Below are positions 1-64,000 of a stretch of DNA of 64,000 bases, one piece after another. The translations under genes were made by a program, and so were the position numbers. This DNA is from Acidobacteriota bacterium (GTDB lineage: Bacteria; Acidobacteriota; Terriglobia; Acidiferrales; UBA7541): assembly GCA_023481105.1 (NCBI GenBank), contig JAMCWK010000151.1, positions 1 to 64,000 on the forward strand, read 5' to 3'. The notes below the pieces were generated by a model that made no database searches, was not told where the DNA came from, and saw only the letters and a list, made by a program, of their open reading frames with translations. Each line of letters opens with the position of its first letter. The stretch's first letter is position 1.

Positions 1-669
1 CACCGCGTCGCCAAATAACTCGATGCGCACCGGCCGCGGCGCTTCCGCGGAAAAAACGTCCACGATCCCGCCACGCACCGCAAACTGTCCGGGCATTTCT
101 ACCGTTTCGTGCTTTTCGTACCCGCTGCCCGAGAGAAAGGCGACGAATTGTTCCAGCGGCTCGCCCGCATCGCGCATCAGCGAGCGCGCCTGCGCGGCGT
201 AAAATGCGCTCTCGCGCAGCCGCAGCATTCCCGACGCAACCGGCACGATCAGAATCGGCGCTTGCCCGGTTGCTGCGCGCCACAGCGACACCGCGCGCGT
301 TTCGAGAATTTCCGGATGCGGCGAGAGCCGCTGCCACGGCAGCACGTCATGCGCCGGCAACTGTGACACCGGCATTGGAGCTTTCCCGCCCAGCGCTTGA
401 TAGAAAAACCGAATCGGCTCCGCCAATGCGTCCGCGCGCGGATTCGATTCCACCACGAACACGACCGGCCGGTTCCACGCCAGCGCCGCAGTGGCAACCA
501 GCAGCGCCTTCGCCGGATCGTTCAGTCCTGCGAGGCGCGACTCCGCTGCGCCGCGTGTAGCGCCGGGCTTTAGCCCGGCATCCGAGCGGCGCATGGCGTC
601 CAACGCCTCCTCGACCGCGCGATGGCGGCCGACGCGAGCCAATATTTCAGCCACAAGCGGAAGGATCAT
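1..669 (-). CDS. mfd: Transcription-repair coupling factor Mfd, N-terminal part (runs off left edge)
   Basis: My own minus-strand translation from ATG 669-667: MILPLVAEILARVGRHRAVEEAL...GLNDPAKALLVATAALAWNRPVVFVVESNPRADALAEPIRFFYQALG...LPAHDVLPWQRLSPHPEILETRAVSLWRAATGQAPILIVPVASGMLRL...MPGQFAVRGGIVDVFSAEAPRPVRIELFGDAV. Open to base 1. Typical Mfd N-terminal motifs (W-x-RL-SPH, GGIVDVF, PVRIELFGD). Not in the ORF track because no stop lies inside the window. Confidence 0.9.
   Translation of the reverse strand, partial: MILPLVAEILARVGRHRAVEEALDAMRRSDAGLKPGATRGAAESRLAGLNDPAKALLVATAALAWNRPVVFVVESNPRADALAEPIRFFYQALGGKAPMPVSQLPAHDVLPWQRLSPHPEILETRAVSLWRAATGQAPILIVPVASGMLRLRESAFYAAQARSLMRDAGEPLEQFVAFLSGSGYEKHETVEMPGQFAVRGGIVDVFSAEAPRPVRIELFGDAV
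556..590. repeat. Short palindromic REP-like element inside mfd
   Basis: tgtagcGCCGGGCTttAGCCCGGCatccgagcggc: perfect 8-bp inverted repeat 562-569/572-579. Flanks TGTAGC...CATC recur around 63317-63363. Confidence 0.6.
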
Positions 670-1178
670 TTCGGGGACTGCGGACCTGCGCGCATGCTGC
701 GGATCTTTTCAATAATGCCGGACGTGGAATAGCCGGGCTCGAGCGGGATAGACACCACGCGCCCGCCGGCCGCTTCCACTTCTTCACGGCCCACGATTTC
801 GTTTTCGCCCCAGTCGCCGCCCTTAATCAGCACGTTGGGAAGCACCCGTTTGATGATTTCGCGCGGCGTGATTTCGTCGAACACCACAACGTAATCCACC
901 GCTTCCAGCGCTGCGAGAATCTCCGCGCGTTCTTCCTGCGGAATGATGGGACGTTCTTCACCCTTCAGGAATTTCACCGAAGAGTCGCTGTTGATGGCCA
1001 CGACGAGCACGTCGCCCAGCATCCGCGCCTGCTCGAACCCACGGATGTGCCCCGGATGCAGCAGGTCGAAGCAGCCATTCGTAAACACCACGCGCTTCCC
1101 GTTGCGTTTGTGTTCCGCAACGTGGAGAATCAGTTCCTCTTGCGATACGACTTGCCCCAACGCGGCTCCTGTTCCCAT
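666..1178 (-). CDS. ADP-heptose synthase C-domain-like nucleotidyltransferase (RfaE2/HldE-C family), paralog 1
   Basis: FTNGCFDLLHPGHIRGFEQARMLGDVLVVAINSDSSV...RPIIPQEERAEILAALEAVDYVVVF cytidylyltransferase signature. Stop overlaps the mfd start (ATGA, 666-669). Confidence 0.85.
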   Translation of the reverse strand: MGTGAALGQVVSQEELILHVAEHKRNGKRVVFTNGCFDLLHPGHIRGFEQARMLGDVLVVAINSDSSVKFLKGEERPIIPQEERAEILAALEAVDYVVVFDEITPREIIKRVLPNVLIKGGDWGENEIVGREEVEAAGGRVVSIPLEPGYSTSGIIEKIRSMRAGPQSPK

Positions 1179-1231
1179 CGCAGCTTCAGCATTTGCAGCA
1201 ATTCATTTTATCACGCGCTGGAGTCGAGCCG

Positions 1232-2788
1232 ATGAATCGCCGCGAATGGTTCTTTGCCGCAGTTGGACTTGTGCTCCTCTCGCTCTCAACTTTTTTCCTC
1301 CTGCGCGAGCGCATCCCCGCGCGGGAAGTCGTCCTTGCGCAGGCGTGCGGTACGCCCATCCGCATCATGACTCCGCCCGCAAACAAAGATGCGCCTGCGG
1401 CGATTGTTCTGCACGGCTTGGGGGCCAATGCCGTGGTCATGCGCTCGCTGGGACAATTCCTCGCCAACATGGGCTTCCGCGTTTATCTGCTGGACCTTCC
1501 GGGCCACGGAAATAATCGCGAGCGCTTTTCGCTGATGCGCGCGGGAGAATGCACCGTACAAACGATTTCCTTGCTCGAGCGCCTCGGCGAAATCCGATTG
1601 GATCACACGGTTCTGATCGGTCACTCCATGGGCGGCGCGCTGGCCATCCGCATGGCGGATTATTTTCCGGCCGCTGCCACGGTCGCGATTTCTCCCGCGC
1701 CGATGATTCATACCAGCAGCATGCCAGCGGGCGCGGTGCTCATGGGTCCTCCGCACCGCATGCCTGTGAATCTGCTCATCATGATGGGCCAATTTGATTT
1801 TCCTTACTCGCGCGAGTCGGCGGAGAAATTGGTGCAAATGGGCGGCGGGCAGCGCGACGCGCCGGAAGATTTTCTCGAGAAGCGCGCGCTGAAACTTGTC
1901 ACTGTGCCGCGCGCCACGCACACTAGTTTGATTTTCGATCTCCCCAACGATTCCCCGCTCGCAACCTGGCTTCACAAATCATTGCCCGAAAATGTTCGGC
2001 CGCAAGTTGTCAACGCAATCAAGCCGGAATTGTGGGGAATCCTCGGGCTGCTGGGATTGGCGTTTCTCTTCCCTTTGGCTGCAAGCAGCACCGTCTTTGC
2101 ACTTGGCTTGAAACATGTTCCGCCAACTGTCGCCGGCAAATCAGCAAAGAGTGCAGCGCTGTTCTGGCTGGTCGCAGGGCTTTTCGCAGTGTCCGCGCTG
2201 AAACTTTTCCCGCAACTAATCTTTTTGCGCATGCAATACGGCGGCTATTTGGTTTCTTGCCTCTTGCTCGCAGGAATTCTTCTTTTGGTGCTGCTGTGGG
2301 CAACCTCCGCGAAACAAGACGCTAGTCAAGAGAATTGGCAAAGCGCATTCGCTGGCGCTTTTTTGGGCGCGGCAACTATGCTGGTCTTTGGCGCGTGGAT
2401 GACGCTTCAGCTCACAGATACTTGGCTGAACGATTTGCGCTGGTTGCGATTCTTCCCCGCGTTGCTCGCGTGCTTGCCGTACGCGCTTGCCGAGGAATGG
2501 GCGCTCGGCGCGCCTGATGCTGGGAATTGTCTGGCCAAACTGCGCCGCTATCTCGTCTTTCTCATTCTGCGATTGCTCATCTGGCTGAGCATCCTGTTTG
2601 CGCTTTACGTTTATGCCAGCAGACAGATCCTGCTCAGTGTTCTAGTCTTCTACATGGGAACGTTTTCTCTTTTCACGCGATTCGGCGCGGATGCAATTCG
2701 TCGCCGAACAAGCTCTCACGCTGGAGCAGCAGTGTTCACCGCAATTCTGATGGCTTGGTTTATCGCTGCCGTCTTTCCGATTACTTGA
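1232..2788 (+). CDS. Alpha/beta hydrolase with C-terminal multi-TM region
   Basis: N-terminal TM; LHGLGANAVVM...LDLPGHGNN...LIGHSMGGALAIRMA (GHSMGG nucleophile elbow); several hydrophobic segments in the C-terminal half. Confidence 0.75.
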   Translation: MNRREWFFAAVGLVLLSLSTFFLLRERIPAREVVLAQACGTPIRIMTPPANKDAPAAIVLHGLGANAVVMRSLGQFLANMGFRVYLLDLPGHGNNRERFSLMRAGECTVQTISLLERLGEIRLDHTVLIGHSMGGALAIRMADYFPAAATVAISPAPMIHTSSMPAGAVLMGPPHRMPVNLLIMMGQFDFPYSRESAEKLVQMGGGQRDAPEDFLEKRALKLVTVPRATHTSLIFDLPNDSPLATWLHKSLPENVRPQVVNAIKPELWGILGLLGLAFLFPLAASSTVFALGLKHVPPTVAGKSAKSAALFWLVAGLFAVSALKLFPQLIFLRMQYGGYLVSCLLLAGILLLVLLWATSAKQDASQENWQSAFAGAFLGAATMLVFGAWMTLQLTDTWLNDLRWLRFFPALLACLPYALAEEWALGAPDAGNCLAKLRRYLVFLILRLLIWLSILFALYVYASRQILLSVLVFYMGTFSLFTRFGADAIRRRTSSHAGAAVFTAILMAWFIAAVFPIT

Positions 2789-2790
2789 GG

Positions 2791-3198
2791 TCAGAAGCGT
2801 CGCAGAGCGGCCTTGCGTTGCGCGGGAGCAATGCTGGCCATCTTGCGGATCATCGCCAGGACGAGGCGCTTGTCGCCTTCGTTCAACGTCGTGCTGTACT
2901 TCTTAATCTCCGCCAGGAAGCGCACTTCCTCGTCGCTCAGCTCGCCGAGCATTTTCTGTGCGTCGCGCTCGCTGGGGGTTTCGCTGCCGGGAAAGAAATC
3001 GGCGAGCGAAATGTCCAGCGCTTCGGCGATTTTTGCCAGCGTCTCAAGAGAAGGAACGGTGTGGCCGTTTTCCACGCGAGAGAGATAGCAACGGAGCAGG
3101 CCGGTGCGGCGCTCGATGTCGCCCTGAGACAATCCTCGCTCGGCCCGGTAACTGCGGATGACGTCGCCGATGTTGACTTTGGGTTTCTCTTTTGGCAC
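2791..3198 (-). CDS. XRE-family (HTH_3) transcriptional regulator
   Basis: GDVIRSYRAERGLSQGDIERRTGLLRCYLSRVENGHTVPSLETLAKIAEAL helix-turn-helix signature. Confidence 0.85.
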   Translation of the reverse strand: MPKEKPKVNIGDVIRSYRAERGLSQGDIERRTGLLRCYLSRVENGHTVPSLETLAKIAEALDISLADFFPGSETPSERDAQKMLGELSDEEVRFLAEIKKYSTTLNEGDKRLVLAMIRKMASIAPAQRKAALRRF

Positions 3199-3271
3199 CA
3201 GTTGAGCCCGTCAGCTACAAAAACTGCGCGTATCTTACGCAGGCACCTCACACTGCGCAAGAGGATTCTTC

Positions 3272-4714
3272 TCAGCGTAAATTCACAGCCATCAGCTTGC
3301 GCTCCGTCATTTCTTCGATGGCGTAGCGGATGCCTTCGCGGCCCGCGCCGGAATCCTTGATGCCGCCGTAAGGCATGTGGTCAATGCGAAACGTGGGCAC
3401 GTCGTTGATGATTACGCCACCGACCTCGAGCGAATCGTATGCGGCAAAGGCCAGGGCCATGTCCCGCGTGAAGAGTCCAGCCTGCAATCCGTATTCAGTA
3501 GAATTGACCTGACGCACGGCATCGCACACGTCATCGTACGGTTCAACGGTGAGCGCCGGCGCGAAAATTTCCATGCAGTTGACGCGCTGCGCTGACTTTG
3601 TGCCCGTCAGCACGGTCGGCGCGAGCATGGCGCCGGCGCGGCTTCCTCCGCAGAGCACGCGCGCGCCGCCAGCAACGGCCTCGTCAATCCATTCCGCCGC
3701 GCGCCGCGCGGCATCCTCGCTAATCATGGGGCCGACATCGGTGATTTCATCAAGCGGCGGACCGAGTTTCAATTTCTGCACGCGCGGAATCAACTCGCCT
3801 AAAAACTTCTCGAACACGCTGCGCTCGACAAACACGCGTTGCACCGAAATACAGCTCTGCCCGGCATAGGAAAATCCGCCGAAGACGCAGCGCTCCGCCG
3901 CATAGGCCAGATCAGCGTCGCGGTGGATGATGCAACCGGCGATGCCGCCGAGTTCGAGCGCCACGCGCTTTTTCCCCGCGCGGCGTTTCAATTCCCAACC
4001 CACGGCGGCGCTGCCGGTGAAGGAAAGAAGTTTCAGGCGCTCGTCGGTGACGAGTTGTGCGGCGTCTTCGTTGGCGAGCGGCAACACATTCAGCGCGCCC
4101 GCGGGCCAGCCTGCGTCTGTCACGATTTCCGCCAGCAGAAGCGAAGTCAGCGGCGTTTGCGGCGCGGGTTTGTGGACGATGCTGCATCCCGCGGCGATGG
4201 CCGGGCCCCATTTGTGCGCCACGAGATTGACGGGAAAATTAAACGGCGTGATGGACGCGATGGGGCCAATCGGAAAGCGCCGCACGATGGCCCAGCGTCC
4301 TGCTGTCGCGGCTTGCAAATCCAGCGGCAGCCACTCGCCGGTGATGCGCGTGCTTTCCTCGGCGGCGAGGGAAAAGGTGAAAATGGCGCGGTCCACTTCG
4401 GCGCGCGCCGACTTGATGGGCTTGCCTGCTTCGAGCGCCAGCACGCGAGACAATTCTTCACGCCGCACGGTGCAAGCAGAAGCAACGGCTTGCAGAATGC
4501 GCTGGCGTTCGAAGGCCGGCATTCTGCGCGTGAGGTCAAATGCTTTCGCTGCCGCGGCGATGGCCGCGTCGAGATGCGCGCGGGTGGCGCGGCAGGCGGC
4601 GCCGACAACGCTGCCGTCGTGCGGCGCGTGAATTTCAAACGGCTCTCCCTCCGTGAGCCACTGCCCGTCGAGGAGAAATCCATGCGGCGCGGACACAGTT
4701 GCACCTTGAGTCAT
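3272..4714 (-). CDS. NAD(P)-dependent aldehyde dehydrogenase family protein
   Basis: FNFPVNLVAHKWGPAIAAGCSIVHKPAPQTPLTS, LSFTGSAAVGWELK, VALELGG, FSYAGQSCISVQRVFV catalytic Cys region. Confidence 0.9.
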   Translation of the reverse strand: MTQGATVSAPHGFLLDGQWLTEGEPFEIHAPHDGSVVGAACRATRAHLDAAIAAAAKAFDLTRRMPAFERQRILQAVASACTVRREELSRVLALEAGKPIKSARAEVDRAIFTFSLAAEESTRITGEWLPLDLQAATAGRWAIVRRFPIGPIASITPFNFPVNLVAHKWGPAIAAGCSIVHKPAPQTPLTSLLLAEIVTDAGWPAGALNVLPLANEDAAQLVTDERLKLLSFTGSAAVGWELKRRAGKKRVALELGGIAGCIIHRDADLAYAAERCVFGGFSYAGQSCISVQRVFVERSVFEKFLGELIPRVQKLKLGPPLDEITDVGPMISEDAARRAAEWIDEAVAGGARVLCGGSRAGAMLAPTVLTGTKSAQRVNCMEIFAPALTVEPYDDVCDAVRQVNSTEYGLQAGLFTRDMALAFAAYDSLEVGGVIINDVPTFRIDHMPYGGIKDSGAGREGIRYAIEEMTERKLMAVNLR

Positions 4715-4750
4715 GTCTTCCCTTCCTTGCTTCAATCCGTTTCCGTCGCG

Positions 4751-4975
4751 CTAGCGTTCGACGTCGAAATAGATGCGCACGGTGGCGCGATAGCTCTTAA
4801 TCTTCTTTCCATCCAGCTCCATTTCCAGCTCATGCACGCGCGCCCACTTCATGCCGCGCACCGTGCGCCCGGCTTCCTCTACCGCGCTCTCCGCGGCCTT
4901 GGCAAAACTTTCCTTCGACACGCCGACCACTTCCGTCACTTTCTGTGTCATGGACTTTCCTCCGAACAGGGCCAT
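4751..4975 (-). CDS. Dodecin family flavin-binding protein
   Basis: MTQKVTEVVGVSKESFAKAAESAVEEAGRTVRGMKWARVHELEMELDGKKIKSYRATVRIYFDVER; size and motif typical of dodecin. Confidence 0.9.
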   Translation of the reverse strand: MALFGGKSMTQKVTEVVGVSKESFAKAAESAVEEAGRTVRGMKWARVHELEMELDGKKIKSYRATVRIYFDVER

Positions 4976-5070
4976 GCGTTTCCTCCTGCATCCAGAATAG
5001 AAAAACAAAGTCGAGATTAGTCCAGCGCAAAGGGCGGGGTCAATTGAATACCCAACATCCTTCTACGCAT

Positions 5071-5781
5071 TCATTCGCTGCGGCGAAAAAACGTTGCGCG
5101 CGCCTCCTCGGTGACAAACGTAAACGTGTACGCCCACGAAGCGAAGAGCAGGACTCCCAGAATGGGCGGACTCCATCGCAAGAACGGCAGTTCCGGCGCA
5201 AAATGCCGGAACACATAGTGCACGGCATACGCGCTGAAGAAAAAAAACATCGCCAGCACGAGTTGGATGATGCGCGTGCGCGTTTCGCGCATTTTCCAGA
5301 GGGCCGCCCCCAAGAGCCATATCAGCAAGAACCCTACAACATTGAGATTGCGTGACAACTCGGCGGCTAACCGAGCGGCGAGGTGCGCGGTTGCATCTTC
5401 GACCATGAGATAAGAAACAACCGCCGTCGCCACCAGGAGGATGCCGGCGATCCTTGGCAGATGCTGCGCGATTTTGCGTTCGGCAAGCACTGCAAAGAAG
5501 AAGCCGATGACGACGAAATAGAGCAAGATGGCGAGCAGTGCGTCGGCGGCATAGTAAAAATAGCGGTACTCCACGGATGTAAAACCAAACCAGCGGAGCA
5601 CGAAAAGTCCACCTGCGGTATTCAAGATGTTCGCCAGGACATACAGGTGCAGCGCGAAATAGCGACGGAAATGCCCGCGCACGATCGCCAGCACGATGAT
5701 GTAGCAGCACACCAGCGTGCCGCCAATCCACAGCGCATAGTCACTGAATCCAAGCATCAACGGATTGTCCCATCCTTCCAA
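5071..5781 (-). CDS. Predicted multi-pass membrane protein, unknown function
   Basis: 236 aa, about 7 hydrophobic segments; no family recognised. Confidence 0.7.
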   Translation of the reverse strand: MEGWDNPLMLGFSDYALWIGGTLVCCYIIVLAIVRGHFRRYFALHLYVLANILNTAGGLFVLRWFGFTSVEYRYFYYAADALLAILLYFVVIGFFFAVLAERKIAQHLPRIAGILLVATAVVSYLMVEDATAHLAARLAAELSRNLNVVGFLLIWLLGAALWKMRETRTRIIQLVLAMFFFFSAYAVHYVFRHFAPELPFLRWSPPILGVLLFASWAYTFTFVTEEARATFFRRSE

Positions 5782-5797
5782 GTAGCCCGGGGCCCGG

Positions 5798-5840
5798 TGT
5801 CAGGGATGCGCCCGGTCTGTACCCCGTCTGTACCCCCCCC
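5798..5840. repeat. Dispersed repeat copy A, ending in a C-tract
   Basis: TGTCAGGGATGcGCCCGGtcTGTACCCcGTctgTACCCCCCCC; matches the reverse complement of 63707-63760. Confidence 0.6.
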
Positions 5841-5857
5841 TTCCCCCTTGTTTTTGC

Positions 5858-5961
5858 CAAAGAGTGCGTAGCACATTGAAACAAAAGGGGTTGACCATAT
5901 TTCTGTGCGGACAGCATGGTCAAAGAGTGCGCAAGTGATAGACAGATAAGGGGTTGGACAT
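5858..5961. repeat. Pair of ~41-bp imperfect direct repeats, 63-bp period
   Basis: caaagagtgcg-N17-aggggttgaccat (5858-5898) and caaagagtgcg-N17-aggggttggacat (5921-5961), identical internal spacing. Confidence 0.65.
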
Positions 5962-6096
5962 GCACGGGATGACGCGGGGCGTGCAAGAGCAGGGTGGATA
6001 TCAACTTTAAGATACGCATTGCGCTCATATATTAGCTAAATATGATTCGTTTGTCAAGTGGAAAATGAGGAAAGAGGAAGGGAGGAAAGAGGGAGG

Positions 6097-6117
6097 GCCC
6101 TTCGCTTCGCTCAGGGC
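6097..6117. repeat. Short palindrome GCCCT-tcgcttcgctc-AGGGC
   Basis: Inverted repeat next to a 31-nt uninterrupted purine run (6067-6097). Confidence 0.4.
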
Positions 6118-6244
6118 AAGAGGAAGGAGGAACGACGAAGTGAATTTGAAATTTGAGATGGCGAAACACGAAGGCAACAACGGAAACCGGACGGGCTGGA
6201 AGCGGGCGCAACGGAGAATCACAGCGGGCCAGCAGCGGGCCGGC

Positions 6245-6265
6245 GCACAGGCTGCAAGCCTGTGC
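6245..6265. repeat. Short palindromic REP-like element
   Basis: GCACAGGCT-gca-AGCCTGTGC perfect 9-bp stem immediately downstream (in transcription direction) of tRNA-Leu. Confidence 0.5.
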
Positions 6266-6291
6266 AACCCAAATGCGGCGCCAATGGAGAC

Positions 6292-6379
6292 TGGTGCTGG
6301 AGGAGGGGGTCGAACCCTCATGGCACTAAGTGCCGCGGGATTTTGAGTCCCGTGCGTCTGCCAGTTCCGCCACTCCAGC
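6292..6379 (-). tRNA. tRNA-Leu(CAA)
   Basis: Minus strand GCTGGAGTGGCGGAACTGGCAGACGCACGGGACTCAAAATCCCGCGGCACTTAGTGCCATGAGGGTTCGACCCCCTCCTCCAGCACCA: 7-bp acceptor GCTGGAG/CTCCAGC, anticodon loop CTCAAAA, long variable arm, GGTTCGA T-loop, encoded CCA. Confidence 0.95.
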
Positions 6380-6496
6380 GGCCCACCTAAGTTAGCATGG
6401 CGGGCATTCGCGCTCAAGGCTGTCCCCTATGGCCTTTTGATTGGGAGCCGGTGTAGGATAGGCCGCCGGTCGAAGCAGTCCCTCCGGAGCCTCCCG

Positions 6497-8032
6497 ATGG
6501 TGAGCCCGAATTCAAAGTCAGCGCAGGCCGCACCGTCTTCGGCGCACGAGCACAGCGCCGAAGCCCGGCACAAGCTCGGCTTTGGCCATTGGATGCGCCG
6601 CGTGCTCGCCGAACACAACAATGCGGCGCACGAACTCCACCCGGATACGGTGCACGACCTGCGCGTCGCGCTGCGCCGCTGCCGCTCCATGGCGGACGGC
6701 TTGATGGAATTGGATTCCGACCGGGCGTGGCGCGACATGAAGAAGGCCGGGCGCAAACTGTTCCGCCGCCTGGGCGAGCTGCGCGACACGCACGTGATGA
6801 TTGACTGGGTGAAGAAGCTGGAGCCACCCGGCGACGTTGCTGCACAGCAACTTCTTGCTTCGCTGCACCAGCGCGAATGGCACCTGAAGCAGCAAACTAC
6901 CGCCGCAGTCACGCGGTTTGACCGCGCGCAATGGAAGGTATGGGCGAAATACTTGAACGACCGCGCGGTCCGCGTCCCGCTGGATGGCCCGGTGTTCCAG
7001 CACATTGCATTGCAGCGATGGCAGGAGGCTTACAATCTCCACCGCCGCGCTTTGCGCAACCGCAGCCGCGCCAGTTGGCACCGCCTGCGCATCGGCGTGA
7101 AACGCTTTCGCTATACGATCGAGAATTTTCTGCCCGGCGCGCACGCCGCCTGGGGCGACGACTTGAAGCACATTCAGGACCTGCTGGGCGAAGTGCACGA
7201 TCTGGACATGCTATGGACGGCGCTGGCGCGAACCGGCAAAACGTTCACAGCCGCGGAGCGCGCTCGCTGGCACGAAATCGTCGGCAAGGAGCGCCAGGCG
7301 CGGCTGGAGGCTTATCGCGAGAAAATGATGGGCCCGAATTCGCTGTGGAATGTGTGGCGCACCGGCCTGCCGCAAAATGAGGCGCTGGAATCCAGCGGTT
7401 TGGAAAAGCTGAGTGCCTGGGCTGGGCTGCGCGATCCGGAGGTCAGCCATTCGCGGCACGTGGCGCGGCTGGCATTGAATCTCTTTGATGGTCTCGCGGC
7501 CGCCGGACTTCCCGGCCCCTACCGCGACCCGCGCAACCGCCTGCTGCTCCATGCCGCGGCGTTGATGCACAACGTAGGGCACACCGGCGGACGCAAAGGC
7601 CACCACAAGGAATCCTACCGGCTGATTCGCACGATGAGCCCGCCCATCGGCTGGTCGGCGGAAGATCTGGAGATTGCCGCGCTGATTGCGCGTTATCACC
7701 GCGGCGCATGGCCGCGCGCGCAGCACGCCGGCTACAGCTCGCTCCAGCCCATTCGCCGCGAAACCGTGCTGCACCTCGGCGGCATTCTGCGTTTGGCGGC
7801 GGCCTTTGACCATGCGCATACACAAGCTGTGCGCAAGCTGCACGTGCAAAGCTCGCCCGAAGCGCTGTTCATCTGGGCGGAAGGCTACCGGCCCGCCGCT
7901 GAAAACGCGCGCATCCTCGCCGCGGAGCGCCACCTGCTCGAGCGCGCCTTGCGCAAGCCGGTGCTGATCCGCCCGCGTCCCGAAGGGCCGCACCAAATGC
8001 GGCTCGACGAAACTGCCATGCAGGTCGCCTGA
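6497..8032 (+). CDS. CHAD-domain protein with C-terminal Ppx-type HD-like domain
   Basis: N-terminal CHAD: VHDLRVALRRCRSMADGLMELD...WHRLRIGVKRFRYTIENFLP...LKHIQDLLGEVHDLDML. C-terminal SHSRHVARLALNLFDGL...LLLHAAALMHNVGHTGGRKGHHKESYRLI...IAALIARYHRG resembles the HD region of the neighbouring Ppx. Confidence 0.85.
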   Translation: MVSPNSKSAQAAPSSAHEHSAEARHKLGFGHWMRRVLAEHNNAAHELHPDTVHDLRVALRRCRSMADGLMELDSDRAWRDMKKAGRKLFRRLGELRDTHVMIDWVKKLEPPGDVAAQQLLASLHQREWHLKQQTTAAVTRFDRAQWKVWAKYLNDRAVRVPLDGPVFQHIALQRWQEAYNLHRRALRNRSRASWHRLRIGVKRFRYTIENFLPGAHAAWGDDLKHIQDLLGEVHDLDMLWTALARTGKTFTAAERARWHEIVGKERQARLEAYREKMMGPNSLWNVWRTGLPQNEALESSGLEKLSAWAGLRDPEVSHSRHVARLALNLFDGLAAAGLPGPYRDPRNRLLLHAAALMHNVGHTGGRKGHHKESYRLIRTMSPPIGWSAEDLEIAALIARYHRGAWPRAQHAGYSSLQPIRRETVLHLGGILRLAAAFDHAHTQAVRKLHVQSSPEALFIWAEGYRPAAENARILAAERHLLERALRKPVLIRPRPEGPHQMRLDETAMQVA

Positions 8033-8053
8033 ATTTGATTGGGTAGTGAAAGA

Positions 8054-8551
8054 TTACTCGCCGAGAGCGCGCAAAGTTCGCGGCGCGCACAGCCACAGCA
8101 GAATGCCCCGCGGCGGCGAAACCGCTTTCAACTCCAGGCAGGCCACGCCCGCCTTTTTCAGCGCGGTAACATTCCCGCGGCTGCCCAGCGCAAGCGCAAT
8201 CACTTCGTCCAAATGCGGCGCGTGGCCGAAGCACATCACTTCCTTGGCGCGGACGCGGGCCAGTTCGCGAAACAGCTCGTTTGGCTTGCGCTCGAAGAGA
8301 AGCGATTCTGTTTGCCGAATTTTGTCGCGAGAGAACCCCAGAACTTCCGCGGCAATTTCCGCTGTCTGCACCGCGCGCACATACGGGCTGCTCAGCATCG
8401 CCTCCGGTCGCACGCCCAAAGCGCGCAAGCCCATGGCCACCTCGCGCGTCTTCTCCCTGCCCTTCTTGGTGAGATAACGCTCGGGGTCGGGAGGACACTC
8501 GGGGTCCTCGCGGTCAATGGCAATTCCGTGACGCATTAAGTAGAGCAGCAT
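8054..8551 (-). CDS. sixA: Phosphohistidine phosphatase SixA-like (histidine phosphatase superfamily)
   Basis: MLLYLMRHGIAIDRE...RYLTKKGREKTREVAMGLRALGV...LSSPYVRAVQTAEIA...MCFGHAPHLDEVIALAL. Confidence 0.85.
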   Translation of the reverse strand: MLLYLMRHGIAIDREDPECPPDPERYLTKKGREKTREVAMGLRALGVRPEAMLSSPYVRAVQTAEIAAEVLGFSRDKIRQTESLLFERKPNELFRELARVRAKEVMCFGHAPHLDEVIALALGSRGNVTALKKAGVACLELKAVSPPRGILLWLCAPRTLRALGE

Positions 8552-8607
8552 GGCGGTTGTAGATCGTCCTCTCTAATTCCGTTTTCGCGAACGCGGCGGG
8601 CTTGCCA

Positions 8608-10164
8608 TCACGCAACCTTCCGCATGCTCAGGCTGCGCGTGAATACGGCGCGCAGGCCGAATTCTTCTTCGAACAGCGCGGCCTTGCGTTGCGCGCCCCA
8701 GGCCGGCAAATTGGAGGCTTTCTTCGTGCGCACGCGGAAGACCGCGTCGCGGCGGTGGGTCTCCAAGTCCACGCGCAATACGGATTGCTTGTGATCGTCG
8801 TCCAGACCTTCCGCCAGGCGCAGCAGAGCGGATAGCGCGCGCACGTTGGTGCGTTGCTGCGGTTCGAGCGATGCGTACAGCTTGTGCCCCATGTCTGGCT
8901 CGGACTGCTTGTTATGATAGCGCACCAGGCACGCCACCATCGCTCTGCGCCAGCCGCGCAGCTCGGGCAAGTCCGCATTGCGCACCAGATATTCGCCGTG
9001 CTTGTGATGCCCATCGCGGTTCACGACGCGGCCGATGTCATGAAACCGCGCGCCCAGCTCCAGCACCAGCCGCATGTCCGGCCCCATGCCGTGGATGGAG
9101 CGGAGCTGGTCGAACAATGAGAGAGCGATGCGCACGACCTGGTGGGCGTGCTCGGCTCCATCTTCAAAGCGCGCGGCAAAGCGTTCGGCGGCCGCACGCA
9201 GCAACGCAGCATGCGCCTCGTCTTGCGCCAACGGCGCGCGCGCAAAATGCTCGCGCACGAGCTCGTGCAGGATTCCCTCGCGCACGCCCACGCCGGGAAC
9301 CAGGAAGCGGCCGGTGCCATACCAGCGGCCGAGCGTGGTGAAGACGATGGCGGCGATGGCCATGACGTCGGCGCGGTCTTCGCGCACATGAAATACCTTC
9401 ATGCGTTTCGGCACGCTCAGCCCGGCGATTTCCCACATTCGTTCACGGAGCACGCGCAGATTCATCGTGGGAATCCCGCGCAGCAAAGGACCCGGGGCGA
9501 GATTGGCCAGCGCTTCGGCATTGCCGCCGCAGGCTACGGCCACGGCGCTCTCCGAGATTGGCCGCGCGGCCAGGCTGCTCTCCAGCACGTTGACGATGTG
9601 CGCGCGCAAGCGACGGATGTCCTCCTCGCTCAAGGAGCCGCGGAGGTCGTAGGTCTCCATCAGGCGCACAGTGCCCAACGGAAGGCCCACGCTTTGTTCC
9701 ACTTCGCCTTGATTGAGGAGGTCGAGGTCCAGGCTGCCGCCGCCGAGGTCGAGGATCATCCGCGGTGAAAGATCGGCGCCGAGCACCTTGAGCACCGCCC
9801 CGCGCACCAGTCGCGCTTCTTCCGCACTGCCGATTACATCCACGGTGATGCGCGCTTCGCGGCGGATGCGCTCCAAAAATTCTCGGCGGTTGCGCGCTTC
9901 GCGCGTGGCGCTGGTGGCCACGGCGCGGTAGCGCGTCACGCCGTAGCGGTCCAACAAGCGGCGGAAATGCTGGAAGGCCTCCACGCCGCAGGCGATGGTC
10001 TTGGGCTCGAAACGATGCTTTACAAAAACGCTGCGCCCGAGACGCAGGGGGAAGCGCTCGGTTTTCAGGATTTCAATGCGCGAAGAGGAGAAAGCGCGGG
10101 CAATCACCAACCGGATGGCATTGGACCCGGCATCAATCGCGGCGATCTGGAGCGGAGCGGGCAA
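8608..10164 (-). CDS. ppx: Exopolyphosphatase / pppGpp phosphatase family (Ppx/GppA) with C-terminal HD domain
   Basis: IAAIDAGSNAIRLVIARA...MILDLGGGSLDLDLL...ACGGNAEAL; C-terminal GARFHDIGRVVNRDGHHKHGEYLV. Confidence 0.9.
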   Translation of the reverse strand: MPAPLQIAAIDAGSNAIRLVIARAFSSSRIEILKTERFPLRLGRSVFVKHRFEPKTIACGVEAFQHFRRLLDRYGVTRYRAVATSATREARNRREFLERIRREARITVDVIGSAEEARLVRGAVLKVLGADLSPRMILDLGGGSLDLDLLNQGEVEQSVGLPLGTVRLMETYDLRGSLSEEDIRRLRAHIVNVLESSLAARPISESAVAVACGGNAEALANLAPGPLLRGIPTMNLRVLRERMWEIAGLSVPKRMKVFHVREDRADVMAIAAIVFTTLGRWYGTGRFLVPGVGVREGILHELVREHFARAPLAQDEAHAALLRAAAERFAARFEDGAEHAHQVVRIALSLFDQLRSIHGMGPDMRLVLELGARFHDIGRVVNRDGHHKHGEYLVRNADLPELRGWRRAMVACLVRYHNKQSEPDMGHKLYASLEPQQRTNVRALSALLRLAEGLDDDHKQSVLRVDLETHRRDAVFRVRTKKASNLPAWGAQRKAALFEEEFGLRAVFTRSLSMRKVA

Positions 10165-10167
10165 CGT

Positions 10168-10977
10168 TTATCGCCACAAGTGCGCCAGGGCGTGGGACGG
10201 CTGGTAGCGCGTGCTGCGAATGTGCAGCCGCGCGGCGATGGCCTTGCGCAAGTCGCGGTTGATCTCCGGTACGCTGCGCTCTCCGTCCAGGCGTTTCAGC
10301 CCGTAATGCTTGGCGAGAAAATCAAACTCCTTGCGAATCATGGTCTGGTAGCGGACGAATGACTGGTAAAGGTCGGACGAAAGGAACATGTCCCGGCCCG
10401 CCTCCCAGTAGCTGATGGCCTGCGACTTTTTGAACAGGCGCTCGAAAGCCATTTCCGGGCGCACGTCCAGCCAGATGGTCAGGTCCGGCCGCAGGGCCTT
10501 CTCGTAAATGCCGTGGAGATATTGGCGGTGCAGGCCGCGCGCCACGCCGCGCGCAATCAGCGTGTAGATGTAGCGGTCGGCGAGCACGATGAGCCCGGAA
10601 CGCAGCGCGGGAAGAATGCGGTTCTCGAGCTGGTCGTAAAAATCGGTGGCGTACATCAGCGCCAGCGTCAGGCGCGTGACGGTATTCTCGCCGAGCAGCA
10701 CGTCAATGTCCTTCGCCAGCAGCGAGGAGCGGCGCAAACCCATCGTCTGCACCGCGAAGCCCTGCGATTCCAGCCACTCCGTGACCAGCGCAATCTGCGT
10801 GGAGCGGCCGGAGCCGTCCGTGCCTTCCAGCACAAACAGAGCTCCGCCCATGTCCTCGGCAGTTTCTGGCTCCCGCAGCGCATGGGGCTTTGCCGGCGCC
10901 TTCGCCGGCGCCGCTTCCGGCGGCGGCTGACCGTTGGAAGGAGTCGTGGCTTTCGATTTTTTGTTGGCGCGTTTCAT
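10168..10977 (-). CDS. Thymidylate-kinase-like protein, paralog A (Walker A Lys replaced by Arg)
   Basis: LFVLEGTDGSGRSTQIALVTEWLESQGF...VLADRYIYTLIARGVARGL. Start ATG 10977 overlaps the upstream stop (ATGA). Confidence 0.85.
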   Translation of the reverse strand: MKRANKKSKATTPSNGQPPPEAAPAKAPAKPHALREPETAEDMGGALFVLEGTDGSGRSTQIALVTEWLESQGFAVQTMGLRRSSLLAKDIDVLLGENTVTRLTLALMYATDFYDQLENRILPALRSGLIVLADRYIYTLIARGVARGLHRQYLHGIYEKALRPDLTIWLDVRPEMAFERLFKKSQAISYWEAGRDMFLSSDLYQSFVRYQTMIRKEFDFLAKHYGLKRLDGERSVPEINRDLRKAIAARLHIRSTRYQPSHALAHLWR

Positions 10978-11771
10978 TTTTGCGTCCGAAAACGATTCAG
11001 GTCCACGCGTGCCTGCAGCATTTCGCGCATCTGCTTTTGCAGCTTGTTCACCAGTTGCGTTCCGTCCATCAGCACAAAATTGTCGGTGTCCACCATGCGG
11101 TCGTAGGCGTCCAGGATCATGCCCTGGAAAATCCGGAAACTTTCCGCGCGGTCGTACGCCAGGCTCAGATCCATGCCCGCTTCGTAGTACTTCAGCTTGG
11201 GGCGCCCGCTCAGGATGCGTTGCACGGCCACTTCCAGCGGCGCACGGAAATAAAAGGTGATGTCCGGCACGGGCGCGAAGGCGTACAAGTTGCGCAGCCA
11301 TTCCGGCGAGCAGCCGCGCGCCGAATCGCGCGCAAAGGCGGTGTAGATGTAGCGGTCCGCCAACACCAGGTAACCGCCCTGCAACAGCGGAAAAATCTGC
11401 CGCTCGAAGCGGTCGGCAAAGTCCGCGGCATGAATCAGGGAGTACGTCGTCGGCGTGAGCATGCGGCGCTGTTTGCCGCGCCGGGTGGCCGACTTCACCA
11501 GCGGCGAGGAGTTCCACTCCGTGAAGTGCAGGCGGTAGCCGCTGATTTCCAGCCAGCGCTTCAGCAGGTAGAGCTGCGTGCTCTTTCCGGAGCCGTCAAT
11601 TCCCTCCACGACCACGAGCGCGCCGGTGTACTTGCGCTTGGGAAAATGCTTGGCGGAATCGGGCCGCTCGGCGGCTTGGTCCACAACAGCGGTATCAGAT
11701 TTTTCACTCATCAGGTCGTTGGTCAAATCAACAGTTTGCAAGATCGGGCGTGACGCTTGCGTGACATCCAC
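10974..11771 (-). CDS. Thymidylate-kinase-like protein, paralog B (canonical GSGKST P-loop); alternative start 11711
   Basis: ALVVVEGIDGSGKSTQLYLLKRWLEISGY...VLADRYIYTAFARDSARGC. Confidence 0.85.
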   Translation of the reverse strand: MDVTQASRPILQTVDLTNDLMSEKSDTAVVDQAAERPDSAKHFPKRKYTGALVVVEGIDGSGKSTQLYLLKRWLEISGYRLHFTEWNSSPLVKSATRRGKQRRMLTPTTYSLIHAADFADRFERQIFPLLQGGYLVLADRYIYTAFARDSARGCSPEWLRNLYAFAPVPDITFYFRAPLEVAVQRILSGRPKLKYYEAGMDLSLAYDRAESFRIFQGMILDAYDRMVDTDNFVLMDGTQLVNKLQKQMREMLQARVDLNRFRTQK

Positions 11772-11833
11772 GTGACATTCCGGCTATGCGCGCAGCATAA
11801 CCACCACGGATGCGGATTATACCGCGCTCGATG

Positions 11834-12907
11834 TCAAAAGATGGAAAACTTCACATGCAGGAATTTTTTCGGGTTCTGCCGGAATTCGCCGATGAGCAGG
11901 CGCATGTCTCCCGCCAGTCCGCTCATGTTGTCGTAAAACTGCGGGTCGCTGAACAGTTTTCCGGCAGTGCTGGTGTTGGCGTTAAGCTTGGCGGTGGCTT
12001 GCTCCAGGTTTTCGCCGGTGTTGCGCCATTTCGTGTACAGCGCATCGTCGGTCACCAGCTTGCCTGCGGTGCCCTTCCCGGCCTTCACATCCGCCAGCAG
12101 CTCGTTGCCCTTTTGGAAAAACTCTTTGGCCTGCTCGTAGCCCTGCGGGTCATAGACAAACTTCCCCAGCGTGCCCTTTTGCGCCTGCACATCGGCCAGC
12201 ACCGTGTCGAAGCGGCCGGCCGCGGAATCCACTTTGTTGTAGAGCTCGTCCGACGTGAGCATCTTGCCCAGGCTGCCGTGCCCGGCCTGCGCGTCGGCCA
12301 CCACCTGCTGCGCGCGGGAGAGGATATCGTTCAGCTTGTTGTAGGCGGTTTCGTCCACCAGCATTTTCCCCAGGTTGCCCTTGCCTTCTTCCACGCCGGC
12401 AATCAAGTCCTTCACCGTTTTGGACAATTCGTTCAAGTTCTGCACGAGGTCCGCGCCGCGCTCGACTATGGCCTTCATAGCTTTTTCTTCGTGACCGCGC
12501 ACCTCGCCCTCCGCGGGGATGACCGCGCCGGTGACGCCGCGCTGGATGCTGACGTAGCGGTTGCCCAGCAAACCTTCGGTGATGAGGCTGGCGGTGGAAT
12601 CAGTGCGGACCTCTTCCTTGTATTTGGTGTCAATGCGCAGCGTCAATTCAATGTTGCGGCTGCGGTCGTCGCGCCGGGGGTTCATGCTGATGCGTTCGAC
12701 GTTGCCGATTTCGACGCCGTCCAAACGCACGGGCGCGCCGATGGTGAGCCCTTCCACTTCCGGCAAAAATGTGCGCACGCGGTATTTCGCGGCCAGAATT
12801 CCCGCGCCCGTCACGTAGAAAATCCCCACGGCGATCAAAAACAGCCCCACCAGCACCAGCAATCCCACGCGAAGTTCCGACCAGGTCAGTTGTTTGCTCT
12901 GCGGCAT
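11834..12907 (-). CDS. mlaD: MlaD/MCE-domain lipid transport protein
   Basis: N-terminal TM then VRTFLPEVEGLTIGAPVRLDGVEIGNVERI (MCE domain) followed by a long helical region. Confidence 0.85.
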   Translation of the reverse strand: MPQSKQLTWSELRVGLLVLVGLFLIAVGIFYVTGAGILAAKYRVRTFLPEVEGLTIGAPVRLDGVEIGNVERISMNPRRDDRSRNIELTLRIDTKYKEEVRTDSTASLITEGLLGNRYVSIQRGVTGAVIPAEGEVRGHEEKAMKAIVERGADLVQNLNELSKTVKDLIAGVEEGKGNLGKMLVDETAYNKLNDILSRAQQVVADAQAGHGSLGKMLTSDELYNKVDSAAGRFDTVLADVQAQKGTLGKFVYDPQGYEQAKEFFQKGNELLADVKAGKGTAGKLVTDDALYTKWRNTGENLEQATAKLNANTSTAGKLFSDPQFYDNMSGLAGDMRLLIGEFRQNPKKFLHVKFSIF

Positions 12908-12978
12908 GGCACAGCCTCCTCAGTGATTGCAACTCTTTCCATCACGGCGCACGCTGCTTCACGCGGGCGCCGCGTGGT

Positions 12979-13785
12979 TCAAACCAGAAACTTTTGCACG
13001 TACGAATCCGCGGACTCGCTGATGGCGCGAAAGTCCCCCTCAAAACAAATGGCGCCTTCGCGCAGCACGACAAAATTCGTGGCCGGGCCGGCGCCGTTTT
13101 GCGCCACAGGCACCACGCGCCCACCTTCCGCATCGAAACGGTAGTGCACCATGGCGAAGGCGTCTTGCAGGCGGTGGGTGGCCAGGAGCGCGGTGACGCC
13201 GTGCGCGTCCCGCAGCCGCAGGATCAAGGTGATGATGGTCTGCGCGGTCACAGGATCGAGGCCGGCCGTCGGAGAATCGTAAAGCACGATGGGCGGGGCG
13301 GTAATCAGCGCGCGGGCGATGGAAACGCGCCGGCGCATGCCGCCGGAAAGCTCGCCGGGCAGCTTGTCTATCGCCTCCTCCAGTTCCACGAAGCGCAGTG
13401 CTTCGCGCACGCGCTGCTCGATTTCGGCTTCGTCCACGGCTTCCTCGCGCAGCCGGTAGGCCACATTCTCTTCCACGCTCATGGAGTCGAACAGCGCGCC
13501 TTCCTGAAACACAAATCCCACCTGGCGGCGAAAGTCCAGCAGTTCCTTCTCCGGCAGGGCGGAAATTTCCTGCCCCAGGACTCGCACACGTCCCGCGTCG
13601 GGGCGCAAGAGTCCCGCAGCCAGTTTGAGCAAGAGGGTTTTACCGGAGCCGGTTTCGCCGACGAGGATTTTGGTTTCGCGCGAGGCGACACGGAGATTCA
13701 CGCCATGGAGGATTTCGCCTTCGTCGAAACCGATACGTACCCCTTCGAAGGAGATCACCGGCTCACGCGTGGCGTCGAAGCTCAT
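12979..13785 (-). CDS. mlaF: ABC transporter ATP-binding protein, MlaF-type
   Basis: ILVGETGSGKTLLLKLAAGLL (Walker A), LSGGMRRRVSIARAL signature, IVLYDSPTAGLDPV Walker B; between MlaE and MlaD homologs. Confidence 0.9.
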   Translation of the reverse strand: MSFDATREPVISFEGVRIGFDEGEILHGVNLRVASRETKILVGETGSGKTLLLKLAAGLLRPDAGRVRVLGQEISALPEKELLDFRRQVGFVFQEGALFDSMSVEENVAYRLREEAVDEAEIEQRVREALRFVELEEAIDKLPGELSGGMRRRVSIARALITAPPIVLYDSPTAGLDPVTAQTIITLILRLRDAHGVTALLATHRLQDAFAMVHYRFDAEGGRVVPVAQNGAGPATNFVVLREGAICFEGDFRAISESADSYVQKFLV

Positions 13786-13868
13786 TCGAGAATCAACACG
13801 CCCGGGGTGGGGACGGGAAGACTCATTTCAGGTCATGATTATAGATGCAAAGGGTGGCGCCGCGGAAA

Positions 13869-14669
13869 CTATCGGAAGATCCACAGCAGGAACCGCGTGA
13901 GGAAAAAATTGACCACGAGGATGAGCACGGAGGCGACCACGACCGCTTCCGTCGTGGCGCGGCCCACGCCCTGCGTGCCGCCGCGGACGCGCAATCCCTG
14001 ATAGCAGCCCACCGTGGAGAGAATGAACCCAAAAATGAGCGGCTTGGCCAGGCCCTGCATCAAGTCGCCGAACGCCAGCGCGTCCACAGCCCGCGTCCAG
14101 TACTGCACCGGGTTCAGCCGCAGCTCGAAGTTGGAAACGATAAATCCGCCGACCAGCCCGATGAAGTCCGCCACAGCCGTGAGCAGCGGCAGCATCAGGG
14201 TGCTTGCCACCACGCGCGGCGTGACCAGCTTGCGGATGGGGTCTGTACCCATCGCGCGCATGGCGTCCACCTGCTCAGTCACCACCATCGAGCCAATCTC
14301 CGAGGCGATGCCCGAGGAGTTGCGGCCCGCCACCAGCAGCGCGGAAATGCTCGGCCCCAGCTCGCGCACGAGCGCGATGGCTACCACGTCGCCGGTCAGC
14401 GCGGTTTGTCCGAAGCGCTCGAATTGCGACGACGTTTGCAGCACCATCACCGCGCCGATGAAAAAGCCGGTGAGCATGACGATGGGCAGCGATCCCACGC
14501 CGATTACGTCCATCTGATCCAGGGTTTCCGTGAGGTAGCGCGGCGTGCTGAAGATGTTGCTCATCGCGCGAAAGCACAACAGCGAGTAGTCCTGCACCGC
14601 GAAAACGCGGCGCTTGACCTGCTCGGCTATGGCGGAAAGCGGGGACGGTTCGGCCGCTTCATGCATCAC
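13869..14669 (-). CDS. mlaE: MlaE-family ABC permease
   Basis: VIGVGSLPIVMLTGFFIGAVMVLQ...VRELGPSISALLVAGRNSSGIASEIGSMVVTEQVDAMRAMGTDPI signature. Confidence 0.9.
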   Translation of the reverse strand: MMHEAAEPSPLSAIAEQVKRRVFAVQDYSLLCFRAMSNIFSTPRYLTETLDQMDVIGVGSLPIVMLTGFFIGAVMVLQTSSQFERFGQTALTGDVVAIALVRELGPSISALLVAGRNSSGIASEIGSMVVTEQVDAMRAMGTDPIRKLVTPRVVASTLMLPLLTAVADFIGLVGGFIVSNFELRLNPVQYWTRAVDALAFGDLMQGLAKPLIFGFILSTVGCYQGLRVRGGTQGVGRATTEAVVVASVLILVVNFFLTRFLLWIFR

Positions 14670-14840
14670 GGGACAGCGTAGCGTTGCCGTGGGGAGAGGT
14701 CAAGCGCGCTGTTTGCGTCCCGGGCGCCTCCGCGGGGCGGGGAGATGCAAATTCCCACGACGGCGTCGAGGAGGCCGCGCGCTGGACGCGCTGCAAAGGC
14801 TTCTGTAGAATGCGATGTTTTGTGCGCGAGTGCTGGAAGG

Positions 14841-16022
14841 GTGCAGACCTTGCTTCGCTTTGTCACCGCCGGAGAATCGCACGGGCAAGCGCTGGTGGCC
14901 TGGATTTCCGGGCTGCCTGCCGGACTGCCGGTGGATTTCGATTTTGTCAACGGCGAGCTGCATCGCCGCCAGCTTGGCTACGGCCGCGGCGGCCGGCAAA
15001 AAATCGAGAAGGACAAAGTGACGGCGCTGGCCGGGGTGCGGCACGGCCAAACCATCGGCGCGCCGATTGCCGTGCAAATCGAAAACCGCGACTGGGCCAA
15101 CTGGGAAAAGGCGCTCCCCGTCGAAGACACCGAGGGCGCCGACGACGCGCAGCGCAAATTGACGGCACCGCGCCCAGGCCACGCCGACTTGGCCGCCGCG
15201 CTCAAATTTAACTGGCACGATGCACGCTACGCGCTGGAGCGCGCGTCGGCACGAGAAACGGCTGCGCGCGTCGCGGCGGGGGCGTTCGCCAAGCTGCTGC
15301 TGCGTGAATTTGGCATCGAAGTGCTTTCCCACGTCGTCGCGGTCGGAAAAGTGAAACTCGAACGAACCGCGTCATGGAAAGAGGTCGTGGCCATTTGCGC
15401 AAACCTCGATTCGCCGCTGCGCTGCGTGGATGCAGTTGTCGAAGCGAAAATGAAATCCGAAGTGGATGCGGTCTTGCGCGGCGGGGATTCCGTCGGCGGA
15501 ATATTCGAAGTAATTGCGCATGGCGTGCCGCCGGGATTGGGCTCGCATGCGCAGTGGGACGAAAAACTCGATGGGCGGCTGGCGCAAGCGGTGCTTTCTA
15601 TTCAGGCCGTAAAGGCGGTCGAAATCGGCGGCGGCGTGGCCGGCGCTGGCGCGTACGGCTCCGAAGTGCAGGATGAAATCCGTTACGACAACGCACAGAA
15701 GCGTTTCGTCCGCCCAACCAATCGTGCAGGCGGACTGGAAGGCGGAATTACGAACGGCGAAGATGTCGTCGTGCGCGGCTACCTGAAGCCGATTTCGACG
15801 CTGCGCCGGCCGCTGGAAACCGCGGACCTGGTGAGCAAAGCGAGTGTGAAGGCCGCGTACGAGCGGTCGGACATTTGCGTCGTGCCGGCAGCGGGAGTGG
15901 TCGGCGAGGCGATGGTGTCGCTGACGCTGGCGGCGGCGTTCGTCGAGAAATTCGGCGGCGACTCGCTGGCCGAAACGCGGCGGCATTTCGAGGGCTTTCA
16001 GAAACAATTGGACGCATTTTGA
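14841..16022 (+). CDS. aroC: Chorismate synthase (start GTG 14841 or TTG 14850)
   Basis: LLRFVTAGESHGQALVAWISGLPAGLPVD...GRGGRQKIEKDKVTALAGVRHGQTIGAPIAVQIENRDW; RASARETAARVAAGA. Confidence 0.93.
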   Translation: MQTLLRFVTAGESHGQALVAWISGLPAGLPVDFDFVNGELHRRQLGYGRGGRQKIEKDKVTALAGVRHGQTIGAPIAVQIENRDWANWEKALPVEDTEGADDAQRKLTAPRPGHADLAAALKFNWHDARYALERASARETAARVAAGAFAKLLLREFGIEVLSHVVAVGKVKLERTASWKEVVAICANLDSPLRCVDAVVEAKMKSEVDAVLRGGDSVGGIFEVIAHGVPPGLGSHAQWDEKLDGRLAQAVLSIQAVKAVEIGGGVAGAGAYGSEVQDEIRYDNAQKRFVRPTNRAGGLEGGITNGEDVVVRGYLKPISTLRRPLETADLVSKASVKAAYERSDICVVPAAGVVGEAMVSLTLAAAFVEKFGGDSLAETRRHFEGFQKQLDAF

Positions 16023-16051
16023 CAACTGAGGACAGTGCACTCAACAAACCG

Positions 16052-16561
16052 ATGATCTATAAAATCGTGAAATACGGCGCGCCGGTGCTTGAAGCATCCG
16101 CCAAGCGGGTGACGGAGTTCGACGCGGAGCTGAAAAAACTCACCGAGGACATGTTTGAGTCCATGTATGCGGCGCAGGGCGTGGGCCTGGCCGCTCCGCA
16201 AATCGGCATGGGGCTGCACCTGGCAGTGATTGACGTCACCGTCGGCAAGAATCCCGAGGCAAAAATTGTTCTCGCCAATCCGGAAATTATCTATGTCGAA
16301 GGCGAGCAACGCGAAGAGGAAGGCTGCCTCTCGCTGCCGGGTTTTCGTGGCAACGTGCTGCGGCCGCGGTTTGTGACCGTGCGCGCGCAGGACGTCGCCG
16401 GAAAGTCGTTCGAGATGCGCGGCGAAGGCTTGCTGGCGCGCGCTTTCTGCCATGAGACGGATCACCTGAACGGCGTGCTGTTCATCCAGCACCTCGGCCT
16501 CCTGAAACGCGATTTGATCAAGCGCAAGATTCGCAAGCTGGCGAAGGCCGGAGATTGGTAG
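16052..16561 (+). CDS. def: Peptide deformylase
   Basis: GVGLAAPQIGM, EEGCLSLPGF, CHETDHLNGVLF (all three PDF motifs). Confidence 0.93.
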   Translation: MIYKIVKYGAPVLEASAKRVTEFDAELKKLTEDMFESMYAAQGVGLAAPQIGMGLHLAVIDVTVGKNPEAKIVLANPEIIYVEGEQREEEGCLSLPGFRGNVLRPRFVTVRAQDVAGKSFEMRGEGLLARAFCHETDHLNGVLFIQHLGLLKRDLIKRKIRKLAKAGDW

Positions 16562-16579
16562 GCGCTCACGAAAACTCCC

Positions 16580-17512
16580 CTGCGCATCGTGTTCTGCGGC
16601 ACGCCGGAGTTCGCGCTGCCCACGCTGCAGCGCTTGATTGCCGAGCCGGTCTTTTCCGTCGAAACCGTCATCACGCAACCCGACCGGCCGCGCGGCCGCG
16701 GCCGAGAAGTTTCGTCTTCGCCTGTGAAGGACGCTGCATTGGACGCGGGCATTCACGTCTTCCAACCGGAAAGAATTAAGTCCGACTCGGCGTTTGATTT
16801 TTTCAAGCGCGTCGCGCCCGATGCAGTGGTGATCATTGCCTACGGGCAGATTGTTCCCGCACGGCTGCTGGACATCCCGCGGCTCGGTTGGATCAACCTG
16901 CACGCTTCCCTGCTTCCGAAATATCGCGGTGCCGCACCCATCAATTGGGCCATCGTCAACGGCGAAACGCGCACCGGTCTGACCACCATGCGCATTGATC
17001 CGGGCATGGACACCGGCCCGACTCTCTTGCACTGGGAAACGGAAATTTTGCCGGACGAAACATCGCTGGAACTCGCGCGGCGCATGGCTGCGGCAGGCCC
17101 AGACCTGATGGTCGAAACGCTGCGCAGGTACGAGCGCAGGGAAATCGCGCCCGTGCCGCAGGATCACACGCAGGCGACGCTCGCGCCGATGCTGAAGCGC
17201 GAGGACGGCCGCATTGAGTGGTCGCAGCCCGCGGCGCAGATCTACAACCGCATTCGCGGGCTCGACCCCTGGCCCGGCGCGTTCACCAGCTTTCGAGGAC
17301 AGGTTTGCCACATCTGGGGGCGCGTCGAAGCGCAACAAGAAATCACTGCGCCAGGAACGCTCACCGCAAGCGGCGGAAACATTTTCGTGGCTTGCGGAGC
17401 GGGTACGTCCCTGCGCCTGGAGCACGTGCAGCTCGAAGGCAAGAAGCGTATCTCAGCCCGCGATTGGGCCCATGGCGCACGACTGAAGACAGGTGACAGT
17501 TTTGGCGATTGA
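16580..17512 (+). CDS. fmt: Methionyl-tRNA formyltransferase; probable non-canonical CTG start
   Basis: RIVFCGTPEFALPTLQRLI...LPKYRGAAPINWAIVNGETRTGLTTMRIDPGMDTGP. ORF track starts at internal GTG 16589, which would truncate the first beta strand. Confidence 0.9.
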   Translation: MRIVFCGTPEFALPTLQRLIAEPVFSVETVITQPDRPRGRGREVSSSPVKDAALDAGIHVFQPERIKSDSAFDFFKRVAPDAVVIIAYGQIVPARLLDIPRLGWINLHASLLPKYRGAAPINWAIVNGETRTGLTTMRIDPGMDTGPTLLHWETEILPDETSLELARRMAAAGPDLMVETLRRYERREIAPVPQDHTQATLAPMLKREDGRIEWSQPAAQIYNRIRGLDPWPGAFTSFRGQVCHIWGRVEAQQEITAPGTLTASGGNIFVACGAGTSLRLEHVQLEGKKRISARDWAHGARLKTGDSFGD

Positions 17513-17593
17513 TTGTTTTTCTGTGCCGCGGCGCGCTTCCCCCTCACTCCACTGCATGCATCAGCGTTCATCTGCGGTTAAACTCTTCGTTCG

Positions 17594-18952
17594 ATGGTGA
17601 CCCCGGCTCGACGCATCGCGTTTGATATCCTTCGGCGGGTAGAGGCGGAGGGCGCCTTTGCCGGCGAATTGCTGCATGCCAAGCTCAGCGGTGCGCGCGC
17701 GCAGATCAAGCGCGAAGACGCTGCGCTGGCGACGGAGTTGACGCAGGGCGTGCTGCGCTGGCAACGGCTGCTCGATTTCCTCATAGCGCGACAGACCGGC
17801 AAGCCCACGGCCACTCTCGACATCGAGGTTCTGCTTGCCCTGCGTCTCGGAATGTACCAGCTACGATTCCTCTCGCGTGTTCCGGGCTCCGCGGCGGTGA
17901 ACGAATCCGTCGAGCTGGTGAAGGCTGCGCGCAAGCGCTCGGCGGCTCCCCTGGTGAATGCGGTACTGCGCAAGGCCCCGCGCGAGGCGATCGAAAAATT
18001 GCTCCCACCTGACCTCGCGCCGGAATCAAGACTCGGCATCGTCCACTCGCATCCGGATTGGCTGGTGAGGCGTTGGCTCACGCGCTTCGGGGAAACACGT
18101 GCCGTCGCGCTGCTCGAAGCCAACAACCGCGCGCCGCGCCTGGCGTGCGCCGTCCACCAGCCAGCGCAGCGCGAGGCCATGGAACAGGAATTCCGGCATG
18201 CTGGGATGGAAGTGGAACCGGGAGCGTGGTTACGCAACTCGCTACTGATTCGCAGCGGCAATCCGGCTGCAAGCGAAAGTTTTCGCCGGGGCTGGTTCTC
18301 CATCCAGGACGAGGCTTCGCAAATGGTGGCGCATCTGCTCGACGTGCGCGAAGACGATTCCGTTCTCGATATCTGCGCGGCGCCCGGCGGGAAGACGGCA
18401 ATTCTCGCGCGCGCAGCAGGTCCGCAATCGCTGGTCGTGGCCGCCGATCTGCACGCGCATCGCCTGCAAGCCCTGCTCACGACGCTTGCCCGTCTCAACA
18501 TCGCTTCGGTGCGGAGGGTCGCACTCGACGCCACCAGTCCTCTTCCCTTCGGCCGGTCGTTCGCAAGAATTCTTTTGGACGCGCCGTGTTCCGGCACGGG
18601 CACGCTGGCGCGCAACCCGGAGATCCGCTGGCGCCTTCAGCCAGCCGATCTCTCTGACCTGCAACGCCGCCAGGTTGCATTGCTCAAGAATGCGCTTGTT
18701 CTGCTCGCTTCCGGCGGGCGACTTGTGTACTCCACTTGCTCGCTGGAGCCGGAGGAAAACGAACTCGTTGTGGACGAGGCGCTGCAAGCTGTCCGCGGTT
18801 TTCATCGCGTGCACGCCAGCGGCGCGCTCGAACCGCATTTGCGCGAAGGCGCGAGCACTACGCGCCTGTTCGCTCCCGACGGCGTTTTCCGCACATTTCC
18901 ACCGGAGCACGGCACCGACGGATTCTTCGCGGCGGCCGTCGAGCACGAATAG
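17594..18952 (+). CDS. rsmB: 16S rRNA (cytosine-C5)-methyltransferase RsmB
   Basis: NusB-like N-terminus plus DICAAPGGKTAILA, ILLDAPCSGTGTLARNPEIRW, LVYSTCSLEPEENE. Confidence 0.92.
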   Translation: MVTPARRIAFDILRRVEAEGAFAGELLHAKLSGARAQIKREDAALATELTQGVLRWQRLLDFLIARQTGKPTATLDIEVLLALRLGMYQLRFLSRVPGSAAVNESVELVKAARKRSAAPLVNAVLRKAPREAIEKLLPPDLAPESRLGIVHSHPDWLVRRWLTRFGETRAVALLEANNRAPRLACAVHQPAQREAMEQEFRHAGMEVEPGAWLRNSLLIRSGNPAASESFRRGWFSIQDEASQMVAHLLDVREDDSVLDICAAPGGKTAILARAAGPQSLVVAADLHAHRLQALLTTLARLNIASVRRVALDATSPLPFGRSFARILLDAPCSGTGTLARNPEIRWRLQPADLSDLQRRQVALLKNALVLLASGGRLVYSTCSLEPEENELVVDEALQAVRGFHRVHASGALEPHLREGASTTRLFAPDGVFRTFPPEHGTDGFFAAAVEHE

Positions 18953-18988
18953 CCGCCGACTCTTGCGACGGCTCCGCGCTGCGCTACA

Positions 18989-19723
18989 ATGTCCCGCATG
19001 GCACTCAGTGAAAGAGTTGAATCCTACGCGCGCCTGGGGCTTGGCATTCTGATTCTGCTGGGCGTCGCTTTTCTCAGCGCGATTACCGCTATACGACTCT
19101 CTATTCAAGGCCGCGAGGTGGAGGTCCCCAGAGTGGTGGGCTTGAAAGCCGGCGACGCGCAGACCTTGCTGGAATCGCGCCGGCTGGGCATGAAAATTGC
19201 CGATCGCGTGTACAGCGACCTGCCGCTCGATTTCGTCGTGCGGCAGAGCCCGCCGACAGGGACGCGCGTCAAGGTGCGCCAGCGCGCACACGTGGTGCTC
19301 AGCCTCGGGCCGCAGAAAGTATCCGTGCCCGCGCTCGTCGGGCAGAGCGCGCGCGCTGCACGCATCGAGCTGCTGCGCGCCGGACTGCAGGTCGGAGAGA
19401 TCACTTCGCTCTACATCGCGGACCACGAACCGGACGAGGTCGTGCAGCAAGATCCGCCGCCGCAATCGGCCAATTCCGGCAGCCCGCGGGTCAATCTGCT
19501 CGTGTCGCAGGAGGAGCGCCCTACCGAATATGTGATGCCCGACTTCTCCGGGCAAATGCTCGCGGAGGCGCAGCGCCACATTAGCGCGGCCGGTCTGCAC
19601 CTGACGAAAATTTCCTTCGCCCCAATGCCTACGTTGGCCAAAGGGACGGTGTCCGCACAGCTTCCGCTGCGGGGAGCCAGAATCGTTGCCGGAACGAACA
19701 TCGAGCTGCAAGTTGCCGAGTAA
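18989..19723 (+). CDS. Membrane-anchored PASTA-domain protein (no kinase domain)
   Basis: One N-terminal TM then three PASTA-like repeats (VPRVVGLKAGDAQTLLESRRLGM..., VPALVGQSARAARIELLRAGLQVG..., MPDFSGQMLAEAQRHISAAGL...). Confidence 0.85.
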   Translation: MSRMALSERVESYARLGLGILILLGVAFLSAITAIRLSIQGREVEVPRVVGLKAGDAQTLLESRRLGMKIADRVYSDLPLDFVVRQSPPTGTRVKVRQRAHVVLSLGPQKVSVPALVGQSARAARIELLRAGLQVGEITSLYIADHEPDEVVQQDPPPQSANSGSPRVNLLVSQEERPTEYVMPDFSGQMLAEAQRHISAAGLHLTKISFAPMPTLAKGTVSAQLPLRGARIVAGTNIELQVAE

Positions 19724-19761
19724 AGAGCACCTCGCGCTGTGCTAAAATTCCCGCGGAGATT

Positions 19762-20448
19762 GTGATGCTGCCTGCCATTGAAATCGCTCCATCCATTCTG
19801 GCCGCCGACTTTGCCCGGCTGGGCGAGGAGATTGCCGCGGTGGAGCGGGGCGGCGCGCGCATCCTTCATGTGGATGTGATGGACGGCCACTTCGTGCCCA
19901 ACATCTCCATCGGCGTGCCCGTAGTTTCTTCTTTGCGCAAGGCAACCACCCTGGTGCTGGATGTGCATCTGATGATCGAGGATGCCGCGCGGTACGTGGG
20001 GGCCTTTGCGGATGCCGGGGCGGACATGATTTCCGTGCACCAGGAAACGACCCCGCATCTGGATCGCGTGCTGGCGAGCATCCGCGAGCGCGAAATCGAG
20101 GCCGGCGTGGTGCTGAACCCGGCGACACCTGTGGCCACGCTCAGTGAAGTGCTACCGGTGGTTGATTTCGTCCTGGTGATGAGCGTGAATCCGGGCTTCG
20201 GCGGGCAGAAATTCATTCCCGGCTCGCTGGACAAACTTCGGCAGCTCAAAGAGCTGCGTTCGCGCTATAATTGGACGTACCGCATCGAAGTGGACGGAGG
20301 AATGGATTTGCAAAACGTCAGCGATGCCGTCCGTGCGGGTGCGGAGATTATTGTGGCTGGAACTTCAGTGTTTCGCACGCCCGACGCGGCCGAAGCGGTC
20401 CGTCGGTTGCGGCAGGTAGCCAGCGAAGCCCTGGCGCAGAAAGTGTAA
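19762..20448 (+). CDS. rpe: Ribulose-phosphate 3-epimerase
   Basis: IAPSILAADFARLGEEI, HVDVMDGHFVPNISIG, VLVMSVNPGFGGQKFIP, EVDGGMD. Confidence 0.95.
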   Translation: MMLPAIEIAPSILAADFARLGEEIAAVERGGARILHVDVMDGHFVPNISIGVPVVSSLRKATTLVLDVHLMIEDAARYVGAFADAGADMISVHQETTPHLDRVLASIREREIEAGVVLNPATPVATLSEVLPVVDFVLVMSVNPGFGGQKFIPGSLDKLRQLKELRSRYNWTYRIEVDGGMDLQNVSDAVRAGAEIIVAGTSVFRTPDAAEAVRRLRQVASEALAQKV

Positions 20449-21722
20449 TGAGAGTTATTCGCCTCCTCCAAATGAAACCGTGGTTTGCCCTGCTGCTGGG
20501 GTGTCTGCTTTTAAGCGGCTGCGGCAAAGGAAAGTCGAAGTCTGCCCTGCCGGACCTCAGCCAATCGGCGGAGCCCGACAAGGTCTTGTATGAAAAGGCT
20601 ATGGCCGACCTGAAAAAAAACCGTCACGAGATCGCCCGGCTGACGCTGCAAACCCTGATCAACACGTATCAGGACAGCGAATACCTGGCCAAGGCCAAGT
20701 TAGCGATCGCGGATTCTTTTTACGATGAGGGCACCACCAGCGGATTGACGCAAGCGGTTGCAGAATACAAAGACTTCATTACCTTCTTCGAGTTTCTGAC
20801 AGAGGAGGCTTCGTACGCACAATACCGCATCGGCATGGCGCATTTTCGACGCATGGAAAAGCCCGATCGGGATCGCACTCAGGCCAAGCTCGCCGAGCAG
20901 GAATTCCAGGCATTCGTACTTCGCTACGCCGACAACAAACTTTTCACGGACGCGGAGCAGCGTTTGCGCGAAGTGCAGGAAGTGCTGGCCGAAGGCGACT
21001 TCCGCATTGCTCGATTTTATTATCTGAAGGACACTCCAAACGCGCGCCGCGCAGCCATCCTTCGGCTTTCTGAAATCGTGGACCGTTACCCCCTCTATAG
21101 CCAGGCGGACCGCGCACTGTGGATGCTAGGGGAAGCCCTGGCGAAGGATGAGAAGACGCAGCACCTCGCGCCGCGTTACTTCAGCCGCATCGTGCAAGAT
21201 TATCCGGATTCGGCTTTTGTCGATGACGCTAAAACGAAACTTGTCAAAATGAATTTGCCGGTCCCGCAGCCCAACCCCGAGGCGTTAGCTCGCATCCAGA
21301 AAGAAAAGGAGACTGGCCAGGAGCGGGCGGGAATGTTGCGTCGCGCCCTCGGCATGTTTAAGAGCGGCCCGGATCTCACTGCGGCGGCCCATTCCGGCAA
21401 GCCCAACTTGAATCCGCCCAGCGAAGCCATGGCTGGAGAGTCCCTGCTTTCTGGAGCAGGCAACCTGAGCGTTACAGGGACCGCTACGGGAACGTCCGGA
21501 GAGCCTGTCTCGACAGTTCCGACGGCGCCCGGGGCGACCAGCGCTCCTGCGAAGGCCGGCGAGGCCGGGGCCAACCCTGCATCCGGCACCCCTGCCAAGC
21601 CCGTGGACATCACCAAAAAAAGCAAGGCGGATTTGGAAAAAGAGAAGAAAGAGAAAGAGAAAAAGGAAAAAGAATCCTCCAGCAAGAAAAAGAAGGGTCT
21701 CCGCAAACTGATTCCCTGGTAA
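20448..21722 (+). CDS. bamD: BamD-like outer membrane assembly lipoprotein with long low-complexity C-terminal tail
   Basis: Lipobox LLLSGC; TPR-like YEKAMADLKKNRHEIARLTLQTLINTYQDSEYLAKAKLAIADSFYDEG; tail ends KADLEKEKKEKEKKEKESSSKKKKGLRKLIPW. ATG overlaps the rpe stop (TAATG). Confidence 0.85.
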   Translation: MRVIRLLQMKPWFALLLGCLLLSGCGKGKSKSALPDLSQSAEPDKVLYEKAMADLKKNRHEIARLTLQTLINTYQDSEYLAKAKLAIADSFYDEGTTSGLTQAVAEYKDFITFFEFLTEEASYAQYRIGMAHFRRMEKPDRDRTQAKLAEQEFQAFVLRYADNKLFTDAEQRLREVQEVLAEGDFRIARFYYLKDTPNARRAAILRLSEIVDRYPLYSQADRALWMLGEALAKDEKTQHLAPRYFSRIVQDYPDSAFVDDAKTKLVKMNLPVPQPNPEALARIQKEKETGQERAGMLRRALGMFKSGPDLTAAAHSGKPNLNPPSEAMAGESLLSGAGNLSVTGTATGTSGEPVSTVPTAPGATSAPAKAGEAGANPASGTPAKPVDITKKSKADLEKEKKEKEKKEKESSSKKKKGLRKLIPW

Positions 21723-21890
21723 GCACGGACCGCTGCTTACAGTCCCCCTCCTTTCCACCCATCCGGCTACGTAAGTTGCTGGCTCCAGTGCTGCGGCTTT
21801 CGGTTGACTCCCGAAGCGATAAAGTGTTACCAATAACACCACAATCTGCGGACGCCAGCCTGCGTCGCGCATGATCTGGGGGAGCGCCGG

Positions 21891-23351
21891 GTGAAGATCC
21901 TGGTCGCGGACGACAATCGCAGCATTCCGAAAAAAGTGACCGAAGCCCTGAAGGATCTGGGCTACGAAGTCCTGGGTGTGGGACACGGCGAAGCCGCGGT
22001 CAAGAAGATGCCGGAATTCATGCCGGACCTGGTCCTCGCGGACGTCTTCATGCCCGTGCGCAATGGCTACGAAGTCTGCGAGTTTGTCAAAAACGACCAG
22101 CGCTTCGCGCACATTCCCGTCGTACTGCTCGTCGGCGCCTTCGACCCCATAGATCAGCACGAGGTCAAACGCGTCCGCGCAGACGGCCTGCTGAAAAAGC
22201 CTTTTGACCCGCCCAGCGATTTGTTGGAAATGGTCAAGACGATGCTGGAAAAGTCCGCGCAGGCGCGGCCCGCTGCGGAAACGAAAGCTGGTGGGCCGAG
22301 AGTCGGCGATACAGTGGAACTCTCCGCAACAGAAATGAAAGGGCTGACACCGGAAACCAAACCGCCGGAGCCGGAACCGGAAATCGAAGAATTCGCCACT
22401 CGCCCGGCGCGCGTCGAGTTCGGCGAAAGTTCGGAAGGCATGTCCTTCGGCGAACTCCTGGAAGCTCCCGCGGAAACAGAAGCGCCCAAAGTCATTGAAA
22501 AAGGCCCGAAGCCAGAAGCCGAAGGCTTCCGCGCTTCCAGCGTTCCAGACATTGAATTTGCCGGTGAGAAGGAAGAGGAGGAGGAAGAAGCCAGCCAGCC
22601 GTCGGGTCCGCCAGCCGCTGCGGAAGCGCCGCCTTGGGGCGCAGCAATGCACGCCGAAACCGAAGCAGCAGCTACAGAGGCGGCCGCTCCGCCGGAAACG
22701 CCGCAGTGGGGTGGCATTGAAGTTCCTGCCAAAGAGCCGTCACCTGAGGAGCCTCCCATCAAAGTGGAGTTCGAACCTTCGGAGCCAATGGAACTGGTCC
22801 TCGACGAGGCCGAAGCGCCTGCCGAATCGCATGTGGAGGCCGGGCCGCTTCCCGAGCTGGCTTCTACACCGGATGAGTTTATGTCCGCGGCGGCTTCATC
22901 CGCTGCCCCGCCAGCGACCGCGCCGAAACCCGAGGCGCCTGCGGCAACCGCCAAAGCTCCGGAGTTTGCAGCAGAGCCCTTTTCGATTCCGTCCATGGAA
23001 GAAGTAGCAGCGCCGCCAGCGGCTGTGGAGCCTGCTCCGCCGCCGGAGCCGCCACCAGTAGCAGCGGTTGAGCCTCCGCGCGCGCCTGCGCCGATGATTC
23101 CTCCGCCGATGGAAATCCCGCGCATCATGCGCCCACCGGAGCCGGAGCCCCCGGCGCCAGCACAGCCCGCTCCATTCACCGGCAACACGGACGCTTTTGC
23201 CCGCCCGCACGTGAATCCCGCGGACGTGGATGCCATCGTCGAAAAGGTCATCGCCCGGCTGCAAAAAGGCGTGCTGGACCAGATTACCCGCGACATTCTG
23301 CGCCCCATCATTGAGGCGCTGGTGGCGCGGGAAATCCAAAACAAGCAGTAG
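21891..23351 (+). CDS. Response-regulator receiver (REC) protein with Pro/Ala/Glu-rich linker and short conserved-looking C-terminal helix
   Basis: GTG start; KILVADDNRSIPKKVTEALKDLGYEV...PDLVLADVFMPVRNGYEVCEFVK...HIPVVLLVGAF...GLLKKPFDP. C-term VDAIVEKVIARLQKGVLDQITRDILRPIIEALVAREI. Confidence 0.85.
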   Translation: MKILVADDNRSIPKKVTEALKDLGYEVLGVGHGEAAVKKMPEFMPDLVLADVFMPVRNGYEVCEFVKNDQRFAHIPVVLLVGAFDPIDQHEVKRVRADGLLKKPFDPPSDLLEMVKTMLEKSAQARPAAETKAGGPRVGDTVELSATEMKGLTPETKPPEPEPEIEEFATRPARVEFGESSEGMSFGELLEAPAETEAPKVIEKGPKPEAEGFRASSVPDIEFAGEKEEEEEEASQPSGPPAAAEAPPWGAAMHAETEAAATEAAAPPETPQWGGIEVPAKEPSPEEPPIKVEFEPSEPMELVLDEAEAPAESHVEAGPLPELASTPDEFMSAAASSAAPPATAPKPEAPAATAKAPEFAAEPFSIPSMEEVAAPPAAVEPAPPPEPPPVAAVEPPRAPAPMIPPPMEIPRIMRPPEPEPPAPAQPAPFTGNTDAFARPHVNPADVDAIVEKVIARLQKGVLDQITRDILRPIIEALVAREIQNKQ

Positions 23352-23526
23352 CCTGCTAGAACTGCGCATTCACCGTTTGTCGTGTCCCTACAATTCTTCT
23401 CTTCAGGCCGCAATTGACGCTTGGAAGCATTGCCCCCTATAGTAAGTAGTTTGTTTTCCGCCGGCCGCGCCACAGTGTGCCGCGTGCTGGCATTGCTGCA
23501 AAATCCAAAGGATCCATTCGACCCTC

Positions 23527-26337
23527 ATGGCGCGAGAAATTTCCAAAACGTACGAGCCCAACGAAATCGAAAAACGCTGGGCGCAGAAATGGGTGGACGA
23601 CGCGCTGTTCCGCGCGGACGCCAGCGCGCCGGGCCCGGTCTTCTCCATCATCATTCCCCCGCCTAACGTGACCGGTTCGATCCACATCGGGCACATGCTC
23701 GAGCACACGCAGATTGACACTCTGGTGCGCTGGCATCGCATGCGCGGGCACAACACGCTCTGGCTGCCCGGCATGGACCACGCCGGAATCGCTACGCAGG
23801 TGGTTGTGGAACGCCTGCTCGCCGCCGAAGGGCTTTCGCGAAAACAGATGGGTCGCGAGGAATTCGAGCGGCGCGTTTGGGAATGGAAAGCAACGAGCGG
23901 TGGCACCATCAAGAAGCAGTTGATTCGCCTGGGCGCGTCGTGCGACTGGTCGCGCGAGCGCTTCACACTGGATCCGCCGCTGTACCGCGCGGTGCTGGAA
24001 GCTTTCCTGCGGCTCTATCGCGAAGGCTTGATTTATCGCGGACGCTACATGGTCAACTGGTGCCCGCGCTGCATGACGGCGCTGAGCGATCTCGAAACCG
24101 TGCACCAGGAACGTCAGGGACATCTCTGGTTCATCCGCTACCCGGTTGTCGGATCGAGCGATTCCATCGTTGTCGCCACGACGCGCCCGGAGACGATGCT
24201 GGGCGACACGGCAGTCGCCGTTCATCCGGAGGACGACCGCTACAAGCGCTTCATTGGAAGAAAAGTATTGTTGCCGCTGATGGAGCGCGAAATCCCCGTC
24301 ATCGCCGACGCCATGGTGGACCGCGAATTCGGCACCGGTGCGGTGAAGGTCACGCCCGCGCACGACCCCAACGATTTCGAGCTGAGCAAGCGGCACAACC
24401 TGCCCGAAGTGGACATCTTGAACGACGACGGCACGCTCACCGCCGCGGCCGGCACGTACGCGGGGCTGGAGCGCTTTGCCGCGCGCAAGGAAGTTGTCGC
24501 CGCGCTAACGGCGCAAGGGTTGCTAGAGAAAACGGTCAACCACACGCACTCCGTCGGCGTTTGCGACCGCTGCAAGACGGTCGTTGAGCCGCGCGTCTCT
24601 ACGCAGTGGTTCTGCAAAATGCAGCCGCTGGCCAAAGAAGCCATCCAGGTGGTGCGCGAAGGCTTGATTCCCGTCGTTCCTGAGAATCAGAGAACGATCT
24701 ATCTGAACTGGATGGAGAACATCCGCGATTGGTGCATCTCGCGCCAACTCTGGTGGGGACACCGCATACCCATCTGGCACTGCGCCGATTGCAAAGGCAT
24801 GACTCCGGCGGCGGATTCGCGCGTGGAAATCGTCAACGGGCGCGCGCAAGCCGCCGGCGTGCCAAAGAAATGTTCGGGTTGCGGCAGCGCAAACATTGCG
24901 CAAGACCCTGACGTGCTCGACACGTGGTTCAGTTCCGGTTTGTGGCCTTTTTCCACGCTGGGCTGGCCGGACGAAACTGAAGATTTGAAAAAGTTTTACC
25001 CCACTTCCCTGCTCATCAGCGGCTACGACATTCTTTTCTTCTGGGACGCTCGCATGATCATGATGGCGCTGCATCTGATGCCGCGCGACAAGATCGAAGA
25101 GCGCATTCCCTTCCGCGCGCTGTACCTGCATGCGTTGGTGCGCGACCCCGAAGGCCTGAAAATGTCCAAGACGCGCGGCAACGTCGTGGACCCGCTCGAG
25201 ATCATCGAGAAGCATGGCACCGACGCGCTGCGCTTCGCCCTCGCGGTGATGGCCGCTCCCGGCACGGACATCGCCCTCAGCGAGGAGCGCATCCTCAGTT
25301 ACCGCGCCTTCGCCAATAAAATCTGGAATGCCACGCGCTTCCTCTTCTTGTCCATTCAAAAGTACGAGGAGGAAACGAGTCATCCATCTTCCAGTTGGCT
25401 CAAACCATTTCCGCATGTAGGCGCAGGTTTCCCCGTACCAGATCAGCCGAACGAAATGTGGAATCGATTGTGGTCGGGCGTCGACACCGAGGTGCCGGAC
25501 AAATGGATTGTTGCCCGTCTGATGAAAACAGTTCGCGAAGCAAACGAAGCGCTTGCGGAATTCCGATTTCATGAGGCCTCGCAGTCGATTTACAGCTTTG
25601 TCTGGCACGATTTGTGCGATTGGTATGTGGAATGGATCAAGCTACAACTATCGACAAGCATTGAACCTTGGGAGAAGTTGGCGTTCATAAAAAGACTAAC
25701 GCACGTATTTGAAGAAACTCTACGTTTGCTCCACCCGTTCATGCCCTTCATCTCGGAAGAGATCTGGCAACAGCTTCCACATACGACGCAATCTATCGCA
25801 GTTGCTCCCTACCCCGAATTCTGGCAACCCCCGATCATGTACTCGTGGGCTGAGAGGCAAATGGCGATTCTTCAGAACGCTGTCCTCGTAGTTCGAAACA
25901 TACGGGCTGAGCACAAGATTGATCCCAAGAGAAAACTGGCGGCCCAATTTAAAACCTCGAACCAAGAAGTATTGAAATTGTTCATCGACTACAAAGCCTG
26001 GATTCAGAACCTCGGAAGGTTGAGCGAGTTTAGCCCGTGTCCTGTGGAGTTGCAGCAGGATGGGGGAGTCATCCGTCACACATCACAATTCGATCTCCGG
26101 ATTGAGTTTGGGGAAACGGTCGACCTCTCCGCTGAGTTGAGCAAGTTGCGCAAGGACATTGACTACATTGCGAAGGATATTGAGGACAAGCGTAAGAAAC
26201 TGGCTGACCAAACCTTCCGCAGCCGCGCTCCCGAAAATGTCGTAAAGTCCATGGAGAGCAAGCTGGCCGAGCGGATGGTGGAACACCAGAAATTAAGCGA
26301 TCGGCTGAGGCAGTTGGAAAAATCGGCGTCAGCATGA
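23527..26337 (+). CDS. valS: Valyl-tRNA synthetase
   Basis: PPPNVTGSIHIGHMLEHT (HIGH), KMSKTRGNVVDP (KMSKS), C-terminal coiled coil. Confidence 0.96.
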   Translation: MAREISKTYEPNEIEKRWAQKWVDDALFRADASAPGPVFSIIIPPPNVTGSIHIGHMLEHTQIDTLVRWHRMRGHNTLWLPGMDHAGIATQVVVERLLAAEGLSRKQMGREEFERRVWEWKATSGGTIKKQLIRLGASCDWSRERFTLDPPLYRAVLEAFLRLYREGLIYRGRYMVNWCPRCMTALSDLETVHQERQGHLWFIRYPVVGSSDSIVVATTRPETMLGDTAVAVHPEDDRYKRFIGRKVLLPLMEREIPVIADAMVDREFGTGAVKVTPAHDPNDFELSKRHNLPEVDILNDDGTLTAAAGTYAGLERFAARKEVVAALTAQGLLEKTVNHTHSVGVCDRCKTVVEPRVSTQWFCKMQPLAKEAIQVVREGLIPVVPENQRTIYLNWMENIRDWCISRQLWWGHRIPIWHCADCKGMTPAADSRVEIVNGRAQAAGVPKKCSGCGSANIAQDPDVLDTWFSSGLWPFSTLGWPDETEDLKKFYPTSLLISGYDILFFWDARMIMMALHLMPRDKIEERIPFRALYLHALVRDPEGLKMSKTRGNVVDPLEIIEKHGTDALRFALAVMAAPGTDIALSEERILSYRAFANKIWNATRFLFLSIQKYEEETSHPSSSWLKPFPHVGAGFPVPDQPNEMWNRLWSGVDTEVPDKWIVARLMKTVREANEALAEFRFHEASQSIYSFVWHDLCDWYVEWIKLQLSTSIEPWEKLAFIKRLTHVFEETLRLLHPFMPFISEEIWQQLPHTTQSIAVAPYPEFWQPPIMYSWAERQMAILQNAVLVVRNIRAEHKIDPKRKLAAQFKTSNQEVLKLFIDYKAWIQNLGRLSEFSPCPVELQQDGGVIRHTSQFDLRIEFGETVDLSAELSKLRKDIDYIAKDIEDKRKKLADQTFRSRAPENVVKSMESKLAERMVEHQKLSDRLRQLEKSASA

Positions 26338-26391
26338 ACCCAACCACCCGCTAGGGCACAATCCGCTGCACCGGACGCCCCGGCACCCCGC

Positions 26392-27345
26392 ATGAAAGAA
26401 ACTGCCAAAATCGTGGAACTGAACTGGGATGCGGAAGATATTGCGTTGTTGGTGCGCAACGCGCTCGCCGAAGACCTTGTGGAAGGCGCCGGCTTTGCCG
26501 CCGTGGACCACACCGCGCACACCATCGTGGACGCGCACGCCACGGCCAGCGCCAGAATTGTCGCCAAACAAAAATTGATTCTTGCCGGACTTCCGCTTGC
26601 TGAGCGGATTTTCCGCCAGCTCGACGCCGCCATCCGCGTGGAGAGAAACTTCGAAGAGGGCGCGCAGATTCCCTCTGATGCCGTCGTCGCTCAAGTTCAA
26701 GGTTCCGCTCGCGCCATACTTACCGGCGAGCGCACCGCACTCAATTTTCTCGCACGGCTTTCCGGCGTGGCCACCTGCACGCGGCAGTTCGTGGACGCCA
26801 TCGCCGGCACCCGGGCGCGCATTCGCGACACGCGCAAGACTACTCCCTTGCTGCGGGCGCTGGAAAAATACGCGGTGCGATTGGGCGGGGGCGTGAATCA
26901 CCGCTTCGGGCTCTACGACGCCATGCTCATCAAGGAAAATCACATTGCACTGGCCGGCAGCGTGACGGAAGCGATTCGCCGCGCGCACGAACACCAGCAC
27001 GCGCATCGCGAAACTACCGCCTACGAGTCCTTTGGCCCCGGTCCTGCGCGCGAAGTCTTGCCCATTCAGGTCGAGGTGCGCAATGAGGCTGAGCTCCGCG
27101 AAGCGTTGTCCGCGGGCGCCGATTCCGTGCTGCTCGACAATCTACTTCCGACGCAAGCCACGGCGTTCGTCACCCTGGTTCGCCGCGAACGCGCAACGTG
27201 CCTAGTGGAAATTTCCGGCGGCGTGACGCTGGCCAATGTTCGTGCTTACGCGGATTCCGGCGCCGACTTTATTGCCATCGGCGCGCTGACGCATTCCGCT
27301 CCCGCGGCGGATTTCTCGCTGCTAGTCGAGTCGCCCTCGGCGTAA
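26392..27345 (+). CDS. nadC: Nicotinate-nucleotide pyrophosphorylase (carboxylating)
   Basis: ERTALNFLARLSGVAT, RDTRKTTPLLRALEKYAVRLGGGVNHRFGLYDAMLIKENH, EISGGVTL. Confidence 0.95.
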   Translation: MKETAKIVELNWDAEDIALLVRNALAEDLVEGAGFAAVDHTAHTIVDAHATASARIVAKQKLILAGLPLAERIFRQLDAAIRVERNFEEGAQIPSDAVVAQVQGSARAILTGERTALNFLARLSGVATCTRQFVDAIAGTRARIRDTRKTTPLLRALEKYAVRLGGGVNHRFGLYDAMLIKENHIALAGSVTEAIRRAHEHQHAHRETTAYESFGPGPAREVLPIQVEVRNEAELREALSAGADSVLLDNLLPTQATAFVTLVRRERATCLVEISGGVTLANVRAYADSGADFIAIGALTHSAPAADFSLLVESPSA

Positions 27346-27406
27346 CGGCGGGTTTACCCCGCCGCCCCTGCTTGTAGTAAGCTCTTTCCGCTTCGCAGGA
27401 GTTCCC

Positions 27407-28408
27407 TTGCTACGTTCGGTCCCCGGCACCACCGACCGCCGCATTGACGCGCTGCTGGCGCTGCTGGCGGAAAACTCGCTGATGGTCATCAGCGGCGCAA
27501 AGATCGCCCGCGAAATCGGCGTGACGCGCTCGACCGTGTGGCGCTGGGTGGAAAAACTCCGCTCGCTCGGCGTCAAGGTGAAGGGCCACCCGCGCAGCGG
27601 TTATCAAGTGGAGCGCCTCCCGGACGTGCTGGTGCCGCAGCTTTTGCGCAGCGGCCTGCATGGCACTATGTTCGGCAAGCGCATCCATCATTTCTTCAAG
27701 ACCGATTCCACGAACAGCGTTGCGCTGCGCCTCGGGCAGGACGATGAGCCGCACGGAGCTCTGGTCATCGCCGAAGAGCAAACCGCCGGCCGCGGCCGCG
27801 CGGGCCGCTCCTGGCTCTCAGAAAAAACCAGCGGGATTTACGTCAGCGTGCTGCTTCGGCCAGCACTTTCGCCCATGCACGCGCCCCTTCTCACCCTCAT
27901 GGCCGGGCTGGCCGTGCGGGATGCCGTCGCCGAGCAGACCGGCCTCGCGCCGGACATCCGCTGGCCGAACGACCTGTTGCTGAGTGGCAAAAAATTCTGC
28001 GGCATCCTTACGGAAATGCATGCCGAGCCCGACCGTGTGCGCTACGTGGTTATCGGCATCGGCCTGAACGTCAACCACACGCGCCTGCCTGCGGAAATCG
28101 AGAAACTGGCCACATCGCTGCATTTGGAGGCAGGCCGCTCGCAATCGCGCCTCGAATTGCTCATCCGGTTGCTGCGCCAGCTGGACCGCTACTACAATCA
28201 GTTTGTGCGCGAAGGCCCTGGGCCGTTGCTCGCGCGTTTCGCGCAAGTGTCCAGCTACGCGCAGGGCAAGCGCGTGCGCATTACGACGGCGACGGAGACG
28301 TTCACGGGCATCACCGCCGGGCTCGAGCCCAGCGGCCTGTTGCGCGTGACGCGCGAAGACGGCCGCGTCGAACCGGTGATCGCCGGCGACGTAACGGAGG
28401 CAGATTGA
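27407..28408 (+). CDS. birA: Biotin--[acetyl-CoA-carboxylase] ligase / biotin operon repressor BirA
   Basis: N-terminal HTH; AEEQTAGRGRAGRSWLSEKTSGIYVSVLLRP; IRWPNDLLLSGKKFCGILTEM. Confidence 0.93.
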   Translation: MLRSVPGTTDRRIDALLALLAENSLMVISGAKIAREIGVTRSTVWRWVEKLRSLGVKVKGHPRSGYQVERLPDVLVPQLLRSGLHGTMFGKRIHHFFKTDSTNSVALRLGQDDEPHGALVIAEEQTAGRGRAGRSWLSEKTSGIYVSVLLRPALSPMHAPLLTLMAGLAVRDAVAEQTGLAPDIRWPNDLLLSGKKFCGILTEMHAEPDRVRYVVIGIGLNVNHTRLPAEIEKLATSLHLEAGRSQSRLELLIRLLRQLDRYYNQFVREGPGPLLARFAQVSSYAQGKRVRITTATETFTGITAGLEPSGLLRVTREDGRVEPVIAGDVTEAD

Positions 28409-29244
28409 TGCTGCTGACCGTGGATGTGGGAAACACCAATACCGTGCTCGGCGTATTCCGCGAGAATTCCCTGCTCGCTCACTGGCGGCTCACCACCGCG
28501 CGCGGGCAAACCGTGGATGAATACGGCATCCTCACGCGCAATCTCTTCACTCTCGCGGGCCTCGAACCCAAACAGATTGGCGGCATCATTGTCAGCTCCG
28601 TCGTTCCGCCGCTGAACGCCACGCTCGCGGAAATGGCTGAGCGCTATTTCCAGTTGAAGGCGCTGTTCGTCGAGCCGGGGGTCAAAACCGGCATGCCTGT
28701 CCTCTACGAAAACCCGCAGGAAGTTGGCGCGGACCGCGTGGTGAACGGTGTCGCTGCGTTCGAAAAATACGGCGGCCCGTGCATCATCGTGGATTTCGGC
28801 ACCGCCATCACCTTCGACGCGATTTCTGCAAAAGGCGAGTACATGGGCGGCGTGATCGTGCCGGGGATTGGCATCGCTTCCGAGGCGCTCTTTGCGCGCG
28901 CCGCGCGATTGCCGCGCGTGGAAATCAAAGACCCGGGAAGAATCATCGGTACAAATACAGTAGGCTCCATGCAGGCGGGGCTGTACTACGGCTATGTGGA
29001 CCTTGTGGATGGCGTTCTCCGCCGCATGAAGGAAGCGCTCGGGCCGGATACCAAGGTCATCGCCACTGGTGGGCAAGCGGCGCTGGTGGCCCGCGGCTCG
29101 CGATTGATCGAAGACGTGGACGAATTTCTAACTCTCGAAGGCCTGCGCATCATTTGGGAGCGCAACCGCACGCAACGTCCAGTGACTGTGGGAAAGCCGG
29201 TCGAGGTGTCTGCAAAAAAATCTACTACGCGCCGCCGCCCTTAG
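28408..29244 (+). CDS. coaX: Type III pantothenate kinase
   Basis: MLLTVDVGNTNTVLGVF; IIVSSVVPPL; GADRVVNGVAAFEKYGGPCIIVDFGTAITFD. Confidence 0.95.
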   Translation: MLLTVDVGNTNTVLGVFRENSLLAHWRLTTARGQTVDEYGILTRNLFTLAGLEPKQIGGIIVSSVVPPLNATLAEMAERYFQLKALFVEPGVKTGMPVLYENPQEVGADRVVNGVAAFEKYGGPCIIVDFGTAITFDAISAKGEYMGGVIVPGIGIASEALFARAARLPRVEIKDPGRIIGTNTVGSMQAGLYYGYVDLVDGVLRRMKEALGPDTKVIATGGQAALVARGSRLIEDVDEFLTLEGLRIIWERNRTQRPVTVGKPVEVSAKKSTTRRRP

Positions 29245-29872
29245 TTTGCAGCCGCCGCACCTTCCACAAATACCAGGTAGCGATCGAGCGGTACGGCCGC
29301 CATGCCTCGCCCAGCTTCTGCATTTTCGTCGCGGAAGGCAGCGCGCGCATTCGGTACGCTTCCTTAAACCCGTACTGCAATCCCAAATCGTCCACCGGCA
29401 GCACGTCCGGGCGCCGCAACGAAAAAATCAAGAACATCTCCGCAGTCCAGCGCCCGATGCCCTTCACCTGCGTGACATTTTCAATGACTGCTTCATCGGA
29501 CACGCGCGTGAATTTTCCGAGCGTCAGTGTGCCGTCGCTGGCTTTTCTGGCGAGGTCCCGCAAGTAACCGATTTTCTGCCGGGAAAGTCCGGCGCGACGC
29601 AGCTTGTCCACAGGCGTGCGTTTTAGTTCGTGCGGCGTCGGCAGCTGCCCCGGGCCTTCGACGCGCGGCGAATAGATTTGCCGGAAGCGCCGGGCAATCG
29701 TCTGCGCAGCTTTGTACGCGAGCTGCTGATAGATGATGGCGTCCACCAGCGCGCCAAATTGATTGCGCTCGCATTCGAGGTGCAGCCCGCACCGTCCCAC
29801 GCGCTCGATGACTGACCGCAACACGGGGTCGCTCTTTTTTAAATGACGTAACGCTTGGGCATAGTTGGGCAT
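29225..29872 (-). CDS. DNA-3-methyladenine glycosylase II (AlkA-like HhH-GPD)
   Basis: ALVDAIIYQQLAYKAAQTI...VTQVKGIGRWTAEMFLIFSLRRPDVLPVDDLGLQYGF. Confidence 0.88.
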   Translation of the reverse strand: MPNYAQALRHLKKSDPVLRSVIERVGRCGLHLECERNQFGALVDAIIYQQLAYKAAQTIARRFRQIYSPRVEGPGQLPTPHELKRTPVDKLRRAGLSRQKIGYLRDLARKASDGTLTLGKFTRVSDEAVIENVTQVKGIGRWTAEMFLIFSLRRPDVLPVDDLGLQYGFKEAYRMRALPSATKMQKLGEAWRPYRSIATWYLWKVRRLQTKGGGA

Positions 29873-29956
29873 GGCGAAGAACGATACGGTTTTCCGGAAT
29901 CATTCGCAACCCGCCACGCCGTCGGACTTTTGGGTGAGGTGTTACAATATTGTGCG

Positions 29957-30688
29957 ATGCCCACGGAGTTCAACTACTTCAATTATTTTACGGAGATCGA
30001 GGAATATTTCTGGAAGAAGCGCGGCGCGCATCTGCTCGTGTCGCCGCTCGATTGGGCCATCCTCGAAACATGGCAAAAGGCTGGTATTCCACTGGACGCC
30101 GTGCTGAAAGGCATTGATCGCGCCTTTGAGAGCTATCAGCGCTCGCGGCGCGGCGCCGCTGGGCGCAGCATGAAGAGTCTGGCCTATTGTGTGGACGCCG
30201 TCCTCGACGCCGCTACGGAAGCCAAGGAAGCCGCTGCCGGAAAAGGGCCTGCCGACGGCGCTGCCGCGAAAGCATCACAATCGTTTGCGCCGGAGGAAGT
30301 GCGCGCCTACCTTTTGCGCAATCGCGAACTCCTCGCCGCGGCCGCCGATAAGGTCACAGCAGTTTCAGCGGATCTCGCCGCGCGACTGCGCGAAACCGCT
30401 TCGCGGTTGAATGAAGTGCTGCCGCTCACGGATGTACCCGGCCGCCTGGATCTCGAAGATTTGGAGCGCCGCCTGACGGTGCTGGAAGAAAAGCTTTCCG
30501 CTGCGGTTGCCGCGAGTGCAAGCGAAGAGGTGTTGCTCGAAATTCGCCGCGAAATGGATCGCGCGCTGTCGCCTTATCGCCGCAAAATGTCCGCCGAGCA
30601 ATTAGGCCAGCTTGAACGGCAGTACATTCAGAAGCGGCTGTTTGAAACATACGGCGTGCCGCGCCTGAGCTTGTTTTACTTGACCTAG
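29957..30688 (+). CDS. Conserved-looking hypothetical protein
   Basis: MPTEFNYFNYFTEIEEYFWKKRGAHLLVSPLDWAILETWQKAGIPLDAVLKGIDRAFESY...; full-length ORF in a well-spaced gap. Confidence 0.75.
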   Translation: MPTEFNYFNYFTEIEEYFWKKRGAHLLVSPLDWAILETWQKAGIPLDAVLKGIDRAFESYQRSRRGAAGRSMKSLAYCVDAVLDAATEAKEAAAGKGPADGAAAKASQSFAPEEVRAYLLRNRELLAAAADKVTAVSADLAARLRETASRLNEVLPLTDVPGRLDLEDLERRLTVLEEKLSAAVAASASEEVLLEIRREMDRALSPYRRKMSAEQLGQLERQYIQKRLFETYGVPRLSLFYLT

Positions 30689-30717
30689 GTGCGGCGCAAC
30701 CAGCCGCAGAGAGTCCC

Positions 30718-31986
30718 ATGACCATGGAAGTGAAGATAGAAAAACTTGTGTACGGCGGCGAAGGACTCGGCCATCAGGACGGCCACACGGTCTTTGTGCC
30801 CTACGTGCTGCCGGAAGAAGTTGTGCGGTTGCGCGAAGTCGAGCGCAAAAAGAAATTTATCCGCGGGCGCGTGCAACAGATTGTTACCGCTTCGCCCGAA
30901 CGCACCGCTCCTCCTTGCCCGCATTTCACGCAGTGCGGCGGCTGCCATTACCAGCACGCTCCTTACGACGCGCAACTGCGCTTCAAAACTTCTATCTTGC
31001 GGGAAACTCTTTCACGCATCGGCCGCATTGCCTGGGATGGCCCCGTTTACGTGCACCCCTCGCCACCGCTGCGTTACCGCAATCGCGCGCAATGGAAGAT
31101 TCGCCCGGCGGGCGAACGCCACGCCATCGGCTATTTTCAATCCGCATCCACGGCGCTATGCCCGGTCGAGCAATGCCCGGTGCTTTCGCCGCGCCTGGAG
31201 GAAGTGCTTTCCACGCTACGCTCAATGCTGGCGCAGGGTGCGCTGCCCGGTTCTTTGCGTGAAATCGAAGCCTTTGTGGATTCCGCAGATGAAAAAGTAC
31301 TTTTGAACGCAGCGCTGGAATCATTTTCCAGCTCTCCGGCTGCGCTCGCGGAGAAACTTCGCGCGGCTTTGCCCGGTGTGGAGACTGTTCTGCTGAACGA
31401 CATGGCGCGCGACCGTTTTGAGTTATTCGGCTCCGGCCATCTGGATTATCTCGTCGCGGACACATCATTCCAGGTTGGTCATCTTTCCTTTTTTCAGGCC
31501 AATCGATATCTACTGGACGAGCTGTCGCAGGCCGTCCTCGCAGGTACAAATGGCGGCCTGGCGCTGGATCTGTTTTCCGGTGTCGGCTTGTTCACGATTC
31601 CGCTCACACGGAATTTCGAGCGCGTAATTGCAGTGGAATCCAATGCTGCAGCCGCGCGCGACCTCGAGGCCAACATTTCGTCCGCGCACGTTTCCGCGCA
31701 ATTGGCCAACACCCCTGTCGAAGAGCTCCTTCGTGACTGGCAAGAGGCGCCCGATTTGATCGTACTTGATCCGCCTCGCGCGGGCGTGCCCGCAGAAGCT
31801 CTGCAACGGATTTGTGCCCTTGTTGTTCCGCGCGTTCATTATGTCTCTTGCGACCCCGCCACCCTGGCCCGCGACTTGCAAGCGCTCCTCGCCGGTGGAT
31901 TTCACATTGAAGAAATCCACCTTTTTGATATGTTTCCCCAGACGTTTCACATCGAAACGCTTGTGAAACTCGTTCGTTCGGCCTGA
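30718..31986 (+). CDS. Class I SAM-dependent 23S rRNA (uracil-5-)-methyltransferase, RumA/RlmD type
   Basis: Fe-S cysteines CPHFTQCGGCHYQHAPY; LDLFSGVGLFTIPL; LIVLDPPRAGV; VHYVSCDPATLARDL. Confidence 0.9.
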   Translation: MTMEVKIEKLVYGGEGLGHQDGHTVFVPYVLPEEVVRLREVERKKKFIRGRVQQIVTASPERTAPPCPHFTQCGGCHYQHAPYDAQLRFKTSILRETLSRIGRIAWDGPVYVHPSPPLRYRNRAQWKIRPAGERHAIGYFQSASTALCPVEQCPVLSPRLEEVLSTLRSMLAQGALPGSLREIEAFVDSADEKVLLNAALESFSSSPAALAEKLRAALPGVETVLLNDMARDRFELFGSGHLDYLVADTSFQVGHLSFFQANRYLLDELSQAVLAGTNGGLALDLFSGVGLFTIPLTRNFERVIAVESNAAAARDLEANISSAHVSAQLANTPVEELLRDWQEAPDLIVLDPPRAGVPAEALQRICALVVPRVHYVSCDPATLARDLQALLAGGFHIEEIHLFDMFPQTFHIETLVKLVRSA

Positions 31987-32040
31987 GCGGATTCTTCGCC
32001 TCCATCGGTTGCGATTGTGGGCCGTTCCGCTGGCGACACC

Positions 32041-34632
32041 ATGCGACTTCCTGCGCTGTGGCTAACTGTGGCCTTCGCCGCCGGGATTGTGGTCGGCCTG
32101 GCGGCTGACTTGATTCCCGGCGTTTGGATCGCCTGTGTCGTAGCCTCGGTGGTTGCAGGATTTGCATTCACGCGGCGGAACTGGTTCCGGCCGGCATGGA
32201 TGGCAACTCTCCTGGCGTGGTTTGCGCTGGGTGCGCTGGGCGCCACTCTCGAGCACGCCGCAGTTCCCGCCAATCACGTCACGCAACTCGTTTCCTCCGG
32301 CCGGCTCGACCTCAGCGAACCTCTGCGCTGGCGCGGCCGCCTGCGCAGCGACCCCGTTCGGTTGCCGTGGGGGTTTCGCACCGAGATTGACCTTGAGCAA
32401 GTAGAAAGTGCCGGCCAATCAGTCCAACTCTCCGGCGGGATGCGCCTGAATTATTACCGGCGCGAGGGCGAGGAGCCATCCATCGTAGCTTTTCGCGCCG
32501 GTGATCGCGTTGAGTTTTTGGCCCGTGCGCGAACGCCGCGCAATTTCCTCACACCCGGCTTTTACGACAGCCGCGCACAGCTCGCTCGTCAGAACATTCA
32601 TTTGACCGCCTCGCTTCGTTCCGTGGAACTTCTTGTCAAGCTCGGCGACGCTGCACCGACTCTCGCGCATCGTTTCGCGCGAGTGCGCGGTCATCTTTTG
32701 ACCCGGCTAAGCGTGTTGTTTCGATCCGCGCCCGATCAGGCCGCCGTGCTGCGCGCCATGCTGCTGGGTGACTACAATTTTCTCGATCGCGATGTCTCGC
32801 AATCGTTTCAGCGCACGTCCGTGTACCACGTGCTGGTTATTTCCGGTCTGCACGTCGTGGCGCTGGTCGCATTCGTCTGGTGGGTGGCGCGGCGCCTGCG
32901 TGTGTCGTTGGTGCTCACGGTGATCGCCGTCTTCATCGCCCTTGCATTCTTTGTCGCCATTGTCGAAGACCGTCCTCCTATTGAGCGCGCGGCGCTGATG
33001 GCCACCGTTGTGCTTCTTGCACGCTTGCTCTTTCGCCGCGTGCAGATTCTGAACACTCTGGCGGTGGCTGCGCTGCTGGTTCTCTTGCTGCGTCCTTCCT
33101 CATTAAGCGACGCGAGTTTTCAGCTTTCGTTTCTCGCAGCGCTGATTATCGGCGGCATCGCTCTGCCGCTGGTGGACATCACCAGCGCTCCCTTTCGCAA
33201 AGCGCTGGAGAATCTGAGCGACGTCACGCGGGACGCTGCCCACTCGCCGCGCGCCATCCAGTTTCGTCTCGACCTGCGCAGCATTGCTGACTGGTTCGCG
33301 TCCCGCTTGCCCGCACGCCTCGCCCAATGGAGCGCTTCCCTGCTGGCTGGGCCGTGTGCCGCGGCATTTCGGCTGTGGGAAGTGTTCCTAATTTCGCTCA
33401 CGGTGCAACTGGGCCTTCTGCCGCTGATGGCGCACTTCTTTCATCGCATCAGCGTGAGCGGCCCGCTCGCGAACATGCCCGCCTCGGTGCTGTCCGCGCT
33501 AATCGTTCCGTTCGGATTTGTTACGCTGGGCCTCGACGCCCTGTGGACGCGCCTCGCAACATTGGCGGCTCCGATCACCGGCTGGTTCGTACAGGCGTTG
33601 CTCTTTGTCGTGCAAGCCATCAACGCTTGGCCGCGCACGGCATACCGCATTCCGGGCCCGCCAGCGTGGGTCCTGGTAGCGTTCTATTTTTGCTTGGTGC
33701 TCGCTGCTTTGGCGGCCGTCGCACGGCATCGCCGCTGGACCCTACTGCTTTCACTTCCGCTTGCGGCGCTGCTATTCGTCACGGCGACGTATCCGTTCCC
33801 CCCGCAACTCGCCCCGGGAATACTCGAGGCTTCGGTGTTGGATGTCGGCCAAGGCGATTCGATTTTCGTGGCTTTTCCGGACGGCCGGACACTTTTGATT
33901 GATGGTGGAGGAACCTACGGCGCGAACCGCGTAGGCGGCGTGCGGATCGGCATGGACATCGGCGAAAGCGTAGTGTCACCTTATCTATGGCAGCGCGGCA
34001 TTCGCCGACTCGACGTCATTGCGCTTTCCCACGCGCACACCGATCATCTCGACGGGCTCAACGCCATCCTGGAAAATTTTCGCGTACAAGAACTCTGGAT
34101 TGGCCGCGCGGCGGATACCCAGCCCTTCCGCGACCTGCTGGCCCATGCACGCGCTCGAGGCGTGCGCGTGGTGGACCACTCGCGCGGCAATGCTTTTTCC
34201 TGGGGCGCGGTTACCGGCCTGGTCCTTTGGCCCGAGGATCGCTCGCAGGCTACCGCAGCGTCCAACAATGATTCGCTGGTGCTGCGTCTGGAATACGGCC
34301 GCCGCGCTTTTCTGCTTCCGGGCGATATCGAGAAGCCCATCGAATCCGATCTCGTGCTTCGCGGCGATCCCCTAGTCGCGGACGTGCTGAAAGTTCCCCA
34401 TCACGGCAGCCGCACTTCGGCAACGGAGTCGTTGCTCGAAGTGGTGCATCCATCCTTTGCTGTGATTTCTGTTGGCGAGACGAATTCCTTTGGTCATCCG
34501 CACCGCGAGACGTTGGACCGGCTGCGCGCCGCGCACGTTCGCACGTTCCGCACCGATCAGGATGGCACGGTTACATTTACGTCTGATGGAAATGTCGTCT
34601 GGGTAAAAACTTTCGTTGCCGGTGACAAGTAA
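32041..34632 (+). CDS. comEC: DNA internalization-related competence protein ComEC/Rec2
   Basis: Competence TM domain (VSQSFQRTSVYHVLVISGLHVVALVA) and C-terminal metallo-beta-lactamase (LDVGQGDSIFVAFPDGRTLLIDGGG...LSHAHTDHLDGL...KVPHHGSRTSATE). Confidence 0.93.
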   Translation: MRLPALWLTVAFAAGIVVGLAADLIPGVWIACVVASVVAGFAFTRRNWFRPAWMATLLAWFALGALGATLEHAAVPANHVTQLVSSGRLDLSEPLRWRGRLRSDPVRLPWGFRTEIDLEQVESAGQSVQLSGGMRLNYYRREGEEPSIVAFRAGDRVEFLARARTPRNFLTPGFYDSRAQLARQNIHLTASLRSVELLVKLGDAAPTLAHRFARVRGHLLTRLSVLFRSAPDQAAVLRAMLLGDYNFLDRDVSQSFQRTSVYHVLVISGLHVVALVAFVWWVARRLRVSLVLTVIAVFIALAFFVAIVEDRPPIERAALMATVVLLARLLFRRVQILNTLAVAALLVLLLRPSSLSDASFQLSFLAALIIGGIALPLVDITSAPFRKALENLSDVTRDAAHSPRAIQFRLDLRSIADWFASRLPARLAQWSASLLAGPCAAAFRLWEVFLISLTVQLGLLPLMAHFFHRISVSGPLANMPASVLSALIVPFGFVTLGLDALWTRLATLAAPITGWFVQALLFVVQAINAWPRTAYRIPGPPAWVLVAFYFCLVLAALAAVARHRRWTLLLSLPLAALLFVTATYPFPPQLAPGILEASVLDVGQGDSIFVAFPDGRTLLIDGGGTYGANRVGGVRIGMDIGESVVSPYLWQRGIRRLDVIALSHAHTDHLDGLNAILENFRVQELWIGRAADTQPFRDLLAHARARGVRVVDHSRGNAFSWGAVTGLVLWPEDRSQATAASNNDSLVLRLEYGRRAFLLPGDIEKPIESDLVLRGDPLVADVLKVPHHGSRTSATESLLEVVHPSFAVISVGETNSFGHPHRETLDRLRAAHVRTFRTDQDGTVTFTSDGNVVWVKTFVAGDK

Positions 34633-34644
34633 TCAATCGGCGGC

Positions 34645-34947
34645 TTAAGCAGCTGAGGGATCTTCGGAATCAGCCGACGGGCCGCTCTCTTCAATTTGAA
34701 TGCCGTCGCTGCTGCTCAGGTAGGACGCAATCACGGCGCGTGCTTCTTCCGCTTGCGATTCCAGCACGACAATATCGCTATCTCGGAATCCTTCAGGAGG
34801 TTCGCGCATTGGGAAGGGATCCGAACCGGCTGAGCCCGGCGAAGAGATCCCGGCGCTTTCCAACAGGCCGCGGATCACCACCGCCTCTGTCGAACTGCCC
34901 GCCTGATGCACCACCACCGTGCGCTGCGCCGCTGGATTCTCGCTCAC
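34645..34947 (-). CDS. Small DUF2007-like putative signal-transducing protein (GTG start)
   Basis: TVVVHQAGSSTEAVVIRGLLESAGISS...DIVVLESQAEEARAVIASYL pattern typical of DUF2007. Confidence 0.6.
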   Translation of the reverse strand: MSENPAAQRTVVVHQAGSSTEAVVIRGLLESAGISSPGSAGSDPFPMREPPEGFRDSDIVVLESQAEEARAVIASYLSSSDGIQIEESGPSADSEDPSAA

Positions 34948-34994
34948 TTGCCACCCCGTTGGACCGACTCTATACTCTTTGCAGAGCCCGCACA

Positions 34995-35255
34995 ATGCTG
35001 CCGAATCTCCAACGCCTGCCGACACAGGCCGAAATTGACGAGGAGAGCAGGCGCACACGCCGGCTGCGTATTGTGGTCAACCTGACGCTGGACCTGATCG
35101 GCCAAGGACAACTCAGCTACGACGAAGCAGCCGAACTGGTCGCCGCCGCGCGCCGCGTCGCCCTTCAGCTGTTTCCGGACAAGGGAGAGACCTACGACCT
35201 GATTTATGCCCCGAAGTTTCAGCGCCTGATGCGCCAGTTGTACCGCATCCAGTAG
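34995..35255 (+). CDS. Small hypothetical protein
   Basis: MLPNLQRLPTQAEIDEESRRTRRLRIVVNLTLDLIGQGQLSYDEAAELVAAARRVALQLFPDKGETYDLIYAPKFQRLMRQLYRIQ; fills the gap without competing frames. Confidence 0.65.
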   Translation: MLPNLQRLPTQAEIDEESRRTRRLRIVVNLTLDLIGQGQLSYDEAAELVAAARRVALQLFPDKGETYDLIYAPKFQRLMRQLYRIQ

Positions 35256-35256
35256 C

Positions 35257-35820
35257 TCAGCTTCCCCGCAACAGGAGGATGGCCCACAGCACGCAGATTC
35301 CTCCGAGCACTCCCAGCGCGGCTTGATATTCCCGGTTGCGCCAGTACTGTTCCCAGGAGAATTTCTCCGCTAGAGACTCTGTGCGGCGGAATCGCGGAAG
35401 GAAAAGCGGCACGCGCGCGGCGTACTCATCAAAAGCGGCTCCGTAGCGCGAGCGAAGCTCCTTTGCCTCGCGCTTCATCACCGCCGCATAAAAATATCCA
35501 AAGTAGGCTACGACCACAGCCGCTGCGACCCAGCCGGCGTCCACCCAGAACCGTCCGGCCACCAAGAAGCCAGCGGCAATCAGCGCGCTGCCGAAATACA
35601 ACGGATTGCGCGTGTATGCGTAAGGCCCACCGGTCGCCAGTTGCTCATGCTTACGCAGATGTCCCGCCGCCGCAGCGCGAAAACATAATCCGACGAGGGC
35701 AATTGCCCCGCCGATGAATATGGATTGTTCGAGTGGACGCACGAAAACCAGATACAGCAACGCTACGGGATACCCCAGCCGCACGCGCCAGCGCATGGCA
35801 AAATCAGAATTACGGCTCAT
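35257..35820 (-). CDS. Isoprenylcysteine carboxyl methyltransferase (ICMT/PEMT) family membrane protein
   Basis: LRKHEQLATGGPYAYTRNPLYFGSALIAAGF...RREAKELRSRYGAAFDEYAARVPLFLP. Start overlaps the waaC stop (ATGA). Confidence 0.85.
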   Translation of the reverse strand: MSRNSDFAMRWRVRLGYPVALLYLVFVRPLEQSIFIGGAIALVGLCFRAAAAGHLRKHEQLATGGPYAYTRNPLYFGSALIAAGFLVAGRFWVDAGWVAAAVVVAYFGYFYAAVMKREAKELRSRYGAAFDEYAARVPLFLPRFRRTESLAEKFSWEQYWRNREYQAALGVLGGICVLWAILLLRGS

Positions 35821-36830
35821 GCGGCAACTCCAAGTCGCTTGCCAATCGCATTCACGACCTGCTCGACGGTGATGGAGCGCATCGAAAGCGCCGGCGAACT
35901 ATCTCGCTTGTAGGTGGTTTCTTCCGAGCGTGCGTTGCGCACCACGATTTCCGCCCGCGAATACGGCCCGTTGCGCGCTGGATCCGTGGGGCCGTACAGA
36001 CCGACCACCGGCGCTCCGAGCGCCACAGCCAGATGCAGCGGGCCCGAGTCGCCGCCCACGAAAAGTGACGCGCCTCGGACGAGCGCCATCAACTGTGGCA
36101 GATCCCCTGAAAATAGCAGCGGATCCGCATCGCCGGCCACCAGGCGAACCGCTTCGGCCAGATTGCGCTCTCCGGGACCGTAGTTCACCACTCCGCGCCA
36201 CCCCGCACAGGGAAACACCGAGAGCAGCCGTCGCAGCAAGTGTCCGTACTGTTCCGCTGGCCAGCACTTGGACATCCAGCCCCCGCCGGGGCTCACCACA
36301 AAATATTTCTGACCGCCTTTGCCTCCGAGCTGCATGCGCACGAACCGCTCGGCCTCGTCGGGAACGGCGAGTGGAAATCGCACCTCCCATCTCTCCGCAC
36401 CCAGATGGTGCGCAAGCTCCAGATTCTGATCCACAATATGCAACGCCGTGGACTGCACGCGCTCCGTATAGAACCACGCCGCGCCGCTCTCGCGCAGCAG
36501 TTCGATGGCATATCCAATTCGTCGCTTCGCGCCGGAGAGCCGCGCCAGAAGAGCAGACTTGTACAGCCCCTGGAAGTCAATCGCGCAGTCATACTTACGC
36601 CGCCGCAATTGGCGCACACACGACGAGATCCCGGTCCAAGTGGAGCGGTCGAACCGGATGATGTCGTTGACGTCGGGATTGCCGGCCAACAGCGCGCGCC
36701 ACTTGTTTTCCACCACCCAATCAATTTCCGAACGGGGAAATTTGTTACGTAGCGCATTCACGGCTGGAAGGGTGTGCACGAGGTCGCCCAGCGACCCCAG
36801 CCGTACGACAAGAATACGCTCCTCACTCAC
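35817..36830 (-). CDS. waaC: Lipopolysaccharide heptosyltransferase I
   Basis: [23 protein letters not shown]...IDWVVENKW...[34 protein letters not shown]. Confidence 0.88.
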
Positions 36831-37341
36831 GGCGGTTTCCCGTATCGGCGTCCCTCACGCGAGCCAGTAAGGCGCGAGTGGAGTGAGCCTTCGGATCCCC
36901 AACGATGGCCACGCGAATCCCCAGCCGCGCCGCAATCTCGCGCTCCGGCACCGTCTCCGCGGTGTAGTCGGTTCCCTTCGCGTGCACCGCCGGGCGCAAT
37001 TCGCTCAGCAGCGCCTCTACGTTGCGCTCGCTGAAAATCACCACGTAGTCCACGGCGGCGAATGCCGCCACCAGTTCAGCCCGCGCTTGCTCCGGAAGAA
37101 TGGGCCGGCCTGCGCCCTTCAGTCCTCTGACGCTGGCGTCGGAATTGACGGCCACCACAAGCACGTCTCCCTCGCGCTTGGCGCCTTCAAGGTACCGGGC
37201 GTGCCCCACGTGCAACATGTCGAAGCACCCGTTGGCCAAAACGATTTTTTCGCCGCGCAGGCGATGCGTCTCTAGCCGCGAACGAAGTTCCTCGCGCCCG
37301 AGAATCTTCGCGCGAGCTTCCGCCGTTTTCGGAGTGTTCAT
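36823..37341 (-). CDS. D-glycero-beta-D-manno-heptose 1-phosphate adenylyltransferase (HldE C-domain/RfaE2), paralog 2
   Basis: [49 protein letters not shown]; embedded in the LPS core operon. Confidence 0.9.
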
Positions 37342-38354
37342 TTGGTGGAGGAGCCGGAGAGGTCGGCTTGAATGGCCCGGACTAGTTCTTCGCGCGTGAC
37401 CGTCGCTGTCCCACGTTTCATCACCACAATCCCGCCGGCGTAATTCGCCAGGTGCGCGGCTTCCGTAAACGTGCCGCCCGCCGCCAGCGCCAGTGTAAAC
37501 ACGGCAATCACCGTGTCGCCCGCGCCGGTCACATCGAGCGCTTGGTCTGTGCCGTACACCGGAATATGAACAGGTTTGCGCCCGCGCAGGAAGAGCGCCA
37601 TTCCATCTTTGCCGCGCGTCACCAGTAGAGCTTCCAGCTTCATGGCCCGCAGCGTTTGCGCGCCCAGTGCTTCCAGCCGCTTTGTGTCCGTTCCGATGCG
37701 CGTGTGATGCAGCGCCTCGATTTCCGGCTCGTTGGGAGTGGCTGCGGTAATTCCCGACCCTTTGTAATCGAGTAGCGCGAACCGCGAATCGAGCAGCACC
37801 AGTTTCCCGCGCATGGCGCTTACTGCCGCCGGAGATGCAACCCCAAATCCATAATCCGAGACCAGCGCGGCGGAAGCGCGTCGCGTGAACCCGCGTGCTT
37901 TCTTCACCAGAGCCGCACGGACTTTCGCGGGTAACGCGCGCGCATCCGGCTCGCAATCCACGCGCAGAACTTGCTGGCGCGCCGTGTGCGCAAAGCCCGC
38001 GAGGTAGCGTGTTTTCCGCGGCGTGGTCCATCCCGCCACGCGAAGGATACCGCTGGTGGCTACGCGCTTGCGCCGGAAATATTCCACCAATGCCTGACCA
38101 GCCGCATCGTTTCCTACCACGCCCACCGGCAGCACCTTGGCGCCGAGGTCCGCAAGGTTGTTTGCCGCGTTGGCGCCGCCGCCCGGGACAAGTTGCGTTT
38201 CGCGGTGCCGCAAAATCAGCACGGGTGCTTCGCGGGAAACGCGCGAAATCTCGCCAAAAACGAATTCATCTGCCACCAGATCGCCGAGGACGACAATCGT
38301 CTGCCGCGAAAACGCGTCAATCAAATCTTGGAGACGGCTCAGGTCGGCGCTCAC
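37338..38354 (-). CDS. D-glycero-beta-D-manno-heptose-7-phosphate kinase (RfaE1, PfkB family; GTG start)
   Basis: [58 protein letters not shown]...[26 protein letters not shown]. Confidence 0.92.
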
Positions 38355-38947
38355 CGCGACTCCTTCAGAATAATCTCCACCGCTGCTTCCAAATTTTCTG
38401 CCACGTGGTCCGGCTGCCGCTTCCATTTCCCGTGGTGCCATTCATACTCGCCGCGGCCGTACCCGCTCAGAACCAGAATACCCCGGCAGCCTGCGGCATG
38501 GGCCAATTCCATATCCGAGTAGCGGTCCCCCACCACCCACGAACCGCGCACTTCGAGACGGTGCTCTCGCGCCGCGCGCTTGAGCATCCCCGTCCGTGGC
38601 TTGCGGCAGTCGCACTCGTCCGCCGTGATATGCGGACAATAATAAATGGCGTCCAGCCGCGCGCCGCCCGCCGCCAACTCCGCAACCATGCGCTCATGAA
38701 TCTGGTGAACCAGGGTCTCCGGAAAAAAATCGCGTTGCACTCCCGATTGATTGGTCACTACCACGACAGCGAGCCCTACATCATTCAATCGCCGGATGGC
38801 CGCCGCGGAGAACGGATACACCTGAAAACGGCTCAAGTGATTCAGGTATCCCACTTCTTCGGCGATCGTGCCGTCGCGGTCGAGAAACACGGCGTGGCGC
38901 GGCTTGGGTTCAGGCAAGGCTGGCGCTTCCCTTCTTGATCCATTCAC
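38351..38947 (-). CDS. gmhB: D-glycero-beta-D-manno-heptose 1,7-bisphosphate 7-phosphatase
   Basis: AVFLDRDGTIAEEVGYL...VVVVTNQSGVQRDFF...CPHITADECDCRKPRTGML...WVVGDRYSDMELA. Confidence 0.92.
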   Translation of the reverse strand: MNGSRREAPALPEPKPRHAVFLDRDGTIAEEVGYLNHLSRFQVYPFSAAAIRRLNDVGLAVVVVTNQSGVQRDFFPETLVHQIHERMVAELAAGGARLDAIYYCPHITADECDCRKPRTGMLKRAAREHRLEVRGSWVVGDRYSDMELAHAAGCRGILVLSGYGRGEYEWHHGKWKRQPDHVAENLEAAVEIILKESR

Positions 38948-39962
38948 GTGCCGCGGAATAAACCGCTTCCACTTCCACGCGCGTCATGCAGCGGTGGTCA
39001 ATCGGGCAGTGGCGCAAGAAACACGGGCTGCATTCAACCTTTTGTTGCACCAGCGTGCGCCGCGGAGTCATCGGCGCCGTGCCCTCCGGGTCCGTGGGAC
39101 CGAACACGGCCACGACCGGCAATCCCACGGCCGCGGCAACGTGCATTGCGCCCGAATCGTTGCCCACGAACAGGTCACACGAAGCAAACAGCGCAGGCAG
39201 CTCTGCGATCTGCGTTTCGCCCGCCAGTTGCACCGCTTTGCGCTTCATGCCCGCGGCAATTTTTCCGGTGACCTCGCGCTCCGCCGCAGAGCCAAAAAGT
39301 ATAACATCCGCGCCAAACTCGGCAATCAAGCGGTCCGCCAGCGCAGCGTAGCGCTCCACCGGCCAGCATTTTGCCGACCCGTACGCCGCCCCCGGCGCCA
39401 TGGCCACGCGCACCATGCGCGGTGCGCCAGGGACTCCCGCGCGGTCAAGAAATTCTTCCGCGCGCCCCATTGCTTCCGGCGGAACGTGAAGTCGAATCCG
39501 TTCCAGCGCGGGGAGCTTCTCCATCCAACCAGCGCGCCGCAGCAATTCCAAGTAGTAGTAGCTCTCATGCGCAGGTGTTTCACCCGTTTTTGGAACTGGA
39601 ATCGCCTTCGTCAGCAACCAACTTCGCCCATCCCGCGCGTATCCGATGCGTTGCGGTACGCCTGCTCGCCAGGCCAGCCATGCCGCCTGAAACGCGTTCT
39701 GAAGCAGCACGGCGATATCGAAGCGCTCTTTGCGAATTTCCCGCGCCAGACGTTCGAGGCCAAAGAACCCGCGATGGCGTCTGGTATGTTCGAAAACAAG
39801 CACGCGGTTGGCCCACGGCTGCCCCTGGAATATTCCACTCACCCATTCACGCCCGAGCAGAGCAATCTCCGGATCAGGCCAGCGCGCGCGGATGGCTTCC
39901 AGCGCCGGAATGCACATCACGGCGTCGCCGACCCAGTTAGGCACTCGGATCAGGATTTTCAT
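38910..39962 (-). CDS. waaF: Lipopolysaccharide heptosyltransferase II
   Basis: MKILIRVPNWVGDAVMCIPALEAIRARWP...MAPGAAYGSAKCWPVERYA...FVGNDSGAMHVAAAVGLPVVAVFGPTDPEGTAP. Confidence 0.9.
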   Translation of the reverse strand: MKILIRVPNWVGDAVMCIPALEAIRARWPDPEIALLGREWVSGIFQGQPWANRVLVFEHTRRHRGFFGLERLAREIRKERFDIAVLLQNAFQAAWLAWRAGVPQRIGYARDGRSWLLTKAIPVPKTGETPAHESYYYLELLRRAGWMEKLPALERIRLHVPPEAMGRAEEFLDRAGVPGAPRMVRVAMAPGAAYGSAKCWPVERYAALADRLIAEFGADVILFGSAAEREVTGKIAAGMKRKAVQLAGETQIAELPALFASCDLFVGNDSGAMHVAAAVGLPVVAVFGPTDPEGTAPMTPRRTLVQQKVECSPCFLRHCPIDHRCMTRVEVEAVYSAAREWIKKGSASLA

Positions 39963-41025
39963 TGCCTGCCTTTTCGCCGCTTCGCGCAATAATTCGCAGC
40001 ACCGCCTGCCACAAGCCTTCGCCATCCAGAACCGTCAGGCTAGTCCTACAATAGAACAGCGGGAGCGAGCTGAACTCAACCTGAAGGCAATTGAAGATGT
40101 CTTTTTCCGTACAGACCAGCGCCTCTGCGCCCGTGGACCTTGCGCGCGCTTCAAGCTCCTGAACATCGGCTTGCGAAAACTTGTGGTGGTCGCGGAAGGA
40201 CTTGCAGTCGAGGACATGCATTCCCCACCCGCGCAAATCCTCAAAGAACGCATTGGGATTCCCAATCGCGCAAAACGCGAAGAATTTTCTTCGTTGCGTA
40301 TCGGCCTTCTGCGCTCCAGCAAGATGCGGGTTCCTTTGGACGATTGCGGAGAGTTCGTTCTGCGCATAGAAGATCGGTGCCTCAGTGTAGCGACGGATGA
40401 CCACCTCGACGGCGGCCGACGGCTGCCGTCGGGTGATCACAACGAGATCGGCACGGCCCAGGGCAGATGCAGGCTCGCGCAAGCGTCCGGCAGGCAGCAA
40501 TAGCCCTCCCCCAAATGGATCGGTAGCATCAACCAAGACTATATCGATGTCACGCGCAAGGCGCATGTGCTGAAAGCCATCATCCAGAACGAGCCATTGA
40601 ACGCCTCCCTGCTCCAGGCGGCGGCCACAGGCAAAACGATCCGCTCCCACCCCGATGCGCACGCGGTCACCAAATCGCTTCCAATAAAGCCAAACCTCAT
40701 CGCTCATGACGTGCAGTGGAACGTGATCCTCGGGAACCGGCGCAGTGGCGGCGAGCGGAAGATTCGATCCCTTGGAACCCCGGTAGCCCCGTGTGAGGAT
40801 ACCGGTGGGTTTCCGTTCGGAAAGTAGCCGCTCAACAATCCACATCACCAGAGGTGTCTTGCCTGTGCCGCCGACGGTCAGATTGCCGACGCTAATCACC
40901 ACACTCTTCAGGCGCTTTTGTCGGACAATTCCCATGCGGTAACAATGTGCTCGCACACGAACGATGCCCTCAAACACAAGCGAAAAGGGCCACAGCAGCG
41001 CGCGAAGACTGGGGTGCAATTTCAC
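39937..41025 (-). CDS. lpxK: Tetraacyldisaccharide 4'-kinase
   Basis: VISVGNLTVGGTGKTPLVMWIVERL, ILTRGYRGSKG, VLDDGFQHMRLARDIDIVLVDATDPFGGG. Confidence 0.93.
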   Translation of the reverse strand: MKLHPSLRALLWPFSLVFEGIVRVRAHCYRMGIVRQKRLKSVVISVGNLTVGGTGKTPLVMWIVERLLSERKPTGILTRGYRGSKGSNLPLAATAPVPEDHVPLHVMSDEVWLYWKRFGDRVRIGVGADRFACGRRLEQGGVQWLVLDDGFQHMRLARDIDIVLVDATDPFGGGLLLPAGRLREPASALGRADLVVITRRQPSAAVEVVIRRYTEAPIFYAQNELSAIVQRNPHLAGAQKADTQRRKFFAFCAIGNPNAFFEDLRGWGMHVLDCKSFRDHHKFSQADVQELEARARSTGAEALVCTEKDIFNCLQVEFSSLPLFYCRTSLTVLDGEGLWQAVLRIIARSGEKAGNENPDPSA

Positions 41026-42344
41026 TCGCCGCCCCGCTTTGCAGCCAAGATCGCCGCGATGCGCTCCAGTGATTTCGCCGTCGCGCCACGGTTGCTCTCC
41101 ACAAGCGCTTTCGCTGCTTCACCCATGCGCCGTCGCTTTTCTTCGCCGCGAATCAACTCCGCCCATGCTTCGCCCAACTCGCGCGCATCGGCCACATGAA
41201 CCGCAGCGCGCGCTGCTAGAAAATCTGCAGCCATCTCCGAGAAATTTTCCATGTGCGGCCCAAACACGGGCGCCCGGGCAAACGCCGCCGGCTCCAAGAT
41301 GTTGTGCCCGCCCCGCGCCACCAACGAGCCTCCGACAAAAACAGCGTCTGCAAAACGGTAGAGTCCGGCCAGCTCGCCGACCGTATCCAGCAGCAGCAAG
41401 TCCGCTTCTTCATCCAGCGGCGCGTCCAGCGAAAGCCGGCTTCGCCGCACCACTTTCCATCCGCGCTCTTCCGCGATGCGCGCTGCCGCGTCGAATCGTT
41501 CCGGCTTGCGCGGCGCCAGCACCAGAAGCGCGCGCCGCCACGCCCTCTCCACAATATCAAACGCCGCCAGCACCGGCTCTTCCTCGTCCTCGACCACGCT
41601 TCCCGCCACGACCACTGGCCAGCGCTCCTGCTCCGCTATTTGTTTCGCCAGCCAATCGCCGATGGCGCTTGTGTTCGGCGGCGCAAAATCATATTTAAGG
41701 TTGCCGGTCACCTCCACGCGCTCTTCCGCCGCGCCCAGTTTCCGCACGCGTTCCGCGTCTTTCTCGCTCTGCATCAGGAACAAAGCCGCATCGTTCAGAG
41801 CCCCGCGGAGAAATTCGCCGAAAATTCCCGTCAACATACTGAATCGCTTGAACGATTGTTTTGAAATTCGCCCGTTGACAAACACTACGGGCACGCTTGC
41901 GCGCCGCGCTTCTCGCAAGAAGTTCGGCCAGATTTCCGTCTCCAAAATCACAATCAGCCTCGGCTGGAGCACGCGCATCACCCGCCGCACGGAAAACGCC
42001 CAGTCCAGCGGGAAATAGAAGATCCCATCGGCAAACGTCATGCGTTCGCGCGCCAGATCCTGTCCGGTGCGCGTCGTCGTCGAAACAAAAAGTTTCCGTT
42101 CCGGGAAGCGCTCCTTGATCGCGCGCGCCAGCGGCAGTCCGGCCAGCACTTCGCCGACGGAAACCGCATGGATCCAAATGGAGCCCCGCGCACCGCTCGC
42201 CTTAGAGAGAATGGCGCACGGCAGCGCGCCCAATCGTTCACCGAGGTTATGAAAGTATTTTCCGCTGCCCAGCCCGCGCACGAGAAAATACGGCAGTAGC
42301 AGGATCATTCCGATGGCGGTAAGCAGGCTGTAGAGAAGATACAT
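41022..42344 (-). CDS. waaA: 3-deoxy-D-manno-octulosonic-acid transferase (Kdo transferase)
   Basis: SIWIHAVSVGEVLAGLPLARAIKERFPERKLFVSTTTRTGQDLA...LETEIWPNFLREARRASVPVVFVNGRIS...GGSLVARGGHNILEPAAF. Confidence 0.93.
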   Translation of the reverse strand: MYLLYSLLTAIGMILLLPYFLVRGLGSGKYFHNLGERLGALPCAILSKASGARGSIWIHAVSVGEVLAGLPLARAIKERFPERKLFVSTTTRTGQDLARERMTFADGIFYFPLDWAFSVRRVMRVLQPRLIVILETEIWPNFLREARRASVPVVFVNGRISKQSFKRFSMLTGIFGEFLRGALNDAALFLMQSEKDAERVRKLGAAEERVEVTGNLKYDFAPPNTSAIGDWLAKQIAEQERWPVVVAGSVVEDEEEPVLAAFDIVERAWRRALLVLAPRKPERFDAAARIAEERGWKVVRRSRLSLDAPLDEEADLLLLDTVGELAGLYRFADAVFVGGSLVARGGHNILEPAAFARAPVFGPHMENFSEMAADFLAARAAVHVADARELGEAWAELIRGEEKRRRMGEAAKALVESNRGATAKSLERIAAILAAKRGGE

Positions 42345-42444
42345 TCGTTCCCGCGGTGCGGGACGGCTATTATAGTGGCAGGCGCGGCCGGATACAGCAG
42401 GCAACCGGCCTCGCCGCGTGGCATCTTACACTTCGGTGCGCCGG

Positions 42445-43098
42445 ATGCTTACTGCAATCATGAATTGCAAATTTCCAGCCCTCGCGCTGCTTTTGCTGTT
42501 CGCTGCGCCCAGCGTTACGGCGCAGCAAACCGATCCGGCAACGCTTCCCGCTCGCGACGCGCACGAAGGACTGCTGATCGCCGCCGATCCCTTCGACGAT
42601 GCCGCGCGCTCCAAAGAGCGCTTCGGTAAAAAGTCCCCGCACTCCGTGGGCATTCTTGCTCTCGAAGTTTATTTTAAGAACGACACCGCGAAAGCGATCC
42701 ACGTGGACCTCGAGCGCATCCGCCTGTCCATCGAGGCTCCCGGACAGGACCGGCAACAACTCCGCCCCATGCTGCTCGAAACTGTCGTCAACTCCATCGT
42801 CTATCCAGAGGGCCTCAATCCCATCGCTCCTCGCAAGCCGCGTCCTTTTCCGGGCAGCGGCACAGGAACAAAAGACAAAGACGTCAAAAAAGTGGACGAG
42901 GTTCTGCGACCCCTGGCCTTGGAAATGGACGTTCTCCCGCCGAAGGCCACCGTGCGGGGACTTCTCTTTTTCGATCTCGGCCGCAAATTTGAGAAACTGC
43001 GCTACTCGCAGCTTTATGTTCCAGACCTTGCCTTTGTCGCCGACGGTAAAGCGCTGATGTTTTTCGAAGTGGATTTGTCGAAAGCCGTCCAGAAATAA
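42445..43098 (+). CDS. Predicted secreted protein of unknown function
   Basis: Signal peptide NCKFPALALLLLFAAPSVTA; no family recognised. Confidence 0.7.
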   Translation: MLTAIMNCKFPALALLLLFAAPSVTAQQTDPATLPARDAHEGLLIAADPFDDAARSKERFGKKSPHSVGILALEVYFKNDTAKAIHVDLERIRLSIEAPGQDRQQLRPMLLETVVNSIVYPEGLNPIAPRKPRPFPGSGTGTKDKDVKKVDEVLRPLALEMDVLPPKATVRGLLFFDLGRKFEKLRYSQLYVPDLAFVADGKALMFFEVDLSKAVQK

Positions 43099-43172
43099 AC
43101 TCCGCCGTGAATCTTACTTTTTCTGCCGTTTGCTGAAATCGCGCTGCTCGGCTAAAATTCTCGGCGGCTCAA

Positions 43173-45401
43173 TTGACCGCTTCCGTTGCGCCTCCTCTCA
43201 TGGGACTTCTCGACGAACTGAATCCGCGGCAGCGCGAATGTGTCGAAGCAACGGAGGGACCGGTGCTGGTGCTGGCCGGCGCCGGCAGCGGTAAGACGCG
43301 CGTCATTACTTACCGCGTGGCGCACCTCATTGCCCAGGGCGCGCCCGGCCAGTCCATCCTCGCGGTCACCTTCACCAACAAAGCCGCCGAACAGATGAAG
43401 CAGCGCGTGCTCGACCTCTTGTCGCGCACCGGCCTGCCCGCCGGCGAGCCATGGGTGTCAACATTTCACTCTTTTTGCGCGCGCCTGCTGCGTCGCGAAG
43501 CCCCGCATCTCGGCCTGCGCCGCGATTTCGCCATTTACGATGACGACGACCAGCTCGCCGCCGTCAAAATAGCCTTGCGCCAGATCGGCGGTGAAGAAAA
43601 AAGCGTCACGCCACGCAGCCTGCTCGAAAAAATCAGCGACGCCAAGAACCGCGGCACCTCTCCCGAGCAGATGGTCGCAGAAGCCTACGACCACCGCACG
43701 CGGCTGATTGCCGACGTGTTCCTCCGCTATGGAGAAATTCTCCGCCGTTCCAGCGGTCTCGATTTCGACGACCTCTTGCTCTATGCCGTCGCTGCCCTCC
43801 GCGATCACGACGACATTCGCGCGCGCTGGACGGAGCGCTTTCGCTACTTGCAGGTGGACGAATACCAGGACACCAACCGCGTACAATACGAGCTCGTCCA
43901 CCTCCTCGCCGGCAACCGCCGCAACGTGTGCGTCGTCGGCGACGAGGACCAGGCCATCTACGGCTGGCGCGGCGCCGACGTCGGCAACATCCTGCGCTTC
44001 TCCGAAGATTTTCCCGGCGCACAGGTAATCCGCCTGGAGGAAAACTACCGCTCCACGCAATGTATTCTCGACGCCGCGCTCGGCGTTGTCGCAAAAAACG
44101 TCAAGCGCCTGGGCAAGACGCTCATCGCGACGCGCGGCAAGGGCCCGGCCCTGCGCTACTTCGAATCGCGCGATGCCGCTTCCGAGGCCGAGTATGTCGC
44201 CGGAGAAATCTTCAACATCCAGCGCCGCGAACTTGATGCGCATTGTGCCGTGCTGTATCGCACCAACGCGCAGTCCCGCGCTTTTGAGGAAGCCATGCGG
44301 CGTTCGGGGATTCGCTACCGCGTGGTCGGCGGCTTCAGCTTTTATCAGCGCGCGGAAGTAAAGGATGCGCTCTCCTATTTGCGCTTGGTAGTGAATCCCG
44401 ACGACGATCTCGCCCTGTTGCGCATTCTGAACACTCCGCCGCGTGGCATCGGCAAGACCACGGAAGAGGCTTTACGCGATCTGGCCGCGCGCCGCAGCGT
44501 TTCGCTTTGGGCGGCCCTTGAAGAAATGGCTGCGGGGAAAGCCATGCTGCGCGAATTCCGCTCCCTGATTCTCGATTTGCGCGCGGAAGCGGATAAGATT
44601 CCTCCCGCAGAATTATTGCGGCACATCCTTGACCGCACCGGCTACATTGATTTGCTCGAACAGCGCGACAACGTTGAAGACACCGCGCGCGCCGAAAACT
44701 TGCAGGAATTGGTCAACGCCCTGGCCGAACACACCGAGCGCGGCGCAGTGCTGTCCGATTTTCTTGACCAGGCTTTTCTGGTCAGCGATGCCGACGACTA
44801 CGACGAGCGTGCACAGGTCACCTTGATGACTTTGCACAGCGCCAAAGGGCTGGAGTTTGAGCACGTGTTTCTCGCGGGCCTGGAAGAAGGGCTTTTTCCG
44901 CACAGCCGTTCGCGTCAGGACGCCGACCAGCTCGAAGAAGAGCGCCGATTGTGTTACGTGGGCATGACGCGCGCCAAGGAAACTCTGACGCTTACCCGCG
45001 CCGTTTACCGCCGCATCTACGGCAACGAACAAATGGAGCGCTCCGAGCCTTCGCGTTTCTTGACAGAAATTCCCAGCGAGCTGATTGAGTCGGCCCCCGG
45101 CTCTCTCGCTGCCCCCGGCGAAACCCGTCGCTACGAGCCGGATCCCGAGTACGACGCCGAGGAATTCCGCCGCTGCCGTGGCTATTCCACGCCGCCTGCT
45201 CGGCGAACGGCCGCTGTGCCCCGCCGTGCACGCAAGGACGACAACCCTCTGATCGGCGCACGCGTTCGCCATCCCACCTACGGCTTGGGCACGATTGTCG
45301 GCGTCGAAGGCGACGAAGGCGACCGCAAGTTCACGGTCAGCTTCACGGACCATGGCGTGAAGAAATTGATGGAGCGTTACGCAAATCTCCAGCTTGCGTA
45401 A
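43173..45401 (+). CDS. pcrA: ATP-dependent DNA helicase UvrD/PcrA (alternative ATG start 43200)
   Basis: LNPRQRECVEATEGPVLVLAGAGSGKTRVITYRVAHLI...VDEYQDTNRVQYELVHLL...GDEDQAIYGWRGADV...LMTLHSAKGLEFEHVF. Confidence 0.95.
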   Translation: MTASVAPPLMGLLDELNPRQRECVEATEGPVLVLAGAGSGKTRVITYRVAHLIAQGAPGQSILAVTFTNKAAEQMKQRVLDLLSRTGLPAGEPWVSTFHSFCARLLRREAPHLGLRRDFAIYDDDDQLAAVKIALRQIGGEEKSVTPRSLLEKISDAKNRGTSPEQMVAEAYDHRTRLIADVFLRYGEILRRSSGLDFDDLLLYAVAALRDHDDIRARWTERFRYLQVDEYQDTNRVQYELVHLLAGNRRNVCVVGDEDQAIYGWRGADVGNILRFSEDFPGAQVIRLEENYRSTQCILDAALGVVAKNVKRLGKTLIATRGKGPALRYFESRDAASEAEYVAGEIFNIQRRELDAHCAVLYRTNAQSRAFEEAMRRSGIRYRVVGGFSFYQRAEVKDALSYLRLVVNPDDDLALLRILNTPPRGIGKTTEEALRDLAARRSVSLWAALEEMAAGKAMLREFRSLILDLRAEADKIPPAELLRHILDRTGYIDLLEQRDNVEDTARAENLQELVNALAEHTERGAVLSDFLDQAFLVSDADDYDERAQVTLMTLHSAKGLEFEHVFLAGLEEGLFPHSRSRQDADQLEEERRLCYVGMTRAKETLTLTRAVYRRIYGNEQMERSEPSRFLTEIPSELIESAPGSLAAPGETRRYEPDPEYDAEEFRRCRGYSTPPARRTAAVPRRARKDDNPLIGARVRHPTYGLGTIVGVEGDEGDRKFTVSFTDHGVKKLMERYANLQLA

Positions 45402-45497
45402 AGCATCGCCAGCTGCTTCGGCGCTCGCGCTTTTCGCAGCGGTTGCAAGACAGCTTTCCTCCATGTAGAGTTTCCCCACTTCAACGACGGGGGCACT

Positions 45498-47042
45498 GTG
45501 GGCTCACAACTTTTTCGCGCCAAAAGCATCGACCGGCTCATCGCGGAAGCGGACGAACCGGAACACCGATTGAAGAAGACTCTCGGCCCCCTGAGCCTGA
45601 CGTCGTTGGGCATTGGAGCAGTGATTGGGTCGGGGATCTTTACGCTGGTTGGCACGGCCATCGCCGGGCAGAAGATGGAATTCTCCTCCATCCTGAATGC
45701 GCCTCTGCTGGAATACCTTATTTACGGCACTCCGACATACGGGCGCCCGGGCGCCGGGCCCGCGATTGCGCTTTCGTTCATTCTGGTAGCTATTGTTTGC
45801 GCCTTTGCAGCGCTGTGCTATGCGGAACTCGCAGCGATGATTCCGATTGCCGGCAGCGCCTACACCTATACCTACGCCACGATGGGAGAGCTGATTGCTT
45901 GGATCATCGGCTGGGACCTGATTCTCGAGTACGCCGTCAGCAACATGGCTGTCTCTGTCGGATTTGCTGCGCACATCGTGGATTTATTGGACTGGTTCGG
46001 GATTCATCCCAACCTGCAGTGGATTACTCCTGCCTATCTTCCGTCTGGCATGAAAGATTTTCACGGCACGTTGATTTACGGCTCCGGCTGGCACTTCGGG
46101 TTTAATTGGCCCGCGTTCTTGATTGTGATGCTGCTGACGGTAGTCCTGGTTCGCGGGATCAAGGAGTCGGCCGAAACAAACAACGTCATGGTCTTGCTGA
46201 AGATTGTGGCCATTCTGACGTTCGTGACTTTTGCCGCCAGGCTCGTCAAGCCCGAAAATTGGCATCCCTTCGTCCCAAATGGCTGGGGCGGCGTGCTGAC
46301 CGGTGGCTCCATCATCTTTTTCACTTACATCGGGTTTGATTCCGTTTCCACAGCGGCGGAGGAGGCAAAAAACCCGCAGCGCGATATTCCTATCGGGATT
46401 ATCGCCACGCTGGTGATTTGTACCGTCCTGTACATTGCCGTAGTGGTAGTTCTGACCGGGCTCACGCCCTGGCAGAGCCTGATGGACGACGCCGCGCCGG
46501 TGGTAAACACGCTGAAGAAGCTCAATATGCCGGCCGTGCGCCTAGTCGTGCTTATTGGCGCGCTGATGGGCATGATCTCGTCGCTGCTGGTATTCCAACT
46601 AGGGCAGGCGCGGGTGTGGTTTGCCATGTCGCGCGACGGCCTGCTGCCGCGCATTTTCAGCCGTGTTCATCCACGTTTCCGCACGCCCGACTTTTCCACG
46701 TGGATGGCCGGCTTTGTGGTGGGAATTCCGGCGGGGATCTTCGACATTGGAACGCTGGCTGACCTTTCCAACATCGGAACTCTTTTCGCTTTTGCGTTGG
46801 TGGGCGGTGGCGTGCTGGTCTTGCGCTACCGCGAACCGAACCGGCGCCGGGCCTTTCGCGCGCCTGGCGGGCCTCTCGCCCCCATTCTGACGATCCTAAC
46901 TTGCGTGCTTCTGATGGCTGGCTTACCCATCATGAACTGGATCCGGTTTTTTGTGTGGCTGGCGATCGGTCTGGTAATCTATTTCACTTACGGCCGCCGT
47001 CACAGCCATCTGAAGGATGCGGCGGCCCCGGAGAAACGTTGA
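45498..47042 (+). CDS. APC-family amino acid permease
   Basis: LKKTLGPLSLTSLGIGAVIGSGIFTLVGTAIA...FTYIGFDSVSTAAEEAKNPQRDIPIGII; about 12 TM segments. Confidence 0.92.
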   Translation: MGSQLFRAKSIDRLIAEADEPEHRLKKTLGPLSLTSLGIGAVIGSGIFTLVGTAIAGQKMEFSSILNAPLLEYLIYGTPTYGRPGAGPAIALSFILVAIVCAFAALCYAELAAMIPIAGSAYTYTYATMGELIAWIIGWDLILEYAVSNMAVSVGFAAHIVDLLDWFGIHPNLQWITPAYLPSGMKDFHGTLIYGSGWHFGFNWPAFLIVMLLTVVLVRGIKESAETNNVMVLLKIVAILTFVTFAARLVKPENWHPFVPNGWGGVLTGGSIIFFTYIGFDSVSTAAEEAKNPQRDIPIGIIATLVICTVLYIAVVVVLTGLTPWQSLMDDAAPVVNTLKKLNMPAVRLVVLIGALMGMISSLLVFQLGQARVWFAMSRDGLLPRIFSRVHPRFRTPDFSTWMAGFVVGIPAGIFDIGTLADLSNIGTLFAFALVGGGVLVLRYREPNRRRAFRAPGGPLAPILTILTCVLLMAGLPIMNWIRFFVWLAIGLVIYFTYGRRHSHLKDAAAPEKR

Positions 47043-47905
47043 GCGCGCGCAGGCAAATTCGCTTTTCGGGCAGACACGCTGCCGCAGCGGTCGTTGTCGC
47101 GCTCACTTTGCTGCTGACGCCGGAAAGCGCCTCCGGCTGGGGCGCCAATGCTCATCGCCTGATTACCAACAAGGCGGTGGACACTCTGCCCCCGGATTTG
47201 CGCGCATTTTTTGACGTTAATCGCCAGCAGCTCGTGCAGGCTTCTGCCGAACCACTGGAAGCCTATTTGAAGAATCCCACCGCCGAGCGCCGCAATCGTT
47301 ATGTCTATCTCGACCGCTACGGCCGTTTCCCATTTGAAAATCTGCCGCGCGATTACAACGCCGCGGTTCGCAAGTTCACCAAAGCAAAGCTGGAAGCCAA
47401 CGGTGTGCTCCCCTGGCAAATCGGCCTCTACAGCAAGAAACTCACCGACGCGTTCAAGGCGCACAACTGGGATGACGTGCGCCAGTTCGCCGCCATCCTG
47501 GCTCATTACGTCGCACAAGCTCACGACCCTTTTGCCACCACCGAAAATTTTGACGGCCGTCTCTCCAACCAAGCCGGCGCGGACCAGCGCTTTTCCTATC
47601 GGCTCGTGGATCGCTATTCGCTATTTTTTTTCATCCTGCCCAACGAGGCCGCGTATATCAGCGATCCCACCGACCACGCTTTCGAGAGTTGCCTGAACGC
47701 GCACAGCTGGTTGGAGCAGATTCTGCTCGCCGACCGTCGCGCGCGTCGCGGCCTGCCCGATTACACCGACGAGTATTACGACCGCCTCTACAACCAGGCC
47801 GGCGCAGTGCTCATTCGCGGCATCTCCGACGCGGCTTCGGATGTCGGCTCCTACTGGCTGACGGCGTGGATTAATGCCGGGCGCCCGCAGCTTCCCGGAA
47901 GATGA
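47039..47905 (+). CDS. Secreted S1/P1 nuclease / zinc-dependent phospholipase C-like protein (TTG start)
   Basis: Signal peptide then GWGANAHRLITNKAVDTLP (N-terminal Trp plus His), AAILAHYVAQAHDPFATTENFDG, HAFESCLNAHS. Confidence 0.75.
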   Translation: MSARRQIRFSGRHAAAAVVVALTLLLTPESASGWGANAHRLITNKAVDTLPPDLRAFFDVNRQQLVQASAEPLEAYLKNPTAERRNRYVYLDRYGRFPFENLPRDYNAAVRKFTKAKLEANGVLPWQIGLYSKKLTDAFKAHNWDDVRQFAAILAHYVAQAHDPFATTENFDGRLSNQAGADQRFSYRLVDRYSLFFFILPNEAAYISDPTDHAFESCLNAHSWLEQILLADRRARRGLPDYTDEYYDRLYNQAGAVLIRGISDAASDVGSYWLTAWINAGRPQLPGR

Positions 47906-47939
47906 TTGGCGCCGTGGGCCGCATGTGCTGCACAATCCC

Positions 47940-48977
47940 ATGACCGCGCTTAATCCTCACGCCGCATTGCGCGCACTTCCCAAGGCCGAGCTGCATCTGC
48001 ACCTCGAAGGCACCATCGAGCCCGCCACCGTCGTCGAATTAGCCGCCAGCCACGGCGTGAAGCTAACCGAGCGCGAAGCGCTGGCCCGCTATAGTTACAC
48101 CGACTTCCGCGGCTTCCTTGACGCTTTCAAGTGGGTCACCTCCTTCCTCCGCGAGCCGGCAGACTTCGCGCTCATCACGCGGCGCATGTCGGAAAAACTG
48201 ATTTCGCAAAATGTGGTGTACGCCGAAGTCTTCGTTGCGGTCGGCATCTTGCTGTATCGCCGCCAGGACGTCGATGCCATGTTCCGCGCAATCTCCGACG
48301 CGGGAGATGAAGCGCGAAAAAACGGCCTGCATCTGCGCTGGATTTTCGACGCGACCCGGCAGTTCGGCCCGGACGCCGCCATGGAAGTTGCGCGCTGGGC
48401 GGCGCGACTCAAAGACCACGGCGTGGTGGCCTTCGGGATTGGCGGCGAAGAATTGTCTATCCCAGCCAGTGCCTTTCGCGCGGTGTACGAAGACGTCGCT
48501 GCGCAGGGACTCCACCGCCACATTCACGCCGGCGAAGTCGGCGGCCCGCAATCGGTGCGCGACGCCATCAACTTTCTGGAAGTCGAGCGCATTGGCCACG
48601 GCATCGGCGTCATGCACGACCCCGCACTGATGGATTCGCTGGCTGCTTCGCAGATTCCGCTGGAAGTTTGTCCTTCAAGCAACTTGTTTACTGGCGCGCT
48701 GGCCCGCCAGCGTAAAAATCCAAGTGCGCGGATCGAGGACCATCCCCTGCGCGAGCTCTACCGGCGCGGCCTGATGATTTCGCTCGGCTCCGACGATCCG
48801 GCCATGTTTCACACCAGCCTCGACGCCGAATACGATGCCGGCCTTCGCATGGGTTTGACGCTCAACGAATTGGTACACATCGCAGCCTGGGGATTTGTAG
48901 CCGCCTTCCTCCCCTCGGAAGAGAAGGCAGCTTTGCTTCGCGCATTCCATTCCAAACGCGAGGCGCTCGGTCTATAA
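47940..48977 (+). CDS. Adenosine deaminase family protein
   Basis: LPKAELHLHLEGTIEPATVVELA...HIHAGEVGGPQSVRDAINFLEVERIGHGIGVM...LEVCPSSN...ISLGSDDPAMFHTSLDAEY. Confidence 0.92.
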   Translation: MTALNPHAALRALPKAELHLHLEGTIEPATVVELAASHGVKLTEREALARYSYTDFRGFLDAFKWVTSFLREPADFALITRRMSEKLISQNVVYAEVFVAVGILLYRRQDVDAMFRAISDAGDEARKNGLHLRWIFDATRQFGPDAAMEVARWAARLKDHGVVAFGIGGEELSIPASAFRAVYEDVAAQGLHRHIHAGEVGGPQSVRDAINFLEVERIGHGIGVMHDPALMDSLAASQIPLEVCPSSNLFTGALARQRKNPSARIEDHPLRELYRRGLMISLGSDDPAMFHTSLDAEYDAGLRMGLTLNELVHIAAWGFVAAFLPSEEKAALLRAFHSKREALGL

Positions 48978-48985
48978 TTTCGCTC

Positions 48986-49228
48986 ATGAAAGCACACGTT
49001 TGGGTGATGCTGAAACCGACCGTCCTCGACCCGCAGGGGCAAACCATTCAGCACGCTTTGGCCTCGCTCGGCTATGCGCAAGTAAAAGGCGTCCGCCAGG
49101 GCAAATTCTTCGTTCTCGAGTTGAACGGGCTCTCGCGCGAAGACGCGCAAAAGCAAGTCGAGAAGATCGCCAAAGACGTCTTGACCAACCCAGTCATCGA
49201 ACACTTCCGCTACGAAATCGTTGAGTAG
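48986..49228 (+). CDS. purS: Phosphoribosylformylglycinamidine synthase subunit PurS
   Basis: MKAHVWVMLKPTVLDPQGQTIQHALASLGYAQVKGVRQGKFFVLELNG...LTNPVIEHFRYEIVE; full-length match to the PurS pattern. Confidence 0.93.
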   Translation: MKAHVWVMLKPTVLDPQGQTIQHALASLGYAQVKGVRQGKFFVLELNGLSREDAQKQVEKIAKDVLTNPVIEHFRYEIVE

Positions 49229-49367
49229 CACTGTTTCCGGCGATTGCTAACGCTTCGACAACCACAGCCGGAGCATTCCTCAGCTGCGTCGTGGGATATG
49301 CTATTCTGATGAAGATCGGTGCCTGCTTTTCCGCCAGCGCCGAACCATTCGAGAGGAGCCAGCCACC

Positions 49368-51224
49368 GTGTGCGGGATAGTCGGTTACATAGGTTCCAAA
49401 AAAGTTGTGCCCCTGATTCTGGACGGTCTGCGCCGCCTGGAATATCGCGGTTATGATTCCGCGGGCATCGCCGTGGTGGACAAGAACGGCAAGATGGAGA
49501 TTCGCCGCGCGTCCGGCAAGCTGCGCAACCTGGAAGAAGCCATTCGCCTTTCCCCGCTCGACGGTGTTTATGGCATTGGTCACACCCGCTGGGCCACCCA
49601 TGGCCGCCCCACGGAGGAAAACGCCCACCCGCATCGCGACTGCACCGGGCAGATCGTCGTCGTCCACAACGGAATCATCGAAAATTATCTTGATTTGAAG
49701 CACGAACTGGAGAAAGAGGGCCACAAGTTCGTAACCGAAACGGATACCGAAATTGTTGCCCACCTCGTCGAAAAATATTCCAAGAATGAATGCCTGGAAG
49801 AAGCCATGCGCAAGGCCGTGCTCCGTTTGCGCGGCGTCTATGCGTTGGCCGTCGTCTCCACCAAGGAGCCCAACAAAATTGTCGCGGCGCGCCTCGGCCC
49901 GCCCGCGGTCATCGGACTCGGCCACGACGAATACTTCGTCGCCAGCGACATCCCTGCAATCCTTTATCACACACGCGACGTCTTCTTTCTCTCTGACGGC
50001 GACCTCGCCGTCATCACGCCGCAGGGCGTGCGCCTGCTGGACTTCGAAGGCCGCGCCATTCAGCGCCAGGTGCAGCACGTTACCTGGGACCCCATCATGG
50101 CGGAAAAGGGCGGCTTCAAGCATTTCATGCAGAAGGAAATTTTTGAGCAGCCGCGCGCCGTCCGCGACACTCTCCTCGGCCGCATTTCGCTGGAGACCGG
50201 CAAGGTCTTCCTCGACGAAATGGATATCACCGAGGAGGAATTCCGCACGTTCCGCAATGTGCGCATCGTTGCTTGCGGCACGAGTTGGCACGCCGCCGTC
50301 GCCGGCAAGTTCATGATTGAGAAACTCGCGAAGATTCCTGTCGAAGTGGATTACGGCAGCGAGTTCCGCTACCGCGACCCTATCATCGACAATAAAACAT
50401 TGGCCATTATGATCAGCCAGTCCGGCGAAACAGCGGACACTCTGGCCGGGCAGCGTGAGGCCAAATCGAAGGGCGCGAAAACGCTGGCCATTTGCAATGT
50501 CGTGGGCGCCATGGTGACGCGCGAAGCCAACGGCACCATCTATACGCATGCCGGCCCGGAAATCGGCGTCGCCTCCACGAAAGCCTTCACCGGGCAGCTC
50601 ACCGCGCTCTATCTCATCGCGCTGTACCTCGCGCAGACGCGCAACTCCATTCCGGCAGATCAGGCGCGCGAGTTGATGCACGAGCTCACCCGTTTGCCGC
50701 ACAAGCTGGAAACCATTTTGCAGCGCGACGAAGAGTACGAGGAGCTGGCCAAGAAGCTTTTCCGCTACACCAATTTTCTCTATCTCGGTCGCGGCATCCA
50801 CTATCCCATCGCCCTCGAGGGCGCTCTGAAGCTGAAGGAAATTTCTTACATTCACGCCGAAGGCTATCCGGCCGGCGAGATGAAGCACGGCCCCAACGCG
50901 CTCATTGATGAAAACCTTCCCGTCGTCGTCCTGGCTACGCGCGACGAGAAGGACCCTGCCTCCATGACGCGCTACGAAAAAACCGTCTCCAACATCCAGG
51001 AAGTGCAGGCGCGCGACGGCATCGTCATTTCCGTCGTCACGGAGGGCGACACTCTGGCCCGCCAGGCCTCCGACCATGTGATAGAAATTCCTGAAACTTT
51101 GGAAATCCTGACGCCCATCCTGGAAATCGTGCCGCTCCAGTTGCTGGCGTACCACATCGCCGTTCGCCGCGGCTGCGACGTGGACCAGCCACGCAACCTG
51201 GCCAAGTCTGTCACCGTCGAATAG
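49368..51224 (+). CDS. glmS: Glutamine--fructose-6-phosphate aminotransferase (isomerizing), GTG start
   Basis: [34 protein letters not shown]...[21 protein letters not shown]...[10 protein letters not shown]...[13 protein letters not shown]. Confidence 0.97.
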
Positions 51225-51242
51225 ATTGAGGTGCCTTAGCTC

Positions 51243-52541
51243 GTGATGCGGCGGTCCGCAGCTTCAACAATTCTTTTCCTCCTCGGCATTTGCTTGCTCG
51301 CTTCCCCGCTTGCTGCGCAGACCGCCAAGCTGGCGCAGATAAAAGTAAGCGGCTCGTCCCGATTCCCGGAGTCGCTGATCGCCCCAGCCTCCGGCCTCTC
51401 GATCGGTGACACCATCTCCAAGGACGACATTCAGGCCGCCGCTAATCGCCTGGCCGACCTCGGCCCGTTTACCAACGTGCGCTACAAGTTCACGAGCCAG
51501 GCCGATACCGTCTCCGTCGAATTCACTCTTGCCGATGCCCCCACGATCCCCGTGCTGTTTGATAATTTCACGCTTTTCAGCGACGAGGAGCTCACGCAAG
51601 CCATCAAGGATTCGGTGGGTCTTTTCGATGGCACCGCCCCCGAGCAGGGTTCAATCCTCGACTCCATGACCGATGCCTTGCAGCAGTTTCTGGCGCAGCA
51701 CGGCATCAAGGCCGTCGTCGAGCGAACCTATCTTGCCGGCCCGGGCGAATCCGGCATGTTGCAACGGTTTGAAATCAAGGGTGCCGCCGGCTTGAAAGTA
51801 GGTGCGGTGCAGTTTGGCGACGCGTTGGCTGCGGAATCCAACAAATTGGCCGTTCCGCTCCGCGACCTGATTGGCAAGCCCTTTTCGCGCTTTTCGATTG
51901 GCGTGTTTGCCAGCGAGCAGGTCCGCCCGCTCTATCTCGCGCGCGGCCACTTGCGCGTGCAATTCGGCACACCGCAGGCGCGCTTTACCGGCAATCCCAC
52001 CCAGCCGCTGCCCGACAACGTCACCGTAATCTTGCCCATCACGCCCGGCCCCGCCTATCGCTGGGGCGGCGCCACGTGGAGCGGCAACACGGTCTTCATC
52101 CCCCAAGCCCTCGTGGATTTCATGGGCTTTGCGCCCGACGAACTGGCCGACGGAATGAAGGTGGAAGCCGGTTGGGAACGCGTGAAGAAGGAATATGCAA
52201 GGCACGGCTATCTGGACGCCGCTATTGACGCGGAGCCCGCGCTCGACGATGCCGCCGCACGCGTGCGCTACTGCGTCCGCGTCACCGAGGGGATTCAGTA
52301 CCGCATGGGGCGGCTTGTCATCACCGGGCTATCTCTAACCGCCGAGCGCCTCTTGATTGCCGCCTGGCGCATTCCCGCCGGCGAAGTTTTCGACAAGTCG
52401 TACTTTGACGACTTCCTCGCCAACCAGGTGAAGAACAAGAAACTTTTCGGCGAGCATGTCGTCCATTTCCAGCGCGCCGACCACTTGCTCCAGACAGACC
52501 TGCTGCACAAAACTGTGGATGTCCTTCTCGATTTCAAATAA
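51243..52541 (+). CDS. Secreted POTRA-domain protein without obvious beta barrel
   Basis: Signal peptide; repeated POTRA-like segments (LAQIKVSGSSRFPESLIAPASGLSIGDTISKDDIQAAANRLADLGPFTNVRY; YRMGRLVITGLSLTAERLLIAAWRIPAGEVFDKSYFDDFL). ORF ends before any OM barrel. Confidence 0.75.
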   Translation: MMRRSAASTILFLLGICLLASPLAAQTAKLAQIKVSGSSRFPESLIAPASGLSIGDTISKDDIQAAANRLADLGPFTNVRYKFTSQADTVSVEFTLADAPTIPVLFDNFTLFSDEELTQAIKDSVGLFDGTAPEQGSILDSMTDALQQFLAQHGIKAVVERTYLAGPGESGMLQRFEIKGAAGLKVGAVQFGDALAAESNKLAVPLRDLIGKPFSRFSIGVFASEQVRPLYLARGHLRVQFGTPQARFTGNPTQPLPDNVTVILPITPGPAYRWGGATWSGNTVFIPQALVDFMGFAPDELADGMKVEAGWERVKKEYARHGYLDAAIDAEPALDDAAARVRYCVRVTEGIQYRMGRLVITGLSLTAERLLIAAWRIPAGEVFDKSYFDDFLANQVKNKKLFGEHVVHFQRADHLLQTDLLHKTVDVLLDFK

Positions 52542-52597
52542 TTCGTGTCAGAATGTGGGTTGACGTTTGGGCGACTCAAAGTTCAAGGCTCTGCATC

Positions 52598-53485
52598 ATG
52601 GCCCATCTAGCGAAAAACCGTCTCGACACGCCCGGCGCACTCGATCTCTCCCGGGCCGCGGAAAAGCAACAGGCGCTGCTCGCGCGCCTGGCCGCGCTCG
52701 ATTCCCTGCTGGTCGCGCTCTCCGGCGGCGCCGATTCCGCCTACTTGTCTTGGTCCGCGCACCGCGCTCTGGGCGAGCGCGCACTTTCCATCACTGCGCT
52801 TTCCGCAAGCTTCTCTGCGCACGACCGTCGGCAAGTGGAATCGTTTGTCCGCCACGCCGGCGTTCGGCACGAATTCATTCAAACGGAAGAGTTGGAAAAC
52901 CCACTGTATGTTGCGAACAATTCCGACCGCTGTTATTTCTGCAAAGCGGAGCTCTTCACCGTTCTCGGCCGTCTAGCCCAGCGGCGCGGCTTCGCTGCCC
53001 TGGCGTACGGCATTAACGCCGACGACACGCTGGATTTTCGCCCCGGCCACCGCGCTGCTTCGGAGCACAAAGTTCTCGCACCCTTGCTGGAAGCAGAGAT
53101 GAGCAAAGCGGAGATTCGCGAACTTTCGCGCGTCGCCGGACTTCCCACATGGGATCGTCCTGCATCGGCGTGTCTCGCTTCGCGCATCCCTTACGGCACT
53201 TCGGTCACCCGCGAAACCCTGGCGCAGGTCGAGGCCGGCGAAGCCGTCCTCCGCGAGCTCGGCTTCCTGCAATTTCGTGTGCGCTATTACGGCGCGCATG
53301 CCCGCGTGGAGATTGATCGCGCCGAGCTTGCTCGCGCATTTCAACCCGATATTCTCCGCGCGATGGAGGAGCGTCTCGCGCGCGTGGGTTTTTCCTCCGT
53401 CACCGTGGACCCGGACGGCTATCGCCAGGGCTCGCTCACCCAGGAGCTGCTCAGCCATAATTCCTCTCTTCAAATCGAAGATTGA
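52598..53485 (+). CDS. larE: ATP-dependent sacrificial sulfur transferase LarE
   Basis: LVALSGGADSAYLSWSAHRAL; NNSDRCYFCKAELF; YGINADDTLDFRPG; RPASACLASRIPYGTSVT. Confidence 0.9.
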   Translation: MAHLAKNRLDTPGALDLSRAAEKQQALLARLAALDSLLVALSGGADSAYLSWSAHRALGERALSITALSASFSAHDRRQVESFVRHAGVRHEFIQTEELENPLYVANNSDRCYFCKAELFTVLGRLAQRRGFAALAYGINADDTLDFRPGHRAASEHKVLAPLLEAEMSKAEIRELSRVAGLPTWDRPASACLASRIPYGTSVTRETLAQVEAGEAVLRELGFLQFRVRYYGAHARVEIDRAELARAFQPDILRAMEERLARVGFSSVTVDPDGYRQGSLTQELLSHNSSLQIED

Positions 53486-53572
53486 GTTGCGTGCGCTTTG
53501 CATGCCTCTTTTTCACTCACAAGGAACCAAACGGTTCTCCATTGCGTACCTGAAGGTGTGGAGAGGTGTGCG

Positions 53573-54574
53573 ATGACCTTCCCTGCTTTCTTCCGCGGTA
53601 AGGCAAAATGCGCAGCACAGTTTTTGTTGTCTGGCGTATTTCTGCTGGCCGCCCTCGCCGCCGGATGTAACGTTGAGCCCGGCGCCACCGGGACATTTGA
53701 AAAAACTTTGACCGTGGATGGCCCAGTGCATTTCGAATTGTCCACGGGTTCCGGCGACATCGAAATCGTTTCCGGTCCTGCGGGGCAAGTTCACATCCGC
53801 GGCGAGTTCCGTGTGCAGACATTTCTTTTCGGCGGCACGCAGCGCCGCATGGAGGATCTTCGCGCGAACCCGCCCATCGAACAGCACGGCAACATCATCA
53901 ACGTGGGCCGCGACAAGCAGCGCTTGCGCAATATCACCATCAACTACCGCATCACCGTGCCGCAAGAAACTCTTTTGCGCGCGCGCTCGGGTTCCGGGGA
54001 CGTCCTGGTGCGCGGGCTGCATGGCCCCATTACCGTAGGCACCGGCTCCGGCAATGTCACCGTGGAAAATATCGGGGACGAAGTCGAGGCCACCACCGGC
54101 AGCGGCGATGTTCGTGCCACGGACGTGGCCGGCCCTCTCGAAGCCACCACCGGCTCTGGCGACATGCAATTGACCAGCATCCGTGGCGCCATCCGCACAC
54201 GCACCGGCTCCGGCAACGTGATCATCTCCCGGCCGGGTGACCGCGCCCAAGCCTCCACTGGCAGCGGCGACGTGCGCGTTTCCGATGCCGCTGCCGACCT
54301 GCGCCTTTCCACCAGCTCCGGCGACCTCACGATTGAAGGCAATCCTTCCGCGCAGAGTTACTGGGACTTGCAGACCAGCTCCGGCGAAATCCGCATCGAC
54401 GTCTCCGATTCGGCGAGCTTCCGCCTCGACGCGCGCACTTCCTCCGGCTACTTGGATACGAAAATTCCTCTGACCATCGAAGAGAAGAGTCGAAAATCCT
54501 TGCGCGCTCGCGCGGGCAGCGGCGCAGCGCGCATTCAGGCGGAGACCACTTCCGGTGACATCCGCATTCGCTGA
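53573..54574 (+). CDS. DUF4097-type beta-repeat lipoprotein
   Basis: Lipobox LAAGC; many T-[GS]-S-G-[DN] repeats (TGSGNVTVENI, TTGSGDVRATDV, TTGSGDMQLTSI, RTGSGNVIIS, STGSGDVRVSD, STSSGDLTIEG). Confidence 0.85.
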   Translation: MTFPAFFRGKAKCAAQFLLSGVFLLAALAAGCNVEPGATGTFEKTLTVDGPVHFELSTGSGDIEIVSGPAGQVHIRGEFRVQTFLFGGTQRRMEDLRANPPIEQHGNIINVGRDKQRLRNITINYRITVPQETLLRARSGSGDVLVRGLHGPITVGTGSGNVTVENIGDEVEATTGSGDVRATDVAGPLEATTGSGDMQLTSIRGAIRTRTGSGNVIISRPGDRAQASTGSGDVRVSDAAADLRLSTSSGDLTIEGNPSAQSYWDLQTSSGEIRIDVSDSASFRLDARTSSGYLDTKIPLTIEEKSRKSLRARAGSGAARIQAETTSGDIRIR

Positions 54575-54616
54575 GGAACGCAGCCAATCGCGCGTGGCAC
54601 TCCGCAGCGCGTGCGG

Positions 54617-55429
54617 CTAATTGAATCCGGCCATCTCCCACTTCTTCAGGATGTCCTGCACCAGCGCCTTCACTTTGGCGATCACTTTCTTGTAATACTC
54701 GTCCGCCTTGGCCTGGTCGAAATCTTTTGGCCAGCCCTGCCCTTCTTTGTAGAGGCCGATTGTTGACGGCGCGGGCACCGCTGACCACGTGCCCGGCGCA
54801 GGATTCGCCGTCGTCATGTCCTTGCCCGTGTACAGCTCTTTGTGCACCAGCTTCGGATTGATCGCCTGGATGAACGCCGTCTCGTTGATGCCGGCGTGCC
54901 CGCCGTCTTCTTTGAAGACCTCCAGCGTCACGTCGCTCGCCAGTGACCACCAATTAATCACCAGCGTGTTCACCTTGTGCGCCAGCGCGATTTCGCTGGC
55001 CACCGCATTCAGAATTGCCGTCTGCCCGCCGCCGTGCCCGTTGATCACCACAATGTTCTTGAACCCGTTCTTCACCATGCCTTCCAGCACCGCGCGAAAA
55101 TATCCGCGAAAAGCATCTTCGGAAATGTGCACTGCGCCCGGATAAGGAGACATGGAGCCGGTCACTCCGTACGGAATGTGCGGCGCGACCAGCGCATTTA
55201 TGTCCGCCGCAATCGCATTGGCGATGGCCACCGGGGCCGTATTGTCCGCGCCGTTGTTGATGACGCCGTGCGGCTCGAGCGTCCCCACGGTCACCAGCAC
55301 GGTCTTCACCTTCGTCGGCACGATTTGCCGGAACTCCATCCAGTTCAAATCGTCCATCGCCCGCGTGGGTAGTTGCTGGGCGCTGACAGAGCATGTGACC
55401 AAAGCAATCAGAATAAAAAGTTTCCGCAT
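54617..55429 (-). CDS. Creatininase family protein, secreted
   Basis: Signal peptide; VLVTVGTLEPHGVINNGADNTAPVAIANAIA...GFKNIVVINGHGGGQTAILNAVASEIA...DGGHAGINETAFI. Confidence 0.88.
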   Translation of the reverse strand: MRKLFILIALVTCSVSAQQLPTRAMDDLNWMEFRQIVPTKVKTVLVTVGTLEPHGVINNGADNTAPVAIANAIAADINALVAPHIPYGVTGSMSPYPGAVHISEDAFRGYFRAVLEGMVKNGFKNIVVINGHGGGQTAILNAVASEIALAHKVNTLVINWWSLASDVTLEVFKEDGGHAGINETAFIQAINPKLVHKELYTGKDMTTANPAPGTWSAVPAPSTIGLYKEGQGWPKDFDQAKADEYYKKVIAKVKALVQDILKKWEMAGFN

Positions 55430-55464
55430 GGGTCCTCCAATAAACTTTGGGGATTGTAACTGAT

Positions 55465-56394
55465 TCAGGAGCGCACAGCAGCGGAGTTGCGCGCAGCAGA
55501 ATCGCGCGCTGCGAGAATCGTGTTGACGTGAATGCGCACAGTGTCTTCCACGCGCCGCGCGTATCCGCCCGCCAGCGTCACCGCCACCGGCACCTTCAGG
55601 CGCCGCGCGTGCTCGAACACCAGCCGGTCGCGCCTTTGCAATCCTTCTATGGTCAGCCGCAGGCCGCCGAGTTGATCTTCCATGTACGGGTCCGCTCCTC
55701 CCACATAAAACAGCACGTCCGGATGGAAATCATGGAACGCTTGAATCAAGTGTTTTTCCAGAATGGCTAAGTAATCCGCGTCGCCGATGCCGTCCGGCAA
55801 ATGCAGGTCAATGTTCGACGCCATTTTGGGATACGGGTAGTTGTTCTCCTGATGGATGGAAAGCGTAAAAACGTCGCCGTCGCCACCGAAAATTTCTGCC
55901 GTGCCGTTTCCCTGATGTACGTCGGTGTCCACCACCATGGCCGTGGCCACGGCATTGTCGAATTGCAGCCGGCGAATGGCGATGGCCACATCGTGGATCG
56001 CGCAGAAGCCTTCGCCGTGCTCCGGGAACGCGTGATGAAACCCGCCGCCAATGTTGACCGCGAATCCATCGGCCAGCGCCTGCTGCCCGGCCAGCGTAGT
56101 GCCACCCGCCGCGCACCAGAACGCTTCGATGGTTTCCACGGAGTACGGGATTTCCAGCCGCATCAACTCGGTGAGCGAAAGCTTCCCGCTCTTCAGTTTG
56201 CGCACCCACTCCTGCGAGTGCACGCGCAGCACGTCGGCATCGGGTGCTGGCTCCGGCGCCACGAAATCGCCGTCCTCCGCCAACTTTTCGCGTAGCAGCG
56301 TTTCCCGCACCAGGCGGTATTTCTGCGACGCAAAAACGTGCGCGCCCAGGTTCAAGTCGTAGCGTTCGTGATAAATGAGTTTGAACGGCAGCAT
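55465..56394 (-). CDS. Histone deacetylase family protein
   Basis: NIGGGFHHAFPEHGEGFCAIHDVAIAIRRL...VVDTDVHQGNGTAEIFGGD...ADPYMEDQLGGLRLT...VTLAGGYA. Confidence 0.92.
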   Translation of the reverse strand: MLPFKLIYHERYDLNLGAHVFASQKYRLVRETLLREKLAEDGDFVAPEPAPDADVLRVHSQEWVRKLKSGKLSLTELMRLEIPYSVETIEAFWCAAGGTTLAGQQALADGFAVNIGGGFHHAFPEHGEGFCAIHDVAIAIRRLQFDNAVATAMVVDTDVHQGNGTAEIFGGDGDVFTLSIHQENNYPYPKMASNIDLHLPDGIGDADYLAILEKHLIQAFHDFHPDVLFYVGGADPYMEDQLGGLRLTIEGLQRRDRLVFEHARRLKVPVAVTLAGGYARRVEDTVRIHVNTILAARDSAARNSAAVRS

Positions 56395-56557
56395 TTTTCC
56401 GTGCAACAGCCTACCTGCAACCCCTTATCGAATCAACCTGTCCAGAGGCGGAATCCACTTCGCCCGCCCGCGTCGCCCATTGCGGCTGCAAAGCGGTGCT
56501 AAGATTGTTGCGCGGGCCGCGCCAAGCTTGTTTTGCTGTGAGAAAGGGCAGTCCTTG

Positions 56558-57445
56558 ATGCTTACGAACAATCCCGGCAGCCGCAACGGGAGAATTGTAT
56601 TTCTGCTCACGCTCGTGGCGGCGTGCTGGTTTGCCAGTGCGTGCCAGACTGAAAAGCCCGTCGAGTCCAGACAGTTTCCGTTTCGTGGAATCGTCGTCAA
56701 CGTGAACCCGACGGCAAAGACCGTCATGATCCACCACGATGAAATCCCGGGCTACATGATGTCCATGACCATGGAATTCAAGCTCAAGGACTCCGGGGAT
56801 TACGCGCGTTTGACCAGCGGCGACACGATTGATGCTACTCTCGTGGTGAGTGGAACTTCCTCTTATTTGCAGGACCTGAAAATCACCAAAGGCGATCCGA
56901 ACTTTTCTGCCCCGCCGGGCGCGGCTTCCGTCCGTGAACCGAAGCCCGGAGACGCTGTGCCGGATGTCCAGCTCATCGACGACAACGGCAAGCTTTTTCG
57001 ATTGCGCGAGCTGCGAGGCCGCAGACTTGTCATCACCTTCATCTACACTCGCTGCCCCCTGCCGGACTTCTGCCCCTTGATGAATCGGAATTTCGCCAAG
57101 ATCGCCGCGGAGTTGGACAAGGATTCTGCGCTGGCCAGGCGCACCGTATTGCTGAGCATCAGCTTCGACCCGAAATACGATACGCCGGAAGTGCTCAAGC
57201 AGAATTTGGCTATGTACCGGGATGCCACGCGTCCGGGTCTGGCGCAGTGGCTCTTCGCCACCGGAAAGCCCGACCAAATCACCTCGATCGCGGAATTTTC
57301 TGGCGTCTGGTACAAGGAGCAGCCGGATCAGGTGCTGCACAATCTGCGCACCATCGTGCTAAGTCCGGACGGCAAAGTGGAAGTCGTTTTCCGCGGCAAC
57401 GAGTGGAAACCGGAAGAAGTGCTGCGCGTCCTTCGTCAACCCTGA
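56558..57445 (+). CDS. Lipoprotein with N-terminal CusF-like copper-binding domain fused to SCO1/SenC domain
   Basis: FRGIVVNVNPTAKTVMIHHDEIPGYMMSMTMEFKLKD (CusF-like); LRELRGRRLVITFIYTRCPLPDFCPLMNRNF...TVLLSISFDPKYDTPEVLKQ (SCO thioredoxin fold). Confidence 0.88.
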   Translation: MLTNNPGSRNGRIVFLLTLVAACWFASACQTEKPVESRQFPFRGIVVNVNPTAKTVMIHHDEIPGYMMSMTMEFKLKDSGDYARLTSGDTIDATLVVSGTSSYLQDLKITKGDPNFSAPPGAASVREPKPGDAVPDVQLIDDNGKLFRLRELRGRRLVITFIYTRCPLPDFCPLMNRNFAKIAAELDKDSALARRTVLLSISFDPKYDTPEVLKQNLAMYRDATRPGLAQWLFATGKPDQITSIAEFSGVWYKEQPDQVLHNLRTIVLSPDGKVEVVFRGNEWKPEEVLRVLRQP

Positions 57446-57449
57446 TGCT

Positions 57450-58424
57450 TCAGTTTTCGCGCTCGAGAATGAAATCGGGTAGCGCCAGCAGCGCGCGGCG
57501 GTAATCGGAGTCCGACAAATCCAGCAAGCAGGCTTTGGCTTTCGCCGCGAAGTCTTGCGCGAGCCTCCGCGTGCGCTCGATGGCCCCGGTCGTGCGCACC
57601 AGCGACGTAATCTGGTCCCGGCGCACGCTGACGAATCCTTTTTCATCGAGAATGGTGTTCACCATCCTCCGCTCCTCCGGCCCGGATCCCTCCAGCGCGT
57701 AAATCAGCGGCAGCGTGATTTTCCCGTCCTTCAAATCATTCAGCACCGGCTTACCCAGAATTTTCGGCGACGCCGTGAAGTCCAACAAGTCGTCCACCAC
57801 CTGGAACGCCAGCCCGGAGTATTTGCCGTATTCCGCGAGCGCCTGCTCCGTCAGCGGATCGCGGTCGGCCAGCACCGCGCCAAGTTGCGCGCAGCCCGAA
57901 AGCAGGCACGCTGTCTTGCGGTACGCCAGGTCTAGCGCTTCTGCTTCTGTCTGCTCCAGGCGGCCGAGCTGCGTGAGCTGCATCAACTCGCCTTCCACCA
58001 TGTTTTGCGTGAGGTCAATCAGGATATCGAGGACGCGGAAATTGCGCTCGCGCAGCGCCATCTGGAACGACTGCATGTACAGCCAGTCCCCCGCCAGCAC
58101 GGACATGTGGTTGCCCCAGCGCGAATTCGCGGAGGCCCGGCCGCGGCGGAGGTTGGCATCGTCAATGACGTCGTCGTGCACCAGCGTGGCGGAGTGAATC
58201 AGCTCGACGACGGCGCCCAGCCGGATCGCGCCTTCTCCGCGCACGCCGCAAAAGCGCGCGCTCAAGAGCAACAGCGCCGGCCGCAGCCGCTTCCCGCCGC
58301 CGCTGAGCAGGTAGTTGCCGATCTCCGACACCGGCTCCAGCGCGGAATTGCTCTGCGCGGCGATTTCCTCTTCGACGCGCGCCAAGTCATCGCGCACCAA
58401 CTCGAAGATCTCTTTAACCGTCAC
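57450..58424 (-). CDS. Polyprenyl diphosphate synthase
   Basis: GGGKRLRPALLLLSARF; LIHSATLVHDDVIDDANLRRGRAS; GLAFQVVDDLLDFTAS. Confidence 0.94.
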   Translation of the reverse strand: MTVKEIFELVRDDLARVEEEIAAQSNSALEPVSEIGNYLLSGGGKRLRPALLLLSARFCGVRGEGAIRLGAVVELIHSATLVHDDVIDDANLRRGRASANSRWGNHMSVLAGDWLYMQSFQMALRERNFRVLDILIDLTQNMVEGELMQLTQLGRLEQTEAEALDLAYRKTACLLSGCAQLGAVLADRDPLTEQALAEYGKYSGLAFQVVDDLLDFTASPKILGKPVLNDLKDGKITLPLIYALEGSGPEERRMVNTILDEKGFVSVRRDQITSLVRTTGAIERTRRLAQDFAAKAKACLLDLSDSDYRRALLALPDFILEREN

Positions 58425-59257
58425 GACTGCGATGGCAGCCCTCCGCGATCCGCGATTGCGTTCAAGGGGCGCGCCTCCCCGCTCAGCTTGAAAAATCGCC
58501 GGAAATTACTGGACGTAATCGACGCCATTTCCGATGCCGCCAAGTTTCTCACACTTGCCAGCGTTCGCGCCACTTCCGCCACGTTGGCCGGCTCGTTGCG
58601 CTTTCCCCGCTTCCCTTGCGGCGCCAGAAATGGCGAATCGGTTTCGATCAGCAGCGATTCCAGCGGCAGCTCCCGCGCGACATCGCGCAGATTTTGCGCC
58701 TTTGGATAGGTCACGTTGCCTGCAAACGACACCACAAAGCCCATCTCCAGACTTCGCCGCGCATCCTCCAAACTGCCGGTAAAACAATGCATGATTCCAC
58801 CCAGCCCGGAACTGCGCCACGCCTCCCCAAGAATTGCCAGGCAGTCCGCCCACGCGTCGCGGCAATGAATCACAATCGGCAGCCGCGCCGCACGCGCTTG
58901 CTCCAGTTGGCGTCGAAATACCGCGTGCTGTACATCCTTCGGCGAATGGTCGTAGAAATAATCCAATCCAATTTCGCCCCACGCAATCACGCGCGGATGC
59001 CGAGCGAGCTCATCAAGCCGCGCAAAGTGCTCGTCTGTAGCCAGCTTCGCTTCGTGCGGATGGACGCCGATCGTGGCGAAAATCCAGTCGTGTGTTTCCG
59101 CAAACGGAATCGCCGCATCCAGTCGCGACGGCCCGCTCCCGCTGCCGATCGCCAGCAGCGTCGCCACGCCGGCCGCCCGCGCCCGCTCGAGCATCTCCTC
59201 GCGGTCCGCATCGAATTGCGCAAATTCCAAATGCGCGTGGGAATCAATCAATTCCAT
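58421..59257 (-). CDS. tatD: TatD family DNase/metal-dependent hydrolase
   Basis: LIDSHAHLEFAQFDADREEML; GVHPHEAKLA; AWGEIGLDYFYDHS; IMHCFTGSLEDA; LIETDSPFLAP. Start overlaps the polyprenyl synthase... see coordinates 58421-58424. Confidence 0.93.
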   Translation of the reverse strand: MELIDSHAHLEFAQFDADREEMLERARAAGVATLLAIGSGSGPSRLDAAIPFAETHDWIFATIGVHPHEAKLATDEHFARLDELARHPRVIAWGEIGLDYFYDHSPKDVQHAVFRRQLEQARAARLPIVIHCRDAWADCLAILGEAWRSSGLGGIMHCFTGSLEDARRSLEMGFVVSFAGNVTYPKAQNLRDVARELPLESLLIETDSPFLAPQGKRGKRNEPANVAEVARTLASVRNLAASEMASITSSNFRRFFKLSGEARPLNAIADRGGLPSQS

Positions 59258-59265
59258 TTAAATTT

Positions 59266-61242
59266 TTACTTAAGCCTGGAGCCAACAGGTACATCTTCCA
59301 AAAATCCTGCCAGCACTGGCTTCCCCTCTGGCGGTACAGAGGCCGCAACAATCATGCCGTTGGATTCGACGCCACGAAGCTTTCGTGGCTGGAGATTCAC
59401 CACCACTACCACCTTCCGCCCCACGAGGTCCTCGGGCTTATAAACTTCGGCAATGCCCGCCACGATTTGCCGTACTTCGTCGCCGATGTCCACCATCAAC
59501 TTCAGCAGCTTGTCGGCCCCGGCGACTTTTTCGGCGGACTTCACCTGCCCAACGCGCATCTCCACTTTGGCGAAATCCTCGATACCGATCTTATTGCTCG
59601 TCGGTGCTACGACTGCCGGAGTGGCTGCCGCCGGAGCAGCAGGCGGCGCTGGATTTCGAATTTCTTCTTCCATGGTTTCGATCCTTTCAATGGCTTCTTC
59701 TTTTTTCACGCGAGGAAAAACTGCTTGCGTCTCGCCGATGCGCGCGCCGCTCCTTAGTTCTCCCCAGCTTAAATCCTCCAACGACAGCTTTGCCAAATCG
59801 CGGAACTGTCCAAGCTGCTGCCAAATCTGCTGCGTTGCATGTGGCAGCACGGGATGCGCCAGCGCCGTGACGATACGCAGCGCTTCCGCTGCCGTGTACA
59901 AAATCGTCCCCAGCCGCGCTCTTTGTTCACCATCTTCCGCCAGTTTCCACGGCTTATTTTCCACCAGGTACTTGTCTACGTCCGCGATCACGCCCCAAAC
60001 GGTTTCCAGCGCGCGCGAGAATTCGTAGCGCTCGTATTGTTCGAGCGCTGCCGTAACTGCTCCCGTCGCCACGCGCGCCACCGCCACCTCGCGCTCGCCC
60101 CCGCCTGTCGGCTCCGGAATCTCTCCTTCGAAATAATTCTGCACCATCGTCAGCACACGGCTCGCCAGGTTGCCGAGTCCGTTGGCCAGATCGCTGTTGT
60201 AGCGCGTCACCAGCGACTCATACGAAAAATTGCTGTCCTGCCCGAACACCATTTCGCGCAGCAGGAAATAGCGCAGCGCGTCGATTCCCAGCACCTGCGC
60301 GATGGGCTGCGGCAGCGCGATATTTCCGCGCGATTTGGACATCTTTTCTCCGGCAAAAGTCCACCAGCCATGCGCAAAAATCTGCTTCGGCAGTTCCAGC
60401 GGCTCGCCCTTTTCCGTTGCGGCCATGATGAACGCCGGCCAATAGACCGCATGGAACCGCAAGATCTCTTTGCCGATCAGGTGCAAATCCGCTGGCCAGT
60501 ATTTTTCGAACTGCACTTCGTCATCGCCGTAGCCGATGCCCGACATGTAGCTGGTCAGCGCGTCGTACCACACGTAGAAAACGTGCTTCTCGTCGCCCGG
60601 CCACGGAATGCCCCACTTCAGCGTCGTGCGGCTGATAGAAAGATCGCGCAGTCCCCCGCGCACAAAGGCCATCACTTCATTGCGCCGCGTCTCCGGCTGG
60701 ATAAATTCCGGATGCGCTTCGTAGAGTTCGAGCAGTTTTTCCTGAAACGCGGACAGCTTGAAATAATAATTTTCCTCGCGGATGCGTTCCGTGGGACGCC
60801 CGCAATCCGGACACGGCGCGCCGGGTGTGGGATCGTCCACGTACAGCTCGTCGAAAACGCAGTACTGCCCCTCGTAATGGCCTTTATAGATGTAGCCCGC
60901 GTCCAGCGCATGTTGCAGCAGCCGGTGCACGGCGCGCTCGTGGCGGTCCTCCGTGGTGCGGATGAACCGGTCGTACGGAATGTCCAGTTCCTTCCACAGT
61001 TCGCTGTACTCGCTGGAAATGCGGTCCGCGTACGTTTGCGGTGCCACGCCCGCCGCCTTCGCCGCGCGGTCCACTTTTTGCCCGTGCTCGTCCGTGCCCG
61101 TCAAGAACACCACTTCGAACCCGCGCATCCGTTTGTAGCGCGCGATCGTGTCCGCCACGACGGTCGTGTACGTATGCCCCAGATGCGGGCGCGCGTTGAC
61201 GTAGTAGATCGGCGTGGTCAAGTAAAACTTCGGCTTTTCCAT
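59266..61242 (-). CDS. metG: Methionyl-tRNA synthetase with C-terminal tRNA-binding domain
   Basis: FYLTTPIYYVNARPHLGHTYTTVVADT; KMSKSRGNI; C-terminal IEDFAKVEMRVGQVKSAEKVAGADKLLKLMVDIGDEVRQIVAGIAEVY. Confidence 0.96.
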   Translation of the reverse strand: MEKPKFYLTTPIYYVNARPHLGHTYTTVVADTIARYKRMRGFEVVFLTGTDEHGQKVDRAAKAAGVAPQTYADRISSEYSELWKELDIPYDRFIRTTEDRHERAVHRLLQHALDAGYIYKGHYEGQYCVFDELYVDDPTPGAPCPDCGRPTERIREENYYFKLSAFQEKLLELYEAHPEFIQPETRRNEVMAFVRGGLRDLSISRTTLKWGIPWPGDEKHVFYVWYDALTSYMSGIGYGDDEVQFEKYWPADLHLIGKEILRFHAVYWPAFIMAATEKGEPLELPKQIFAHGWWTFAGEKMSKSRGNIALPQPIAQVLGIDALRYFLLREMVFGQDSNFSYESLVTRYNSDLANGLGNLASRVLTMVQNYFEGEIPEPTGGGEREVAVARVATGAVTAALEQYERYEFSRALETVWGVIADVDKYLVENKPWKLAEDGEQRARLGTILYTAAEALRIVTALAHPVLPHATQQIWQQLGQFRDLAKLSLEDLSWGELRSGARIGETQAVFPRVKKEEAIERIETMEEEIRNPAPPAAPAAATPAVVAPTSNKIGIEDFAKVEMRVGQVKSAEKVAGADKLLKLMVDIGDEVRQIVAGIAEVYKPEDLVGRKVVVVVNLQPRKLRGVESNGMIVAASVPPEGKPVLAGFLEDVPVGSRLK

Positions 61243-62448
61243 TCAGCTATTCTTCTTCTGCGTCTTTGCAAAGTGCTGGTACGCATGCAGCGCATCCGCC
61301 ATCACTTGACGCAGCGGCACGCCCGCCGCAGCCGCCAGTCGCTGGCAATCCTCATACTCCGGCTGCGCGTTCACCACGTCGCCATTCAAATGTGCCACTT
61401 TGATGCGTACATCTCCGCCAAATTTACTCTGCACCGTCACGGAATCGCGCGCTAGAATGCGCCTCTGCGCTTCGTACTTGCGCACACCGATGGTCGTCGT
61501 CTCCCGAAACAGCAACTCTGCCATCGCGTCAGCCTTCGTTGCATCACAAAGAATTGTCACTAGCAGCCCAGGCCTATTTTTCTTCATCTGCACCGGCGTG
61601 GAGAACACATCGAGCGCTCCTGTTTCCAGCGCCTTCTGCGAAAAATACGCGTAAATCTGCGGGTTCATGTCGTCCACGTTCGCTTCGATCACGGTGATTG
61701 TTTCGTCCCAGCCCGTTCCCGCTTCACGCGCAGCCGCTTCCCCGACAAAAATCCGCAGCACGTTGGCCTGCTCGGCCAGTTCCGCGCTGCCCGCGCCGTA
61801 ACCGATTCTCGCCACCGTCATCATCGGCAGCGGCCCGTACTTCGTCGTTGTGCCCGCCAAGATGGCCGCGCCCGTCGGCGTGGCCAGTTCCTTCTCGATC
61901 CCCGTGGAGTACGTCGTCGCGTGCCGCAGCAGATCCGCCGTCGCCGGCGCAGGCACCGGCAGGATTCCGTGTTCCGTGTTCACCCGTCCCGCGCCCACAT
62001 TAATTGGCCCGCAAGCGAACTCCTCGATGCCCAGCATCTCGAAACCCACACACGCGCCCACGATGTCCACAATCGCATCCACCGCGCCGACCTCATGGAA
62101 GTGCACCTTTTCAATTGACGTCTGATGGATGCGCGCTTCTGCTTCCCCCAGGCACTCAAAAATGGTTCGCGCCCGCTGCGCCACTCGCGGCGCCAGTCCT
62201 GCATCCTCAATAATTTTCAAAATGTGGCTCAGGTGCCGGTGTTTCGTCTGCTCCGCCGCTTCCACGCGCACATATGTCGCGACCATTCCCTTCCGCTTCA
62301 CTTTCTCCGCGGAAATCGTCCAGCCGGTCACCGGCAGCTTGCGCAGTTGCGCTTCGATGCGGGCGATGTCTGCGCCGGCGTCCACCAGCGCGCCGAGCAC
62401 CATGTCTCCACTAATTCCGGAAAAGCAATCGAAGTATGCGAGCTTCAT
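61243..62448 (-). CDS. larC: Nickel pincer cofactor biosynthesis protein LarC
   Basis: MKLAYFDCFSGISGDMVLGALVDAGAD; VHFHEVGAVDAIVDIVGACVGFEMLG; VIEANVDDMNPQIYAYFSQKALETGALDVFSTPVQMKKNRPG. Confidence 0.93.
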   Translation of the reverse strand: MKLAYFDCFSGISGDMVLGALVDAGADIARIEAQLRKLPVTGWTISAEKVKRKGMVATYVRVEAAEQTKHRHLSHILKIIEDAGLAPRVAQRARTIFECLGEAEARIHQTSIEKVHFHEVGAVDAIVDIVGACVGFEMLGIEEFACGPINVGAGRVNTEHGILPVPAPATADLLRHATTYSTGIEKELATPTGAAILAGTTTKYGPLPMMTVARIGYGAGSAELAEQANVLRIFVGEAAAREAGTGWDETITVIEANVDDMNPQIYAYFSQKALETGALDVFSTPVQMKKNRPGLLVTILCDATKADAMAELLFRETTTIGVRKYEAQRRILARDSVTVQSKFGGDVRIKVAHLNGDVVNAQPEYEDCQRLAAAAGVPLRQVMADALHAYQHFAKTQKKNS

Positions 62449-62514
62449 AGCCGAGTCCGTAAACGATGGATAGTAGACTGCGCGCGCGGGGCTGTCAAAC
62501 CGCGTGGAATCTCG

Positions 62515-63240
62515 TCACAAATTGTCCACCAGCAACTGTGGAAGGATTTCGCCGCATTTCCCGCGCAGCGAAATATCTGCCACTGAGCTCAGCTCTGTGG
62601 CTTCGAGGTTTACTTCGATCACTCTCGCTCCGTGCTGCTTGGCCACGTGCGGCAGCGCCGCCGCCGGGTACACCACCGACGCCGTGCCCGCCACCAGAAA
62701 CACCTCCGCAGAATACGCCGCCTGCAACGCGCGCTGCATGGCCTCCTGTGGCAACGCTTCGCCGAACCACACTACGTCCGGCCGCAGCATGCCTCCGCAC
62801 GCGCACCGTGGCGGCAGCGGCTCGAGCGGCACCTGCGTGTTCTCCTCTTCTCCGCCGCACACTAAGCAGCGCACGCGCCACAAGCTGCCGTGCAGATGCA
62901 CAATCCTCTGGCTCCCGGCGCGTTCGTGCAGCGAATCCACATTCTGCGTAATCAACAAGAACTCCTGTGCGCGACGCTCCAACTCCGCAATCGCGCGGTG
63001 TCCGGCATTCGGCTCGCATTTCGCATGAACGCTGCGCCGCCAGTCGTACCACTCCCACACCAGTTGCGGATCGCGATGAAATGCTTCCGGGGTGGCCAAC
63101 TGTTCCGGCCGGAAATTCCGCCACAGGCCCCCCGGCCCGCGAAACGTCGGCAGCCCGCTCTCCGCGGAAATTCCCGCGCCCGTCAGCACGGCCACCGACC
63201 GCGTCCGCGCAATCCAACGCTTTGCTTCCTGCAAACTCAT
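62515..63240 (-). CDS. cobB: Sir2-family NAD-dependent protein deacylase
   Basis: VAVLTGAGISAESGLPTFRGPGGLW; FLLITQNVDSLHERAGSQRIVHLHGSL; CxxC pairs CLVCGG / CACGG; RPDVVWFGE. Confidence 0.92.
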   Translation of the reverse strand: MSLQEAKRWIARTRSVAVLTGAGISAESGLPTFRGPGGLWRNFRPEQLATPEAFHRDPQLVWEWYDWRRSVHAKCEPNAGHRAIAELERRAQEFLLITQNVDSLHERAGSQRIVHLHGSLWRVRCLVCGGEEENTQVPLEPLPPRCACGGMLRPDVVWFGEALPQEAMQRALQAAYSAEVFLVAGTASVVYPAAALPHVAKQHGARVIEVNLEATELSSVADISLRGKCGEILPQLLVDNL

Positions 63241-63316
63241 TCGCCCGCGCCCTTCGATTTGCACCGAAATGCTAGTGTCCGCCCCAATGAGTGTCAAATC
63301 CCTGCTTCGTTGTTTA

Positions 63317-63366
63317 TGTAGCGCCGGGTCGCCCGACCGTTTTTGTTGGGCACACCCGGCATCTTT
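63317..63366. repeat. Palindrome-bounded element related to 556-590
   Basis: TGTAGCGCCGGGT...ACCCGGCATC; same outer arms as the element in mfd but with a longer interior. Confidence 0.45.
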
Positions 63367-63463
63367 GATTTGAAATCTACAGATCAGCTCCTTGCTCGTT
63401 CTGGACTGTCAATTCGTTCGCAATTCTGGCAAATAGCGAGTAGCTATATTATGGAAATAGTAC

Positions 63464-63492
63464 TTGACTTATCGCCACCGTTGCGCTACACT
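63464..63492 (+). promoter_or_regulatory. Sigma70-like promoter candidate
   Basis: TTGACT (63464-63469), 17-nt spacer, TACACT (63487-63492). Confidence 0.5.
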
Positions 63493-63706
63493 GCCTCCGT
63501 TGTCGAGCCGCTCTGTTCCCATGTCGCCTCTCTCCACTCGCGAATCGAACCAAACAGGTTTCGGAAATCTGGTACCCGGCATGGGGTGCCAGCAAAACCC
63601 ATCAGCTCACTTAACTCGAAGAATCAAAAGCACTTCCACGTTCTGTTACATTTTTAATCAAACGCGCAATTCCATTCCTTTCATGCGCTTGCGGACTCGA
63701 TTAATA

Positions 63707-63760
63707 GGGGGGGGGGGGGGGGGGTATGCACACGGGTACGGTCCGGGCACATCCCTGACA
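63707..63760. repeat. Dispersed repeat copy B with 18-nt poly-G tract
   Basis: G18 (63707-63724) then tatgcacacGGGTACggtCCGGGCaCATCCCTGACA; reverse complement of copy A at 5798-5840. Confidence 0.6.
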
Positions 63761-63896
63761 GAGCAGACCGGGAGGATTTCTGACATTATGGAACCAATGA
63801 CGCCGCTGGCGAAGAATTGGCAGCGCGGCAATCGTTCTTTGACGCTTCTTTCCGCAATCCCTATAATCGCTTGCTTTCGTGTTCTCGAGGAATCGC

Positions 63897-64000
63897 TTGT
63901 ATCTCACGATTGAAAGACGTATCAGGCACGCGCTCGCGGAGCACATTCGCCGTCGCTACGAGTTGGACGTACCGGTGCCCGCCTCGCGCCCGCCCAAAAT
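63897..64000 (+). CDS. argS: Arginyl-tRNA synthetase, first codons (runs off right edge; TTG start inferred)
   Basis: LYLTIERRIRHALAEHIRRRYELDVPVPASRPPK, open to the window end; resembles the ArgS N-terminal additional domain. Not in the ORF track. Confidence 0.65.
   Translation, partial: MYLTIERRIRHALAEHIRRRYELDVPVPASRPPK

Follow-up and report, generated by a model that had tools for sequence, protein, structure and literature searches.

A tandem pair of thymidylate kinase-like genes in an acidobacterial polyphosphate locus, a putative two-subunit polyphosphate kinase in the place of PPK1

The window, a 64,000-nucleotide stretch of contig JAMCWK010000151.1 from an Acidobacteriota bacterium (assembly GCA_023481105.1), contains a block of five genes encoding a CHAD-HD protein, SixA, a Ppx-HD protein and two tandem thymidylate kinase (Tmk)-like proteins, TmkA and TmkB (Table 1). 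All five lie where a preliminary description had placed them, and reading of the sequence bears out both of the junctions it reported: the TmkB stop codon (TGA, 10976-10974) overlaps the TmkA start (ATG, 10977-10975), and three nucleotides separate the TmkA stop (10168) from the TTG start of Ppx (10164). The start codons of TmkB (GTG, 11771) and Ppx (TTG) are uncertain. SixA contains RHG, SSPYxRAxQTA and GHxP motifs, recognized by eye, and scores above the equivalog cut-off of its model; the best NCBIfam match of Ppx, to TIGR03706, falls below the cut-off. The HD motif of the CHAD-HD protein reads H-N (LMHNVG), and its metal site may therefore be lost.

Table 1. Genes and features of the locus, in coordinates of the window
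Feature	Coordinates	Strand	Evidence
CHAD fused to a Ppx/GppA-type domain III (HD fold)	6497..8032	+	PF05235, E 2.7e-25; PF21447, E 2.8e-14
SixA-type RHG histidine phosphatase	8054..8551	-	TIGR00249, 77.1 bits (cut-off 74.5)
Ppx/GppA exopolyphosphatase with C-terminal domain III/HD	8608..10164	-	PF02541, E 4e-39; PF21447, E 2e-23
TmkA, Tmk superfamily, putative non-canonical partner subunit	10168..10977	-	PF02223, E 1.5e-20
TmkB, Tmk-superfamily P-loop kinase, putative catalytic subunit of a polyphosphate kinase	10974..11771	-	PF02223, E 1.9e-19
ATGA start/stop overlap of TmkB and TmkA	10974..10977	-	read in sequence

Every locus that could be judged, from more than 15 phyla of bacteria and archaea, contains the Tmk pair, and in 109 of 110 bacterial and archaeal loci TmkB precedes TmkA in tandem on one strand. 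The TmkB stop lies a median of 84 nt from the P-loop of TmkA, and 51 of the 110 pairs share an NTGA overlap of 4 nt. The two proteins have correlated distances (r = 0.76, equalled in 0 of 5000 permutations). Unbiased clustering of the neighbors at 80 loci finds Ppx (27 loci), CHAD (21) and SixA (12) most often, and PPK2, PhoU and ROK kinase genes also recur; at 34 of the 80 loci none of Ppx, CHAD or SixA was detected, a count that includes short contigs and depends on a CHAD model built from acidobacteria. The proposal that this is a polyphosphate-centred locus is supported, and the linkage of the pair to these three genes extends across Acidobacteriota and into other phyla. Such recurrence, within the family, within the class and in other phyla, puts the arrangement well outside what chance would produce.

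Both proteins match the Tmk fold and PF02223, and both depart from it at the substrate site. The motif TREPGG, the arginine of FAARxQ and the motif AYQG form the dTMP site, and the invariant arginine meets the thymine in known thymidylate kinases. TmkB has TEWNSS in place of TREPGG, and 99-100% of 111 TmkB proteins have WNSS, Phe and ARD in place of the dTMP-site motifs; the corresponding motifs of TmkA ([T]REPGG, the FAARxQ arginine and AYQG) are likewise replaced. The two differ in the nucleotide-binding loop: the Walker A motif of TmkB is intact (EGIDGSGKST), with lysine in all 111 family members, the P-loop fully conserved and the DR motif kept, while that of TmkA carries arginine at the lysine position (EGTDGSGRST), as do 102 of 110 family members, those without it all being of Gastranaerophilales type. 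TmkA forms a clade of its own (support 98/99) and ordinary Tmk proteins form one clade; in the midpoint-rooted tree a misread long branch, L085_f1tmk, draws the root into TmkB, and TmkB consequently appears as two changes.

By sequence and by position in the tree the two proteins belong to the family of Tmk-like pairs typified by Sulfolobus tokodaii ST1543, annotated as a 'probable thymidylate kinase' (PDB 2plr, 4nzy, 4rzx and 5h70). ST1543 is the nearest match of both: TmkB is 46% identical to it (E 3e-62), its entry 2plr is the nearest PDB entry to TmkA (E 1e-36), and the AlphaFold model of TmkB (pLDDT 88.9) has 5h70 as its best fold match (TM-score 0.94 normalised to 5h70). ST1543 resembles the window proteins in sequence family and fold, but it was deposited as a single dTMP kinase, and those PDB entries contain no partner chain. 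Its deposition as a dTMP kinase is a counterpoint to assigning the family to polyphosphate synthesis.

SixA, PPX, dTMP kinase and CHAD genes cluster in Sulfolobales (PMC10892726, Figure 2), and in a Sulfolobus MAG we find SixA, Ppx, TmkB and TmkA collinear; CHAD beside this pair was not confirmed by Pfam, although it is shown for other Sulfolobales in the same paper. The locus shares its gene set with these archaea, and TmkB is 41-46% identical to the archaeal proteins, whose TmkA also has the lysine-to-arginine change in the P-loop. The differences are that the window has the pair before Ppx, a convergent CHAD gene, and HD-type extensions on both CHAD and Ppx, and that Sulfolobus TmkA is very divergent (28% identical to that of the window). 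Neither the loss of the Walker A lysine in TmkA nor the gene set in common with Sulfolobus appeared in the preliminary description. Sulfolobales make polyphosphate, with no PPK known as of 2021 (PMC7831078). A 'distinct' crenarchaeal PPK family from a Sulfolobus species was then reported (Hofmann et al. 2026, doi 10.1016/j.jbc.2026.111283, as cited in PMC13318637) and may well be the TmkB/TmkA family.

The preliminary description had also brought PPK2 into the picture, and PPK2 kinship was rejected: profile and structure comparison gives no PPK2 relationship above the level of the P-loop. The 60 best matches of each family profile include no PPK2, neither protein matches PF03976 or has PPK2 as its leading structural or sequence relative, and the sole PPK2 match is that of TmkA, at P-loop level (E 0.84). 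The source genome contains two PPK2 copies and many relatives also carry PPK2, which could make polyphosphate, a counterpoint to the pair as the maker. For the suggested tie to (p)ppGpp the neighborhood gave nothing specific, but Ppx and GppA are here indistinguishable by sequence alone.

The distribution of the pair is related instead to that of PPK1. PPK1 (PF02503) was not found in the source genome, which is 85% complete, and is absent from 33 of the 37 family members counted with it. Among 66 Ppx-positive genomes of the phylum, 15 have the pair only, 46 PPK1 only, two both and three neither (p = 3.7e-10, uncorrected for kinship), and each of the 46 Ppx-positive close relatives carries the pair or PPK1. 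The alternation is seen even inside one family, where two genomes (G103 and G113) have PPK1 and two (G139 and G162) have the pair. Both occur together in six close or class-level relatives, as well as in the two phylum genomes, and across many phyla PPK1 is missing from 37 of 50 pair-bearing genomes. By hand count the pair adjoins Ppx in 13 of 17 pair-bearing Ppx-positive genomes of the phylum, and PPK1 does so in about 16 of 48, suggesting that they hold the same slot. The locus is comparable to PPK1-ppx operons, in which PPK1 has the same position beside ppx and apparently the same role, but the pair has no sequence relation to PPK1 and the source genome has no detected PPK1.

The loss of the dTMP residues, together with occurrence mostly where PPK1 is missing, suggests that the pair is probably a little-recognised polyphosphate kinase. 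We assign a probability of roughly 0.7 to its filling the PPK1 slot with TmkB as the catalytic chain and TmkA as a degenerate partner; the evidence for polyphosphate synthesis is genomic and indirect, and the activity is putative. The original proposal of nucleotide kinases tied to polyphosphate holds for the tie to polyphosphate, whereas the pattern of occurrence points to making the polymer as a PPK1 substitute. A nucleotide kinase that resembles PPK2 in effect, spending polyphosphate on NMPs or NDPs, would suit the nucleotide-kinase fold and the polyphosphate neighbors, PPK2 itself among them, but is rather unlikely: the pair excludes PPK1 and shows no association with PPK2 (p = 0.37), and were it purely a consumer of polyphosphate, nine genomes that have the pair and Ppx and lack both PPK1 and PPK2 would be left without a known maker of the polymer.

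We consider it improbable that the two genes encode additional or variant kinases for dTMP or another NMP and merely share an operon with polyphosphate genes. TmkA does score above the NCBIfam dTMP kinase cut-off (85.5 versus 83.25 bits), and the PDB label of ST1543 agrees, but TREPGG, the thymine-meeting arginine and the YQ of AYQG are all replaced, and both the conserved polyphosphate context and the exclusion of PPK1 would be left unexplained. Relatives also hold a separate tmk, of which the last 40 residues are present at the end of a contig of the source genome, the rest lying off the contig. This separate gene rules out the pair as the housekeeping tmk, in line with the preliminary description. 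Least credible of all is a regulator or helper of a different polyphosphate maker (PPK2 or some other enzyme), for example in ATP-driven granule or chain handling, for although TmkA lacks the Walker A lysine and the source genome has PPK2, the TmkB P-loop and DR motif are conserved and the pair occurs with Ppx in genomes that lack PPK1 as well as PPK2.

As a polyphosphate kinase built on the thymidylate kinase fold, the pair would have TmkB as the chain that binds ATP at its P-loop and moves phosphate between ATP/ADP and polyphosphate, with the polymer occupying the former dTMP site. TmkA, with arginine in place of its P-loop lysine, would be an obligate partner that probably binds or positions the polyphosphate chain or the nucleotide, and the two perhaps form a heterodimer like the homodimer of Tmk. 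Ppx would take off terminal phosphates, CHAD would bind the polymer, and SixA would probably dephosphorylate a phosphohistidine protein or a polyphosphate end, completing a polyphosphate cycle; in an organism that lacks PPK1, the operon would stand in for ppk1-ppx. Whether such a two-subunit Tmk-superfamily PPK occurs throughout Archaea and in many bacterial phyla, as the missing synthase, misannotated as dTMP kinase, of a large proportion of the organisms without PPK1, is in our view an evenly balanced proposition.

The polyphosphate capacity of genomes and metagenomes is now scored by PPK1 and PPK2. Should the pair make the polymer, a synthase would be present, annotated as dTMP kinase, in many soil, sediment and archaeal organisms for which none is counted at present. 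The pair would also be a clear case of a P-loop nucleotide kinase family whose acceptor changed from a nucleotide to an inorganic polymer, with the key lysine of the partner chain lost early and the loss kept.

The window carries the five genes named in the preliminary description (a CHAD-HD protein, SixA, Ppx-HD and the Tmk-like proteins TmkB and TmkA), as seen in its sequence and domain profiles, and both the ATGA overlap of the two Tmk-like genes and the 3-nt TmkA-Ppx spacing are real. A dodecin gene (PF07311, E 2e-19) is also present. In its HD-type extension, the CHAD protein has H-N (LMHNVG) in the window and the sister species and H-D in some relatives (L076, L091, L092, L093); the H-N form suggests a metal site that is decayed or regulatory.

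The module TmkB-TmkA-Ppx-SixA-CHAD recurs, reshuffled, within the window's family and class. GTDB 220 (one genome per species) contains at least 532 relatives, and the best 80 of these come from Acidobacteriota, Verrucomicrobiota, Planctomycetota, Chloroflexota, Nitrospirota, Melainabacteria, Myxococcota, Gemmatimonadota, Omnitrophota, Hydrogenedentota, Sumerlaeota, Actinomycetota, Bacillota and others, and from the archaeal Sulfolobus, Nitrososphaerota, Thermoplasmatota and Methanoliparum. TmkB is followed by its partner in all but one of these 80, the exception being a contig that stops at TmkB, and in 109/110 pairs among all loci the two genes share a strand, with TmkB preceding TmkA. Label-free clustering shows that the neighbourhood conservation raised earlier extends across phyla, the commonest neighbours at the 80 loci being Ppx (27/80), CHAD (21/80) and SixA (12/80), with PPK2, PhoU and ROK-family kinase among the less common ones; none of eight third-tmk control loci or of 20 short canonical-tmk loci contains Ppx, CHAD or SixA. 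ROK-family sugar kinases lie beside the pair repeatedly (L112, L103, L142, L143, L146), and this family includes polyphosphate glucokinases. PhoU-domain proteins within 5 kb of the pair (L141, L159, L174, L177) may link it to phosphate control.

Locations of the genes and gene remnants discussed
Feature	Location	Strand
CHAD-HD	window 6497-8032	+
SixA	window 8054-8551	-
Ppx-HD	window 8608-10164	-
TmkA	window 10168-10977	-
TmkB	window 10974-11771	-
Dodecin	window 4751-5008	-
Two PPK2 genes, window's genome	G000:C100:26502-28104	
Third tmk, tail, window's genome	C90:96632-96751	
Lone Tmk-like subfamily	L067:445-1284	
Lone Tmk-like subfamily	L071:5461-6288	
Lone Tmk-like subfamily	L072:5599-6414	
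ROK-family sugar kinase	L112:9384-10397	

A role for TmkA or TmkB as the housekeeping Tmk is ruled out, as the preliminary description had supposed. According to PF02223 searches, most of 60 close and class-level genomes have the tandem pair, as a rule together with at least one additional Tmk elsewhere, which is a strong canonical tmk outside the window's family (E about 1e-45) and is divergent in most family members. TmkA and TmkB are the sole genes of the window's genome to pass the PF02223 threshold; with the sister species' third Tmk as query, its last 40 residues match (75% identical) at a contig end (96758), so this gene has been cut by the assembly. The family's separate tmk (L081-L088) is unusually far from other bacterial Tmks, with an FPRE-type motif and PF02223 E of only about 1e-20 to 1e-26.

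Active sites were compared among 111 TmkB, 110 TmkA and 20 canonical Tmks, some loci being near-duplicates. TmkB keeps Walker A Lys63 (111/111) and the DR motif (139-140; all 111), and has Trp86-Asn87-Ser88-Ser89 in place of E-P-G-G, Arg148-Asp149 in place of Y-Q-G, an invariant E-A-G-x-D motif (197-201) gained in the lid region, and Phe118 at the site of an invariant Arg that contacts the thymine ring in known Tmks. TmkA is unlikely to be an ordinary P-loop kinase because the Walker A lysine is Arg61 in 102/110, although NCBIfam would still label it dTMP kinase. The other eight belong to Gastranaerophilales and kin (L111, L119, L120, L137, L145, L156, L160, L175); they have the lysine and SEWKTS, apparently an early-branching state of the pair.

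By far the closest sequence to both proteins is S. tokodaii ST1543 (PDB 2plr; E 3e-62 for TmkB, 1e-36 for TmkA), bacterial Tmks reaching only about 1e-12, and the predicted structures (pLDDT 89 for each) match the same ST1543 entries best. A tree of 86 proteins sets apart TmkA (98/99), ordinary Tmks (100/97) and TmkB. The TmkA and TmkB groups each cover archaea and many bacterial phyla, so their split is older than, or was carried through, this spread; TmkA distances track TmkB distances (Mantel r 0.76, 0/5000 permutations). Some class members also have a lone Tmk-like protein of a third subfamily, which retains Walker A and groups as a separate clade (98/90).

PPK1 (PF02503) was not found in the window's genome, a 3.4 Mb draft that is 85% complete, nor in most of its family (33/37 members without it, this genome included). 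Each Ppx-positive genome in a set of 61 has the pair or PPK1, 42 having one and four both (the pair of G009, a close relative with one Tmk absent from the listing, is assumed); outside the window's family 13/13 have exactly one. Of the Ppx-positive genomes among 109 sampled evenly from the phylum, 15 are pair-only, 46 PPK1-only, two have both and three neither (p 3.7e-10, the genomes not being independent). Pair-only genomes are spread over eight families (f1, f14, f17, f26, f27, f41, f53, f55), and f41 contains both single states, in different genomes. Because each can lie within 10 kb of Ppx (the pair in 13/17 genomes of this sample, PPK1 in about 16/48, as counted by hand from the coordinates), the two hold the same operon slot. 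Across phyla, 37/50 pair-bearing genomes lack PPK1. There is no such exclusion between the pair and PPK2 (p 0.37), and nine genomes have the pair and Ppx without PPK1 or PPK2. The tandem PPK2 genes of the window's genome recur in several relatives.

CHAD domains bind polyphosphate (PMC6537752), and Sulfolobales accumulate it with no PPK homologue known as of 2021 (PMC7831078). The locus resembles a conserved cluster of biomining archaea, likewise with SixA, PPX, a 'dTMP kinase' and CHAD (PMC10892726), in the passages covered of which the 'dTMP kinase' is left unexplained. A distinct PPK family from Crenarchaeota was reported in 2026 (Hofmann et al., as cited in PMC13318637).

The simplest account of the observed gene order, motif changes and co-occurrence is that TmkB would transfer phosphate between ATP/ADP and polyphosphate, the polymer bound at the dTMP site of Tmks, with TmkA as its obligate partner. 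The crenarchaeal PPK family is presumably this Tmk-like family. The pair, putatively a heteromer in which the two chains would have these separate roles, would probably synthesize polyphosphate in place of PPK1.
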